Assembly: GCA_028753945.1 (NCBI GenBank)
Contig: JAPNXP010000014.1
Coordinates: forward strand, 5,022,001 to 5,086,000
Source of the DNA: Hexactinellida sp. DTS-2022
Lineage: Eukaryota > Porifera > Hexactinellida
Direction: 5' to 3'
Length of the DNA stretch: 64,000 nucleotides
Shown: piece after piece, positions 1-64,000 of the stretch
Layout of the letters: each line of letters begins with the position of its first letter
How positions within the stretch are numbered: the first letter of the stretch is position 1
Made by a program: the position numbers and the translations under genes
Notes under the pieces: model-generated
Database searches by the model: none
The model's input: only the letters and a program-made list of their open reading frames with translations
What the model was told of the DNA's origin: nothing

Positions 1-184
1 CATATCTATAATGTAGAGTTGTTACTGTGCGCTTGTTATTTTTCCTCGGAATTAATTAACTTAAGTAGCACAAAAATTTTGGCAATTTCAAATAAAGTTC
101 CTAAGCATAATTTCAAATATGTAATCTTTCCAGAAATTTCCATGGAAAACAAAATTTTTGGAAATTTTACAACACTAGTTAATA

Positions 185-245
185 CAGTAGACTCTCGTTA
201 ATACGATAAGGCGAATATCGGTTTAATTTCCCTAGCCTATACTAA
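185..245. repeat. Family A element, truncated
   Basis: Starts CAGTAGACTCTCGTTAATACG after a TA and lacks its right end. It sits in a dynein intron close to the left edge. Confidence 0.65.
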
Positions 246-261
246 GGCATAAATAACTTAC

Positions 262-3200
262 GTGATGTCAGAGTTTTTGTGGAGACCGAATACTTCTGGA
301 GAATCGATTGCAGGGAGCTTTTCAATCGTATCAAGATAATCCCTTATAGTTTTATTCACTGGAATAATGTACTTTTTGTATAATTCAAAACCAGGCTTGA
401 ACATTTCCTCACAGAACCAATGCTATACAATATTATAAAGCGTTAATTAATACACATTTGTTATTATCAATTCGAGACATCACACCTTTGCAAACACGTT
501 GAGAAGATATTTATCGAAATCATCAGTTACTCTGCCTCCATACTGGATCTCTCCTATCATGTAGCGAACAGTGCCCCATGACACTCCCTAAGGAATAACA
601 ATAATCAATCGAATTCATACAGTACATGCCGGTTATAAGAACCATATTCTGTAGTCAGGTTCTATTTCTTATTTTATTATGAACGTTTTAAGGGACCAAA
701 AATTTTGTTCATGATAGGCGAACTCAACTTCATAAAACCCGATGTAAGTTATTTGGGACCATAGGGCTTTTTCTTAAGAAAAAGTTAATATTAAGTAGAC
801 GAAAAATTGTTCACAATAAGCAGACCTGACTGTACATATAGAAAAGTATTAGTTAAAATAACATATTTCTCCACTCCCAATCATGTTCTTATAACCGTAT
901 CCACTGTACTAACCTTCTTCAGGTCCATGTCATCCAAGTGGTTTTGAATGAACTGCATTGTTGCATTGAAATCCGACTGATTATATTCATACGGAATATT
1001 CCATCCTATAGCACCGAACTTTCTCCGTTCCTGCACTATTGAATGCATGAAAGAGAGCGCATACAACATAGGCTTCCACTGGGTAAGGCCAGATACATCC
1101 AGTTGATCTTGTGAGATATTCGTGTACGTCCGTTTGAGACCAGCTCTTATGCCCCGAGGCGGGTCAAAGGTGAATTTAACACAAATCTGCAACAGATTAA
1201 TTGAGAAATCGGTGTGTACTTCGGAAGTTATCCACAAACGGAAGTCATCGTGTACAGTAGGTGTTTCCATGACCGTGTCTAGGATCTCCTCCAGGAAATC
1301 TATGCACAGGTGACAGTTCTGCAGCAACATCCATCCTCCCTACAGGTATTAATGGCAGTGTTTCATCCAGACATTTAGGCAAGGGGGCAAAGTATAGTTT
1401 TGGGAATGTGAGGGGGGCGGCTTCAGCTTTGATCAATGTATTTTTTCGAATCCCAAGGGGGGCACATAGGATCCAAGGGGGGGGGATGCCCCCCCCCCCC
1501 CCCTAAATGAAACCCTGAATGGGTATAGGGATTGTATATAGCCAACACCTTTTCATATAAAAACCCGGCTTCGCAAAGGTAAATTTTGGATTATAAAAAT
1601 GACATTGTCAGTGCCTGAAAATTACTTTAGAAAAGGTGTTGACCGATATATCGGTGGCTGATATATAAGTAATTCTAGTTTCATAATTTGAATAAATTTA
1701 GTTCCTCTAACAGCAAGCATTTCTGTAAATGTGATTTGCTTTTGACAAAACCTATTGTACGTATAGTATATCAAACTAGTGTTTTTAATTAATTAATAAA
1801 CTAACGCCTTGTATCAGCTGCTGTAAGCCCCGTCTAGCATGCACTTCCTGTCCCTGTCCCATGCTGACAGCGCGGAATTCTATAAATACACACATCAGAT
1901 AAGTAGTGTTTACGGTCGAATTGAACAGTCAACTCTCGTTATAACGAAGTGTTTGGGAGTCAAATTGGGACCTGTAAATTCCTTCGTTATATCCGGATAT
2001 TTGTTATAAGCGGATAATTAGTCTCTGGGGGGGGGAAATCTCCATTTCGTTATTTCGTTATATCCGATTATAACGGGAGTGTTTTCAGTCGAATTGAATA
2101 TTTGATTTACCATAGTTGAGTTTCTTAGAAAGGTCTCGGATGGAATCGCTGGGATCCGAGCCGAGGGAGAGAAAGCAGATTAACGGATTTCGGTTTTTAG
2201 ATTCATTGAACATCTTCTCGATATCTAGGATTACCCCTTCAGCATATATCTTTCCCATTCTCTCCGCTACGAAGTTCCTAGCTTGGAACAGCACTCTATC
2301 TGGACACCAGGATCTAACAAGCACAGTAGACTCTCGTTAATTATACGAACACGGATAAGGTGAAATATAGAGTAGTAGTAATGGGAACAAGCTTTAATCC
2401 CCCAAGCTATACAAATGACTTTGGTTAATACGAATTCCGGATAATACGAACAGAATATGACGGTCCCTTGCTATTCGTATTACGAGACTACTATACTTCA
2501 GTTAATTGGCTATGTACACGTTGTTAAAGGGATTATGTGTACCTGATGAGCAGGAGTTTCTTGAAGGTGTCCAGTGAGTTGTTATATCCGTCCGGAATAA
2601 CAGACTCCTCCGGGGCTTCCGAGTCGAACCACTGCTTCCAGATTCTGTCCCCCTTCGTGATCTGATTCAGGATCTCGGAGAATGCCGGCAGCGAGCTCAG
2701 CTCCACTAAGTTAAGCCACGTCATGTCCAGGATCCAGTTGGAGGGCTTTGGAGCTACGGTCTTAAGGTCAAGGGCGGCGCCACCTGGGAAATAAACAAAC
2801 CATAAATGTTGTGTTAAAGTGAGATAAACATTCGAGCTTCCTTATACTATGTAGAGTCATTGTAGACGGTATATTTATAGACGGTTTATAAAACCCCATC
2901 AAACTAATCAAAAATTTGTAGACTGTTTATAAAATTCTGTAAACCAAAAGCCCCTGCAGTTTATGATAATACTATTTAAGTCAAGAAAGCCTGGTTCTAG
3001 AAATAGACGGTTTACATATAAGTTGTTTCTAAACAACGTTGATATATACCTTTGATAAACGTTAAGAATTCGTTGTGCTTAATTAGTTTCTGGTTCATGT
3101 CTATTTTCAGAGTCATCAAGAAGGTGAAAAGGAATTTGTGTTCCTCATAGAATCCCCGTGTGGAGTATACGAATGTAATCATAGTGAGTTTGTCAATAAT

Positions 3201-6200
3201 CGCCTGAATACGCTTACTCGCTATAGGGGATCGGTCTGACCTATGGGTGGGATAGATAAATATGTAATTTTATAAACAATTAGTATACAATGATGGTGTT
3301 TGCCTAATGCTCTATTAGCAAGTTATTTTCAGTGCCCAAATGAGCATTTAATGATATTTTGTTGCTCTAATAGCAAGTTCGCCTATTAGCAAGGAGTTTC
3401 GTGCAAAATGCGATTTGCAATCACGCGAACACCACTGTATAACCTAGACTCAACCAATAAGTATAATTAGCAGTGATACTAACGAGAGTCTACTGTATTT
3501 GTAAATACGTACTTGGCCATTGACAAATCAAACAAATCAAGGAACTGATTCAGTGATGTCTGGTACATGTAGTTGACCATAGACATCTCAACAATCAAGA
3601 AGTATAGAATACTTCCTCTCGTGGCAACTAGATAATACAAAAATAATATATAATTAATATTAATTTTGTTTCGGAAATACTTTTATATCGGCTAACACTT
3701 TTTCTAATATAATTTTCAGGCACTTGCGGGGTTATTTTTAACATATTTTTTAAAAATTCACTTCGGGTTTTATATTGAAAATGTGTTTTTAGTACTTTTT
3801 ACTAATATATAAGTCTATTGAGATATACTAGCTAGAAATGCCCTACTTCACTTCATGGGACGAATTCTCTAAAGCAGTGGAACAGCTGTACTTAGCCAGT
3901 CCAAACAAGTCTAGATTTGTGATTAAATACGTACACTCCAACGGTACCATGGTGCTTAAGATGACAGACGACATAACCTGTCTAATGTATCGAACCGATC
4001 AGCTACAAGACTTGAAGAAACTTGAAAAGTTAAACAACACGCTACTACGCCTTATGATTAACAAATAATTAATTAATTAATTTACACTGTACGTAGTTTG
4101 TATCAATATTCTAATTGCTATGCAAATAATAAGGAAATTTAGCTCATTTTCTATATGAGCGTATTGGGTCTAGTATTTGTCATGGGAATTAGTTATTTCA
4201 TCATTTCAGTATTTTGTTATTTGGAATCAACGAATGTCAACTAATTAAAAGCTAGGTTAACTCATTTTTAAAAGCTAGGAGGTGGTTGGGGTTGGGTGAA
4301 GGCCCAACACGCACATAAAAAATGCTGACTCATCACTTATTATATTCCACTTAAACTTGAATATCTCTGAAATGAAGTGAGCTAAAACGAAACTTCCAAC
4401 TCACTAAGGATCGTTACATTCCGAAACACCTTTCTGAAATGGTTTAACACCTTTATAGTGATGATGGCATGGCGATAAAAATCAATTATTGCAGCTCTGC
4501 CGATATCATTTTCCTTGGAGGCACTATCAATTACCCAACCAGTAGCCACCAAAAGATAGTGCCTCCAAAGGGAAATGCATCGGCACAGCTGCAATTTTGG
4601 ATTTAAAAATAAGGCTTGCATTTTAGAATATAATAATGTTATTTTAATTATTTAAACATTGTCATGTGATCTTCTAATTAAATTAAATTAAATATTAACA
4701 TTTATTGTTTTGCATAGGATAATGTTATTTGCATATTAATGAAAATAAATAAAATCCCGTCCGCCGTCCGTATTTTCTGAAAAATCCGGATGGTAAACAA
4801 TTTATATATTTAACCTGGCCAAATAGGAACACCAGGGGACCGTCTTACTATTCGTATTATCCGGAATTCGTATTAACGGGAGTCACTTGCAAGCATTTGT
4901 ATAGGCTAGGGGAATTAACTCTGTACTCCTTAAGTTAAAATCAATGCAAATATTTGTCATAGAGCGACGTGTAACCAAATAAAATTCCCTAACTTTCTAG
5001 TAATTATCATAGCTTCCATTGAAGAATTCATTATATTTTATGATTGAATCTAAAATAGAATAGTTAATATAAAATAAGAATAATTTAGAACTGAAACTAA
5101 TTAACTAAACTAATCCATTCAACACAAATACAATTCCAAAAATCTTAAATGGCGACACAATTTCCTGAGCCAATCGCAGTGCCACTCGTCGACCCCATAG
5201 CCACTGCAATAAACGAATCAATCGACAGGTTGATACTCTCTCTCGAGCAGAGAAGAGTCCATCTCCTAACCCTCTTAAGGGACACACGGGAACAAATGGG
5301 ACACACTCAGGTGGCTCTCCAACAGAAGGAGGAGCAGCTAGTCGAGTCCCGCCGAATGCTAGAAGGGCTAATGATACATAATGAGTTCCATTCCATGCGG
5401 AAGAGAATGGTGGCAGAATTGGAAGCCAAACGGGCAGAGCTACAAGCCAATGCGCCACCACCTCAAGAAGTGAGGTTCCTGTGCGACACACGGGACCTAG
5501 AGGGACACATCCCTCGTCTGGGAGAGATTGTCCGACTCGAGATTCCTCCCATCCCTCCTATGCCAGCAATACCCGACTACGCTGCTGCAATCCAACTACC
5601 TAGTTTGCTTTTGGGGAACTGAATGCTGAACTGCCTTGTTTCATCTACCAGAACGATGCGGCGTTCTGGCAACCAGAAGACACAGAGAATGGACTATCTC
5701 TAATATTCCCTAATATTCTATAATAATCCCTAGGTTATTAAGAATATATCTGCGTCTACTCTGCTGTCCCCACCAACCGGGTGTCCCAGATTCCTATACG
5801 GACTGATGGTCAGCTGTTGGAACCCGGACAAAGAGTTGAGACCTAGCTTCGAGGAGATAGTACGCACCATCAGCAGCAATGAAACTAAGATCTTAAACAG
5901 GGGAGACCAACCAGCAGAGAAGTTGAATCTAGGCCTAGACCCTATGCTCAGTAAAACTCTCTTTATTGGACTACAAAATTCTTACAAATAAAGCTAGAGT
6001 TGTGTGTTTAAGTATTCTTTATGGGTCAGTGATTGAAAACTTCCATACAATATTGATTCAGATTTATCCCTGCAATTAATTAAATTATTCTATAACAATC
6101 TGTATTCACTTGCTGGAATGTGACTTTCAGTCAAAAGGGAGGAAATGGAGAGTGTAGATCGGACGAAGTTGTCAGCGTCATGTGCGAGTGTCTTATAACA

Positions 6201-9200
6201 GAACCGACGACCCAACCCACAACACAAGCAACTACCCAACAAACTACAGTAATACAAACCAACCGTATAAAGGCTGTTATTCTAATATAGGCGTCTATTG
6301 GGATAGTTTTATCTCATTATTCAATCTCCCTTATTTTCCAGACAATCGTTCTATCGTACAATTAGGTTGTTCAAACGTTATATAACGCTTCCAAGGGGGA
6401 GGGGGTTAACCAATGTGTGACAGACCATCCTTTTGTATTAAAAAAACAACAGATAAAAATCTAAAATTACAGCTGTACCGACAGCATGTCCGTGACTATA
6501 TTTTGGTCGTTGGTTGATTAATGGTTCCTCCAAAAGAAAATGCCGTAGAATAACTGATTGAAAAATCAAAAAATACAGCTGTTCCGACAGCTTGACAATG
6601 GAGGCACTTTATTTATTTTTCCCATGGATGTTCCGTATCTCACTATAACATACCTGGTCTGAATTCGTTCCTAGCCGTTGAGATCATAATCTCTGTCTCT
6701 GCTGCGGTAACCAGTTTTTGCTTAACATCCTCAGCAGTGGCCTTAGTCACTCTCAGCACTTCGATCAGAGACTCGTCATCCACGAGACTCCCCTTAGTGT
6801 TCGTGAGTCTGAATAGCAGATTGTCTTCTAGTTCCTGCATCTTGCGCTTGTTAGCAGTCACGTCTTCCAACAGCTTAACCCGCTCTGCTTCCAGCTCCTG
6901 TTTCTCTGTCAGAATAACGCGGCCCAGCAGCTGGTCCTCTAGGCCCTGCATCGTCACGGTAAAGTCTATAATGCTCGTGCGGGCGAATATCTATAGGAAT
7001 ATAAATAAGTAAATCGACTGTACTAAATACAGTAGAACCTGTATAATCCGATAATTTGGTAATCCGACATGTTTTCCTTATCCCAATGAGCGTCGGACTA
7101 TGCATTAGACTAGAGCCTGCATAATCCGACATGTTTTCCTTATCCCAACGGGTGTCGGATTAGACAGGTTCTACTGTACACGAGTAATGACGTCATACCT
7201 CGGGTGTGTATGATGGGTTAGCTAGTTTGGTAGTGACGTACAGCATGAATCCTTTCATGACATCAATTTCCTTATCTCCCACTTTAACCTTTAGCACTGT
7301 ACCCTGTTTTATGAAGTTCTTCTCCAGCACATTGTCCAGAGCTGGGTCGAGCGTTTCTCCCACATCCTCTATCATCAGAGGCAAGCCCTGAGAAAGGCAG
7401 TCTTCTAGCACTTGTCGGAAATACTTGTTCGTTAGACTGGTGAGGCGTAGCTCGCTACCCTCGCGGTTTTTAATCCATATCTTGCCCTGTCCCTGTGGGT
7501 CGATAAGGAGAGGGTATCTGGATGCTGACGTCACGATTATTCCATTCTGGATTGAGAGATCGTCGTTAGGCAGTCCCTGTAAATTCCACTCGCCGATCTA
7601 TACACACGAATTAATATTATAAACCATGGATATTTAATGTTTTAATGTTGTTTACCTGCGCAGGGTTAGTGAGCATCTCGATTAGGTTGATACTCTCTGT
7701 GTAAGGAATTTTCCTTTCTTTCAATTCCTTCTTCCAAGTTTCCATCAGTACCAGTCTAAACTCCTGGTTGAATGGCCCCGTGTAAGATAGAAATCCTGTA
7801 GCTAGTAGCACGTCTCCAACCAATCTAAAGTTGCGAATATTTATAATTCCTTTGAAATGTACATTAGTCTTAGAGTTATCGTATTATCAATTCGATTAAT
7901 AGCAATAATCGCTTAATAACAAGTTGCTTTTCATTCCCAAAATCCCAAGTGAGTATTTAATGTTAATTATGTCCCTCTAATAGCAATATTCGCTTATTAA
8001 CAAGATTTCGTGCAAAATGGACTTGCTATAAACTACCTGACAATTTGTTGCTTGAATTCTTTGCTTTGCCAAGTCCATCGCTCTTTCTCTGAAGTAAGAC
8101 CGTAGATGAGCGCAGTAGCAGCTTTCATTTTCCTTTTACAAGTTTCAGCATCATCCATCAACATCTACAAACACATTAATTAATATATTAAATTACAATA
8201 CTGGGCCACTATACTAAGTATAGTCGGCACAGTAAATACAGACAAATGAATTGTTTAAAGGAATTATTTATACTATATCGGCAAATACCTTTTCTAATGT
8301 AATATTCATGCACTGGCAAGCTAATTTTATACCATCAAAATTCACCTTTGTTTTTACATTATAAGTAAGCCTTGTTAAAAGAGGTATAAATACCTTTTTC
8401 TTCCGCATAGCTCCGTCATAGAGTGCTCGTACGATCGCCAATTCTTTCTCCTTTTCGTCTAACTGACCCTGAGCCACATCTAGCTTTGCCTGCGCTTTTT
8501 CAAGCTTCACTTCCTGTATTGCTAACTCGCGTTTAAGCGGAATAACTTCCTTGTTTATTGTAAAGTAGATAGACATAGCTTTCGCCCAAGAACAGAGACC
8601 TGCCACATCTCCACACACCCTCTTAGCACTCTCCATGTTAAAGTCAGGGGACCGCAGGTAAGGCGCCATTAACTCCACGATCTCCTCTGTTATCTTATCC
8701 TATAGCAGAGCGTATATTATATGTACAGTCAGGTCTGCTTGTTGTGAACAGATTCCGTCTGCTTAACATTAACAAGATTGTTATGAACAAGCCCTATTGT
8801 CACAATTCAACTTAGAGAATGCTTATATAGAGCTGAGCTCTAGTAGAGTTCAGATTTTTTCCCATACTAAAAGCCCAGGCTTACTTTCTAAAGGTCAATT
8901 TCAAACCCTGGGAAAAAGTGACCTTTCTCAGTGCCTGAATACACATACTGAAAAACTGAACTCTACTAGAGCTGAGCTCTATGTAAGTTATTTGTTCAAC
9001 TTAATATGAAGTGTAAATAAAAAATTTGTCCCTTGAATATTCATAATAAATAACCTGACTAGTTTTATTAGGATTTAAGAGTTGAGATTATACCTTTTGG
9101 AAGTGAAGCAAGTCATGCAGAAATGTAATCCCACCCATCAATTTAAGTGACTCGGACCAAGATGGCTTTATCATAGGCTTCTCGGGATCCATGGTTATAG

Positions 9201-12200
9201 TGTCCATTTTCCTCTTAAACAGCAGAGACACTGTGTCCATTATGCGCATGATGAGATGCGGGGGGTTAGCCAGTCTACGGACTGTGGCGATGTGTGACGG
9301 CTGGATTGTCTTGAGAGCTCGCTCGGCTTCTTCCAGGGCTGGCTTTGCTTCCAAGAGCTTCTCCTCCGCAATAGCTTTGTTCGCTGAAATGTTGTCATAT
9401 ATCTCCTGTGCCTTATCTTTCACCTATAACAGGGTAAAAAATTAAAATACATTTATATTGATCAAATACAATACGTTATTTTCAGAAAATCAAATACCAA
9501 TACTAATACCAATACCAATACCAAAACAAATACTGTATAAACACAAATATAAACAAATATGTATTTGGACCCAACCCAACCCTGCCTATAATCAAAAAAG
9601 AAAAAATTGTGATCTCCCATATATTAAATACATTATGAATAATTTAGGTACGTGTGAGCGAGCTCAAACTGAATCTAGGTGCGAAGGAAAATGCCTGAAA
9701 AAACCCTGCTTATACGTACGTATCATTAAAACACTCCTATTTATAGATATCATCACTCACTAGCTGTACTTCTGCCTTTACTTTCTCTGCTGCCTGTGCT
9801 GACACAGTTACCTCTGCTAGCACCTTCTCCGCCTCCACATTAGCGACAGCCAGGTCCTTCTCTTTCTGATTCAATTGTATCTGCAGCTCCTCCACCGATT
9901 TCTGAGCTTCCAGCAACTTATCCAAACCCATTACCATTCTGGAGGAGAGCTCTTCCAACTAGAAATGCATGTATTATATTCGTATTCGTATCCTAATCAA
10001 GGGAATATCCAGGAGCGCGAGACGTTCCTTTGGGAGTATGGTTTTAGGAAATTTGAATTTAGGAGCGTGAATCCTCTCCAATACCGTAATTACCACTAAT
10101 TAGGCGTATGAAATTGGATCAGACCAGGATTAGGAGCGTATTTCAAGTGGCTGTATAATACACTGATCCTAATGAAAGGAATACTCTGTGTACCTGTTTG
10201 TGTTTCGCTAGATAGACTTGTTTATATCCCTCAATGAAAGAGAGATAGGATTTCGGTGTCACATGCGCAGCACGTCGAAACCTAAATTTCAATATAAGAA
10301 TTCAGTAGACTCTCTTAATACGAACACCAGGGGACCGTCGAAATTTGTTCGTATTATCCGGAATTCGTATTAACAGGAGTCACTTGCTTGCATGCATTGT
10401 ATCGGCTAGCGGAATTAAACCTTGTATTCCATAACCGATATTTCGTATTAACGATAGTCTAATGTATATTGATAAACACCATATGTTTTGTAAATGGATA
10501 TACCTGTTGAAGTAGTCAATACATTTCTCTGATACTTGGTCCTGGAACACGCCCATAGCCTGAATGACCTGCTGCTGGATTTCCTCAGTCGCGTCGACTT
10601 GGAAAGAAGAAATAAAGTGATCTGCCACGGCAATCAATGCATCTTTCGGCCAACGATGAAACCAATCCATAGTGCATCCAGAAATAAGACCTGGAAATCT
10701 GAGAGACCTGTTCCTAAACTTTTCTCCCACGGGAGAGAAACATAGAACGACATGGAGATTCTTCCTGGCGCGAGAGAGGAAGTATTCATATAGGTTTTCT
10801 GGGGTGGGGGCTCTCCTTGGGAATTCCCTTTTCATAACAGGTGTCAAGTCAGAACGTATTTCCTCTAACTCATCACGAGCGAACAAGTTGGAAACTTCTC
10901 CGGAGGACAGCACATTGTTAATGTACTCAAGGAATGAGTCCTCCTTTATTTCCTGGTCTGTGAACACGAAGGTAATGCCCTTGTTCTGTAGCCCAGCTAT
11001 GCGGTATAAGACCTTAAGGTCGTCGAGTAGGTTGTTGGCGTTGTAGGAGCGAGTTAGTGTTATTTGGAATATCTTGTATTCTGCGATAAATGAGGCGAGT
11101 CTCGTGAGAGATTGCTTGCCAGAGCCTCCCACACCGACCAGCAGCGCGTTGCCGCGGTCTGTGCGGATAATGCGAGATATCTGAAAACGAAATCATAAGA
11201 AGTATTCCTTACAGACTAAGTTGACTTTTTTTACAAGAATGAAATAAATATACAGTCAGGTTATTATAAAATGAACATTCAAGGGGTCAACAAATTTGTT
11301 CATATTCATAAATGAGAGACTTCATAATAAGCGAACTCAATTTAATACAAACCCTATGTATAAGTTGTTAAATTGGGACCATAGGGCTTGTTCATAAAAA
11401 GTTTTTCATATTAAACAGGCGAGAATTGCTCACAATAAGCAGACCTGACTGTAATTTGTTCTAACAAGAGTCTATGCTATACAATTGAATATACCCTCAT
11501 CAGATGTATCATTGCGTCTCTAAAGAACACCAGGTCCATACCAGTCCCACGGACGGTCTCATTGTAGCTAAGCATGAAGTTAACCAGCTTCTCTTTCAGG
11601 TCGCTCAAGGGTGGAATCTTTTCGTAGATCTTTGGAGCTTCGTATACGTAGTCCTCTGGCTCATCCCCAGTAGGCTCAGGTGGCTCTCTATTCATAATAC
11701 ACTGGTATTAGTTTGTTAGTACAAACACCAGGGGACCGTAATCGTAAAAATGAGTTCGCCTTATCCGGAATTCGTATTAAGCAACATCATTTGTATTGAG
11801 AAGGCTTTGAACTTTGAAGACGAATTGAAATAGTGTTCGTATTACCTGACAGTTTGTATTAACCGTGTTTATACTAACGAGGTTCTACTGCAAGTATATT
11901 AAAAGATTCGAATGCAATTTGAGGCACTAGCTAGGCATTATTTTAACATCAAAAATTCAACATGCGAAGAAAGTTTATATAAGAAATTACGTGGTCGATA
12001 TACTATTAGAAAATCTTATTAAAACACTCAGTAATTAGGTTATAATTTGAGGAAATGAACACAAAATATAAAATATAAAACTCCCATAGACTTACATATA
12101 ACCATTTAGACTCAAATACAATTTGAAAGAACTCACCTTAGAAAGTCTACAAAGAATATCTCCTCTTCAATATGCTTAAGGTATTCGGGACCAATGTTAT

Positions 12201-15200
12201 CAGTGACCACTTTCACCATTGTCTTATCAAACCATTCTCTGTCTTCGTACGAGATAAATCTATCCGCGATAACTCGCGTACACTCGTGTTTCCATAGAGC
12301 CAACAGGGTTGAGACAGATTTACAAATGTCGCTATCGATTGTGAGCATACCTTCCCATATTCGTGATAAATCCCTTAGATTGAAAATGTAATGAAATTTA
12401 GCTGGTGTGGGTAGCATCTTTATCTTGGTGAGTTGCCATAGTGTACGTGTGGCGAGAATCAATTTGGAGACCACCTAGAGAATTTGTAGTTATATACGAA
12501 GTTAAATAAGGGCTTACTTATATATCGGGTACACCTTTTAATATAAATCTGGCTTTGCAAATGTGACTAAAAATGCCTGAAAATCACATTATAACATGTG
12601 TTGGCCTTGGCCGATATACACAAGTTATTTTCGCATTTTACTCACTGCAGGAATTTCCTTTGAAAACCCTCTCTTCGTTATGAAGAAGCCCTCTCCTATG
12701 ATTGAGAATATCCTGTCAATGGAGCTGTTAGACGGCAGGGTGCAGTTGAGAACTGCGAAGTGACGCTTAAGGCGCTGTGGAATGTCATTCCTCCCTCCTC
12801 CCGGGTGAATCATAGCTGCTATAAACTGGACATCGACTATGGTGGTGAAATCGCCTATGAGAGATAGTACGATAATATCAAGTCATCTACAATATGTTAA
12901 ATACAATAGAACCTCGTTAGTAAGAACACTGTTAATACGAACACTATTTCAGTCCGCATCAAAGCCTTTTCAATACAAATGTTATCGGTTAATAAGAATT
13001 CCGGATAAGGAGTACACATTATGACGGTCCCCTGGTATTCGTACTAACGAGGTTGTACTGTAATCGAGTGTTCTTACCTGGTTTTTCCAGAGAATAGAAG
13101 CCAGACATTTCCAAAGTTTGTCGTGTTATCTCATTAGTGATCTGGTCGCCCCAATCATTGATAAACGGCATATTTATATCATCGATAAACACACTCATCT
13201 TCTTGCCTGCAGGAGGCCCGTATGTTGTCCCCATTCGCTTATCAATGTAACTCTCCATAGAGCGTTGGAACATATTGGGTGTAGTGGCAGAGCTGAAATT
13301 CATCATTTTAGACAAATGCTCTTCGATACTGTATTTGGACATGGATGCCTTTATCATAACAGTTTTGGCTGTCCCCTGCTCGCCAATAAGCAGCACTGCC
13401 AGGGACTGCTTTGCGAGTGTTTGTATTAAGTAATCTGTACGGACATTATCCACGTTTGGCACTAGTATAGTGGCATATTGGGGCTTATGGTCTGTGGGGT
13501 AGGAGTAGTCTTGTACCTACATAGAGATGCCATTGTTAGTACAGTCGACTCCGCTTAATAGAGCCACCTCGGGACCAGATTATTTTGAACGATTAAGCGG
13601 AGTTGACTGTAGTATATAATAGAAATAAGTACGTACTAACCCAGGTACGTTATAACGAGTTCTACTGTAATTAGATTCTTCCTACTAGCCATTATGGAGT
13701 CACTATATCATTGCATTTGAGTTATAATTAGCAACACAAATCATGGCTTAATGAAGTCAGCTATGATACTCCATAAACTATGACATCACAAAGTGTGATG
13801 TGTAGTGGTTTATTTATTAATAGCTTCAATTTACCTTAGTTTCCCAATGCTCCCATTCACCTTTATCGCTTACGAAATATTCGAAAATAGTATCTCCACT
13901 ATCAGGCTCGAATTTAGGTAGATCCAGTTGTGTGTTCTTTCGCATGAATTCCTGGAGCTTAGATCTGTCGTCAAGTTCCAATAAAGCCCCTATACTCCAC
14001 ATAAGAGTGAATATATATATCTTTTCGAGATGTTTGGTTGGTAGAGACGAACCATCCTCAGTCTTATGGATAAGGCCAGTCAGGAATTTAATCGCTTGCG
14101 AAATATAACACACTTCAAGTAGTGGCATTTTCGATAACAAACTTGTACTTGAAAAGTTGTAAATCTTCTGAAAGCTCTCACCGAATAACTCATGGATAAT
14201 ATTAGCTTCTATTGATTCTCTCGTTAACAGCCAGCTGTCCAATAAAGGCACCCAATCCAGTCCAGATGAGCTCATATAAACCATGCCGTTACGAGACACG
14301 GTAGCTGGACTAGCGTTGTCTATGTTGTGCGGCTCAAACACAAGCTTACACATAGGGTACATTGGAATTCTATCTCCGTTTGCTAATGTTAGAGTCTTGT
14401 TGTCATCCAGGACTGAATTCAGATTCTCAATCCATAGAGTGTCTACTGGCCCGTCCATCACAAGCCATATGTGCTCACCTGTAGAATTATATAAATATTT
14501 ATAGGGCTTACTTATAAACAGAGTCTCTTCAAAATATAAAACCGCTTCGCAAAGGCGATTTTTGATGTTTAAAAATGACTTTGTCAGTGCGTGAAAATAC
14601 ATTAGAAAAGTTGTTTGCTCATTTCAAGTAATTTCAGATTTCCATATCTAAATACGTATTAATGTATTGGCATTGGTTTCGCGAATAGTTACCTTTCTTA
14701 GCCTTGTGTGTTCGTCTCCACAGCGTGGAGAATATACCGTCTGTCCAGTCATTAGTAGAAACATCCAATCTCCCGAACATTTGCTGAGCAGTGATAGCTT
14801 TAGGATTCATTCTCATTTCTCTATGAGGCTCTCCTGTGTCTGTCATTGCCTTCATTAGTTGAAGTATACAGCAAGTTTTACCTAAGAAATATAATTAATA
14901 CACAATTAAATTTCCTAATACAAGTCATATTCTTTATTAATTCGATGTGTTAATATTAGGAATTACTTAGATTGGTCAAACCTGTTTTAATATAATTTCA
15001 AGCACTGGTAAGATCAAATTTAAACATTAAATAATTAAAAATGTTTTGGCCGATATACAGTCGACTCCGCTTAATAGTCACCCCGGGACCAGGTTTATTG
15101 ACCCGATTAAGCGGAGAAATCTATTAACTGGTGGCTCTATTAAGCGCAGTAGACTGTATAAGTAAGCGCTTTAATATAAAACAAACAACCCTTACCAGTC

Positions 15201-18200
15201 CCAGTTGGCCCTAGCACCATGAATCCGTGACGTACTTCCTGTGTCTCAAACAGTTGTATTAACTTAAGTTTCCAAGAGGGATGTATTATGAGACCAGCCT
15301 TAGTAATATTGGTGTTAATAGCCTCATCTAGCTCTGGGTACCCCCCTTCTCTATCGAGAGACATCCCGGGAAACAAGTCATTCACAAGCGAGAGGAATAG
15401 CGGCTCGTCCTCCTCAACCAGTTTGGATAGATTCATGTCTCTCAGGCCTCGCATTACGGTGCTACTCTCAGAGTCCTCGGGGTGAGCCCGCTTTTCCGTG
15501 CCCAGCGTGCGGAGAACTGAGAGCATGTTCCGCAACCCGAAATCATAATGTACCTACATTTAGTTAGTTTAGCACGGTTGAACTAATAAAGTAGATTCTC
15601 GTTAATACGAACACCAATTTGTTTGTATTAACTGGAGTCACTTGCATTAATTCTATGCTCTAAGCCTAAGGGAATATACCTTGTACTCCTTAACCGATAT
15701 TTCGCCTTATCCATGTTCGTATTAACTAGAGCCTACTGTAAATAGCCCTAATGAACTTGTAAATATTCTTGTATACCTGTTTTGAAAGTTGTTCTTCGCA
15801 GAGTTTGTATAAAACGAAGAATTTTCGCGAAAGCGGTACATTCTCAAGGAACCCACAAGAGGCTAGTTTCACGCGAATTATAATTTGTCTGTCGGGCACC
15901 ATCATGGCTAGCGTTCTGAAGTTCAGCTTAAGATTCTCAGGCAACTCTTGTCTTCCTGCATATCCGGGATTCATAGTCAGGAATAGCCCGAACTCTGGGT
16001 CCAATTTAACCACATCTCCGTCTAAGAAAATGAAGCTACGCTTCCGCTCTTTCTTACAGAGCAGTACCACTGCTATCTGTTGAGCTGCCACTGAGAGCAC
16101 TGGCAGTTTTATGCGATTAAACTCATCGAAACAACCCCAGGAGCCTGATTGAGCCAGCCCTTTGTAAATACGCCCGAGACCTCTGAAATCCATCTGGTCA
16201 GAGCAGTTGAACACAACCACGTATTTACCGAGACAACGGCCCATGTCCTTCACAGTCTCTGTCTTGCCTATTAATTCATACATAATAATAATAAAACGTT
16301 ATAACCGAGTTCTACTGTAACATATACAGTGAACTCTCGTTATATCGAAGTGGTTGGGACCTGTAAATTCCTTCGTTATATCCGGATATTCGTTATAACC
16401 GGATAATAATTAAGGCATTTAGTCCTCTGGTGGAAAATCTCCATTTCGTTATAATCGGTTATTTCGTTATATCCGGCTTTGATATAACGGGAGTTCACTG
16501 TAATTTACAATAAAATTCTATAAATATTCGCGATTATACCTGTTCCGGCTGGTCCAGCGGGAGATCCGCCCATAGACATGCCGAGTGCCTGAGCTAGCGA
16601 AATGTAACACCTGTCAGTGAGAGGTGTTATAACCAGTCGATCTGTGCAACCGAGGAATTCGTTTTGATAAACGAAATTAACATCTGTGATTGAGATTTCA
16701 CATCTGTCCATCTCTTCGTTGTAATAAAACCTAGTTTGTTTCAACCATTCAAAATCCTTTGGTAGTCGAATATGCAATTTGACCAGATCGTTAAAAATAT
16801 CCCTTTGGTGCACATGGATTGTGATGAGCGTTTCAAAACGAACGCGCTCAATTTTTTTCAAATTTCGCGTAGTTTGGTCAATAAGCATGTTTAGCATTTC
16901 AAGAAAAGCTTGATTTGTTTCAGCCATAATATTCTTATTCACGCGACAATTGGTCAGAGCCATTTCTGCATCTCGAGTCCACACCATCTGGATGCCAATA
17001 ATGCCAACCTATAAGGAGTCAAATTTAAATAGTTATTCATCTCAATATGCTACATTGGCAAAGAAATAAGAGAATAATTGCTAATAGTGACTCGTCAAGT
17101 TTACAATATAATAGTACAGTATAAGAGGTGGCGTGGGTTAAATGTAATCTCAATAAATTAAATGTGATAAGTTAAGTCATTAATGGAGGCTTATACAGTA
17201 ATAATGTTAGTTTCTACAAAGTATTGATGTAAATAGAACTCGGATAATACGTAATTATTAGATAAGGTAAGTCGAACTAATCGTTGTGTAAGTTGAATAT
17301 AACCAAATTTAGCTTTGATCGTGACCCTACGAAGGTAAACGTCACGCTTTGATAGAAAAATAGTCATCTTATGTAGTAGAACTGTGTAATAAGCAAGTAT
17401 TTTCCAATATTTGTATTATAGTAAAGTATGTAATGAAATTGGATTGATCTTCATCTGAAGAATATTATAAAGGCCGGAGATTCAACTAGTATTTTAATTA
17501 ATTAATAAGTGAGATTTCAATAGATTAGATCTTTAGTATTGATGTATTGTATTTTATGAAACTAGTCATAATAAGAATCATTATACATGTAGTATATTAT
17601 ACTTTTAGCTACATATTTGGCTGTTAGTTCCATTTACCCATTCATTTAAGGCCACTGTTTGTTGGAATCTTGTTTCAGCTCAACCTCCCGCGTCAGATTT
17701 CACTCCCGCACGAATATGGTCATTACTGTCATTGCATTATTTCCATTATTACACCTACATTCAAGTAAGGCTTCGTTGCCAATTTTATTGGAGGACACTC
17801 TAAAATAGCCATAATTAGCTAGTAACAAAATCAGTACCTATAACAAGCATTATTACCCAACGATTGCATATTTTATCAATAAGCACTCGCAAATTAGAAT
17901 ATTTGCTCAGATAATTATTAACTATGTCGTCATCAAATAATGAGATAATGAAAATGAGATGCCGCCCGCCCGCATCCTATGATGGATTTCGTGTGGAGCT
18001 GAATCAACATTGTCATTAACAGAGACCTTATGTTGTCTACCTTGCATATACAGTTCAAACCGGTTTTTTCAAATCATTTCTCTTCAGATAAAATAGTAAG
18101 AAAAAACCGATAGTTAGAAAAAACCGATGAAAATACAGTATACAGTCGAAACCGGTTTATTCTAACTCGGGTTATTCTAACTTATCGGTTTATTCTAACT

Positions 18201-21200
18201 ACGTATTAGTAATGCAATCTTTTGTAAGAAATTCCAACTATACTGTATTTTTCATCGGTTTTTTCTAACTATCGGTTTTTTCTTACTATTTTTATCTGAA
18301 AAGAAATGGTTAGAAAAAACCGGTTTGAACTGTAGTTGGAATTTCTTCAAAAGATTGCATTACTAATAGTTAGAATAAACCGATAAGTTAGAATAACCCG
18401 AGTTAGAATAAACCGGTTTCGACTGTACAGTAGAACTCGGTTAGCTTAGTACATACTCATTTGTATTGTGCCGACTATACTATAATAGTGGTCCAGTATT
18501 CAAACAACTGCCTTTATTTATTAATGGGCCAGTACTGAAATGAGTGGATTTATTTTCTCCATATACGGTGTCCTGGCCACACCATTACAGATTAATGGCT
18601 GAAAATTGGATTGTAGGTGCGAGTAACCGTCTAATTTGCACCAGGGCTCACGATTGTTAATCAGACAATTTTTAAACCTATTAAACAATTATGGCCCAAA
18701 ACATAAAGTAACTAATAGTGACCTTGATTAAATCTACATGTATGGATTCAAATTTTTAGCAGTTCACGAATTTTCAACTTGGCCTTACTCTCTGCCACAA
18801 TTGGGGTGTTAATTCCCTTAATTTAATGCACTTGAAATTCATTAAAACTGTTGATTCTAATTCTATTGTTCGACTTGTTGATAAATATATTGATTCAACT
18901 TGTTAAAATTCTATTGTATATTGAGTAGTCTTCTGTAAGTTGTAACTATAGGATTTCAAGTAGTCTTCTGTAATTGTAGTATTTCTAATAATGGATTAAA
19001 AACTCCCAATTATTTGTCAAATGCTCTAAATGGCATGTAAGACCTTTCTAAATATGTCTTAACACCTTGAGATGAAGATGACATAGTCAAAAAATATTTT
19101 TTTACAATTTTGGTATTTTATAATACAGTCGAAATCGGGGTTTTTTGCCACGGGTTTTTTTGCCTTATCGGGTTATTTTGCCTCCTTGCTTCTCCTTGTT
19201 TCTTCATAACCTCATAGAACTGTATATTGTTAAATATGGGTTTTTTTGCGTATCGGGTTTTTTTGCCTCTTTTTCCATGCATTTAGGGGGGCAAAAAAAC
19301 CCAGTTTCGACTGTACCAAAGTATTTTATTGGTGTTTAGAGATCCCTAACTCATACTCAAAACTAAAATAACTTGGTTAGTACATACACTCGTATAATAC
19401 GTACTTATTTTTCATTCCCCAGGGGTACGTTTTAACCGAGTCCTTCAGTATTATAACGGTAATAACTTACTAATAAGAATATATATGTCATAAAATCAGA
19501 CAGTAAAAAGAGACTAAATAATCTTCAATCATAGACAATGGGTACATGGGTATTGATATATACTTGGAAATAAAACACTATTTGTAGTAAATACTAAAGT
19601 TATGATGCTTCAAAGAAAAGCTACGCTTTAAACAAAGAATAGCAGTCCTTGTAACTTCCTAACTTCTCATATCATATAGAGAAGGAACTAACAGCTAGCT
19701 ATGTGAATACAATAGTTGGTTGGTTGAGAGGACAGTATTTTATCGTGTGAGCATCATCTCCATTGGCATTGCACAGGGGACACGTGTAGCTACGTAGATA
19801 GGGACAAACCACACGACCCTCAATGTCCTTCAGGATATGGGACCGATACACGTGTTCTGGCTGCTTAGAACTCTGGCAAAACACGCAGAACCTGACCTTC
19901 TTATAGCGGTCTCGATTCATCGCTGCTCTCTGTCGCTGTACAGACAGACTGTAGTCTATACGAGTGGGAGCAGGCGCTGGTATAGTGTGTGGTGTCTCCA
20001 TTGTGTGACGTGGCGCTTGTACGGGAGGGGGGGTGTAGGGGGCAGTGAATGCAACATTGAATTCTCGAATGGGTGCGTGTGGGAAGGCAGGGGGAGGGAC
20101 ATGGTTCCATTGGGGCTCCATTGGGGTTGTTTGGTAGGGGGGTACACTGGAGAGTTTCGCGACATCGTCAATAGCTTTGTAGAGAGGACCAGGAGAAGAC
20201 GAAGGGTATAAATAGGAGTCCATTGAGTTGTAAGGTAGAAAAGTAATAAATGTACAATTAGCAACCTTTTATACTAGCTCAGAAGCCAAATAGCAAACGC
20301 GTATATATGGTCACGAATTATTGATGAATAAGTATGTTTGTCTCGATCGATCATGATTCCAATGAAGTAGCATTCATACCAAGAAATTAGTTGCATGCGT
20401 AGGGGAATGAAACTGAACTTTGGATAATCTAGTCAACTGATGGAGACTTACTAAATTTGTGGTATCTTGCCTAAATAATATTTCCACGTTGACAATAACA
20501 ATTATAAAAGGATATAAATAGGATTCCCGAGGAGCTTAAATACAGGAAGTGAAACCTTGAGGAATTTTACCATATAAGGAATCGAACAATTAATGTAATA
20601 AATACATTACTCACCTGTGCAGGAAAGGATTCTAGAAACTCCAGTAGAACTAGGCTTGGATTAGAAATAGTCACAAAAGCATTTCTAACAACAGTGGCTA
20701 CAGATCTTAGAGCCATATCAAGTAGTCTTCCAAGCCACAACTCTACATGCCCCTGTGTAATAACATTCTGATCTAAGGGAATAGTTTCAGGCTCCTTAGA
20801 GTTTATTTCTAAAATAGTGTCGTATTCTTTTGGGTGGAATGTGACAGTCTTTATGTTATCGAATATGTTGAGGAGGTGAGCTTGTATGGTGTGGGAGTCA
20901 CTGGCCTGGCCGAGGATCTCTAGGAGCACAGGATCCGACACGAAGAAGAATCGAGGGAAGATAAGTCGCTTCTTCTCGAGGTATCTATTTGGATAACCAA
21001 TTGATTATGCGGTGATTAGCTTCAACTTTTGAGTGTAAACAGTAATAAACAAGTATTTAGGGTACAAATAATTTCATTTAATGAATATACGTGTATTACG
21101 AATTTATTTAGTGGCTGTACAGTGGAACCTCGTTAATACGAACACTATTTCAGTCCCCTTCAAAGCCCTTTCAATACAAATGATATTGGCTAATACGAAT

Positions 21201-24200
21201 TCCGGATAAGGAGAACTCATTTTGACGTACCCCTGCTGTTCATTCTAACGAGGTTGTACTGTATAATATTCAATAAAGACGTATACTATATTGTGTGTAC
21301 AAACTAACCCGGTTAGGGACTTCTGACAGGTCTCCAGCTGTTCCAGCAGATGTGGCAGCAGCTGTCCCATAGTCTCATCTCCCACACAGCATTGTACCAC
21401 GTTACTAGTCTCCTTTGCCCGAGTCATTATCTTAACCCAGGACTTGTCGATGCCCTGAAATCTCTTTGCCTCTTTCGGTAGCTGTTTGGCAATGTCACCA
21501 CCTACAAATACAGCTTCTAGGTATACCCATAGGTTTTGAACTACGAGCCATTTCTCTATTATTTCTGTGGAGTTAGTCAGCTTGTGTAGCCATTCTTGTA
21601 TCTGGGTCTTAAACGGAGCGTTGTACCTAGAGGGTACTCAACATAATCCTGTCTCTCATAAATCAGTAATAACCATTATCCATCGTTACAATTGGACATA
21701 TATAAATCATTTGTATATGCAACAAATAAACTGGTGTTCGCCTAATAACAATTGATTATTACAAGTTACTTTTCATCCCCAAACAAATGTTCATATGTTC
21801 ATAATGTGAATTATGTTTCTCCAATAGCAAGTTCACCTATTAGCTAGCAAATTTCGTATAAATTTCAACTGTAATATGCTATACTAAAATTATGCTTAAT
21901 ATTACGTTTTAAGGGAGTGGTAATTACCTGTTGCTCATAAGAGATCCCAGCACCATTAGCGAGTCTTCCATGAATGAAATAATTTCAGAGGTATCTTCTC
22001 CCCTCAGAAGGAGTTCCCCGCGTGTTTTAAAGTTAGCAAAGTTAAGAACGCGCGTTTTCCATTCTGTCATTACCAAGGCCAGCTTGCCTTCTATGTCTTT
22101 CTCTTTCACAGCGCTTATACAAATATCCTATAGGTGTTATTAATTAATAAAACAATAGCCTTATATGTAACTAATACGGTCAAACCTCAATATCCTCTTT
22201 GTACTGTAGGAGCGGAGCTTCTAGAATATTCTTCAACTGAAAGCCTTCTGCCTCCACATCGAATTTATGCGACGTCAGTTCTTCCAGTCGCTTCCAATGG
22301 CGATCTTTCATTGCGTCATTTGACATCATTTCGAGGAGAGGACAGATCTCATGGAACTCTTCTAGTTTTCTCTTAAGTTCGCCAAAAGCGCGCCAGTCTT
22401 TCAAATCTTTCGGAAGTTTGCGACATCTGCGAAATAATAAGATTTATATTCAGAATACTGTTTGTTCTCATTATAAGAAAGTGAACACGTTATAACGAAA
22501 CCCAAGGGACACTTGATTTACTCATATAAACGGAGTAATCAACTACTTTGTCAATTTTGGAAATAAATAACTTCGTGATAAGCATGGGTTTTCGTTATTT
22601 CCCTTTTTGTTCGTTAGTATAACGTGAGAGTACTGTAACAATATCTACCTATTCTGATAGTCCATAATATCACTGTTAATCTTATCAATATCAACATTTC
22701 CCCAGGGCACTTCATAGAACCCATCAATACTGTCCATAACAGCATTGAACAGCCCGTAGAGTTTCTGTAGCAGATTAAGCTCTCTGCGAATCTGCTGCAT
22801 GGCAGGAAACTGTGTTGGGTTCAAACCGAACAGATCTTCTCCATCTGAATAACTCTGAAACCTTTGGAAATAAGAACGTATAAATAATACAGTTGACTTC
22901 AGTTATAATGTACACTTTGAATGAAAAAAAGTACATAATATCCGAGTGTACGTACTACCGAGTTTACTCTACATATAAAACATACAGATGTATAACCAAG
23001 TTCTACTGTACAGTCGATTACGCATGTCCCAATTAAAAATAGTGATCGCTTATAGACTTACTTTCTCCATAAAGAATCGAACTCTGACTGGAATATTACC
23101 AAACGTGCTGAGGCGTCCCTTGGATTTACACCTTCAGCCATGGGCCCTTTTAACTTGTAATTTTTCACGAACAAGTCAGTATCTTTTGTGTAGGTGTTAA
23201 CATTTTCCGTTAGCGAGGTCTTGTATTTACTCTGGATTTTGAGCAGATATGTGACTGTGTCCTTAACCTGGACCCGGATTTTGTTCCATGAATACCTGAG
23301 TATGTCTACAGTATCTACTTCGTCTCCATCAACAGGGAGATTGTACGTTTGTAGCAAATTATAACACTCCTGTGAACAATAAAATATGTATAAAATGTCC
23401 ACAATTACAAAAGGTATATTTAGTGATTTAGGAACTATTATATACCTCGATTGGATCTATTTCCATATCTACATTTATCTCGTTCTCTCGTATTGTCTTC
23501 AGACAGGACATGGTAGCTCTTATATCATCCAGGTCCTTTATAGGTCGAGACAACAGTGCCGCCCAATCTTCCATCTGCTTAAGGAGCTTGGTCATATTTA
23601 TCTCATATTTCTCATTCATGTGTTTCGCGAATAACAACACCCATGCTTTAGCCTCCGCTTCAAGAGCGGTCTTTATATTTTCTGTGTAGATGGCGAGTGG
23701 CCCCAGACTCAGCATCTCGGATTCCTCTGTTGCACAAGCAATAATATTATTAATGTATTAAATTCATAGAGTATAGCCAGTGTTTTTAAGGATTTGATTA
23801 CAGTGTAATCTTAAAAATTAGAGTGGAACTTAGAACGAGTATACTATTGGTGAATCGCAAAAATTAAAGTAAAATCTAAAATTACAGCTGTGCCGACAGC
23901 ATGTTCTTTCAGAGGCACTATATTTTGACGGTTGGTTGATTTATAGTGCAGTATGCACAGCAGTAATTTTAGATTTTTCGTCATGTTATCATCAACATAA
24001 AGTGTTAAACAATTTCCTAGAGATGTTTTGGAAGGTAGAGACAACTACTGCGCTGATTACCTGAAGCTTGTGATTGTAACACCATATATGTTTTCATTTC
24101 AAGATGGAATTCATTCACGTTTGGGAATCCTTCTAAGAACTCTTCCATCTGTGCTTGTCTGTCCACTTTCCAAACCTTCTCGAAGCGATGGAAAGGCGTT

Positions 24201-27200
24201 AACGCAAAGTTAACCATCTCTTTCATAGAGTTAATAGAGCTACTAAGGTAAGATAGACTCTTGGCAATATCTTTGTTATCTACAATGGCGCTGTAGTAGG
24301 TTCTGCTTTTCTTGCCAGCCACATTGGTTAAGGAGCGAGTTATAGACGTCCTGGGTTCGACTGGGTCGCACCTGCTCATGCTCCATAGAGCCACGCCCTT
24401 GTAGACCTGTATAGGAGGTAGGGAACATGTTAATAATATGATGGGGTATAGAATTTGGCGAAACTAACTGTAATTGTTACAATACAATAGACTCTTGTTA
24501 TCGAACATTAATAAGACGAGCTACTGGTTTAATTCCCCTAGCCTATACTATAGATGTATTCAGATTACAGGTTAATTAATACGAATTCAGGATAATGCGA
24601 ACAAATTTGACGGTACCCTTGATGTTCGTATTAATAAGAGATTATATTACTGTCATAAATTATTTCCTCCTTCCTATCTCTACAAATTAACTCCCATATA
24701 ATGTACAGACCTGCAAAAACAGCTGCAAAGAGTTGTTGACAGTTTGCTGCACATCGTCCAGTGTGGGACTGAGACTGATGGTCGGAATAGTCAGGTTTAC
24801 GTCCACGTGGAAGATAGGGACTTGTCTCTGTTTGTTCTTTACAATATCTTCGTAGTGGAGAGTCGGTATTGCGATGCGTCTCTTGAAGGAATCAATATTA
24901 TTCTTAAGCACTTTAACTAGCGAGTCCAAGTTCTCTTGTATTAGATTTCCTAAAAATAATGTGTTATTATGGAACAAGTACATTATACTCTCGTTAATAC
25001 AAAACACGGATAAATAGTACAAGGTTAATTCCTCTCGCCTATACAAATGCATGCAAGTGACTCCGGTTAATACGAATTTCAGCATAATGCGAACTAATAT
25101 ACAGTAGAACCTCGTTAGTACGAACACTGTTAATACGAAATTCCGGTTAATACGAACACTATTTCAGTCCCATTCAAAGCATTGTCAATATATATGACAC
25201 CGGTTAGTACGAATTCCGGATAAGGCGAACTAAATATATACGGTCCCCTGGTGTCCGTATTAACGGAGTATACTCTGTGTATATATACCGGTTAGTTCAG
25301 AAGCGAGCTGTCTCATCTCCACTCGTTGATCCAACTTGCGCTGCAGAGCCGTGTCCTGCTTCTTGCTGGAGGGAGGAGGCATGCCGGCGGGGGTGACAAT
25401 GCTCTGAGAGCTCATAGACTTGGGGATTCCAGCACCAGATAGTGCAGGTTGCTTTCTAGATGAGGAAATCGGGAATACGTGTAGTGGTGTTAACTAATAT
25501 CAATTGCTCAATTAGCAAGTTATTGTCAGTCTACAAACCAGTTTTAACGATAATTATTATCTTCTAATAACAAGTTCGCCTATTGGCAGCAAATTACATA
25601 CTTGCAAAATGCAACTTGCTACGTATTACGCGAACACCAATGTTTGTAAATGTTGTATAGGTATTGCTCAGTTTATACTGTATAGATTAAGAAGGAATTT
25701 GGTTAACGGCTAACACCTTTTCTAATGTAATTTTCAGGCACTGGCAAGGTTATTTTTAACATCAATATTTCACCTTATGGCCGGGATATATATTAAAAAG
25801 TGTGGCCGATATTAAAGCAAGCCCACTGAATGAATTATAACTTTACCTTCCAGAGACTGTTGGGATTCTTGCCATCTGTACTTCTAACGCCATTATTTCT
25901 TCTTCACTCAACTTATCGTCAATATTAAGCAGGAGGCCTATCAACTCTTGTGATGCAATCTCTACACTCTTGCTGAGTTGATCTAACTTCAGGCCTGCAC
26001 TGTCACAATGGCACTAATGACAAAAGTATTATATGAAATGTTTAAAGTTGATTTTATAGATTTATATAAGGGAATACTCTACCTTTGTTGCTGCTAAGAA
26101 TTTATTGATTGTGAGATGTTTCTCTGAATTTAGATCACAGAACTCTATCAGATTCATTCCATTGAAAGCGTATAGTATTCTGTTTTCATAAATACTGTTT
26201 ACTTCGTTTACAAGATGTTCGAATTTCGTGAGTGACTGTGTGACGGTGTTCACGAAATGTTCTATGTTCAGTGATGTCCATGTAATCTTGATGAAACCAG
26301 GTTCCATTGTCTCTTCTAGCAACTTCTTATGTGGCTGGATTAATGGCTTGAAAATTGGGAATACTTCGCTGTTAATACGTTTGCTTTCTTTGAGAATCAT
26401 CTAATAAGAATTAATGGTAAAACTATCCTTTTAGTCCCAATGTATTGTTACTCAGCAAGGAATTATTTAGGAACGCGAAAATTTTGAATCTTCTCCTACA
26501 CCGTAGCATTAATTTGTGATTTATGCGTATAAAAATTGGATCAGACCGGATTAGGTGCGTATTTAGAAATGGCTGTATAATACACTGATTGTTAGGTACC
26601 TGAATAGCATTGTAGTCTCTCTTGAACTTGGAGCCAGAAGAAGTGAATACGAGAACTTTATTTGGTATTTCCAGCTGGAGATGCTGCATGCATTTAGTTT
26701 CTCGAATTAATTCGAGAAGACTCAAGTCGAAGTTAGCGAATATCTCTCCTGTCTCCGGGTGTCTCACGAGAATAAATGCATTCAGACCATCAAGAGCAAT
26801 TGTTATCTGCAAAGAAGATGTCAATACTAATTATAGTATAAGCTCGTTAATACGAACACCAGGGGACCGTATAAATTCGTTCGTATTATCCGGGAATTTG
26901 TTTTAAACGGAGTCACTTGCATACATTTGTAATATAAAGGCTAGTGGAATTAAACATTGTACTCCTTAATCGATATTTCGCCCTATCCGTGTTCGTATTA
27001 ACGAGAGTCTACTCTAATAACTGAATGGTTTTTATAATATAATACCTGCTTAAGCCAAGCCTGGAAGTACATGAGCTCATAGGCTACCAGGACCTGTGCC
27101 AGTTTGTTGTAGAGTGTGGTAACCTTGCGTCCCACCGGTGACTTCATAACCTCAGGCGCGTGTTGGTACAGCTGTTCGATAGGCCGGGTTATCCATCTGT

Positions 27201-30200
27201 AGAGCTGTCTGGACCAGTGGATCTTACCGGCTGTCGGAGGCATGTCTCGGGCCAGGGGAGGGTTCAGTCTGTAGTGAGAGGAATAAGATGTCATAGGGAA
27301 ATATAACATTACAGTATCAAACTATAGGGAAATATAACCATTCATAAACTACGGTAGAATTTCGTTTGTACGAACACTAGGGGATGGTCAAAAAAGTGTT
27401 CGCCTTATCTGGAATTCGTATTTTAACAAATATCACTTATTGAAAATGCTGTGAAGTGAACTGAAATAGAGTTCGTGTTATTAAACAAGAAATTCGTATT
27501 TAACCGTGTTCGTACTTCGTATTAACGAGGTTTAACTGTATGCACTTATTCATAGACCATACGATAATCGTTAGAACGAAAACCCTCGTAATTTGTGGCC
27601 TCATCCTAAATTCGTATTATTAATCACTAAGTATCAAAAAAGATTTGTATTTCGTTAGTCCATTGGATAGCTATCTCCCATGAATAGCACTACACAGGGT
27701 CTAACCTGTCAGCATTGTATTGGTCCTGTATTCTCTCCAAATCCTTCTGATAGAGAACAAGAGTGTGTTCGTATTTCTCCCTAAGCTTTAGCTCTGGTAG
27801 CTTAAGTCTAGTGAATCTCCCCAGTACCTGCAGCATACCATCTGTAGACTGTATCTCGGTACAGAATGTGTCCAGCAGAGACTGTATCTGAATCTGAGTT
27901 ATGAGAAGGATAAATAATTCCCTTGAACTCTCGAGAAAAACATAGAGGTACTTCTGGTAGGATATGCCCACCAATATGCAATATTTTGTTTGAAAAGTAT
28001 TATTTTCTATTAGTTCAAACGTTACGTGTAGCTTACAAAGGGGAAGGGGGTTTACCAATGCGTGACAGACCATTCTTTTTATCTTTTACAACAATTCAAA
28101 AATGTGGTCTAATTTCACGGAATTTTGAGTTACTTAACATTTGAATTGGTCGCTTAATCTTAATTAAAATTAACCAAGAGCCCCTACAAATCTGGCCTGA
28201 AAGCATAACGCTACTCTACCTGCACATCGCTGATCTGTCTCTTGAACTCATCGTAGTCCTCCGGAAATTCCTTCCTCCTGTACTCCAGTACGTCGTACGG
28301 CTTCTTCTTAAGATTTCCAGCTGCGATCTGGAACCGAGAGTTCAGCTGCTCCAGGCCCTCTATGTTGGATAGCGACAGAGTGTCGTATGTGCTTAGGATA
28401 GCGAAGATATCCAATATGTGATGCAGTCTGAGAAATTACAGTATAACAATAAGTCTAAGATACATATAGCAAGTCGCATTTTGCACGAAATTTCTTGCTA
28501 ATTGTTATTAGAGGAACAAAATGAATATTAAATGCTCGCTTGGGGACTGATAATAACTTGCTAATAGAACAATATTGCTATTAGGCGAAGACTACTATAT
28601 TTATATAATATATTATTACCTTTTGCAAAAGTTATTGAATTTCCCAAAAATATACATTTCTGAGAAATCAAATTGTTTCTCGTCAGGCAATTCTTCAAGT
28701 TTTGTTCTTGTGAGTTGGAAAAACTTTTGATACTCTTCATTTAAATGCAAGCACTCTTGGATACGAGACTCAGCAATTGGAATGTCAATGTCCCAAAGCT
28801 AATGAAAATAAATAATTATAAGTTGAGTTTATATCCCTAACATATTAATACAATCAAGGAAATCAAACAAATAACAATCGAGTTAAAATATGAAATAACT
28901 TATATGTAGACCGTCTATTTCTATACCAGGTTTTCTTACATACACAATAGTATTACCCATAGACGGCAGGGCTTTGGTCTACAGAATTTATATACGATCT
29001 ACAAAATTTTGGCTTATTTGTATGGGCTTTTATAGACCGTTTACATATAAGGATGATCTTTAAAAATTAATAAATATTCGATTTCACACTCACAGCTTTG
29101 TGTCCACTCTCTGTGATGTACTCTCTGCATGACGTCACCATCTGGTTGGTTATTTTCACAAAGAGTGACGTAATTCTACGGGGCGTGTTGTACCAGCGAG
29201 AATGCGAGTTGATCATCCGAATAGCGTTTATAAGTCCAGGTAAACAGTCAAGCATTACACTCTATGTAATGTATAACTATAACATACTGCTATTCTCATA
29301 ACGTCTATAACAACATATATTACCGGATTATTCTTGTATAAGGGTTCATAGAACTTCTCTAGCGTATACAGAAACCTAACGCTGTCTTTTGCTTCGTTAG
29401 TCATGTCAGTTATCTTCTTGTCTAGCTCTTGCCATCTCTACAAAATAAACAAGTAATACTGTAGCTCTCGTTTATTTGATGAAATTTGTTCGTATTATCC
29501 GAATTCGTATTAACCGGAGTCACTTGCAAGCATTTGTATAGGCTAGGGGCCTAGGGGAATAGCTAGCCTTATCAGTATTCGTATTAACGAGTCTATTGTA
29601 ATAACAACATATTAGGATTGACTTCCCATATGGATGTTCACAACGTATTATAAGAAGAGATGCCAGTTGCTATAAGTTAATAAACAGTTGCTTGCCTTTA
29701 TAAGCTTAGACTTAGCAGCTATCATAACAGAGATAAGCGCCCTGCTCTGCGGCATTCGTATCTGGTCGGTGAGAGAGTCGAACATGGCCAGTCTCTGTTT
29801 CCAGTGGTCCAGTTCTGCCCTGGGCCCTATGTTGTCAGCTTCCTTCCTCATCTGCTGCGACTCGGTGAGAATCTGCTCTATGGAGGAGAGCCAGTTGGAG
29901 AAGGCGGCCTCCAGTTTAGAGAGCTCCTCGCTGTTGGATGCCAGCTGAAGGTAGTCCTCCAGCGAGCTGAGTCTGCTCAGGTCCGTGCCGCCGCAGTCGA
30001 GCTTAAGACGGACAGACATGTGTAGGCTGGCCTTAGCGTTAAGGAGAGCCCCGGTGAAGGTGTTCAGCTTAGCTATAGGGAGGAGTAAGCAGTATGTGGA
30101 TACAGGTTATAAGACACTGTTATAAGAAGCAGATATTGGGAAACAGTTATATTTGTTAGTATTGAAGGAAAGTTTCAGGAAAATTTGAAATAAACTTTTC

Positions 30201-31686
30201 TAGTCACGCGAAAATAAGAGACACTCGCATAGCCCAAAATGTGTAATTTAGGCTAGTATGAGCGAGCTCAACTAAATCAAGGCGCGTAGAAATTTATGCT
30301 GGATGAGAGCCTGATTTAAGTGTATCGGTATAAAAACATATTTCGATGTTCTCATAACCGGACCCACTGTATAGACCTATCGTGATATGATAGTATACCT
30401 AAGAACTCCTGTTTCACACCGTCTCCATTCGCATTGCCCTTGTTACCCTCTGGGAGGTCTGGTGCCTCGTTGGAAAAGCTCTGGTTGGCGATAGCAGGTA
30501 TGAATGTGTGCGTGAGCAGGTTCTCAATAGCGCCTAGCATCTCGTCTCGCTTGGAAGACAGACTTCCGAATAGCACCTCTTTAGCTACATTGGTGCTATT
30601 TATAGCCTTGGCCGGGTTGCTCCGTAAGAAGAACACACAGGAGCCGGTGTATGGGTAGTCTGTGCCGTCTGAGAGGAATATCTTAGCTTTGGAGGGTTTC
30701 CCTTGCGGGGCTGTGGAACGGCTGTCGGCGTAGAAAGCGCCTAGGAATTGTATAATATATAAATGGGAGATTTAGAATAAATGGACCAACACTTTTCCAA
30801 TATAAAAACCGGGCTTCACAAAGGTTTTTTGTTATATTAAAAAAATGCCCTTCCAGTGCCTGAAATTTCCTTTAGAAAAGTTGCAAACTATTCCGATATA
30901 AATAACATTCATGCAAGAAACAAATACGTAGTAAGGAAATAGGGTGTTACACATTGTAGCCTACCTTCTCCTTGCTGCTCGCTCTTATCGCTGGCAGCCT
31001 CTGGGTCATAGAAGAAGATAAGTTTGGAAATACCACCAGCTTGAAAGAACTTGTTCATTGTAATTATCTAGAGAAGGTATTGATAAGCTACAACAATTAT
31101 TAGCTTTATTTGTCCCAGGTTTATAACATACCTGATCTCCATAGAGAACGCAGTCTATTACGTCATGGAGTGGGATATCAAGCCGAGTAGCCACGTTTTC
31201 TAACAGAAAGTCGTGTCTAGCATCCAACTGGCTTGTCTTCTCTTCTCGAACCTCTTGATCACGTCTCTACAAGATTCAATAATAAAATATAGAATAAGTA
31301 AGTACAGTAGATGAAGGATATAATAACACCGGTTATAAGAACATGCCGGATATAAGAACATTCTACTGGAAAACGGTTGGCATATACCCTATATAATTTA
31401 TGCCGGTTATAAGAACATTATATGCAGTTCCCGACGATGTTCTTATAACCGGCATCCTCTGTAACAAACTAACAATTTTATCGCGAACTAATTCCTGTGC
31501 GTTAGACATTCTCTTTTTCTGAGAAAGCAGACCGCGTTTGGTGTGTTTCCGCGTGTTAGCCATTCTCCCTATCAAGCGAGATGAGGCTGTGAGCGGGTCT
31601 ATGGGTCCGTCCTCGTCCGTGAGAGGGGTACCGTGCGTCTCTTCAGACAAGCCATTGGTAATAGCGCTGTCTGAAGGAAAGGCCAT
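262..31686 (-). CDS. DNAH5/DNAH8-like: Axonemal outer-arm dynein heavy chain, DNAH5/DNAH8 type (3' end beyond window)
   Basis: Force-generating ATPase of ciliary outer dynein arms. I placed 50 exons by conserved protein sequence plus splice sites: 31686-31474, 31266-31132, 31067-30965, 30740-30399, 30072-29696, 29437-29324, 29261-29094, 28798-28620, 28427-28220, 27893-27706, 27268-27046, 26806-26600, 26400-26083, 26013-25847, 25455-25289, 24949-24711, 24406-24061, 23726-23446, 23369-23062, 22861-22649, 22426-22186, 22127-21928, 21626-21309, 20984-20615, 17008-16540, 16267-15777, 15553-15196, 14881-14693, 14478-13835, 13516-13078, 12854-12646, 12474-12137, 11687-11495, 11180-10504, 10281-10194, 9958-9761, 9423-9094, 8699-8394, 8164-8037, 7824-7656, 7597-7199, 6990-6654, 3627-3513, 3240-3050, 2783-2543, 2313-2111, 1879-1806, 1339-914, 587-486, 422-262. 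Reading phase holds at every junction and gives about 4,366 residues; full-length relatives have about 4,500-4,700. The start ATG at 31686 follows an in-frame stop. The DNAH5/8 assignment rests on the N-terminal [11 protein letters not shown] block and near-identical motor and C-terminal blocks. It hosts SRP9 and nanos in introns. Confidence 0.95.
620..906. repeat. Family G element interrupted by a family D element
   Basis: Left end CAGTACATGCCGGTTATAAG at 620 and right end CTTATAACCGTATCCACTG at 906 belong to one family G element. A family D element splits it. The right end abuts the donor of dynein exon 914-1339 (GT at 913-912). Confidence 0.75.
654..832. repeat. Family D element inside a family G element
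   Basis: Runs from GTCAGGTTCTATTTCTTATT to AAGCAGACCTGACTG. Its ends are inverted and it carries the family D core (GGACCATAGGGCTT). It is flanked by TA on both sides. Confidence 0.75.
1356..1517. repeat. Degenerate hAT-like element with G/C homopolymer hairpin
   Basis: Imperfect inverted ends CAGTGTTTCATCC...CATTTAGG and CCTAAATGAAACCCTG. It contains G-rich tracts, and at 1477-1503 nine G, then ATG, then fifteen C, which can fold into a tight hairpin. No clean 8-bp target duplication was found, so the hAT label is tentative. Confidence 0.45.
1530..1672. repeat. Family E element
   Basis: Palindromic element with AACACCTTTTCATATAAAAA on the left and TTAGAAAAGGTGTTGACCGA on the right, in a dynein intron. 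A family H-like stretch follows at about 1690-1790. Confidence 0.7.
1927..2090. repeat. Family B element
   Basis: Begins CAGTCAACTCTCGTTATAAC and carries CCTTCGTTATATCCGGATAT. The right end (ATAACGGGAGTGTTTTCAGT) is degenerate. It lies in the intron between dynein exons 1806-1879 and 2111-2313. Confidence 0.7.
2323..2496. repeat. Family A element
   Basis: CAGTAGACTCTCGTTAATTA on the left and TATTACGAGACTACTATA on the right. It starts 8 bp from the acceptor of dynein exon 2111-2313, so that intron's branch point must lie within the element. Confidence 0.75.
2862..3040. repeat. Family I palindrome
   Basis: Inverted copies of TAGACGGTTTATA and AAATAGACGGTTTACATATA surround a core with CCAAAAGCCCCTGCAG. 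Other copies are at about 28903 and 53345. Confidence 0.7.
3282..3440. repeat. Family H element
   Basis: Contains TTAGCAAGTTATTTTCAGTG, AATAGCAAGTTCGCCTATTA and TCGTGCAAAATGCG, the recurring family H modules, bounded by GTGTTTGCC and GCGAACACCACT. Confidence 0.7.
3680..3830. repeat. Family E element
   Basis: Starts TATATCGGCTAACACTTTTT and ends near CTAATATATAAG. It lies just upstream of the SRP9 start codon and may form part of that gene's promoter region. Confidence 0.65.
3838..4068 (+). CDS. SRP9: Signal recognition particle 9 kDa protein, nested in a dynein intron
   Basis: SRP9 pairs with SRP14 to bind the Alu domain of SRP RNA and to arrest elongation during targeting of secretory proteins. 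The 76-residue product starts [19 protein letters not shown] and continues with [20 protein letters not shown] and [19 protein letters not shown]. These match the SRP9 alpha-beta-beta-beta-alpha fold almost block by block. The family has about 86 residues, so only the variable tail is shorter. It is a single exon on the strand opposite the surrounding dynein gene, inside intron 3628-6653. No introns or frame breaks are seen, and it looks functional. An origin as an expressed retrocopy is possible; no poly-A tract remains to prove it. Confidence 0.93.
   Translation: MPYFTSWDEFSKAVEQLYLASPNKSRFVIKYVHSNGTMVLKMTDDITCLMYRTDQLQDLKKLEKLNNTLLRLMINK
4385..4625. repeat. Family Q palindrome
   Basis: Inverted arms carry GGAGGCACTATCAATTACC and GATAGTGCCTCCAAAGGGA. 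The flanking modules are ATTGCAGCTCTGCCGA and TCGGCACAGCTGCAATTTT. A short open frame on the minus strand here is an accident of the palindrome. Confidence 0.7.
4826..4940. repeat. Family A fragment
   Basis: Internal family A sequence only (GGAACACCAGGGGACCGTC, GTATTATCCGGAATTCGTAT), without intact ends. Confidence 0.55.
5149..5622 (+). CDS. TRIM-like coiled-coil protein lacking its C-terminal propeller
   Basis: A 157-residue open frame with a good start context (AAAATGG). Residues 20-100 are a long amphipathic coiled coil ([38 protein letters not shown]). They are followed by the motif [19 protein letters not shown] and a Pro/Ile-rich linker ending PDYAAA. This resembles the B-box coiled coil and linker that precede NHL propellers in many invertebrate TRIM-NHL-like proteins (family recall, not a search). 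No RING, B-box or NHL repeat is present, so the frame is either a small adaptor or the remnant of a larger gene. It lies in the dynein intron 3628-6653, on the opposite strand. GC content is visibly higher than in the surrounding intron. Confidence 0.5.
   Translation: MATQFPEPIAVPLVDPIATAINESIDRLILSLEQRRVHLLTLLRDTREQMGHTQVALQQKEEQLVESRRMLEGLMIHNEFHSMRKRMVAELEAKRAELQANAPPPQEVRFLCDTRDLEGHIPRLGEIVRLEIPPIPPMPAIPDYAAAIQLPSLLLGN
5737..5991 (+). pseudogene. Fragment of a tyrosine kinase (C-lobe end)
   Basis: An open reading stretch contains [13 protein letters not shown], then [18 protein letters not shown]. This is subdomain XI of tyrosine kinases (CP-x-x-LY-x-LM, CW, RPSF). It ends after a short tail at 5991 with an AATAAA hexamer overlapping the stop. 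The rest of the kinase domain is absent upstream. It may be the last exon of a truncated receptor kinase copy, or a dead duplicate stranded in the dynein intron. I see no complete gene to attach it to. Confidence 0.65.
6131..6385 (+). pseudogene. Possible receptor ectodomain/transmembrane remnant
   Basis: One frame from about 6128 reads [17 protein letters not shown], a cysteine pattern like the end of an EGF module. A Thr/Gln-rich stalk ([17 protein letters not shown]) follows, then a hydrophobic stretch interrupted by a stop codon. Such a stalk plus membrane segment is typical of receptor kinases, and kinase debris lies just upstream. The order is wrong for a single gene, so this would be a second broken fragment. 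Low confidence. Confidence 0.3.
6440..6605. repeat. Family Q palindrome
   Basis: Arms AAAATTACAGCTGTACCGAC and ACAGCTGTTCCGACAGC surround GGTCGTTGGTTGATTAATGG. Just upstream (6385-6430) is a G-rich module also seen at about 28035 and 41365. Confidence 0.65.
7030..7176. repeat. Family K element with internal duplication
   Basis: Ends CAGTAGAACCTGTATAATCC and GGATTAGACAGGTTCTACTG are inverted and flanked by TA. Inside, the module ATGTTTTCCTTATCCCAA is present twice in direct orientation. It fills most of the intron between dynein exons 6654-6990 and 7199-7597. Confidence 0.75.
7885..8032. repeat. Family H element
   Basis: Contains AATAGCAATAATCGCTTAAT, CCTCTAATAGCAATATTCGC and TCGTGCAAAATGG, in a dynein intron. 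Confidence 0.65.
8268..8392. repeat. Family E element
   Basis: Begins TATATCGGCAAATACCTTTT and extends to the donor of dynein exon 8394-8699, so the splice donor borders the element. Confidence 0.65.
8728..9062. repeat. Family D element carrying an inserted family P palindrome
   Basis: Left end CAGTCAGGTCTGCTTGTTGT and right end GTTCATTAT-type sequence closing with ATAACCTGACT. The core is interrupted by the palindrome at 8827-8982. Confidence 0.7.
8827..8982. repeat. Family P palindrome with 27-bp arms
   Basis: The left arm (8827-8853) and right arm (8956-8982) are inverted copies differing at one of 27 positions (core ATAGAGCTGAGCTCTAG). The middle has inverted AAAGGTCAATTT and AAAGTGACCTTT. 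I saw only this copy. Confidence 0.7.
9490..9530. repeat. Simple repeat, AATACC units
   Basis: Imperfect run of AATACCAATACT/AATACC hexamers in a dynein intron. Confidence 0.65.
9972..10165. repeat. Family R element
   Basis: Shares GGATCAGACCAGGATTAGGA and GTATTTCAAGTGGCTGTATA with copies at about 26455, 40185 and (partly) 43140. It ends near AATACACTGATC. Confidence 0.65.
10303..10461. repeat. Family A element
   Basis: CAGTAGACTCTCTTAATACG on the left and CGTATTAACGATAGTCTA on the right. It occupies most of a 222-bp dynein intron. Confidence 0.75.
11252..11453. repeat. Family D element
   Basis: CAGTCAGGTTATTATAAAAT to ATAAGCAGACCTGACTG with TA flanks, in the intron between dynein exons 11180 and 11495. 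Confidence 0.75.
11718..11891. repeat. Family A element
   Basis: From TTAGTACAAACACCAGGGGA to ACTAACGAGGTTCTACTG. The left end is eroded. Confidence 0.7.
12515..12625. repeat. Family E element
   Basis: GCTTACTTATATATCGGGTA on the left, TTGGCCTTGGCCGATATACA on the right. Confidence 0.7.
12903..13062. repeat. Family A element
   Basis: CAATAGAACCTCGTTAGTAA to TACTAACGAGGTTGTACTG, TA-flanked, in the intron just 3' of the AAA3 Walker A exon. Confidence 0.75.
13542..13609. repeat. Family C element, short form
   Basis: A 68-bp palindrome, CAGTCGACTCCGCTTAATAG to CGATTAAGCGGAGTTGACTG. It is the shortest complete family C copy here. Confidence 0.8.
14505..14625. repeat. Family E element
   Basis: Contains AAAACCGCTTCGCAAAGGCG and TTTGTCAGTGCGTGAAAATA in a dynein intron. 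Confidence 0.6.
14980..15172. repeat. Family E element split by a family C element
   Basis: The family E right arm reads TTTTGGCCGATATA, is broken by a family C copy, and resumes as TATAAGTAAGCGC. The element sits in the intron within the AAA2 Walker A motif. Confidence 0.7.
15058..15156. repeat. Family C element inserted in family E
   Basis: CAGTCGACTCCGCTTAATAG to TTAAGCGCAGTAGACTG, with TA on both sides. Confidence 0.78.
15590..15739. repeat. Family A element
   Basis: AGTAGATTCTCGTTAATACG to GTATTAACTAGAGCCTACTG, in the intron 5' of the AAA2 exon. Confidence 0.75.
15777..17008 (-). other. Dynein AAA1 module (main ATPase site)
   Basis: The Walker A motif GPAGTGKT is split by an intron: GPAGTG ends at 16540 and the remaining Gly-Lys-Thr starts at 16267. 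The following exon carries the Walker B-like CFDEFNR and the conserved [19 protein letters not shown] segment. AAA1 is the essential hydrolysis site of dyneins and all key residues are present. Confidence 0.93.
16327..16500. repeat. Family B element
   Basis: CAGTGAACTCTCGTTATATC to ATAACGGGAGTTCACTG, TA-flanked. It makes up 174 of the 272 bp of the intron that splits the AAA1 Walker A motif. Confidence 0.8.
17009..18050. other. Intronic stretch without recognised gene
   Basis: AT-rich start of the dynein intron that hosts nanos. I see only weak remnants of an element ending AACTCGGATAATACGTA near 17230-17400 and no coding signal on either strand. Confidence 0.6.
18051..18425. repeat. Family F element with a second family F copy inserted in it
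   Basis: The outer element runs from CAGTTCAAACCGGTTTTTTC (18051) to AATAAACCGGTTTCGACTG (18425), flanked by TA. A reverse-oriented copy lies at 18143-18332. Removing it together with one TA rebuilds a continuous family F element. Confidence 0.85.
18143..18332. repeat. Inner family F element (190 bp)
   Basis: Complete copy, CAGTCGAAACCGGTTTATTC to AAAACCGGTTTGAACTG, in reverse orientation to its host. It is bounded by TA at 18141-18142 and 18333-18334. Its internal sequence is collinear with the outer copy. Confidence 0.85.
19126..19313. repeat. Family J element
   Basis: CAGTCGAAATCGGGGTTTTT to AAAAACCCAGTTTCGACTG, TA-flanked. It contains repeated GGGTTTTTTTGCC modules and shares only its outermost bases with family F. 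Confidence 0.75.
19699..20223 (-). CDS. nanos: Nanos zinc-finger RNA-regulatory protein, nested in a dynein intron
   Basis: Nanos proteins act with Pumilio and the CCR4-NOT deadenylase to silence mRNAs in germ and stem cells. The 174-residue product has a Pro-rich N-terminal half (about residues 1-105). Residues about 111-165 form the double CCHC finger: [17 protein letters not shown], then [16 protein letters not shown], then [12 protein letters not shown]. All eight zinc ligands and the TCPLC and AHTIKYCP signatures are intact. It is a single exon, as in many nanos genes, on the same strand as the surrounding dynein gene, in the 3.6-kb intron 17009-20614. It must be made as an independent transcript or released from dynein pre-mRNA; a TATA box just upstream supports its own promoter. 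Identification is secure, but which nanos paralogue it is cannot be told. Confidence 0.96.
20265..20273 (-). promoter_or_regulatory. TATA box of the nested nanos gene
   Basis: TATAAAAGG on the minus strand, 42-50 bp upstream of the nanos ATG at 20223. This predicts a transcription start near 20240 and a very short leader. The position and perfect consensus make it plausible; it has not been tested. Confidence 0.6.
21120..21262. repeat. Family A element
   Basis: CAGTGGAACCTCGTTAATAC to CTAACGAGGTTGTACTG, TA-flanked. Confidence 0.77.
21725..21870. repeat. Family H element
   Basis: GTGTTCGCCTAATAACAATT, then CCAATAGCAAGTTCACCTAT and a degenerate right end. Confidence 0.65.
23868..23985. repeat. 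Family Q palindrome
   Basis: Left arm AATCTAAAATTACAGCTGTG, right arm ACAGCAGTAATTTTAGATTT, with TTTCAGAGGCACTATATTTT between. Confidence 0.7.
24484..24652. repeat. Family A element
   Basis: CAATAGACTCTTGTTATCGA to GTATTAATAAGAGATTATAT. Confidence 0.68.
24983..25270. repeat. Two adjacent family A elements
   Basis: A truncated copy (CTCTCGTTAATACAAAACAC to AATGCGAACTAATA) is followed by a fuller copy beginning CAGTAGAACCTCGTTAGTAC at about 25101. Confidence 0.68.
25490..25645. repeat. Family H element
   Basis: GCTCAATTAGCAAGTTATTG, then ACAAGTTCGCCTATTGGCA and GCGAACACCAATG. Confidence 0.67.
25700..25830. repeat. Family E element
   Basis: GGCTAACACCTTTTCTAATG to AAAAAGTGTGGCCGATATT. Confidence 0.7.
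26455..26590. repeat. Family R element
   Basis: GCGAAAATTTTGAATCTTCT, then GGATCAGACCGGATTAGGTG and AATGGCTGTATAATACACTG. Confidence 0.65.
26838..27016. repeat. Family A element
   Basis: AGCTCGTTAATACGAACACC to CGTATTAACGAGAGTCTACT. Confidence 0.73.
27352..27540. repeat. Family A element
   Basis: CGGTAGAATTTCGTTTGTAC to ATTAACGAGGTTTAACTG. Confidence 0.7.
28463..28600. repeat. Family H element
   Basis: AGCAAGTCGCATTTTGCACG to AATATTGCTATTAGGCGAAG. Confidence 0.67.
28903..29055. repeat. Family I palindrome
   Basis: GTAGACCGTCTATTTCTATA on the left, TTTTATAGACCGTTTACATA on the right. Confidence 0.7.
29461..29608. repeat. Family A element
   Basis: GTAGCTCTCGTTTATTTGAT to GTATTAACGAGTCTATTGTA. 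It lies within the GC-AG intron 29438-29695. Confidence 0.7.
30785..30905. repeat. Family E element
   Basis: ACCAACACTTTTCCAATATA, then AACCGGGCTTCACAAAGGTT and TTTAGAAAAGTTGCAAAC. Confidence 0.67.
31318..31465. repeat. Family G element
   Basis: ACCGGTTATAAGAACATGCC to TTCTTATAACCGGCATCCTC, in the first dynein intron. Confidence 0.7.
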
Positions 31687-32034
31687 TCTGGGGTGGGATT
31701 AGGCAATATGTATCTAACTGAATGCTGAAATGAAATTGAGAGGTAGGGATTTGTAATATAGAGTTGTGTATCTTCCTATTGATAGGGACAGTAATGGCTT
31801 CTCATGCTACAGTTTCAATTCCAGCAAATAGTAACACGTTGCAGAGTAAGCGTTTGAATAAGTATTACGAGACAAATGTGTAGATTTTAGTTTATAATAT
31901 TTCCAGAGTTTCTATTGCAATTGTTTGTGTATAATTAATTAATTAAATTTTATCAATTTGTTGCTTGTGTATAATTAATCAAATTTATTATCTTGTTATT
32001 TGTTTATAATTAATTAAATTTTATTAATTACAAA
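31687..32034. other. Intergenic region upstream of the dynein start
   Basis: Extremely AT-rich (AATTAATTAAATTTTAT tracts at 31930-32030). It should contain the dynein promoter, but I see no clear TATA box or other element. Confidence 0.6.
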
Positions 32035-33029
32035 TCAAACACAGCTGAACTCTGAAATTAACGGTAGAATTTCTTGTGTAAGAGCGACTGACTCTCCTGC
32101 TGCAACATTAACTCTGAAGTGCGTTAGACACTTACTATCATCTATTCCGAATACAAAGAACCTACTCAGCTCATCAGCCAGCAGAGACCTAACTAACCCT
32201 ACGCCCCCCACTCTACGCGGCCCTATGTGATACAGCCGTCCATTAACAGGGTGCATACAGAGAGAGGTAGGCTCAAACTTAACTCTCAATCGCCCCTTAT
32301 AGCTACCATAGGAGAGGAAGTAATCTGAGTTCGAATCGAACTGTTGTAAGTCTTGTATGTCTACAATAGAAAGCTCAGAGCCAATTAGTGTGTATAGCTG
32401 TGTGAATACAATAGGGAGGTCATCACAACGAATGTAGTTATTCTCCCCGGCGCAAATGTATAGGAAGGGAAAGTCCTTATGCCAACGTGTGGTAACGTTA
32501 AATTTCATTCGAGAAAAGAGGAGAGATAAGAACTTTTCATCTAAATAGATTTATTCTATTAATTGCTGTATGTTATAATGGTATAAAGGTACCTTTGAAA
32601 GCTGTGATGAAGTTCTTAACCCTTGTATCATCTAAAAAAAGCTGAAAAGCAATAAATAACAAAATACAGAATTACTTATACCGTTTTAACATTTAAGTCA
32701 TCGGCCAACACTTTCTAATGCAATTTTGAGGTATTGAAGTAATTCTTAAACATTAAAAATTCACCTATTCGAACCTGGGTTTTATATTGAAAAGGTATAT
32801 AAGTAAGTCCTATCAATAAACAAGGATTTATTTATACGTTAACAAATAGAGGAGGTAACAAAACCTAAATATAAATATAATATATACTCCTTACCTGTCC
32901 CTGATGATTGACGTAATAGAAATACTCCCTCGTGTCAGGAGACGGAGAGTAGCCTTGTTTGTAAGTTGCGATATTTCGATAGGACAGACATCCTATATTT
33001 GTGAGAATCCTCTGTGAAAATCTAAACAT
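32035..33029 (-). CDS. UPF0598 family protein (C8orf82-like)
   Basis: Three exons, 33029-32895, 32641-32593 and 32540-32035, give a 229-residue protein in phase. The N-terminus (MFRFSQRILTNIG) is basic and amphipathic, as expected of a mitochondrial presequence. Conserved UPF0598 blocks follow: TREYFYYVNHQGQLFLDDT, VKNFITAFKDEKFLSLLFSR, NYIRCDDLPIVFTQL, NGRLYHIGPRRVGGVGLVRS. The human homologue has 216 residues. The family is conserved in animals but its biochemical role is unknown to me. The gene starts 1.3 kb from the dynein start, and both are on the minus strand with 348 bp between dynein's ATG and this gene's stop. Identification is by family recall and is strong because four blocks match in order. 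Confidence 0.88.
32700..32812. repeat. Family E element
   Basis: CATCGGCCAACACTTTCTAA to TTTTATATTGAAAAGGTATA, in intron 1 of the UPF0598 gene. Confidence 0.67.
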
Positions 33030-33127
33030 TCTTAATCCACGGAAGTTAGTGTAATCACAAACACAGTGCCATATACATTTTTAATTTTTTATACATTGTA
33101 AAACACATTCATATAGCAGTTAAATAT

Positions 33128-33151
33128 ATAATAATAATAATAATAATAATA
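33128..33151. repeat. Microsatellite (TAA)n
   Basis: Eight consecutive ATA/TAA triplets between the UPF0598 gene and the tetraspanin 3' end. Confidence 0.8.
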
Positions 33152-33248
33152 AAAGAAGATTGGCACAAAAGTAGAGTAAATAAATAATATTCATGTTTAT
33201 AAATTAGTCTGTGAGCGAGCATAAAAGCTTCTAAGTTATCAGCTTGAG

Positions 33249-35223
33249 TTATTTAGCGTGATGCTTTGCCCGTTTATGCTCTTCCAGTTCTCGGTTCTCT
33301 TGTAGCTTTTTTATCGCATCACTCTATAAAGTAAGGTTTATATGTACAGTAACTTCCCATAAGGAACAGCCTCGATTTAAGAATGCAACGGTCTCAAGTA
33401 ATGTCAGGTCTGCTTATTATGAACAATTATTTGCTTGTTTAATATGGAAAACCTTAGATAATGAACAAGTCCTATGGTGCCAATTTAACAACTCACATAA
33501 GAGTTTGTATTAAGTTGAGTTCGCTTATAATGAAATATCTCTATTATGACAAAATATTTGGTCCTTTGAATCTTAAATTCTTTTAACAGTAGATGCCGGT
33601 TATAAGCACATCGTCGGGAACTGCGCTTAATGTACTTATAACAAACATAAAGTGTATAGGGCATATGGCAACAGTTTCCAACATAGTGTTCTTATAACGG
33701 TTTGCTTATATCCGACATCTACTGTACTAAAAGAACCTGACTGTGTATTACCTCGCGTTTGTTCGGTATCTCGAAGCTGAGCAGTAGCGACAGCACCACT
33801 GCGGCCACTTGTATCAACAGCAACACTCCAGCCAACACCGCCAGCGCTATCTGGTTAGCCACGAGGAAATCCTCAAAAGCATCCAGACACGATTTCAGGT
33901 TGATATTGTCCAGTCTACTCGCGTCCAATGGGTCTCTAACATTGTAACCACACTGGGTATTGATTTGTAGTTCCGCTTTACAGCAGGAATTGGGCACACC
34001 GCACTTTTCAACCCCAGGCGCACTGCAATTGAAGTACCTGCGTAAATAGAATATGTATGTGAAAGTACAGTCAACATCCGTTAATCCGAACTGTCAAGGG
34101 AAAATTAAATTTGGTCGAATTAGCGAATGTTCGAATTAACGAGTACAGTCAGTATTGTGACCAATATTTCGTCTGCTTAATACGAACATCTTTTTATTAT
34201 GAACAAGCCCTATGGTCTCAATTTAATAACTTACATATAATTTGTATTAAATTGAATTCGCTTATTATGAAGTCTCTAATATTAAAACAAAATTTTTGAT
34301 CCCTTGAATGTTCATAATAATATAACCTGACAGTATATATTATGAGTTTACATATCCACCGATGATTGGCGTTTGTATTAAAAAACCGCGCTACTTTCTA
34401 CCGATTGTTTTTTATGTTTATAAAAACACCATCGGTAGAAACTAGCCAGGTTATTTAATACAACGCCGATGATCGGTGGATAAGTAAATTCTATTATTAT
34501 TACCTATTTTCGTCCCATACTTGGAATGAAATGATTCCACAACAAACTAGTCCTTCCTGCAACAAATCAACTAGTGCTCTGAAGTCATCATCATCTCTGT
34601 AATTCTCAATGAATGGGTTGAAGGCTATATTTACCTGATTCCTGAACTCATCTTTATTCTGAGTAAAGCTATACGCTAGGTATCCCACTAATGCTATTTC
34701 CAGTATCAAGATTACCCCTACTATTCCCACATACACCCAGAGTAGCACTCGGATCTCTCTCAGTGTCCCCAGTACCCCGATTGCGCCTATTATCACCAGA
34801 ATAGCTCCCAGCACTATGAACATTATCGCTGGTTGTGTTATGACGCTGGTTACTGAGAGCTGGCTACTGAACGCACCTAAAAATATATTTATTTTCGTAA
34901 AATGTTATTTTCCTTATAATCAATCCCACTTTACCCAAGGCTATTAAATACAGTAGAACCTCCTTAATACGAACAACAGGGGACCGTCAAAAGGTGTTCG
35001 GCTTATTCGGAATTAGTATCAACTAATAGCAAAGGCTTTGAAGGGGACTAAATAGTGTTGGTATTAACCCTGTTCGTACTAAGGAGGTTGTACTGTGATA
35101 ATTATTCTCACTTGTCTCGCTGGTCGCGTATATGCCAGCTGCAAGTAACAGAGCTCCTATCACCACAACGAACAGATTGAATAGCCAGCCAAAGAACTTG
35201 TATAGGTAGAATAGAATGTCCAT
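33249..35223 (-). CDS. Tetraspanin (distal copy of a tandem pair)
   Basis: Four-pass membrane scaffold protein. Exons 35223-35112, 34876-34504, 34037-33752 and 33323-33249 join in phase to 281 residues. TM1 is FGWLFNLFVVVIGALLLAAG; TM2 and TM3 lie in the second exon (IVLGAILVIIGAIGVLG; VYVGIVGVILILEIALVGYL). The large extracellular loop carries the CCG motif (LVCCGI) and the pairs KCGVPNSCC and INTQCGYNV. TM4 is ALAVLAGVLLLIQVAAVVLS. The last exon adds a charged cytoplasmic tail, KKLQENRELEEHKRAKHH. The loop exon is closely similar to the neighbouring tetraspanin, indicating local duplication. The specific partner or subfamily cannot be told. Confidence 0.92.
33403..33743. repeat. Family D element split by a family G element
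   Basis: GTCAGGTCTGCTTATTATGA on the left and AAAAGAACCTGACTG on the right are the two ends of one family D element. A whole family G element interrupts it. It sits in the last intron of the tetraspanin. Confidence 0.75.
33597..33724. repeat. Family G element (128 bp) inside family D
   Basis: CAGTAGATGCCGGTTATAAG to CTTATATCCGACATCTACTG, nearly perfect inverted ends, with TA at the right junction. Confidence 0.8.
34145..34335. repeat. Family D element
   Basis: CAGTCAGTATTGTGACCAAT to CATAATAATATAACCTGACA, in a tetraspanin intron. Confidence 0.7.
34351..34482. repeat. Family S palindrome
   Basis: Arms TCCACCGATGATTGGCGTTT and AACGCCGATGATCGGTGGA, with inner arms TTTCTACCGATTG and CATCGGTAGAAAC. 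A fragment recurs near 38405. Confidence 0.7.
34951..35095. repeat. Family A element
   Basis: CAGTAGAACCTCCTTAATAC to TACTAAGGAGGTTGTACTG; both ends carry the same CTCC variant, so the arms are evolving in concert or the copy is young. It lies in the first tetraspanin intron. Confidence 0.77.
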
Positions 35224-35265
35224 CCTCTCTTCAAAGTAGCTAATAAGCTGTAAGAAATTAGTATA

Positions 35266-35406
35266 CAGTCAACTCTCGTTATAACGAAGTGATTGGGACC
35301 TGTAAATTCCTTCGTTATATCCGGATATTCGTTATAAGCGGATGATAATTAATGCATTTAGTGCTCTGGGGGAAAATCTCCATTTCGTTATAACGTGAGT
35401 TCACTG
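35266..35406. repeat. Family B element
   Basis: CAGTCAACTCTCGTTATAAC to TTATAACGTGAGTTCACTG, between the two tetraspanin genes. Confidence 0.77.
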
Positions 35407-35542
35407 ACATAATGTAACCTTATTATAATAGACATGGGGATAAGTGACACTGACAAATGTAATGAACATATAAAGAATACATGTTGATATTGAAAGATAA
35501 ACATATTATCAAGAGACGTTATACTGTATTATTTAATTCAAT

Positions 35543-37027
35543 TCAATTGAGTTCCCAATCAGATTCCCGTACTCTGTTGTTATATTCCACTCCATGATCA
35601 AATACTTTACTGTGCTTTTTCTTCTCTCGATCAACTAACAACCATAGAGCAATTGCTATAACCATAAGTTCAACAATGAATAATGCAACAAGGCAGCCAA
35701 TAAATATGTTCAGTTCGTTGTTGAATATATTCTCAACCGCTGCTATGCAACCTAAGTTATTCACGTTGGCGAGCCTTGAGATATCATTTGGATTCCTAAC
35801 CCCGTAGCCACACTGGGAATTGATTTGTAGATCTTCTCTGCAGCAGGAAGTTGGGACACCACACGCAGATATCGCTACAGGAATATATACAGTAGAACCT
35901 CGTTAGTATGAACACCAGGGGACCGTCAAATGCATTCGCCTTATCCGGAATTCGTATAACTATTATAATTTTTATTGAAATAGTGAAATAGTGAAATACT
36001 GTTCGTAATAACGAGCTTCTACTACTGTACATATACCCCATAGTGTTTTAGATTCTATAAATAGGATGTGCCTAATAGCAAAGCGATTTTGCACAAGGTT
36101 GGAGGAAATAAATTAGCACAATGGACCTAGCTATTACGGCAATTACCACTAGGCTAGCCATATTGTATTCTAAATACAAACTTACCCAAAGATGAACAGT
36201 TGAAATAGCGGTTATTATCCCAATCATTTATATTGTCATATCCACCGCAACAAGACAGTGATGTCTGTATCAAATCTATTACCAATCTCAGATCAGAAAA
36301 CGTGCGATAATTCTCGATAAGCTTGATAATGGCATCGTTAGCTAACTTCTTTACACTCTCTTTGCCCAGAAATATGAATAGTATAAGAGCGACCTCCAAT
36401 ACAATCATCAACACAATTGCACCGGCGTAAATGCCAAGTAGCACCCCCGCCTCTCTGACAGAGCCTAGAGGAATAAAGTTATCCATACTTATCAACCATT
36501 TTTGATATAATATTGCTAAAAAAATACATGGATACTCCTGGATTCCTGGTAAACACCTGAAAATCCACATACATATGTATATTGTTTGTATGTATTACAC
36601 TTTTCGAGTTCCCGAAGAATAACATTGTTTCTTAAATTGCATCTGTGATGACTAATTCATCGAATAATAATCAAGAATTATCCATTATTAATTGACGAAT
36701 GTTCAAACAATTGCATATTATAATAACTCTATGGCAATATAAAAATGTTCAAACCCCTTGGCTAGTATGTTCTCCACCAAAATAAATATATTTATTCTAT
36801 AACTACTCACCTACAGCCCCAAACAGGCCGAATATCAGCAACAAAACTCCAAACGCAATAACATAGTTCCCGGGGTTTATAAGCTGTGTGGTTAAGTCTC
36901 CAGAAATGAATGACGTATTTAGTCTAGCGTATATGCCGATTAGTATAAGAGCAGCTCCTGATAGCAAGATGATCAGGTTGCACAAATAGAATAAGTATTT
37001 GAGAAGTGTGTATAAGAAAGACCCCAT
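35543..37027 (-). CDS. Tetraspanin (proximal copy of a tandem pair)
   Basis: Exons 37027-36811, 36464-36186 and 35874-35543 join in phase to 275 residues. TM1 is LFYLCNLIILLSGAALILIG and TM2 YVIAFGVLLLIFGLFGAVG. TM3 is VLMIVLEVALILFIFL. The extracellular loop has SLSCCGG, ACGVPTSCC and INSQCGYGVRN. TM4 is FIGCLVALFIVELMVIAIAL, with a polar tail ending DWELN. It has one intron fewer than its neighbour because loop, TM4 and tail share one exon. The cysteine spacing in the loop equals that of the neighbour. It lies head to head with the 5-phosphatase gene, with 658 bp between the start codons. Confidence 0.92.
35891..36025. repeat. Family A element
   Basis: CAGTAGAACCTCGTTAGTAT to AATAACGAGCTTCTACTACT, in a tetraspanin intron. 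Confidence 0.75.
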
Positions 37028-37096
37028 GGATATAAATGATTATTTATAGAATTCTACATTCACTGGTATCTATTAAACACAAGAAAGATGAAAATA

Positions 37097-37272
37097 CAGT
37101 CAACTCTCGTTATAACGAAGTGCTTGGGACCTGTAAATCCCTTTCTTATATCCGGATATTCGTTATAAGCGGATGATAATTATAATACAATTAGAGCTCT
37201 GGGGGAAAATTTCCAATTCGTTATAAGTATATTAAGTAGTTATTTCGATTTGGTTATAACGGGAGTTCACTG
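37097..37272. repeat. Family B element
   Basis: CAGTCAACTCTCGTTATAAC to ATAACGGGAGTTCACTG, TA-flanked, in the shared upstream region of the tetraspanin and the 5-phosphatase. Confidence 0.8.
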
Positions 37273-37685
37273 TAAAATAAATTTATTTCAATTATGTTTA
37301 CACTAATAATGTAATCTCCAAGTAACACGAATGTTGTAACTTATTGATGTAATGCCATCATTTCTGAGATAAATAATACAAAATTCTTAGTAAGCAGGGC
37401 TTCAAATTGACAAAATGCTAGTCACTGAAACAACGCAAAAAGCTAGCCTTTTAAGAATACTTTAAACCCGTATAAAATTATACCAAAAGCAAAGGTCACT
37501 AATTTGTGAAGGCTTCTATGGCTACCTCCTCCAAGTATTGTAATTATAAATTAGTCAGATTATATATACACCAATAAATGGCTGCTATGCCAATTGAATA
37601 TAGTTATAAATTGTATAGTAAATAGTATAGTAGGAAATAGGATATTATATTATCTGTTCGAACTAGCAATTGATGAATAATCCCG

Positions 37686-40600
37686 ATGAGCATAACTGGA
37701 GATATTGCCCCGATCGAGAGCCTTATTTCTCTAGGCATACAACCACATCCTAGTTTGGTGGCGGACAGGTTCAGTAGTGACGTAAACAAGATAATAAGGT
37801 CCACTGAGAAGTGCGTGAAAAGCATCAAATGCATGCACGTACGGGAATCAGGTAAGCGGTTTGTATAGAGCAGTGGTTTCCAACCTGGGGTCCACAAGAT
37901 GTATTACGGTCAATGGGAGGGGGTCCACAGGATGCCAAATATATATATAGGGGGTCCACGGTTGAAAGAAGTTGGGAATCGCTGGTATAGAGAGATGTAT
38001 ACTGTTTTTATTATATTATATCACAAAGGGGGGACAGGATCAATGAAGGCACTTGCACTGATAAACTCTGGACAAGAGGACGCTCTCTTCCTATTCTGTC
38101 CTTCCACATCCGAGAAGCAACTCGGCAGAGCGAATACGGGAGCAGATTTGCTAGTTTTGGAAGACATTATACCGATAACTCCTAACGTAGAAATACAGCA
38201 GAAACCAACGAGCAAAAAGCGAGCTTCGATAGCGGAGGAGAGCGAGGTAGATATCACGATCACAGGTGCGACTTAGTAGCAAACATTTATAATATAAAAG
38301 TTATTATGAGAAGAGAAGTGATTTGAGCTTAGATTATTCTGAAATTATACATGGTAAAATTGGCTTATACAATTGTCAAAATATTCGATGAGATTCTTAT
38401 CCATCGATCATCGGCGTTACTTTTGAATTAATAAATCAATTACTGTTAGGGCTTACATACGTATATCGGCCAACACCTTTTCAATAGTATAAAAACCTGG
38501 AATTTTTAAGTCCATGAAGGTTACATTAGAAAAGGTGTTTGCTGAAATATAACTAATTCCTTATTGATATTGATGTGTATTATTCTTTAGTCGGAGCCAC
38601 ACAGAGCTTGTCCCTCTTACTGCCCTGCTCAGTTCCGCTATTGGAGTTACTGCAGAAGGTAACACAGGCTATCCATAGCTCCCGGAGTAACACATTGGTA
38701 TTCGAGTGGCTAGACTACTACAGACAGCTGATAGCCGTGACTAACCCAGAAGAGGGAGCCAGGGTATGTTCCTATTGTTAGTTAGTGTTGTACTTTCTTA
38801 ATTTCAGATTCTAATAATATGCCTCTATTCTGTTTTATTGAATTTTTGTTAGTTTGTATAGATTCTGCCATTGCCAAGTATTCACAACAATTTTATAGCA
38901 AATTGTTAACTATTTTTAAACTGAACCACTTTGATGACACCCCCTAAGGTTCCAATTATCTGTTTAATTTCGCGAATAGTATTATATATTTACTTGTAAT
39001 AGAATTCGCTGTTTGCATCGAGCTCAATAGAGGACAGTTGTACAGTACCACTGATAGAACTCGAGAACTCCTCTTCCCCCCCTAAGCACCCCGCGATGAG
39101 ATCAGAGGGGACTCTACTCGACCCGTTCTCACCCATGAAGTGCGGCACACTAACCGCAGAGACCCTAACGCCAGCTGATATCCACCTGTTCGAGGATAAG
39201 GGTGCTTTCTCGAATATATATCGGACCTCTGTGATCAATAAAACCGATAGTATGAAGAAGATACTCAGTAAGAGTGAGACGAGTTTAAGCAAAATCAAAG
39301 ATAAAGAACACAAGAAACAAAAGAAAAAGGTACTTAACACTCTACAAAGACTGTACAGTCGAAACCGGGTTTTCTAACCAATTCTTTGCCATCGAATAAA
39401 GTAAGAAAATCCGATAGTTAGAATAAACCGATTGAAAATAAAACAAAATTGGAATTTCTTACACATTTAGAATTAATAGTTGGTTAGAAAACCGCTTTCG
39501 ACTGTACATGTATAATACTCTGGGTATTTTAACTATATATGTATAGTCTCACGAAGAACACCGCTTGACTTCTAGCTTCAGCAAGTTCTACACAGACCTG
39601 GAGCCTCCCTCTGACTGCAACGGAGACGGAGATGGGACAGGCGCTAATAAGCTCAGCGCTAATAAGCTCAGTGCTAAGTCTGACAACGATCTGAGAATGG
39701 AATTGTTTCTCTCTTCTGGCAGCCACTCACCGAGATCAGAGCGTAAACATGTAAGTTATCTCTTTATATCTCCCATTCTAATGTTACGTGACGCAAAAAT
39801 CCCGGAAAATTAGACACCCATATACAATATATGTAGAAGGTGTGAATTAACGAAACATAGTATTTCGAAAAGTAAATCAACAAAGTTACCCTTTGGAAGT
39901 GTTACGTTACGTTTGAACTATCCCTTTATGGTAATTAGTTATGAGCTTAATATACTCTGTTAGAAGATAAAAAGCACTTTCTACGTCCCTCCCGCTGACT
40001 ACGAAATGGAGGCGATTAAGAACCAGACCAGTGACGTCACAGGAGAGCAGACCGTAGATACGTTCGATATTGAGACTGGGAATCTCCCAACGGAGAACTA
40101 TGATATTATTCAGATCATGGAGAGACGAGCAGAGAGCGACCCTCATACCAGAATCAAATCAAGAAAAAAGGTAGTGTTTTGGACAAGGATTTATCCAGGA
40201 GCGCTGGAGAATTATTTTTGGAATCTTCTCCTATTCCGCAACATAAATTTGTGATTTAGGCGTATGTACATTGGATAAGACCAGGATTAGGAGCGCATTT
40301 ACAAATGGCTGTATAATACACTGGTTTCGGCTTACAAACTAGAGTTGAGTTGAGTATATTTACTGCGTTTAGTTTCAAGGAATCGGCACTGCGTTCCGCT
40401 CGATACACGACACCTGGGCTGCCCAACACCCGCTGCCGGAACCGCAGAAACAGCTGAACAAAGGTCCGCTGCAACGAGAGGAGGACAACGAGAGGAGGAG
40501 GATGTCTGCCAGCCTCAGGGAAAAAGTTGGTTGCAAATATTCGAAATTTTTATGCCATACAATTTCCAGGACAAATCCATTTTTTGTTTCCGATTTTTGA

Positions 40601-43600
40601 AATTTTAATACAGTGGAAGCCGCTTAATCGGGACAGGCTCTGGAATAGATATTCTGTCCCATTTTTCCCGATTAATCGATGTAAATTATACTATTAGACA
40701 CGAATTCGTTTCCGAAATTTCGTCCCGATTATTTTCCCGTTATCTCCCGATTAGTGGCTCCCACTGTAATCTAATTCCCGCTTTGGTTAGTTAATAAGTA
40801 CTTGAGACAGAGGGGTAGTAGGTTAATGGCACGGTAGATTAAGCATCTCTACGCAGGGGGTCAAACGGCTTAGTCGTAGTCAGAGTGTTACATTTCGCGA
40901 TACCTCTTTCAGCTGGGAGAAACTTACCAACAATACAAATGTATGGCTGGACTGGATTAATGCGAATATTCTGAATACGGATTTGTACTGTCAGTACAAG
41001 TTAAAGTTAAACCCACTTCCACACCAGGTAGTGTATTCGCGGATGCGGTCCAGACATGCAGAGTTCACGTATCAAGAGTCTCACTTCATTCTTGTGACTA
41101 CTTTCAATGTAAACGGCAAGAATTCTCCCGCTTCTCTGAGGAAATGGCTGACAGATGCTCTCAGCGGATCTAGGATGCCAGATCTATACGTCATCGGGTT
41201 CCAGGTAGAATGTGTAGCTTATAGCGACAGTAGAACCTCGTTAGTACGAATTCCGGATAAGGAGTGCATATTTTGATGGTACCTTGATGTATGTAGTAAC
41301 GAAGTTCTACTGTACTTATGAAATTTATTATTTCTAAGGGGCCGTTCGAATGCTTTAGGTAACGCTTCCAAAGATTGAGGAGGATTAATGAATGTGTGAA
41401 ATAAATAATAAGGGGCCCTTTAATCGTTATGTAACCATAATTTTATATTACAAAATAATAAAAAGCGTCATAGGAATTTGGGGGATATAATTTTCGGGGA
41501 TCATACGTAAAGTAACGTCTTAAGCTTATTTGCATTAACCGAGACCGCTGTTTGTTGTAGGAGCTGGATCTGAGCCCAGAGGCGCTGATGACGAGTGGCA
41601 ATAAGATGGAGGATGAGTGGAAGGACTCCATTGAGAAGTGTCTGCGGCAAATCGGCACTTACAGGTGTGTGCGGTCCATCCGTATGGTGGGTGTGTACCT
41701 ACTAGTGTACTGCATGGGGAAACTGTTCTCCAATATATCTGAAGTGGACTCGGATAGTGTAGCCACTGGAGTGCTCGGGATTATCGTAAGTTATGTGTAC
41801 CATGGATAGCAAACATATAGACTCCGCTTTATAGAGCCACCGGTTAATGGGGTCAAAATTCAGAGGATTTATAGGACGGAGTGACAATTTGGCTTAAAAT
41901 ATTTCGGTTACTAGATTTCTCCGCTTAATCGGGTCAAAGTAACCTGGTCCAGAGATAACTCTATTAAGCGGAGTCGACTGTATTTGAAATTAAAGATTAT
42001 AATACTTATGGACCATTGATTATTATTAATCTTTTGTTTAGGGCAACAAGGGAGGTGTGAGTATCCGATTTAGATTCCATCACACCGAAATATGTTTCGT
42101 TAATTCGCATCTCGCTGCACACGTATCAGAAGTTGAGAGAAGAAATCAAGATTTTAACGATATTCTAACTAAAACCCATTTCTCTAATCCTATGAAACCT
42201 AAAGGCATTCTTGACCACGATATCGTTGTTTGGCTGGGTGATTTAAATTACAGGTAATAATATCTTAATTTAATGTACAGTAAAACCTCCAAGAAATGAA
42301 CAACTCCAAAATATGAACACTTTTTCTCGGTCCCAAATTTCCTAATTGCTTTAGACACACGTTATGATAAATCATGAAAAGTGAACTTTTGGCTGGTCCC
42401 CAGAGTGTTCACTTTCTAAAGGTTTTATTGTATCCTATTATTTATATTGTTAAGTTAATTAGGCTAATAACAACACCAGAGGTTTCTATTGACTCGTTAA
42501 AGGATTTAATCGCGAAGGAACGATTTGAAAAGTTGTACGAGTATGATCAGTTGAGGATTGAGATTGAGAAAGAGAGAGTTTTTAATGTAAGTTTTATACA
42601 ATACTTAAGAATACCATATGCCATATACTTGAACCAAACTTTTTCAATATAAAAACCCGGCTTCGCAAAGGTGAAATTTTCATGGTATGAAATGACTTTG
42701 CCAGTGCTTGAAATTACTATAGAAAAGTTTGGCTGATATAATTCGTTATATACAGTCGACTCCGCTTAATAGAGTCACCGGTTAATAGATTTCTCAGATT
42801 AATCGGGCCAAAGCAACCTGGTCCCGAGGTGACTCTATTAAGCGGAGTCGACTGTATTATAAATATTGGCTTTATTTCAGTTTATTGTTAGGAGTTTTTC
42901 GAAGCGCCTCTAATGTTCAAACCTACTTACAAGTACAACCCCGGTTCGGACGATTGGGACTCGAGCGAGAAGAACCGACCCCCCGCCTGGTGCGACAGGA
43001 TCCTCTGGAGAGGGTCCCATATAGGCCTGTTGGACTATAGGAGCCATCCCCAGATAAAGATCAGCGATCACAAACCAGTCTCTGCTTATTTTGAGGTAGA
43101 ATAGTGAGCCACTTGTGTCTTAAGGGCTCATCATAGGGAATTATCTGGGATCGTATTTACAAATGGCTGCATAATACACTGGGCTCGTTCATGTAGGGAT
43201 ACAAATGCCTTAAATATTATACGTACTTTCATTACAAACTTGTAAACTGTGCTCTGTCATGAGCCACTTGTGGCACAAGTTCTAGTTGTCAAAATACTTT
43301 CGCCGGGTAGAGTATTTATTCATTGTTATAATCAAATTATATAGTAGGGCATTTAGAAGCCCTGACAGTACAAATTTTTGAAAGTTCATTACGTATAAGG
43401 AATTCTAAATTAACTTAAATTTATAAAATTATTACAATAACTGAATTGGAATTTAATTATAACATTATCATTTGGCTCTCTCTACGAAGTATTCTATTGT
43501 CTTCCTCAATCCCTCTTCGAACCTAACCCGAGGTCTCCATCTCAACAGCTGTTCCGCTCTGGTGATATCCGGTCTCCGCTTGACGGGGTCATCCTCTAGA

Positions 43601-46600
43601 CCCGGTTTGAAACTCAAACTTGTTCTCGGCAGTCCTCTCTCCTCTAACAGGTCTAGAATTATACTCGCGACTTTTAACACGTCGTGTTCTTCGAATGGGT
43701 TCCCTATATTGATGGGAGACGAAACGTTACTCGCCATCAACCGAATTAGCGCTTCTACCAAATCAGAGATGTATTGGAAAGATCTCGTTTGCTTACCATC
43801 TCCATAGATTGAAATAGGATCACCTAAATAGTAAAATATAAATTAAACTATCTATATAGTACACATAATTACAGTGAACTTCCGATATAACGAAGTCGGA
43901 TATAACAAAATGGATATTTCCCCTAGAGCACTAAATGCATTTAACTATTATCCGCTTATAACGTATATCCGGATATAACGAAGGAATTTACAGGTCCCAA
44001 GCACTTCGTTATAACGAGAGTTGACTACAGTTATATTATACCATTGATTCCGTTCATTATAAAGTTGCTAATAACTCTCCCATCTTCAGGATGCATCCTT
44101 GGCCCATACGTATTGAAAATCCTCGCAATTCGTATTTCCATTGAACCCTCATGCTGTGCTATGTAACACAGAGTTTCGCCCATTCGCTTAGACTCGTCAT
44201 AGCAAGCCCTGGGTCCGTAGGGGTTTGTATTTCCCCAGTAGCTCTCTATCTGTGGGTGTATATGAGGGTCTCCGTAAATTTCTGAAGAGGAGGCAAATAG
44301 GAGACGAGAATTATGCTTCTTAGCTAGATTAATCATTTGTTCTGTCCCAACTGTGTTAGCACGATATGTACCTATAAGGAGTGGGGTAATTAAAGACCTG
44401 TTATTACAATAAATTCTACATTTGAATTTTCTTAACAGGCTTTCATCCAGGCAAAATTTTATGCGCGCCTAGATTTAGTTTGAGCTCGCTACACGCGTTT
44501 AAATTACACAATTTTGTATTACAAAAATGGGAGCATCTCTCGATTTTTACGGCATAGATAAAGTTTCCTTTTCGCTTTTTACGCGCCTGTATGAAACCTG
44601 TTCCTATATACCAATTGGGTCTCTGAGGTAGGCCTTTGGAGACGCGGGAGATGCCAGATGGTATATCTGATCTAATTTCGTAAATCTGTATTTCCACTCT
44701 TCACTCACGTCTCTCTGTATGAAATAGAACTCTCCCATTCCCTCCAACCAATCTATATTACGCTTCTGTCCAGTAGACAGATTGTCCAGGCCGTATACAA
44801 TGCAGTCTCTCTTGAGGAGCTCTGCGCTTAAGTGGGAGCCTACTAGCCCAGCTGCTCCCGTTACCAACACTACTGTACGGTGTGACGTCACATTATGTTC
44901 TTTGGATCGGGTGTAGAGCAATACGAGTATTGTTAACACAAATGTACCGACTAATATCAACCTGTAGTGTTTGGGGGTACAAGCTCTAGATACCATTAAA
45001 ACAAGTCTTTTTAAAATGATAAAGGGCTTATTACTTTTTTCCTTGAACACAATTGGTCTCATTGGGTATGTAATTCTATCAAATACCAAACTCAATATAG
45101 AAATACATACAAATACTACTAACAGGGTTATTAGCTAATTAAATTCCTTGATTACCCCGGTCATTACATCTAGATTTATATCGATATCATTCGGATAGTT
45201 ACTGTACAATTCTGTTACCATTTCCAGTCCGAAATGTTCTCTCGCTTCCTCTAACAATTCCTGGAATATCTCGCACTCTATGTTATTCTTAAGTTTAACT
45301 TGGTTATACCCTCGCTTCACCAATCTGTCATACAACACAGTGTTATCCGTTCTCAGCACAAACACGGCTTTGAACCAGCTCTTAGGAAACAAATCACAGC
45401 TGTGATAATCTACCACGCAGCCTCCCTCTCTAACCATTGACTCTAATTCCTCTAAAATCAGGTCTTCGTCTAGGATGTTACTTTCCAATACACTGTCCCA
45501 TCCACTGTATAGGCTGCCCGTCTGCGCAATATCGTTAATATTAACGTATTTCATTCCGAGCCTAGCGGCTAGTTCTGAGGCGTGAGTCGACTTACCCACC
45601 CCAGGGGTGCCTGCTACCAGTATGTTTATGCATACGCCGTTTGTAATGTCTCCTTCTAGTGGAATGTTAGATGCCATCTCTATTAAATCAATTAATATAG
45701 TCAACTCCGCTTAATAGAGCCACCGGTTAATCGGTTTCTCCGCTTAATCGGGTCATAACAACCTGGTCCCGAGGTGACTATTAAGCGGAGTCTACTGTAT
45801 ATAATTATATAGTTAAACGTCACTTCTGAAACGGTTTAACACCTTTAGAGTGATGATGATGATATGACAAAAAATCTAAAATTACACCTGTGGCGACAGC
45901 ATGTTCTTTGGAGGCACTATAAATCCATCAACCACCAAAATATAGCGCCTCAAAGGAACTTACTGTCGGCACAGGTGTAATTTTAGATTTTTTTAACGTT
46001 TTAAAAAGATGACCTTGCCTGTACCCTAAATTATATTATAAAAAAATCTAATTCCCTTTAAATTGCTGGATTCTGGAATATGTTAATAGTACCTGTAATG
46101 GCATCAATGCAGTGTACGTATAAACTGTGTTCGTACAATCGAAAGTCTACTGTATGTACGTACTTTTATATTTGTTAATTAGATTGGAATGAAAGTTATC
46201 GACATGAAGAAAGAGAGGACTGTGTTTGAGGACATTTGCTGGCAGCTAGACAAAGAGGAGAACGAGTATCTACCGCAAGTGGAGATTAGCGAACTGGTTA
46301 GTATAATCTTATAAATAAATAATATTAGTAGTATAATTATAGAATAATATTAACTTATATATCTGCCAAAACACCTTCTCTAAAGTAGTTTTAATGCACT
46401 GGCAAAGTCTATTTTAATATTAAAACTGGGGTTTATATTAAGCGTTGGCCGGTATATAAATAAGCCCTATTATTATTGCATATTAACTGCTATGTATGTA
46501 GACACCGAAATTCCAAGAGATCCACTTCGGACAGCCGGAGACGAGAGGAATAACAGTTAAGAACGTAGGACAGAGTGCAGTCTCTCTCTCATTTATTCCA

Positions 46601-48252
46601 AAAATAGACGAGGTGGATATTTGCAAGCCCTGGCTGAATGTTAGTCCGGAGTCCAGCGTTATAAACAGGGCAGAGAGCGTGGAACTACAGTTCACAATAG
46701 AGATAAAGGAAGAGCTCGCATGGAGCTTGAACAAAGTTAAGATATTAGAAGATATTCTCATTCTACACCTGGAGGGAGGAAAGGACTTTTTCATCACAAT
46801 ACAAGGTTAATATTCCCCAATACTCTTGCCTTAAATTACAGTCAAGTCTGCTTATTGTGAACAATTTTTCGTCTGATTTATATGAAGTTTTTTTTAATCC
46901 CAATTTAACAACTTACATAGGATTTGTATATGTTGAGTTCGCTTATTATGAATTATCTCTATTATGAACACAATATTTGGTCCCTTTAATGTTCACAACA
47001 GAACATAACTATATAAGACACTAATTACTGCTATTCCGTATAGCTTCATACATTGCCTCCTGCTTCGGCTCGTCGCTGGAATACCTGAGTCACCTGAGAG
47101 TCCCCTTCTACCAGGCTAGGGTCCCCACTGGGAAGCTGATAGACATCGGAGACAGCAGCGACATGCCCGAGACAGCCAGCAGGTACACACAGTCCCTCAT
47201 GCGAGACGATAACGTAGAGCTGCCGCAGGAACTGGTCGCGATGGTGGAGTATCTTAAGGAACACGCGGCTAAAACGGAGAATATATTCCAAGTCAGTTTT
47301 TTGCGATTATCAAGGGTTCATCCATGAAACACTTGCAATATGTACAATTGAACTTCGTTAGTATGGACACGGTTAATACGAACACTATTTCAGTACCTTT
47401 CAAAGTATTTTCAATATAAATGATATTGGTTAGTACGAATTCCGGATAAGGCGAACACTTTTTGACGGTCCTTTGGTGTTCATACAAACGAGGTTCTACT
47501 GTATATTAAAATGGACTTTTGGTATTATAATACGAAATCCCTATTTAACAGTCCTATTTATATCCTTGACAATAACCATGAAACATTTTGATACAATTGT
47601 ATGTGTTAATAGGAGAGAGGCTTGAAATGGGAGATGGACAACATCAGAGAATGTCTCGACAAAGGAGACCCTCTAATAGGGAGTGTTCACTCGATAGCAG
47701 CCTGCCTTCTCACATTTCTAGCTGCTCTAGAAAACCCAGTTATTCCGTTCCATCTACAGATGAAATGTCTGGACGCAAGCTCAAATTTTATTCTTAGCAA
47801 GCAGGTATGAATAATACACATTTCTAATAAGGCTTACCAGTATATATGCCAACACATTTCAATACAAAACCCCTCTTTGCAAAGGCAAATTTTGTTGTTA
47901 AAATGACCTTGCCACTGCCGGAAAATCTCATTAAAAAAGTGTTGGCCGATTGACCGAGTAATCTCTCTAATAATTACGACTAATAATAATTCAATCTATA
48001 TAGGTTGTACTGAAAGAACTACCAGAATCCCATAAGACAGCATTCCGGTACATAATAAGATTCCTGCATACCATCAGAGACCAACATAACATCCCAGCCA
48101 TTGCTCACGTATTCGGGTCGGTTCTGTTACGCTCAGAATACAGTTTGATAGGAAAATCACAAAAACAAGAGAGCTCAAACAGAGACGAGCTTTCTATTGC
48201 GAAAAAGAAAACTATTTTCATATACCTGTTTCTTACAAATCCCGCAATATAA
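37686..48252 (+). CDS. INPP5B/OCRL-like: Inositol polyphosphate 5-phosphatase, OCRL/INPP5B type
   Basis: Removes the 5-phosphate of PI(4,5)P2 on endosomes, Golgi and cilia. Exons: 37686-37851, 38038-38265, 38591-38763, 39003-39329, 39547-39750, 39964-40170, 40373-40525, 40920-41204, 41561-41785, 42042-42253, 42463-42586, 42892-43095, 46183-46296, 46502-46805, 47044-47291, 47613-47804, 48004-48252; about 1,204 residues. N-terminal PH domain ([28 protein letters not shown]), then a long charged linker. The phosphatase domain shows [58 protein letters not shown] and SDHKPVSA, so the catalytic residues are intact. The ASH domain has CKPWLNV and [15 protein letters not shown]; a RhoGAP-like domain ends the protein. 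The family has 900-1,000 residues; the excess is in the linker. The 40525/40920 junction is the least certain. The intron 43096-46182 holds UXS1 and AK6. Confidence 0.92.
37871..37984. mobile_element. hAT-type non-autonomous element with perfect 8-bp target duplication
   Basis: 114 bp with ends CAGTGGTTTCCAACCT and AAGTTGGGAATCGCTG (inverted, three mismatches). It is flanked on both sides by the identical octamer GTATAGAG (37863-37870 and 37985-37992). Inside are direct GGGTCCAC modules. A deletion derivative is at 60148. Confidence 0.85.
38450..38552. repeat. Family E element
   Basis: GCTTACATACGTATATCGGC to TTAGAAAAGGTGTTTGCTGA, in an intron of the 5-phosphatase. Confidence 0.7.
39356..39504. 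repeat. Family F element
   Basis: CAGTCGAAACCGGGTTTTCT to GAAAACCGCTTTCGACTG, TA-flanked. Confidence 0.78.
40185..40325. repeat. Family R element
   Basis: GGATTTATCCAGGAGCGCTG, then GACCAGGATTAGGAGCGCAT and GGCTGTATAATACACTGG. Confidence 0.65.
40611..40766. repeat. Family L element
   Basis: CAGTGGAAGCCGCTTAATCG to CGATTAGTGGCTCCCACTG, TA-flanked. Internal inverted TTTTTCCCGATTAATCG and CGATTATTTTCCCG modules. Only copy seen. Confidence 0.73.
41229..41313. repeat. Family A element, short deletion derivative
   Basis: CAGTAGAACCTCGTTAGTAC to GTAACGAAGTTCTACTG; 85 bp, about half the usual length. Confidence 0.75.
41813..41982. repeat. Family C element, long form
   Basis: TAGACTCCGCTTTATAGAGC to TATTAAGCGGAGTCGACTG, with a duplicated CCGCTTAATCGGGTCAAAG core. 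Confidence 0.73.
42278..42430. repeat. Family M element
   Basis: CAGTAAAACCTCCAAGAAAT to CACTTTCTAAAGGTTTTATTG. It fills most of the 209-bp intron 42254-42462. Only copy seen. Confidence 0.68.
42620..42745. repeat. Family E element
   Basis: GAACCAAACTTTTTCAATAT, then CCCGGCTTCGCAAAGGTG and ATAGAAAAGTTTGGCTGATA. Confidence 0.68.
42753..42854. repeat. Family C element
   Basis: 102-bp copy, CAGTCGACTCCGCTTAATAG to ATTAAGCGGAGTCGACTG; the outer arms are perfect inverted repeats and are flanked by TA, suggesting a young insertion. Confidence 0.82.
43468..45095 (-). CDS. UXS1: UDP-glucuronate decarboxylase (UDP-xylose synthase), nested in a 5-phosphatase intron
   Basis: Converts UDP-glucuronate to UDP-xylose in the ER/Golgi for proteoglycan linkers. 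Exons 45095-44612, 44371-44042 and 43823-43468 give 389 residues; human UXS1 has 420. A short cytosolic N-terminus is followed by one signal-anchor ([17 protein letters not shown], about residues 46-62). The NAD-binding motif [12 protein letters not shown] follows at about residue 77, then [14 protein letters not shown] and YHLASPASP. The catalytic Ser region is [10 protein letters not shown] and the Tyr-x-x-x-Lys pair is [24 protein letters not shown] and [10 protein letters not shown] complete the signature. All active-site residues are present. It is antisense to, and wholly within, intron 43096-46182 of the OCRL/INPP5B-like gene, in tandem with AK6. A family B element lies in its second intron. 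Confidence 0.94.
43872..44030. repeat. Family B element in a UXS1 intron
   Basis: CAGTGAACTTCCGATATAAC to GTTATAACGAGAGTTGACTA, in reverse orientation to the other copies. It ends about 12 bp from the splice donor of exon 44371-44042. Confidence 0.75.
45135..45677 (-). CDS. AK6: Adenylate kinase 6 / hCINAP (FAP7), nested in a 5-phosphatase intron
   Basis: Nuclear adenylate kinase/ATPase involved in 40S ribosome maturation. Single exon, 180 residues (human AK6: 172). The P-loop is GTPGVGKST, with the [28 protein letters not shown] and [14 protein letters not shown] blocks. [20 protein letters not shown] and [19 protein letters not shown] are the family's lid and C-terminal signatures. I chose the ATG at 45677; no ATG lies upstream in frame. 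A family C element starts 20 bp upstream of the ATG. The gene starts about 580 bp upstream of UXS1 on the same strand, separated from it by 39 bp end to start, and both are inside the 5-phosphatase intron. Confidence 0.96.
   Translation of the reverse strand: MASNIPLEGDITNGVCINILVAGTPGVGKSTHASELAARLGMKYVNINDIAQTGSLYSGWDSVLESNILDEDLILEELESMVREGGCVVDYHSCDLFPKSWFKAVFVLRTDNTVLYDRLVKRGYNQVKLKNNIECEIFQELLEEAREHFGLEMVTELYSNYPNDIDINLDVMTGVIKEFN
45698..45799. repeat. Family C element upstream of AK6
   Basis: AGTCAACTCCGCTTAATAGA to CTATTAAGCGGAGTCTACTG. It occupies the immediate 5' flank of AK6, where the promoter or leader should be. Confidence 0.77.
45830..46005. repeat. Family Q palindrome
   Basis: AAATCTAAAATTACACCTGT and CACAGGTGTAATTTTAGATT form the arms; GGAGGCACTATAAATCCATC is the core. 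Confidence 0.72.
46370..46465. repeat. Family E element
   Basis: TATCTGCCAAAACACCTTCT to AGCGTTGGCCGGTATATAAA. Confidence 0.67.
46840..47010. repeat. Family D element
   Basis: AGTCAAGTCTGCTTATTGTG to AATGTTCACAACAGAACATA; right end decayed. Confidence 0.65.
47344..47502. repeat. Family A element
   Basis: GAACTTCGTTAGTATGGACA to ACAAACGAGGTTCTACTG. Confidence 0.72.
47830..47955. repeat. Family E element
   Basis: GGCTTACCAGTATATATGCC to AAAAAGTGTTGGCCGATTGA. Confidence 0.68.
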
Positions 48253-48455
48253 TGCCGTTAACACATAACCAATAGAAGAGATCAGAGTACAAGCTATATG
48301 TGTGCACCTTGACAATAATATTTATATTGTTATATGTATATTTACAATTATGCGGTATTTGAGTCAACTTTAATTAACAGTTATTGACATGTGTATAATT
48401 TATTAAGAATTATACTTAAAAAACAAGATTTAGTAACTAACATAACTCAAATGCA

Positions 48456-49654
48456 ATGGCAGAATCAACTGAAACCTCTGCAGTAATACAGCCAGTTTAC
48501 GGACTGGTTAAACTAATGAATAGAATGTTCCTATCCCTCTCGGGACCAGATGATCTGTTCGAGATAGAACAACACGCCCAGGCAGGAGATACCGGGTTCT
48601 ACCATTACAATTGCTGTGGAGAGGTAGACGCAGGGTGGGGCTGTGCTTATAGGTCTCTTCAGACGGTCATAAGCTGTATAGTACAACAGAGGGGGAGTAG
48701 GGGCCAGGGGACAGGGGAAGATGCGATCATAAGCAGAATAGAGCAATTGAAGGTTGCCATTAACTTTGAATGGCCATAAGTACTTGGTGGTTTTGACATA
48801 GAAATGTTCGTTTCCGAAAATGAAAGAAATTTCGAATAATCCTCTAAGGTAGCTATAGTTATGATTGCAAAACTATACAGTAATTGCCCTTTACTTTGAT
48901 TGAAATAAGTACTTATGTATTCAGTCACGAAGCACCTTTGCACCTAGCGAAGTGCCTAGTACAAGTTATTTCTTGATTTATTATACTTGAGCAATTCTCC
49001 ATAATAGTATGGTATACTTTCTGAATATAGTATGGCACAATTAGCAGTATTACCTACTACTGAATATGAATAGCTACTGTTTTGTAGATAGAAGATACGC
49101 AAGAGCTTCCACAAGCTATCCCCTCCATCAGAGACATTCAAGTCTCACTGCACATAACTAAACCCAAGCAGTGGATAGACCCAGACTACGCTCACACGTA
49201 TCTTTCTAATTTCAGAGTTAAAGGGAGAGTCGAACAGGTCTGGAGTGATAAAGCGAATGAATTAGATATTCTGCCAATGAGGATATTAGAGCATTTCGAT
49301 AAGGAGGGTACCCCTGTCATGATTGATGACGCTATTTTCGCGTATACGCTGGTAGGGTGTGCGAAAATACTCGCAAAACCTGGCGCTATATTCACACACA
49401 CATACTACGTATTAGTACTAGACCCGCATACATCAAATAAATTCGTATTCAAAGACTATAATTCTATAATAGAGACACAGCATAGAGCTTCATATATTGC
49501 TGGAAATAAAATAGAGTTGCAAATAGAAGGAATAAAGTATACGGGAAGAGATGTAATGGGTACTGATGGTGTATATTGGCTGCCATTTGATGTTATGTTC
49601 AGTAAAGGAGCACATAAACAGTTTAAGATATACTATCCTTATGGAAGCAACTGA
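48456..49654 (+). CDS. UFSP-like: Ufm1-specific-protease-like cysteine peptidase (family C78)
   Basis: UFSPs mature UFM1 and remove it from targets. Two exons (48456-48752 and 49088-49654) give 287 residues. The catalytic Cys is in DAGWGCAYRSLQT (about residue 67), preceded by GFYHYNCC. The second exon has PSIRDIQVSL, HFDKEGTPVMIDDAIFAYTL and YYVLVLDPH, which supplies the Asp and His of the triad. The C-terminus (GVYWLPFDVMFSKGAHKQF) departs from the GW-W-x-YNLC ending of UFSP1/2, so this may be a paralogue or a fast-evolving member. It lacks the N-terminal extension of UFSP2. The donor at 48752 is chosen because it keeps phase. It starts 204 bp after the 5-phosphatase stop, on the same strand, and converges on ataxin-3. 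Confidence 0.85.
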
Positions 49655-49874
49655 GATGAATTATTGGTATTTTATTGTATTATATTGTATTATATTGTGG
49701 GTATAAAATGACCTATCGTATTGAAATTTTTGCTATCTAGACAAGAATTAGTTAATTTAAAATAAAATAGACAACAAAATCAGGGTAATAAGAACTAATA
49801 CAAATATGTATCTTCTACTTTGTGTGCTATAAATATACAGAGAACTGGTAACGCTTAAACAGTTAGTTAACAAA

Positions 49875-50891
49875 TTAATTAGCTTGTTGTTCACTCGACT
49901 GGAAACTGATTAGAATCGCTTCTTCAATCTGCCGCATTTCTTCCTTATCGATTTCGTTAAATAGCTCTCCTCCATTGTCGCTAATAGATTTGAGTCCATA
50001 AGCGGCCGACAATTGATCTGAAATACAAAACGGCAGTTCTCCTTTAACAACGAATATAGAGTATCCCTCCTGCACCAGTTGAGTTAGGTATATAGATAGA
50101 TATGTGTCTGAGATAAGAGAGGGCCGCTTCAATTGGGAATTAAGGTTAACCCATTGCTCACAGAATCGGCGTATTGTAAACCAATGCGATTGGAAGTTGC
50201 ATACAAATGCGAGTTCCTTTTCTGATTCAGATAGAGCTGTGCCAGCGTCCTTACTCGAAATAGGCATTATGTTTAAATTAAACAAACTCAGCGCTTTCGT
50301 TATAACTTGTATGGAGAAACTTCCGGAGTCGTCCATGTTATTAGAAGCTCTCTACAAACCAATAAAGTAAATTCACTAATATTTTAATATGAACACTAAC
50401 TAATTCAGTCCCCTTATAAGCATTTTCAAATATAATTTCTACGAACTAAGTATAGTCGAAACCGGGGGTTTCTAACCATTTCTTTTCAGATAAGAATAGT
50501 AAGAAAAACCGATGAAAATACTAGTAAAGTTGGAATTTCTTGCAAAATATTGTATCACTAATGGTTAGTTAATTAGAATAAATCGATAAGTTAGAAAAAA
50601 CCGGTTTCGACTGTAGCTCAACATGTACAATCAGAACCAATAAATTTGCATAAAGTTAGTATGTATTAGAACCTGCATGGATCTCAAGTAGTCCACGCTA
50701 TCAGCTCCCCCCTGCAGGTACTGCTCTCTCTCCTGTGCGTCCAGCTGTGTGGCTATCTCCGCTAGCGAAACCGCGTGGAAATGCGGCTGCTGAATAAGCG
50801 CATTCAGACAGTGCTGTGCACACATGTTGTCATCCTGTTGTTTGTAGTGACAGATGCTGTCTACGAATTCTGAGGCGAGCGAGTGTGACAT
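49875..50891 (-). CDS. ATXN3-like: Ataxin-3-like Josephin deubiquitinase
   Basis: Edits ubiquitin chains in quality control with p97/VCP. Exons 50891-50673 and 50351-49875 give 231 residues. The Josephin domain has the catalytic Cys in NMCAQHCLNAL (residue 24), His in NFQSHWFTIRR and Asn in WVNLNS. Also present are NMDDSGSFSIQV, LISDTYLSIYLTQL and GYSIFVVKGELP, near-identical to the family. After the Josephin fold only one ubiquitin-interacting motif is seen (MRQIEEAILISFQSS). There is no polyglutamine tract and no second UIM, so the protein is shorter than human ataxin-3 (about 360). An ATG at 50951 would add 20 hydrophobic residues; the start at 50891 fits the family better. Confidence 0.93.
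50453..50615. repeat. Family F element in the ataxin-3 intron
   Basis: AGTCGAAACCGGGGGTTTCT to AAAAACCGGTTTCGACTG. Confidence 0.77.
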
Positions 50892-51236
50892 TATACTATA
50901 TAGCTTTATAACTGTAATAGCTAAACTAACTATATGTAGATTGTGGAGCAAATATTGATAGATTATTTAATTTATTTTCCAAAGTTCTATTATATATAGT
51001 AATGTTGAAGTGCATCAGTAACACCATTCAGCTATTTTTAGAAGGTTTATTATGTAATATTAATTTGTGACTACAATTACCACAAAATATTGCCTAACAA
51101 CGTAACGTGTCATTGTAACGCAATATTCTAAAAATAGACACATAAAGACACTGGATAAAATTAATTTCTCAAACAAATAGTTTAAATCCGCACACAAACA
51201 AAATAGATACAATCCTTATATATCTACATTCACAAT
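50892..51236. other. Intergenic region between ataxin-3 start and p67phox-like stop
   Basis: AT-rich. I see no element or gene. It should carry the ataxin-3 promoter. Confidence 0.6.
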
Positions 51237-53281
51237 TCAATCTATCTTCACATAACTGCGTGGAATCAACCCAGTATCTTCGCCTAATTTCCCTTCAAGC
51301 CAGTTGTTGTTAATCTCGCTTTTGATAGAAATAACGTCTCCCGCTCTGAAAGCGAGATCGCCTTCTTCTAATGGGTAGAAATCGTATAGAGCGATACAGT
51401 CTTTCCCCTCGATACCTTTATAGAAATGTAAATATATAATAATGGTCCTATATCTCCAAAGCATTAATATAAATATCCATAGTATAGTAGAAATACGAAC
51501 ACGGTTGATATGAAATTCCGGTTAATACTGACACTTTTTCAGTCCCCTCCAAAGCTTTTTCAATACAAATGACACTGATTAATACAAATTCTGGATATTA
51601 CTAACGAGGTTCTACTGTATATTATTGATTACCTTTTTCATCATAAGCCCACATGGTTACCCTGTATCCGTCCCTTAGCCTAGTGAGTGCGTGCTTCAGT
51701 GTCGGCTCATCGAAGATACACACCAGTTCTGTCCCTGGCTTATACCACAGAGAAATCGAGTGTGGTTTGATATTAAACTTGTTGGCTACTTCCTCCTTGA
51801 AGGTTTCCAGTATAGCAGTTTGTGGATCTATATAGAGAGCTATAGAGAATGTGTAGTGCACCTTAACAATGAGATATGATACTCTGGAATCCTGTTTGCG
51901 TATGGGTGGGGGCGGGGGGCGCGCGGGCTTCTGCTGCGGGAGCTGCGGCTTCTTAGTGGGGGGAGGAGGCCGGCGGTTCGCGCCTCGCTGCTCTATGAAG
52001 GAAGGGGCCGGAGAGGTGGGCTTGGCAGGTCGCACTTTGGGGAGAGATTGGCCTAAAGATGGAGATAAGGGAATCACAGTTACAGTAGTGTTCGCCGTAT
52101 ACGGTGGATGCCGGTTAAAAGAACATCGTCGGGAACTGCATATAATGTTCTTATAACCGGCATAAATTATATAGGGATATATGGCAAAGTTTTTCAGTAG
52201 AATGTTCTTATATCTGGCTATTAGCAAGTTATTTCTGTCCCCAAGCGAGCATTTAATGTTAATTTGTTCTCCTAATGCAAGTTCGCCTAATAACAAGGAA
52301 ATTTCGTGCAAAATGCGACTTGCTAAACGCAATAACATGTTTTACACAGTTTGACATTCCATCTTACTTCTGGGGCTATCCGCAATAGCATTAGAAGGTT
52401 CCAATTCATATCTATCTTCTCCCTTCACATAAACCTCTCCTTTCTTCAAGTACTTCTTCACGTCTTTATCTTTTATTTTAGACTGAGGCGGTTTGAAACT
52501 CAGCGCTTCGGTTGGCAGCAACAAAAGAGCTACTTTTCCTGTTGTTTTGAATCGCTCGACACGACCCTCTATCACCTTATTTTTAACCGGAATATTAAGT
52601 TCTGCGGCATTTTGCAGCTCTGATAACGCTTGCCTACCTCTGCCTTGTTCATTGATACAATAAGCTCTGTTGATCTTTATTTCTATCTGTGAGAGTTTGA
52701 AGTTCATACCTAAACACATTCAAGTTATTACTGGCATCTTATTACAAATTGGGTGTACAGTCAACTCCACTTAATAGAGCCACCTCGGGACCAGGTTGTT
52801 TTGACCCGATTAACCGAAATATTGTTAGCCAAAGTGTAATTCTGTCCTATAAATCCTGCGAAATTTTGACCCGATTAACCGGTGGCTCTATTAATTAAGC
52901 GGAGTTGACTGTATATGAATATCACTTACCTAGCTGTTTATAATCGATGAAAAGATTGCCACGCATTTTATCCATTGTCCGATCGAAATCTTTGATTGCC
53001 TCATCGATTTGGTGCATTTTGATATACACAATTCCCCTCTGGAAGTACCCAATGGCCATGTGTTCGTTCTTCTTCAGTCCCATGTCCATATCCGTAATGG
53101 CCTCAGCGAATTGTCCCAGAATGAAATGCACAATACTCTTATTGAAGTATATGCTAGCTGGTGGTGTTATACTGTCCTCTATTATGTTATCGAAGTATTG
53201 CAGGGATGTGGGGTACTCCTTGTTGTCCATAGCCTTACAACCGAGATCCCAATACTCCAGCATCTCGATTTGAGTAGCCAT
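51237..53281 (-). CDS. NCF2-like: NADPH oxidase activator, p67phox/NOXA1-like
   Basis: p67phox binds Rac and switches on NOX enzymes. Exons 53281-52930, 52709-52368, 52052-51633 and 51415-51237 give 430 residues in phase. Residues 1-155 form a TPR array (YWDLGCKAMDNKEYPTSLQ, AIGYFQRGIVYIKMHQIDEA). A segment like the activation domain follows (DVKKYLKKGEVYV). The third exon begins with a Pro-rich stretch (RRPPPPTKKPQLPQQKPARP) and then a PB1 domain (LIVKVHYTFSIALYI; HALTRLRDGYRVTMWAYDE). The last exon is an SH3 domain (CIALYDFYPLEEGDLAFRAG, NNWLEGKLG, GLIPRSYV). The central SH3 of vertebrate p67phox is missing. The PB1 keeps the YKPGTELV loop, so pairing with a p40phox-like partner is possible. 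Confidence 0.88.
51485..51620. repeat. Family A element
   Basis: GTAGAAATACGAACACGGTT to TACTAACGAGGTTCTACTG; left end eroded. Confidence 0.7.
52104..52335. repeat. Family G fragment followed by family H element
   Basis: GGATGCCGGTTAAAAGAACA to AATGTTCTTATATCTGG is family G. AGCAAGTTATTTCTGTCCCC to GTGCAAAATGCGACTTGCTA is family H. Both are in the second intron of the p67phox-like gene. Confidence 0.65.
52758..52911. repeat. Family C element
   Basis: CAGTCAACTCCACTTAATAG to ATTAAGCGGAGTTGACTG, TA-flanked. Confidence 0.78.
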
Positions 53282-53344
53282 TGCTTACAAATTGTATCTG
53301 AATTATACTTAGAAGACTGTAATAATGCAATTTTTAAAAGAGCT

Positions 53345-53505
53345 TCCTTATAATGTAGACCGTCTATTTCTACTAGACAGTCTGTAAAAGCTCATACAAA
53401 CTAAGCTAAATTTTGTAGACCAAAAGCCCCTAGAGTCTATGGGTAATACTAATTTATATATAAGAAAACCTGGTCTAGAAATAGACGGTCTACATATAAG
53501 CTATT
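53345..53505. repeat. Family I palindrome
   Basis: TGTAGACCGTCTATTTCTAC to AGAAATAGACGGTCTACATA, the best-preserved copy of the family, between the p67phox-like gene and the receptor phosphatase. Confidence 0.75.
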
Positions 53506-53694
53506 TCTTTTTCTTTTTAAAATTTGCTAAATGACGAGATATAGCAGATAGATTGTATTTACTGAGCAAGATTAGATTTGCATACAAGTGCTTCGAAGTA
53601 ATGAAATCCAATGCCATTTTCATTACTTGAAGACCTCAATCAAATTCCAATGGATATTCACAACTCTAGGGTAGAGCAGACTGATAACTCTATA

Positions 53695-53723
53695 TTTAAT
53701 TAATTAATTAATTAATTAATAAC
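53695..53723. repeat. Simple repeat (TTAA)n
   Basis: Seven TTAA/AATT units downstream of the receptor phosphatase. Confidence 0.65.
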
Positions 53724-53909
53724 AAAGTGATATTTACAATAACAATGGGGTTCACAAGTGAATCGAGATATTATACCATAACTAATATACTAGAAAACTA
53801 TAGCTAGAAAATAAACATATAATTATTAGAAGTGAATTTCTTTGTTGATTATAGGTGTGAGAAACCGAGTTAATTGAGCGGTAAAAGCACGATTAATAGG
53901 TGTGATACT

Positions 53910-56900
53910 CTATGAAGAAATCTCTAACACCTCTTCATGATTAGAATACGCAGACGAGACAGAAACCTGGCTATTTCGGTAATTATTATTTAAACTCAAT
54001 CGATTCTGTAAGCTGCTCCATGAAGTTCCTGAATCGCGGTTTTTACAGAAAGTTGACATTTTAACCGGACTACTCGGTGGTGTAATTTCTTCTATTCCCG
54101 ATGCTCTGCTACTAGATTTCCCAACAGAGTTTTGAGACCTAGCTTGTAGCATAATAGCTTCATAAATTATCTGGTATTGTTCTACTGTTTGCACCATATA
54201 AGGACGTTGTGAGCGTAGATAATGTACGGTTTGAGATATGTTGATGTGTCTAGCTTCTTTCAACTCTTCTAACAGATTCATTACAGCTATCAGCATTCCT
54301 GTGTTCCCACTGCCGTTGCTACAGTGCACTGTAATCGGTCCTGAACCGAGAACTAAGATGGATTGGTACATATTCGAAATCTCTTGACACAGCAAAAGCA
54401 GCGCTTTCGCCGCAACAGACCTATTCAATTCGGATAATGGCGAGAATAGGAAATGGCTAATGCTACGTACTTCCCCCGTGTTGAGATTCATTACAGAAAA
54501 TTGCTGGTAGAGGTAGTGGTCCTTGTTACAACGTTCGGAAGTTTTTTCGACCTGAAATTTATCGTATATTTGTAATTTCTCAGGATAATAACACTCGTCG
54601 AATTCAGAGCTTTGAGAGGCTATCATGACTATGATTGGGGATTTGTATTGCCATACCATACGCCAGAAATCTGGTATCGTGATAGCAAGCGGGGTTTGAG
54701 TAGCGATGAACTGTTGTTTGTGGGAAGTACCGTCTATAAAGCTAGCATTTATATAATCGGTGTCAGGCTGTTCGTTCTGAGTCTGTAGTACGACACGTGA
54801 ACAGTCGAATGGTGCTATTTGAGTGTATCTGTTCTTCTTCTTATTTTCTACGTTATTAGCATCAGAAAAATCTTCTGAGTCATAGTTAATTTCTAGAAAA
54901 TTGAACTCAAGTTCGAAACCAGATTGTTGCGTGCTGGGAGAAACTATTGCGAGATTTGAGAATACATTATCCATATAGTTCAATGGGATATCAGTCTTTT
55001 GAGAGGTGTAACATTCCGCGAGGACCTTGTATATGAACAGGTACTGGTCTTCCCCTTGTACCATGAACATACGTTGCGTACGTAGATAGGCTACATGCCC
55101 GAATACATCAATATCTTTCTCGCTAAGCATTCGCTTTAGCATTGAGTCTAGTACTATAAACGTACCGGTTCTACCCACCCCAGCACTGCAGTGCACTAGT
55201 ATGGGATGGTTAGTTATGATAAGCTTAGAATGCATTGTGTGGTGGACACGCTTTAGGAAGTTAAGCATTGGGAGCGGGTGTGGGGGTACCCCGTGGTCTG
55301 GCCATGATACAAACTGGAAATGGTATATAACGCGTGATTCCTTATTCGCGGTTATTTTCCCTAGCAGAAGTTTTCGCACCGTATAGTCACAGTATACGAG
55401 TGTGGATATGAGAGTCACTTTGAAATGTCCGAAAATATTCGTGTCTTTAGTAGGCCAGTACTGAATGCACTTGTCAACTCCCCTCTCCTTAAGTTTAGTG
55501 ATCATAACGAGACTCTGTACACGCTGGTCGTATACCATCTCCCAGAAGTCTTCTATTGTGGATTCAGTGGGGCCTTGTGTGGCGATGTAGGCGTTCTTCT
55601 TATCAGCGCTGTCAATAAAACTCGCGTTTATATAATCCGAATCATTCTTATTCTCTGTTGGTAGAATAACGCGATTGTGGTCGTAAGGAAGTATGTTTAA
55701 GTACCGGTTCTTTTTCGCGTTTATTTCACTTGTAGCGATTAAAGTAGTCGATGTCTCGATTGGACTGAGATAGCCGTATTCCTCACTGAGTCGCATGTCG
55801 TCATCAGCTGTGAGGGCTTCTAGAATCTTCGGTAGCATGAATGCGGGCACTGGGGCCCTGGCATCCAACTGAGGGTCGTTAACAACACTACGGTAGTATG
55901 ATATGGGATCTGTTCCTTTGGGTAACTTCTTGAAGTTAACATTAGCTGACCAAGGGACAGAATTGAAGTCTGTATCACACGGCTGGTAAGGTATTGATCT
56001 CTTGGATACAAGATTTCTCTTGGAACGAAGTCTAGCGCATAAAATGCTGATTAATATAATCAGTATACATATGAGGAGAAATAGAAATATAGTCGATATA
56101 GCGATTATAGCTGAAATTACTCCAATTGAGTTGTTTGAGTCTAACTGTTTCGTGATTATAATAGGCTCGGATAATGTGCTACTAGTCGCGAGGTATCGAT
56201 TCGGGTAGATTGAGTTGACGCATGCTTTTACATAGAAAGCATAGCCAAACCCTTCCTTGAGTGGAATATTACGGTAGCCCCCGTAGAGCTCATTATCGCC
56301 TAGCTTAAATTCTCCATAATCTACAGGTGTGAAGTTAGCTGCTATATAATTCTGCGGTTTCGCGGTGTCACTCGTCAGCGCATAGGCTAACAGGCTGTAA
56401 ATAGATTGGTTTGTTGTGAGGTGATCTACTGACTCAGTGAGTGGATCGAATACAAGGACAATCAATAGATAGAACGAGATATTTCCAACTGTTTTCGAGA
56501 ATTTAGGTAAGGAGAATATTCTCTCATTTGCATTCACTATTTCTGGCTGTGTAATACCAGCAGCTAGATTAGGCGCTAGATAGTCAGTTCGTTCTACCAC
56601 TCGCACCCAGCTTGTATCGAACGAGTTTCGAGCTGACAGCCGTATGGAATATAAATTGTTCGGAATTAAGTCAACACAAGAAGCGGAGTAAGAGAATATC
56701 CCTGGTTCATGCAATACTGTTATTTTCCTATCAGAATCCTGTGTATTGCTGTCTGATACAAGACTACAAGTCAGATTGTAGTCTAGGATTAATCCATTCG
56801 GATCAAATGGCGAATACCAGTTAACCACTAACTGGCGACCTCTGCTATTAACCTCTGAGATGTAAGGTTCTGAGGGAGTGTCCTCTAAAGTCATAAATGC

Positions 56901-59900
56901 AAACTCTTTGCTGTATCGACCTGTGGCAACTTGGTTGGTGGCAGCTACTAGAATTGTGTATCGCGTGTACGGATGCAGGTTACGTAGGGTAATCGAGTTG
57001 AGTGTAGAAGCGTGCACTGCTAAGTCGTTAATATTAACCTGAATAACACGGATTCTGTATTGGGATATAACTCCGTTCTTCTCTGCAGGAGGCTCCCATC
57101 CTATTTTCAGGATATTCGCCTCAGCTTTTATACGGAAAACAAACTCTATTACACCCGGGGCATCCGGGAGAGTACGATTAGAAGCAGCGTCCGAATAAGG
57201 CCCGTTAGCAACCGTAACTCCAGCCACTTGGAATGTGTAGCTCGTATACTTTTCGAGACCAGTCACGATATGATGGAAAGAGTGTGTATAGTTTGAGTAT
57301 ATCCATTCAGGGTGCACTGCTGAATTGTACCGAATTAGGTAGCCGGTTAGAAACCCGTTTAAATAACGCATGGGAATCGGTTTCCACGACAAATGGATAC
57401 TTGTAGAAGTCTGTGGGACAGCTAATAGGCCCAGTGGAGGTTTGCTAGGAGCTGATTGCCCGCTTTCTATTAGAAATATAGCAGAGTCACCAAACCCTAC
57501 ACTTGTCTTAGCGGAAATAGTGAATTTATAATAAGTATAGAACTTGGTAGCGTTGTATGTGAATGTAGTAGTCCCGTGTATACTCAAGGGTGGGAAAGTT
57601 ATAGTCTTAAGTATGCTCTTTCCTAGCTCGTTAACCTCCACTTTATATTCCAATATATCTCCTGTAGTAGAGTTCTGTGGTGTTATGTCTATGCGAATAA
57701 TCAAGCCAGATTTGTCAGTAGATCCGTTCACAATTGGAACCATAGGGATAGTTTGTTGAGTTGTTAGACTTATTTCGTTTGAAAAGGAAGCTGATCCAAG
57801 AGAATTGAAAAGTTGTATTCTGAATGTATACTCCGTGTTTGGAAGTAGGTCATTAATGTAGTAACGGTTTGTTGGGTATGTTATTTCAATAAGATTATTC
57901 CATATATTATTTTGAAAAGTCTGTATACGATAGCCAGCAGTTGGTGCGTATATCAGGGCGATAGGAATTCGTTTCCATTCGAGGTATATGGAATTCGGCG
58001 TGAAAGAAATAGCAGTGATGTTATCAACCACTGCTAATGGGAGAGCAGAGTAAGTCAGTCTGTGAATAGGATTAGCACTGTAAGGACCGTAGCCCACACC
58101 CGCATTAACTCTAATGCTAACTGCATAGTTTGTATATGGAGTTAAACTAGTGAGAATAACCTCTTGGCTAGAATTGATAATTAAAGTAGAGTTTTCAACC
58201 TCTCCTCTCACGCCTATATAAGTGTATATTATCTGGTAGTGATGGAACACACCGTTTAACTGGAGTGCGTTTAATGGCGACCATGATAGCTTAATGGCGG
58301 TTGCGTTAACTACTTGCACATCAAGATATGGACTCACCCCTGGTACCCCTTCTGGCGTTTGGAATTCGTAAGTGGCCTGAGGCCCAGGCCCCTTCTTAGT
58401 GGAGGCAAGGATTCTCCAGGAATATCGTGAGTAAGGTGTGAGAGATTCCGCGAGGTAGTGAGACTCATTATAAACCGGGAAAGAAGTTATATGCGAATTG
58501 CTCCTTTGTAAGTTCTCAATTGTGAGCGTATACGCTGTGATAACACCATTCGGCTTATCAGGAGGATCCCAATACAAATTGCATGCGATAGGAGAAGTAC
58601 AGTTAACGTACAGATTTATAGGCGGAGATGTGGGATAGAATTCTAGAGTTCTAACTGTTAAAGTTGAGGATGGATCACTGTAGAATCCGCCGTTAAAACT
58701 TAATGCGGTTATTGTGTACTGGGAATATGGGTTAAGATTGTATTGAGTGTTTGAAATCTTGAATTGGAGTGTAGTATTGAAAAATGTTGCATTTGCGAGA
58801 TTGTTTGATTTAACGATTAGTTTTACACCTCGATAGGGTCCATTGAGAGTTAGTACATTTGTGACAATTTGAATGTCGATACTGAAAGGTGTGATATTCC
58901 GCGTGTGAACAGCTGGAGGTGAAGTGGGGTACCAAATTCTAGTTCGAAATTCGGAGAATTCTGCGAAATCACTATTTCCATTAGTATTTGTTGCTCGTAT
59001 CCAAACTTTATAAGACGTATAAGCAGTTAGTTGCTCTAGAAAATATTCCCGAATTTCATTCTTTGTTGAAATAGAAACAAGCGGAATGGAAAAGTTATTG
59101 AAACTGAGTGAGACAATATCAAGCACTTGTAAATCAAATTTGTACAACCGATCATTAGATACAACAGGCTCCCAATGTAATTTCGCGGAATTATGTGTTA
59201 TTTCTATTATTTCAAGACCAGTAGGTGACAGAGGGGCACCGTGTACAACAACGAATGTGGCTTTTGAAGATACATTTCCCACAGAATTAATAGCCAGACA
59301 TGTATAAGATCCCTGATCTGTTAGCTCTGCTATCTCTATCACAAACTGGTTAGAGTTTGCTGCGAGAATAATATCGTCTTTGTACCATGAAATAACTGGA
59401 TCTGGGCGACCTATAAATAAATATTTTTTATATTTAAGAACTCGAATATATATCAAATAAAGAATAAAAATCTCACCTGTAGCATTGCATTCAATTTGGA
59501 GTTTCATTCCAACATTTATCTCAACCTGTTCTTTAAATACACTTGTTATCCGTGGTATAGAATACACTGTAACACTGGCCCACTCAGAAAAGGTGATACC
59601 CTGTGAATTCCTACCAACACACCTGTAGACACCTTCTAACTCTGTTCCCACAATATCCACCACCCATTCAGACCCGTCACTAACTACAGCATTATTCTTA
59701 CCAACCCATTTCACACTCGGATCTGGGTATCCCTCGAAAACGCACTTTGCCTCAAATCTCTCTCCCTCGATAGGAAATAACGCGACTGTAATGCTTATAA
59801 GTTCAGGCGCTTGTCTTACAATTAGCGTTGCATTTTCACTATCAAACCCATTCACATAGTAAGCTGTACTGAAAGCCTCACAAGAATACACTCCGTTGTC

Positions 59901-60959
59901 CTCTGCATACACTTCATACAGTGTAAGTGTGGAGGTTATATTCAACCCGTCGTTAGTTGTAGTGACCTCACGTAGCTCTGGGAAAGTTCTAAGCTCAGTG
60001 CCTTTATGAGTCCACCGTATGTTGCCCATAACGCCTACAAAGAGTCAAATTAATATTGAAATATTGGTATTTAAATACAATGGTGTTCGTGTGTGATAGC
60101 AAGTAATATTTTGCACGAAATTTGCTTGCTAATATGCGAAATTAGAGCAGTGGTTCCCAACCTGGGGTCCACGGTTGAAAATGGTTGGGAATCGCTGTAT
60201 TAGAGGAACAAAATTAACATTAAATGCTCGCTTAGACACTGAAAATAACTTGCTATTAAATAGAGCAATATTGCTACTGTATATATCTCACCAAAAGCCC
60301 TGCATGTGAAGTTAATATTGGTGCCAGAGTTTGTTTCTGAGTCACTAGGTCCGCTCGCTATCGATGGGTAAGTAGCCTCAGACCTTTTGTACACAAATAA
60401 TTTAGCAAAAGCTGTTATAACTCCGCCATCGTTATCCATAGCTCGGCAGCTAATAGCAAGCCAATTGTCTTTTGGTTTAACAGCAGTGTAGTACAGAGTC
60501 CCACCTATTAAACAATATGAAAGTACAGTAGAACCTCGTTAGTACAACACGGTTAATAAGCAACTCCAGTTAATACGAACACTATTTCAGTTCCCTTCAA
60601 AGCCTTTTCAATACCAATGATATTGGTTAAAATACGAATTCTGGATAAGGCGAACACATTTTGAAGGTCCCTTGGTGTTCGTATTAACGAGGTTCTAATG
60701 TAGTATGTATTATTCGAATTAATTTAGCTGACATATACTGATAACATATTAACATACCATTCGGACGCCATCTATTGACAGTGGGAATACTCCCATTCTT
60801 CAGCCAGAGGTAGGTAATAGGCAATGAGCCTTGTGCGAGACAAGTAAACTTAGTATCGTTACTGTTGTAGACATGGACATCTCTTGGTTTGGTGATGAAA
60901 CGAATCGAAGAGGTTTGAGTGAAGTTTAGCAAATAAATGAGAATAACAAGAAACCACAT
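53910..60959 (-). CDS. PTPRF/LAR-like: LAR-type receptor protein tyrosine phosphatase
   Basis: Cell-adhesion receptor phosphatase. Exons 60959-60758, 60504-60292, 60034-59477 and 59410-53910 give 2,157 residues. The signal peptide is FLVILIYLLNFTQTS. Four Ig domains follow (e.g. FTCLAQGSLPITYLW, NGVYSCEAF, GVYRCVGRN, GSYTCLAIN), then about nine fibronectin III repeats (Pro-start modules such as GAPLSPTGLEII and APSKPPLGLLAV). The membrane segment is ISAIIAISTIFLFLLICILI, with a basic stop-transfer ARLRSKR. Phosphatase D1 is intact: KKNRYLNILPYDHNRVIL, FVSWPDHGVPPHP and the P-loop VHCSAGVGRTGTF. D2 keeps the Cys but reads HCSNGSGNTG, with Asn for the catalytic Arg, and has no WPD loop, so it should be inactive. 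LAR usually has three Ig and eight or nine FN3 domains. The last exon is 5.5 kb, in sharp contrast to the other genes. Confidence 0.92.
59411..59476 (-). other. 66-bp stop-free intron of the receptor phosphatase
   Basis: Between a GTGAGA donor (59476) and TTTATAG acceptor (59411). The length is a multiple of three and it has no stop in the gene's frame. Splicing it joins CNATG to RPDPVISW and restores a normal Ig domain; retaining it would insert 22 mostly hydrophobic residues. Confidence 0.75.
60075..60275. repeat. Family H element split by a hAT-like element
   Basis: GTGTGATAGCAAGTAATATT to AAATAGAGCAATATTGCTAC is one family H element, in an intron of the receptor phosphatase. Confidence 0.67.
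60148..60197. mobile_element. Minimal hAT-type element (50 bp) in a family H element
   Basis: CAGTGGTTCCCAACCTGGGG to ATGGTTGGGAATCGCTG, flanked by AATTAGAG and TATTAGAG (7 of 8 identical). It shares both ends and the GGGTCCACGGTTGAAA core with the 114-bp copy at 37871. Confidence 0.78.
60525..60702. repeat. Family A element
   Basis: CAGTAGAACCTCGTTAGTAC to TATTAACGAGGTTCTAATG, in the first intron of the receptor phosphatase. Confidence 0.77.
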
Positions 60960-62314
60960 TTTAGAAATTGTGTTTTATTGATTGTAGCAAGTTTAAATTG
61001 CAAACAGAACAATGGAATAAGCGGGAAATATAATCACGTATCAAACAATAAATGATTTTTGACAATTGAAATGTTATACTATTCACAAAACGTTTCTATA
61101 TGCATTTTATAGAATTAACTAGCCATAAAAAAAGTTCTTTGTTACGCCAGATGAATAGGATCATGTGATTAAATAGATAAATTGTATTGTGTAGGTAGCA
61201 ACGGTGTTTCAGGATGGCAGCTGAAATATGGTGACGCAGGTATAGTAAGCGCCATTTGAGGATTCAATGCATAATTAACAGAGTTCAAAGCCAGATAATT
61301 AAATCTAGAAGTATGGATTGAAATAGTTGAAGGCAATTTGTAGAGTCAAGTTAGATTTGTGTTGTATACGGATTCATGAGAATTGCAAATTAGAATGGGG
61401 GAAATTTGATGGCTGTTTATGTCTAATAGCAAGATCATTTATTATCATAAACAATCTCTGAGAATCAAAAATAGATGTTAATTACATTCAAATAATAATA
61501 ATTATGTGTAATATTAATAGATAATTGCCACTGCTAAGCATTTAAGTAGAAAGGAAGATATCCGTTTATAAAGTTTAGCAGCAAAAGCGAATATAATGTT
61601 GATGTTCTAATCCCCAACAGTCTACATCTCCATTACCCAATTTACAGGGCATTATTAGAACAAATATATATACCTGGTAAAGTTTCCCTTAGTATCTTAC
61701 CCGAATAACATATTAAATTAGGCCCCTCTTAGGCGGGCTCTTACACAGTTAAGTAATATTCTGTCTACTTAAACTTAGTTTGATTGCAAATAATGGGATA
61801 AACTAATAGGTAAATATCATCATGTCTTGATATCAAATATAATTCTAAAATTATCAGTATAGGGTAAGTTCACTTTGCTTCAGATTGTAATTTCAAAAAG
61901 AAATAACATTTTAAATTTTGTATTACATTATGTAAACTATAAGTCTGGATTTACGATTTCATAGCATTCTCATTTCCAAAAAAGATAAAACACTCGATGT
62001 CTGTTAAAAATAGAACATATTTTGAATATTAAAAGACCCGTTTGATTGCATTAATAACCTTTGTATTAAACCGGGGAAAAAAGTGCTCTAAAAATAAGAT
62101 CACTGATTGTGCAATAGTTCGAGAAGACTATTATTTTCTATATTTGTAATCATGAAGAGTTAGGAGATATTATTATTTCATTAATCGTTGTCCAACTCTG
62201 TCCTCTATATTCCAAGAATCAGACAGAAACTCCATCTTATCATATAAATACATGTTGTTCCGAATTGGGTGTATCAAATACAACTTTTCATAACATATAT
62301 AACAACAAAACATT
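60960..62314. other. Intergenic region shared by two divergent genes
   Basis: 1.35 kb between the divergent starts of the receptor phosphatase and the Maf-like gene. It is AT-rich, with no coding signal and no recognised palindromic element, unlike almost every intron here. It probably holds the promoters of both genes. Confidence 0.6.
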
Positions 62315-62608
62315 ATGAGTTCAAGGCCTTTACCGATTGGATTTATTATTAATCACCAACCCGCGACAGATGTGATAAAACGTTTAAAATGTCTCGGATA
62401 CACTGAAGATCAAATTCGTGAAGCAAGGCAAATAAGAAGAAAGCACAAGTTAAGTTCATATATAAAAAATTATCGAATTAACCATTCCAAAGGAATAAAG
62501 GACTTGAAAATCCAGAAAACGACTCTATTAACTGAGAGAGATTCTTTGCTTAAAGATATAAATTTTTTCAAACAAAAAATGAGAGAAAATTATTATAATG
62601 AGAACTAG
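62315..62608 (+). CDS. Divergent small-Maf-like bZIP protein
   Basis: Single-exon, 97 residues. The order of parts is that of small Maf factors: an extended homology region (DVIKRLKCLGYTEDQIREA, about residues 19-37), a basic region (RQIRRKHKLSSYIKNYRIN, 38-56) and a heptad coiled coil (IKDLKIQKTTLLTERDSLL, about 61-79) ending in a basic tail. Compared with Maf, the RR and the later Tyr and Arg of the basic region line up, but the nearly invariant DNA-contacting Asn is Leu and the next residues differ too. It could dimerise with CNC-type bZIP proteins and bind unusual DNA, or none. It is unusually Lys/Asn-rich. The Maf assignment is by pattern recognition, and a degenerate bZIP of another family is the alternative. 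Confidence 0.6.
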   Translation: MSSRPLPIGFIINHQPATDVIKRLKCLGYTEDQIREARQIRRKHKLSSYIKNYRINHSKGIKDLKIQKTTLLTERDSLLKDINFFKQKMRENYYNEN

Positions 62609-63315
62609 TATTCTCAAGTCTCTACAGTATCTTCAAAAGTAATAATTATGTTAATTATTGTGATAATCGCTCTGAAAACAAGCTCGCATATCTTCTCACT
62701 ACACAATTAGAATATATAGTGTTTCTTATAGTATTATCTTGCAATCTTTGCTAATTGTTTTCACGTACAGAGTATATCATTTTATAATATATTCTCCCCA
62801 AATGCTAAAATACCTAAGCACTTGGCAGGGATTTATATAACTTATATAATTCTACAATTATACAATTATCTGACGTTTTACATTTTAATTAAATACGCCA
62901 TCTTATTCTGTTGCTTTTCGAAGATCAGTTTTAACAGTTGTTGTTGTTATTATTATTTTCATAGATGAAAAGTACGAATACCTTTTGGGCATATATGTCT
63001 ATATTATCCGTTACTAGAGAACTCTAAACTCATTTGTATTAGAATATTAAATTTATACGAATACACGAATATATATGTAGTATACATAATATTAAATTAT
63101 CGAGAAGCGAACAAAACAATAATTGCAAATCACAGCTAAAATAAATATAGATATGTGTGTTAATTCAATCTCACTGAGATGGCTGTAAACAAGTCTTATG
63201 ACTTAAATGAGTGAAATTGAGTGATAAGAGTTTCGTTAACACAACACGCCTATTAGTTAAGAATTATTAATAAAATAGTAGAACAGTTGCCTATGTTTAA
63301 CTGGAAAATAGTGAA
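62609..63315. other. Intergenic region between convergent genes
   Basis: 707 bp, AT-rich, between the Maf-like stop and the LETM1 stop. No gene, RNA or recognised repeat seen. Confidence 0.6.
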
Positions 63316-64000
63316 TTAATGGTGCTCTTGGTGCTTGAGTTTAATAGTGAGATGCTCTCGATCTATGAGCTCTGTTATTTGCTTAATGTGAGCAGTACTC
63401 ACGTCAGTCTCTTCAGAAGCGATCAGCTGTATTATTTTCTGCAAATTGTCTTTACGGATAAAACCATCTGCATCTAAGTCAATTGCATTCACAATTTGTT
63501 CCATTTTCATTGGATCGAGATTAACCTTGAGGGCTAAGAGAGTGTCTTTGAGATCTGAAGTGCTTATGTGTTCGGAGGAGAGTGTGTGTTCCTCTAGTTT
63601 ATGAATCTGCTCTTCAAGATCAACGATTATAGAGGTTACCTAGCAAAAGCAAATTGATAGCATTTATACGGAATTACACACATTACGGCCAACACCTTTA
63701 TAATGTAATTTTCATGCGCTGCAAGGTCATTTTTAACAAGAAAAATTTCATTTTTTCGAAGCCTGGTTTTATAAACCATTCTACAATGGCCATGGATAGT
63801 TGAATATAGCGACCCTACATATATTGCTAAATAATACCTTTCTATCTAGCATTTTCTCAGCTTTACTTTTCTTTAACTCTGTATCAGTGCCAATAGAAGG
63901 GTCTACTTCAGAAACTGGCATGGACATCTCCGTTTTGATGCCAGCAATGCTCTCCCGCATACTCTGCAGTTTGTCCACTGCCTCAGATAGAGACTTGACG
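63316..64000 (-). CDS. LETM1: LETM1, C-terminal part (gene continues past right edge)
   Basis: Inner mitochondrial membrane protein required for cation/proton exchange and cristae shape. Two exons are visible: at least 64000-63838 and 63639-63316, the latter ending in the stop. The first gives a charged helical stretch (DKLQSMRESIAGI, ELKKSKAEKMLDRK). The second gives a coiled coil (VDLEEQIHKLEEHTL), the helix DLKDTLLALKVNL and an EF-hand-like loop DLDADGFIRKDN, then LQKIIQLIASEETDVSTAHI. The human protein ends with the same order of elements. EF-hand position 12 is Asn instead of Glu, so calcium binding may be weak. The membrane segment and ribosome-binding-like domain are outside the window. 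Confidence 0.82.
63680..63782. repeat. Family E element in a LETM1 intron
   Basis: TTACGGCCAACACCTTTATA to GAAGCCTGGTTTTATAAACC. Confidence 0.67.

Follow-up and report, generated by a model that had tools for sequence, protein, structure and literature searches.

A TA-inserted MITE nested within another copy of its own family in a hexactinellid sponge genome, and its probable link to pogo-type transposons

Results

Two family F elements are nested at a TA between dynein coding stretches

The window analysed here is a stretch of 64,000 nucleotides from Hexactinellida sp. DTS-2022, corresponding to C6:5022001-5086000 in a host genome of 112.4 Mb and 18 contigs. It includes two minus-strand dynein heavy-chain coding stretches, at 16505-17008 (AAA_6) and 20567-21004 (DHC_N2). 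Between them, at 18051-18425, lies a short element, here assigned to family F, that is split by a second, 190-bp element of the same family in reverse orientation (Table 1). The nested pair probably lies within an intron of a dynein heavy-chain gene.

Table 1. Positions of the nested family F elements, their target-site duplications and a neighbouring sister MITE, in window coordinates.
Feature	Position	Strand	Evidence
Left TA, target-site duplication of the outer element	18049-18050	.	
Outer F, left part, T-end CAGTTCAAACCGG...	18051-18140	+	18051-18142 corresponds to insert bases 1-94, 94.7%
Left TA, target-site duplication of the inserted element	18141-18142	.	
Complete inserted family F element	18143-18332	-	Alignment, consensus comparison
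Footprint-like TACGTA within the insert; a lone TA, TA 128, in the consensus	18200-18205	-	
Right TA, target-site duplication of the inserted element	18333-18334	.	
Outer F, right part, C-end ...GGTTTCGACTG, with three tandem GTTAGAATAAACCG-type repeats	18335-18425	+	Alignment; repeats read from sequence
Right TA, target-site duplication of the outer element	18426-18427	.	
Sister MITE CAGTCGAAATCGGGG...GACTG, TA flanks, collinear with F and with L029-kind ends	19126-19313	+	

Both the insert and the outer copy are flanked by TA. When the outer flanks are joined via a single TA they form a 183-bp element that aligns with the insert from end to end, and global alignment with the reverse-complemented insert shows that the two are collinear, with 180 of 183 aligned positions identical and 7 gap bases. 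The interruption is also visible at the target itself, ACAGTATAGTTGG being uninterrupted in the insert and broken in the outer copy, and ACAGTA-TA-GTTGG being likewise continuous in the former and split in the latter. The unsplit target, AAATACAGTATAGTTGGAATT, is found exactly at 82 places in the genome, of which the window insert is one. A preliminary description of this DNA, made from its letters, had reported the nested arrangement at these coordinates, and the observation is confirmed. It had also called the two copies very similar, which holds for their overall identity, with the qualification that the insert has no substitutions relative to the family consensus and a single 4-bp insertion, whereas the outer copy has three substitutions and three one-base deletions.

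Family F is a short, non-coding MITE with TA flanks

A search of the host genome with a 26-base F end pattern returned 338 exact matches (160 and 178 on the two strands), and the reversed control returned none. Because of this result, and because the exact unsplit target recurs 82 times, we conclude that the nested insertion is not a product of chance.

The family was characterised from 45 sources (40 fetched loci, L010, L012, L013, L014 and the window), from which a strict end filter yielded 34 full copies; in L010 this filter passed over the first F copy, and the second shares its flanks with L088, so that the 34 copies represent 33 independent sites. Adding eight more copies by coordinates gave a set of 42, while L094, L095 and L097, which belong to another subfamily, were aligned separately and left out of the F counts. 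The consensus of the 34 copies is 186 bp long, and TA was present on both sides of every one of them. Among these copies, which are mostly best matches to the window insert and no random sample (L012 and L013 were picked as nested-looking), mean pairwise divergence is 3.1%; 6 of the 42, the window insert included, have no substitution relative to the consensus. F is a non-coding MITE, short and present in many near-identical copies, and lacks a transposase gene because 186 bp is too short to hold one. The divergence figures make the activity suggested in the preliminary description, recent though not necessarily current, a reasonable reading.

Most of the element is made up of copies of the word CGGTTTWTTCTAAC: one end has a tandem array of three, and the other has a single copy and two more in inverted direction. 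Its inverted-repeat arms, at 18141-18166 and 18309-18334, are 26 bases long including the TA and are 88% complementary. With both strands pooled, the neighbours of the target site are preferentially A or G before the TA and T or C after it.

F copies are targets for several TA-inserting families

Further F-in-F events were sought with a pattern that calls for a pair of like-oriented, exactly matching 15-base ends whose starts lie 40-100 bases apart, which misses events near the element edge or with changed ends. The three hits correspond to two events, the one in the window and one at C1:2824137-2824515, where TA 45 of an F copy has received a 186-bp F that is flanked by TA on either side. A uniform-random estimate, which leaves the AT-richness of F out of account, predicts between about 0.1 events (for 338 copies) and 0.6 (for 828 first-look candidates), and two events are too few for a claim of self-targeting preference.

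The insertion site in the window is TA 93 of the outer copy. At the same site L102 has a TA-flanked CAGT...ACTG element of 434 bp, whose ends are of the CAGTACATA type, and L107 a TA-flanked sister MITE of 146 bp that is likewise of the CAGT...ACTG kind, and TA 62 in L011 is filled by a 315-bp element with CAGTACACCC ends; F copies are therefore targets of several TA-inserting families. The tally for TA 93 is 82 exact empty sites, three occupied sites and three scars, the occupied sites being the true cases among seven pattern hits (the other four lie elsewhere, L106 beside an F relative). Since the occupied-site counts cover TA 93 alone, we do not claim it as a hot spot.

These occupied sites also bear on how the nested structure arose. 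Two similar F copies in mutually inverted orientation might be produced by an inverted duplication, through replication slippage or gene conversion. However, the insert has complete ends and TA on both sides, removal of the element with one TA restores an uninterrupted F copy, and other F copies have other elements at the very same TA, all of which make a duplication of this kind barely conceivable. Insertion of one F copy into another thus accounts for the structure, and the nested site provides direct evidence, at the level of sequence, that F is mobile, that it integrates at TA and that it duplicates this TA, as the preliminary description had proposed.

Family F is collinear with pogo-type elements

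The host genome contains 114 match rows for DDE_1, the pogo-type catalytic domain, which fall into 92 places when rows within 5 kb are merged, and 56 match rows for the Tc1-type domain DDE_3. One of the DDE_1 loci, L029 (around C5:717867-719339), is a TA-flanked 1,942-bp pogo-type element with the same 22 bases, CAGTCGAAATCGGGTTTTTTTG, at either end. Its intact open frame of 552 codons matches DDE_1 (4e-34) and HTH_Tnp_Tc5 (5e-7), with a weak match to the solved DNA-binding chain of CENP-B (E 0.003), and the catalytic triad of the encoded transposase has DD30D spacing, which is described for several pogo groups (PMC7325037). The best genome matches of L029 are L030 (96%), L031 (51%) and L032 (42%), with L056 (31%) more distant. 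The sequence CAGTCGAAATCGG is found at both ends of L029 and L056 and at one end of L030, L031 and L032, and these elements have similar subterminal repeats.

Family F resembles these elements in the layout of its ends. A sister MITE 700 bp from the nested F pair (Table 1) aligns with F over its whole length with a score of 92 (200 dinucleotide shuffles reached at most 29), and of 52 after both ends are trimmed by 24 bases (maximum of 27 in 300 shuffles), and the two F ends aligned separately with those of L029 score 28 and 49 (maxima of 6 and 26, 200 shuffles each), although shuffling breaks the repeat word and the scores therefore partly reflect shared repeat structure. The F and L029 ends have the same repeat layout and are related, not identical, in sequence; in addition, an end of the pogo-type locus L031 aligns with the F end over 53 columns (77%, E 6e-5). 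Because F is collinear with the sister MITE and with both ends of L029, we place it with pogo. By its sequence F is most readily assigned, as a MITE, to a sister of the pogo clade of L029, and support for a pogo placement is good but indirect.

The preliminary description had also pointed to an autonomous transposase gene with the same ends as a further check. None with the CAGTYSAAACCGG ends of F itself was found in the 32 of 92 DDE_1 places scanned around the gene, where only sisters with closely related ends were seen, and therefore the pogo link rests on sister families. Among the 100 of 338 F ends listed (C1 to C4:2.0 Mb), with one F end entered per cluster, the nearest DDE_1 match lies 24 kb away. 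Three candidate loci were rejected. L009, a 1.68-kb element with F ends (C1:4867156-4868833), has no stop-to-stop frame of more than 94 codons and was set aside as an autonomous F; L056 is adjoined by an F-like fragment, but this lies outside the L056 element; and L099, of interest for a C-terminal fragment with 78% identity, carries CAGTCGAAATCGGG as its end and not that of F.

A TA target and CAGT-type ends are common to Tc1-like elements, and with 56 DDE_3 matches in the genome a Tc1/mariner transposase might mobilise F instead. Against this, the DDE_3 loci L005-L008, L022 and L023 (a small sample of five distinct places, from the 56 match rows) have no F-type end pair, whereas CAGTCGAAATCGG and similar subterminal repeats recur among the pogo-type loci described above. 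Mobilisation by a DDE_3 transposase thus appears improbable, and pogo is better supported than Tc1/mariner by the comparison of the ends. The earlier assignment to Tc1-mariner/pogo stands as far as the TA behaviour is concerned, and collinearity with pogo-type elements narrows it toward pogo.

TA-C(G)-TA scars suggest excision

The set of 42 F copies, which were not picked for scars, contains six insertions of at least 2 bp. Four are located at a TA, to which they add a second TA and either C or CG. These are TACG at TA 62 (L072), TAC at TA 48 (L076) and, at TA 128, both TACG (window insert) and CGTT (L065, which reads TACGTT and in which the second TA, now TT, has presumably mutated). The remaining two consist of TT within a stretch of Ts (L092) and the duplication of a 23-bp repeat (L098). 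When four TA sites were searched genome-wide for duplicated TAs separated by one to eight bases, six cases emerged, five of them C or CG and one T: CG (L011), C (L108) and C (L109) at TA 93, CG at TA 128 (window insert), CG at TA 62 (L072) and T at TA 45 (TA-T-TA). The window insert and L072 are counted in both sets, and L108 and L109, with the same TACTA at TA 93, may derive by descent from one shared event.

All these CAGT...ACTG elements start with C and finish with G, and the scars look like excision footprints that retain one base per element end. If one base of each end is left at excision, cleavage would fall one base inside each 5' end, and end-joining would then either keep both leftover bases (TACGTA) or trim them to one (TACTA). 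Each scar would record excision of whichever CAGT element was there, not necessarily F. The same sequences could be ordinary small indels, and the single TATTA, which the one-base model leaves unexplained, the small number of scars and the possible shared descent of some of them would fit such an origin. However, four of the six insertions of at least 2 bp in copies not picked for scars add C or CG at a TA, and TACGTA is found at three different TAs (62 in L072, 93 in L011 and 128 in the window insert), so that ordinary indels seem a rather unlikely explanation. The scars instead suggest that excision takes place and leaves TA-C(G)-TA behind.

Tc1/mariner transposases are described as cutting two to three bases inside the 5' ends (PMC2170065), compared with the single base that the scars point to here. 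Footprints of 0-4 bp are given for the pogo-type element Passer (PMC9976928). The portions available of the sources consulted, among them PMC9976928, PMC2874221, PMC7325037, PMC9942856 and PMC2170065, yielded no report of TACGTA excision footprints or of a one-base stagger in pogo elements. We propose, at what we judge to be even chances, that in this pogo clade cleavage falls one base within the 5' ends, giving TACGTA or TACTA with a stagger unlike that of two to three bases in Tc1/mariner elements, and that sister families have come to differ in their recognition repeats (CGGGTTTTTTTGCC, CGGATTATTTTGTC, CGGTTTATTCTAAC) but have largely kept the layout, in which one end has three tandem copies and the other a single copy and two inverted ones.

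Discussion

Family F is very probably a 186-bp non-autonomous pogo-type MITE that is mobilised in trans by a pogo-type transposase and that has here been pasted into TA 93 of another F copy. We infer that the transposase acting on F, supplied in trans, would bind the F ends, probably via the subterminal CGGTTTWTTCTAAC repeats, excise the element and attach its 3' ends to a TA, with duplication of that TA as the result; excision would leave the TA-C(G)-TA scars. The interpretation offered in the preliminary description is supported as regards mobility, the TA target and its duplication.

Among known systems, the pogo-type element Passer shares with F the TA duplication and short inverted ends, and with its sister L029 a transposase combining DDE_1 with a Tc5/CENP-B-like helix-turn-helix, and a DDxD triad. 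It differs in that F codes for nothing and has no autonomous partner of its own in the 32 of 92 DDE_1 places scanned, and in that Passer is described as DD35D and L029 is DD30D. Stowaway and other Tc1/mariner MITEs are like F in their TA duplication, small size and excision footprints, whereas the ends of F and its inferred transposase are pogo-type. The pogo group is described as especially prone to MITE formation (PMC9942856), and BogoMITE of the ciliate Blepharisma, here compared by its description in the same source, is like F a pogo-derived MITE with many near-identical copies and nested copies, although it differs in its TAA/TTA duplication and C-rich ends (PMC9942856).

Nested MITEs at TA are well known, and the F-in-F event is an ordinary one. 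The near-identical F copies nevertheless constitute a natural reporter of CAGT...ACTG insertions and excisions, and through them the cleavage position of a pogo transposase in its host could be read from the genome. The excision scars could be the one point of specialist interest, and the sister elements, which have one layout and different repeat words, are suited to testing the co-evolution of transposases and their binding sites.

Sequences adjoining the nested pair and other elements in the window

The TA that closes the outer family F element, which is split by an inverted copy of the same MITE, is directly followed by CAGTAGAACTCGG, a sequence similar to the CAGTAGAACC ends of three loci elsewhere in the host genome (L103, L104 and L106). 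Because of this resemblance, the outer element may have inserted at the edge of another element.

Two further elements in the window are related to F, as listed in the table. Another TA-flanked family is marked by CAGTCGACTCCGCTTAATAG ends and is seen at window positions 13540, 15056 and 42751; the sequence that it has in common with F is confined to the first bases. Alignment of one copy, the only one tested, with F gave no clear relation, with 15 of 300 and 1 of 300 shuffles scoring as high in the two orientations.

The window also contains long open frames. A Nanos RNA-binding zinc finger (5.9e-24) is found in a 189-codon open frame that adjoins the MITEs and is flanked by two dynein heavy-chain coding stretches; since it sits between these stretches, a nanos-like gene appears to be nested within a dynein intron. 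Elsewhere, a 2,044-codon open frame was read by eye as a putative receptor tyrosine phosphatase with immunoglobulin and fibronectin-like repeats.

Features of the window and of loci elsewhere in the genome
Feature	Location	Strand	Alignment to F
Closing TA and CAGTAGAACTCGG	window 18426-18450
Nanos-finger frame	window 19699-20268	-
F-related element	window 39356-39504		score 145, better orientation; reached by 0/300 shuffles
CAGTCGACTCCGCTTAATAG-family copy tested	window 42753-42855
F-related element	window 50452-50613		score 192, better orientation; reached by 0/300 shuffles
Phosphatase-like frame	window 53910-60044	-
Large element, F ends	L009 257-1934
F copy	L010 1417-1602
F element and MITE end	L013 211-478

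Further F elements and an element with F ends elsewhere in the genome

Locus L009 carries a TA-flanked element of 1.68 kb with family F ends, the interior of which is mostly without match to F and in which no frame of more than 94 codons was found. At L013, the end of a related MITE comes after an F element. No other half of this MITE is visible on the far side, and this is perhaps an insertion that has lost one side.

The F copies at L010 and L088, approximately 186 kb apart on contig C3, have an identical 22 bases on each side, and the region holding them was therefore probably duplicated after F had inserted. Deletions of one repeat unit are also shared between copies, of 17 bp in L098 and L109 and of 15 bp in L096 and L107, which suggests that there are small F subfamilies differing in their number of repeats.
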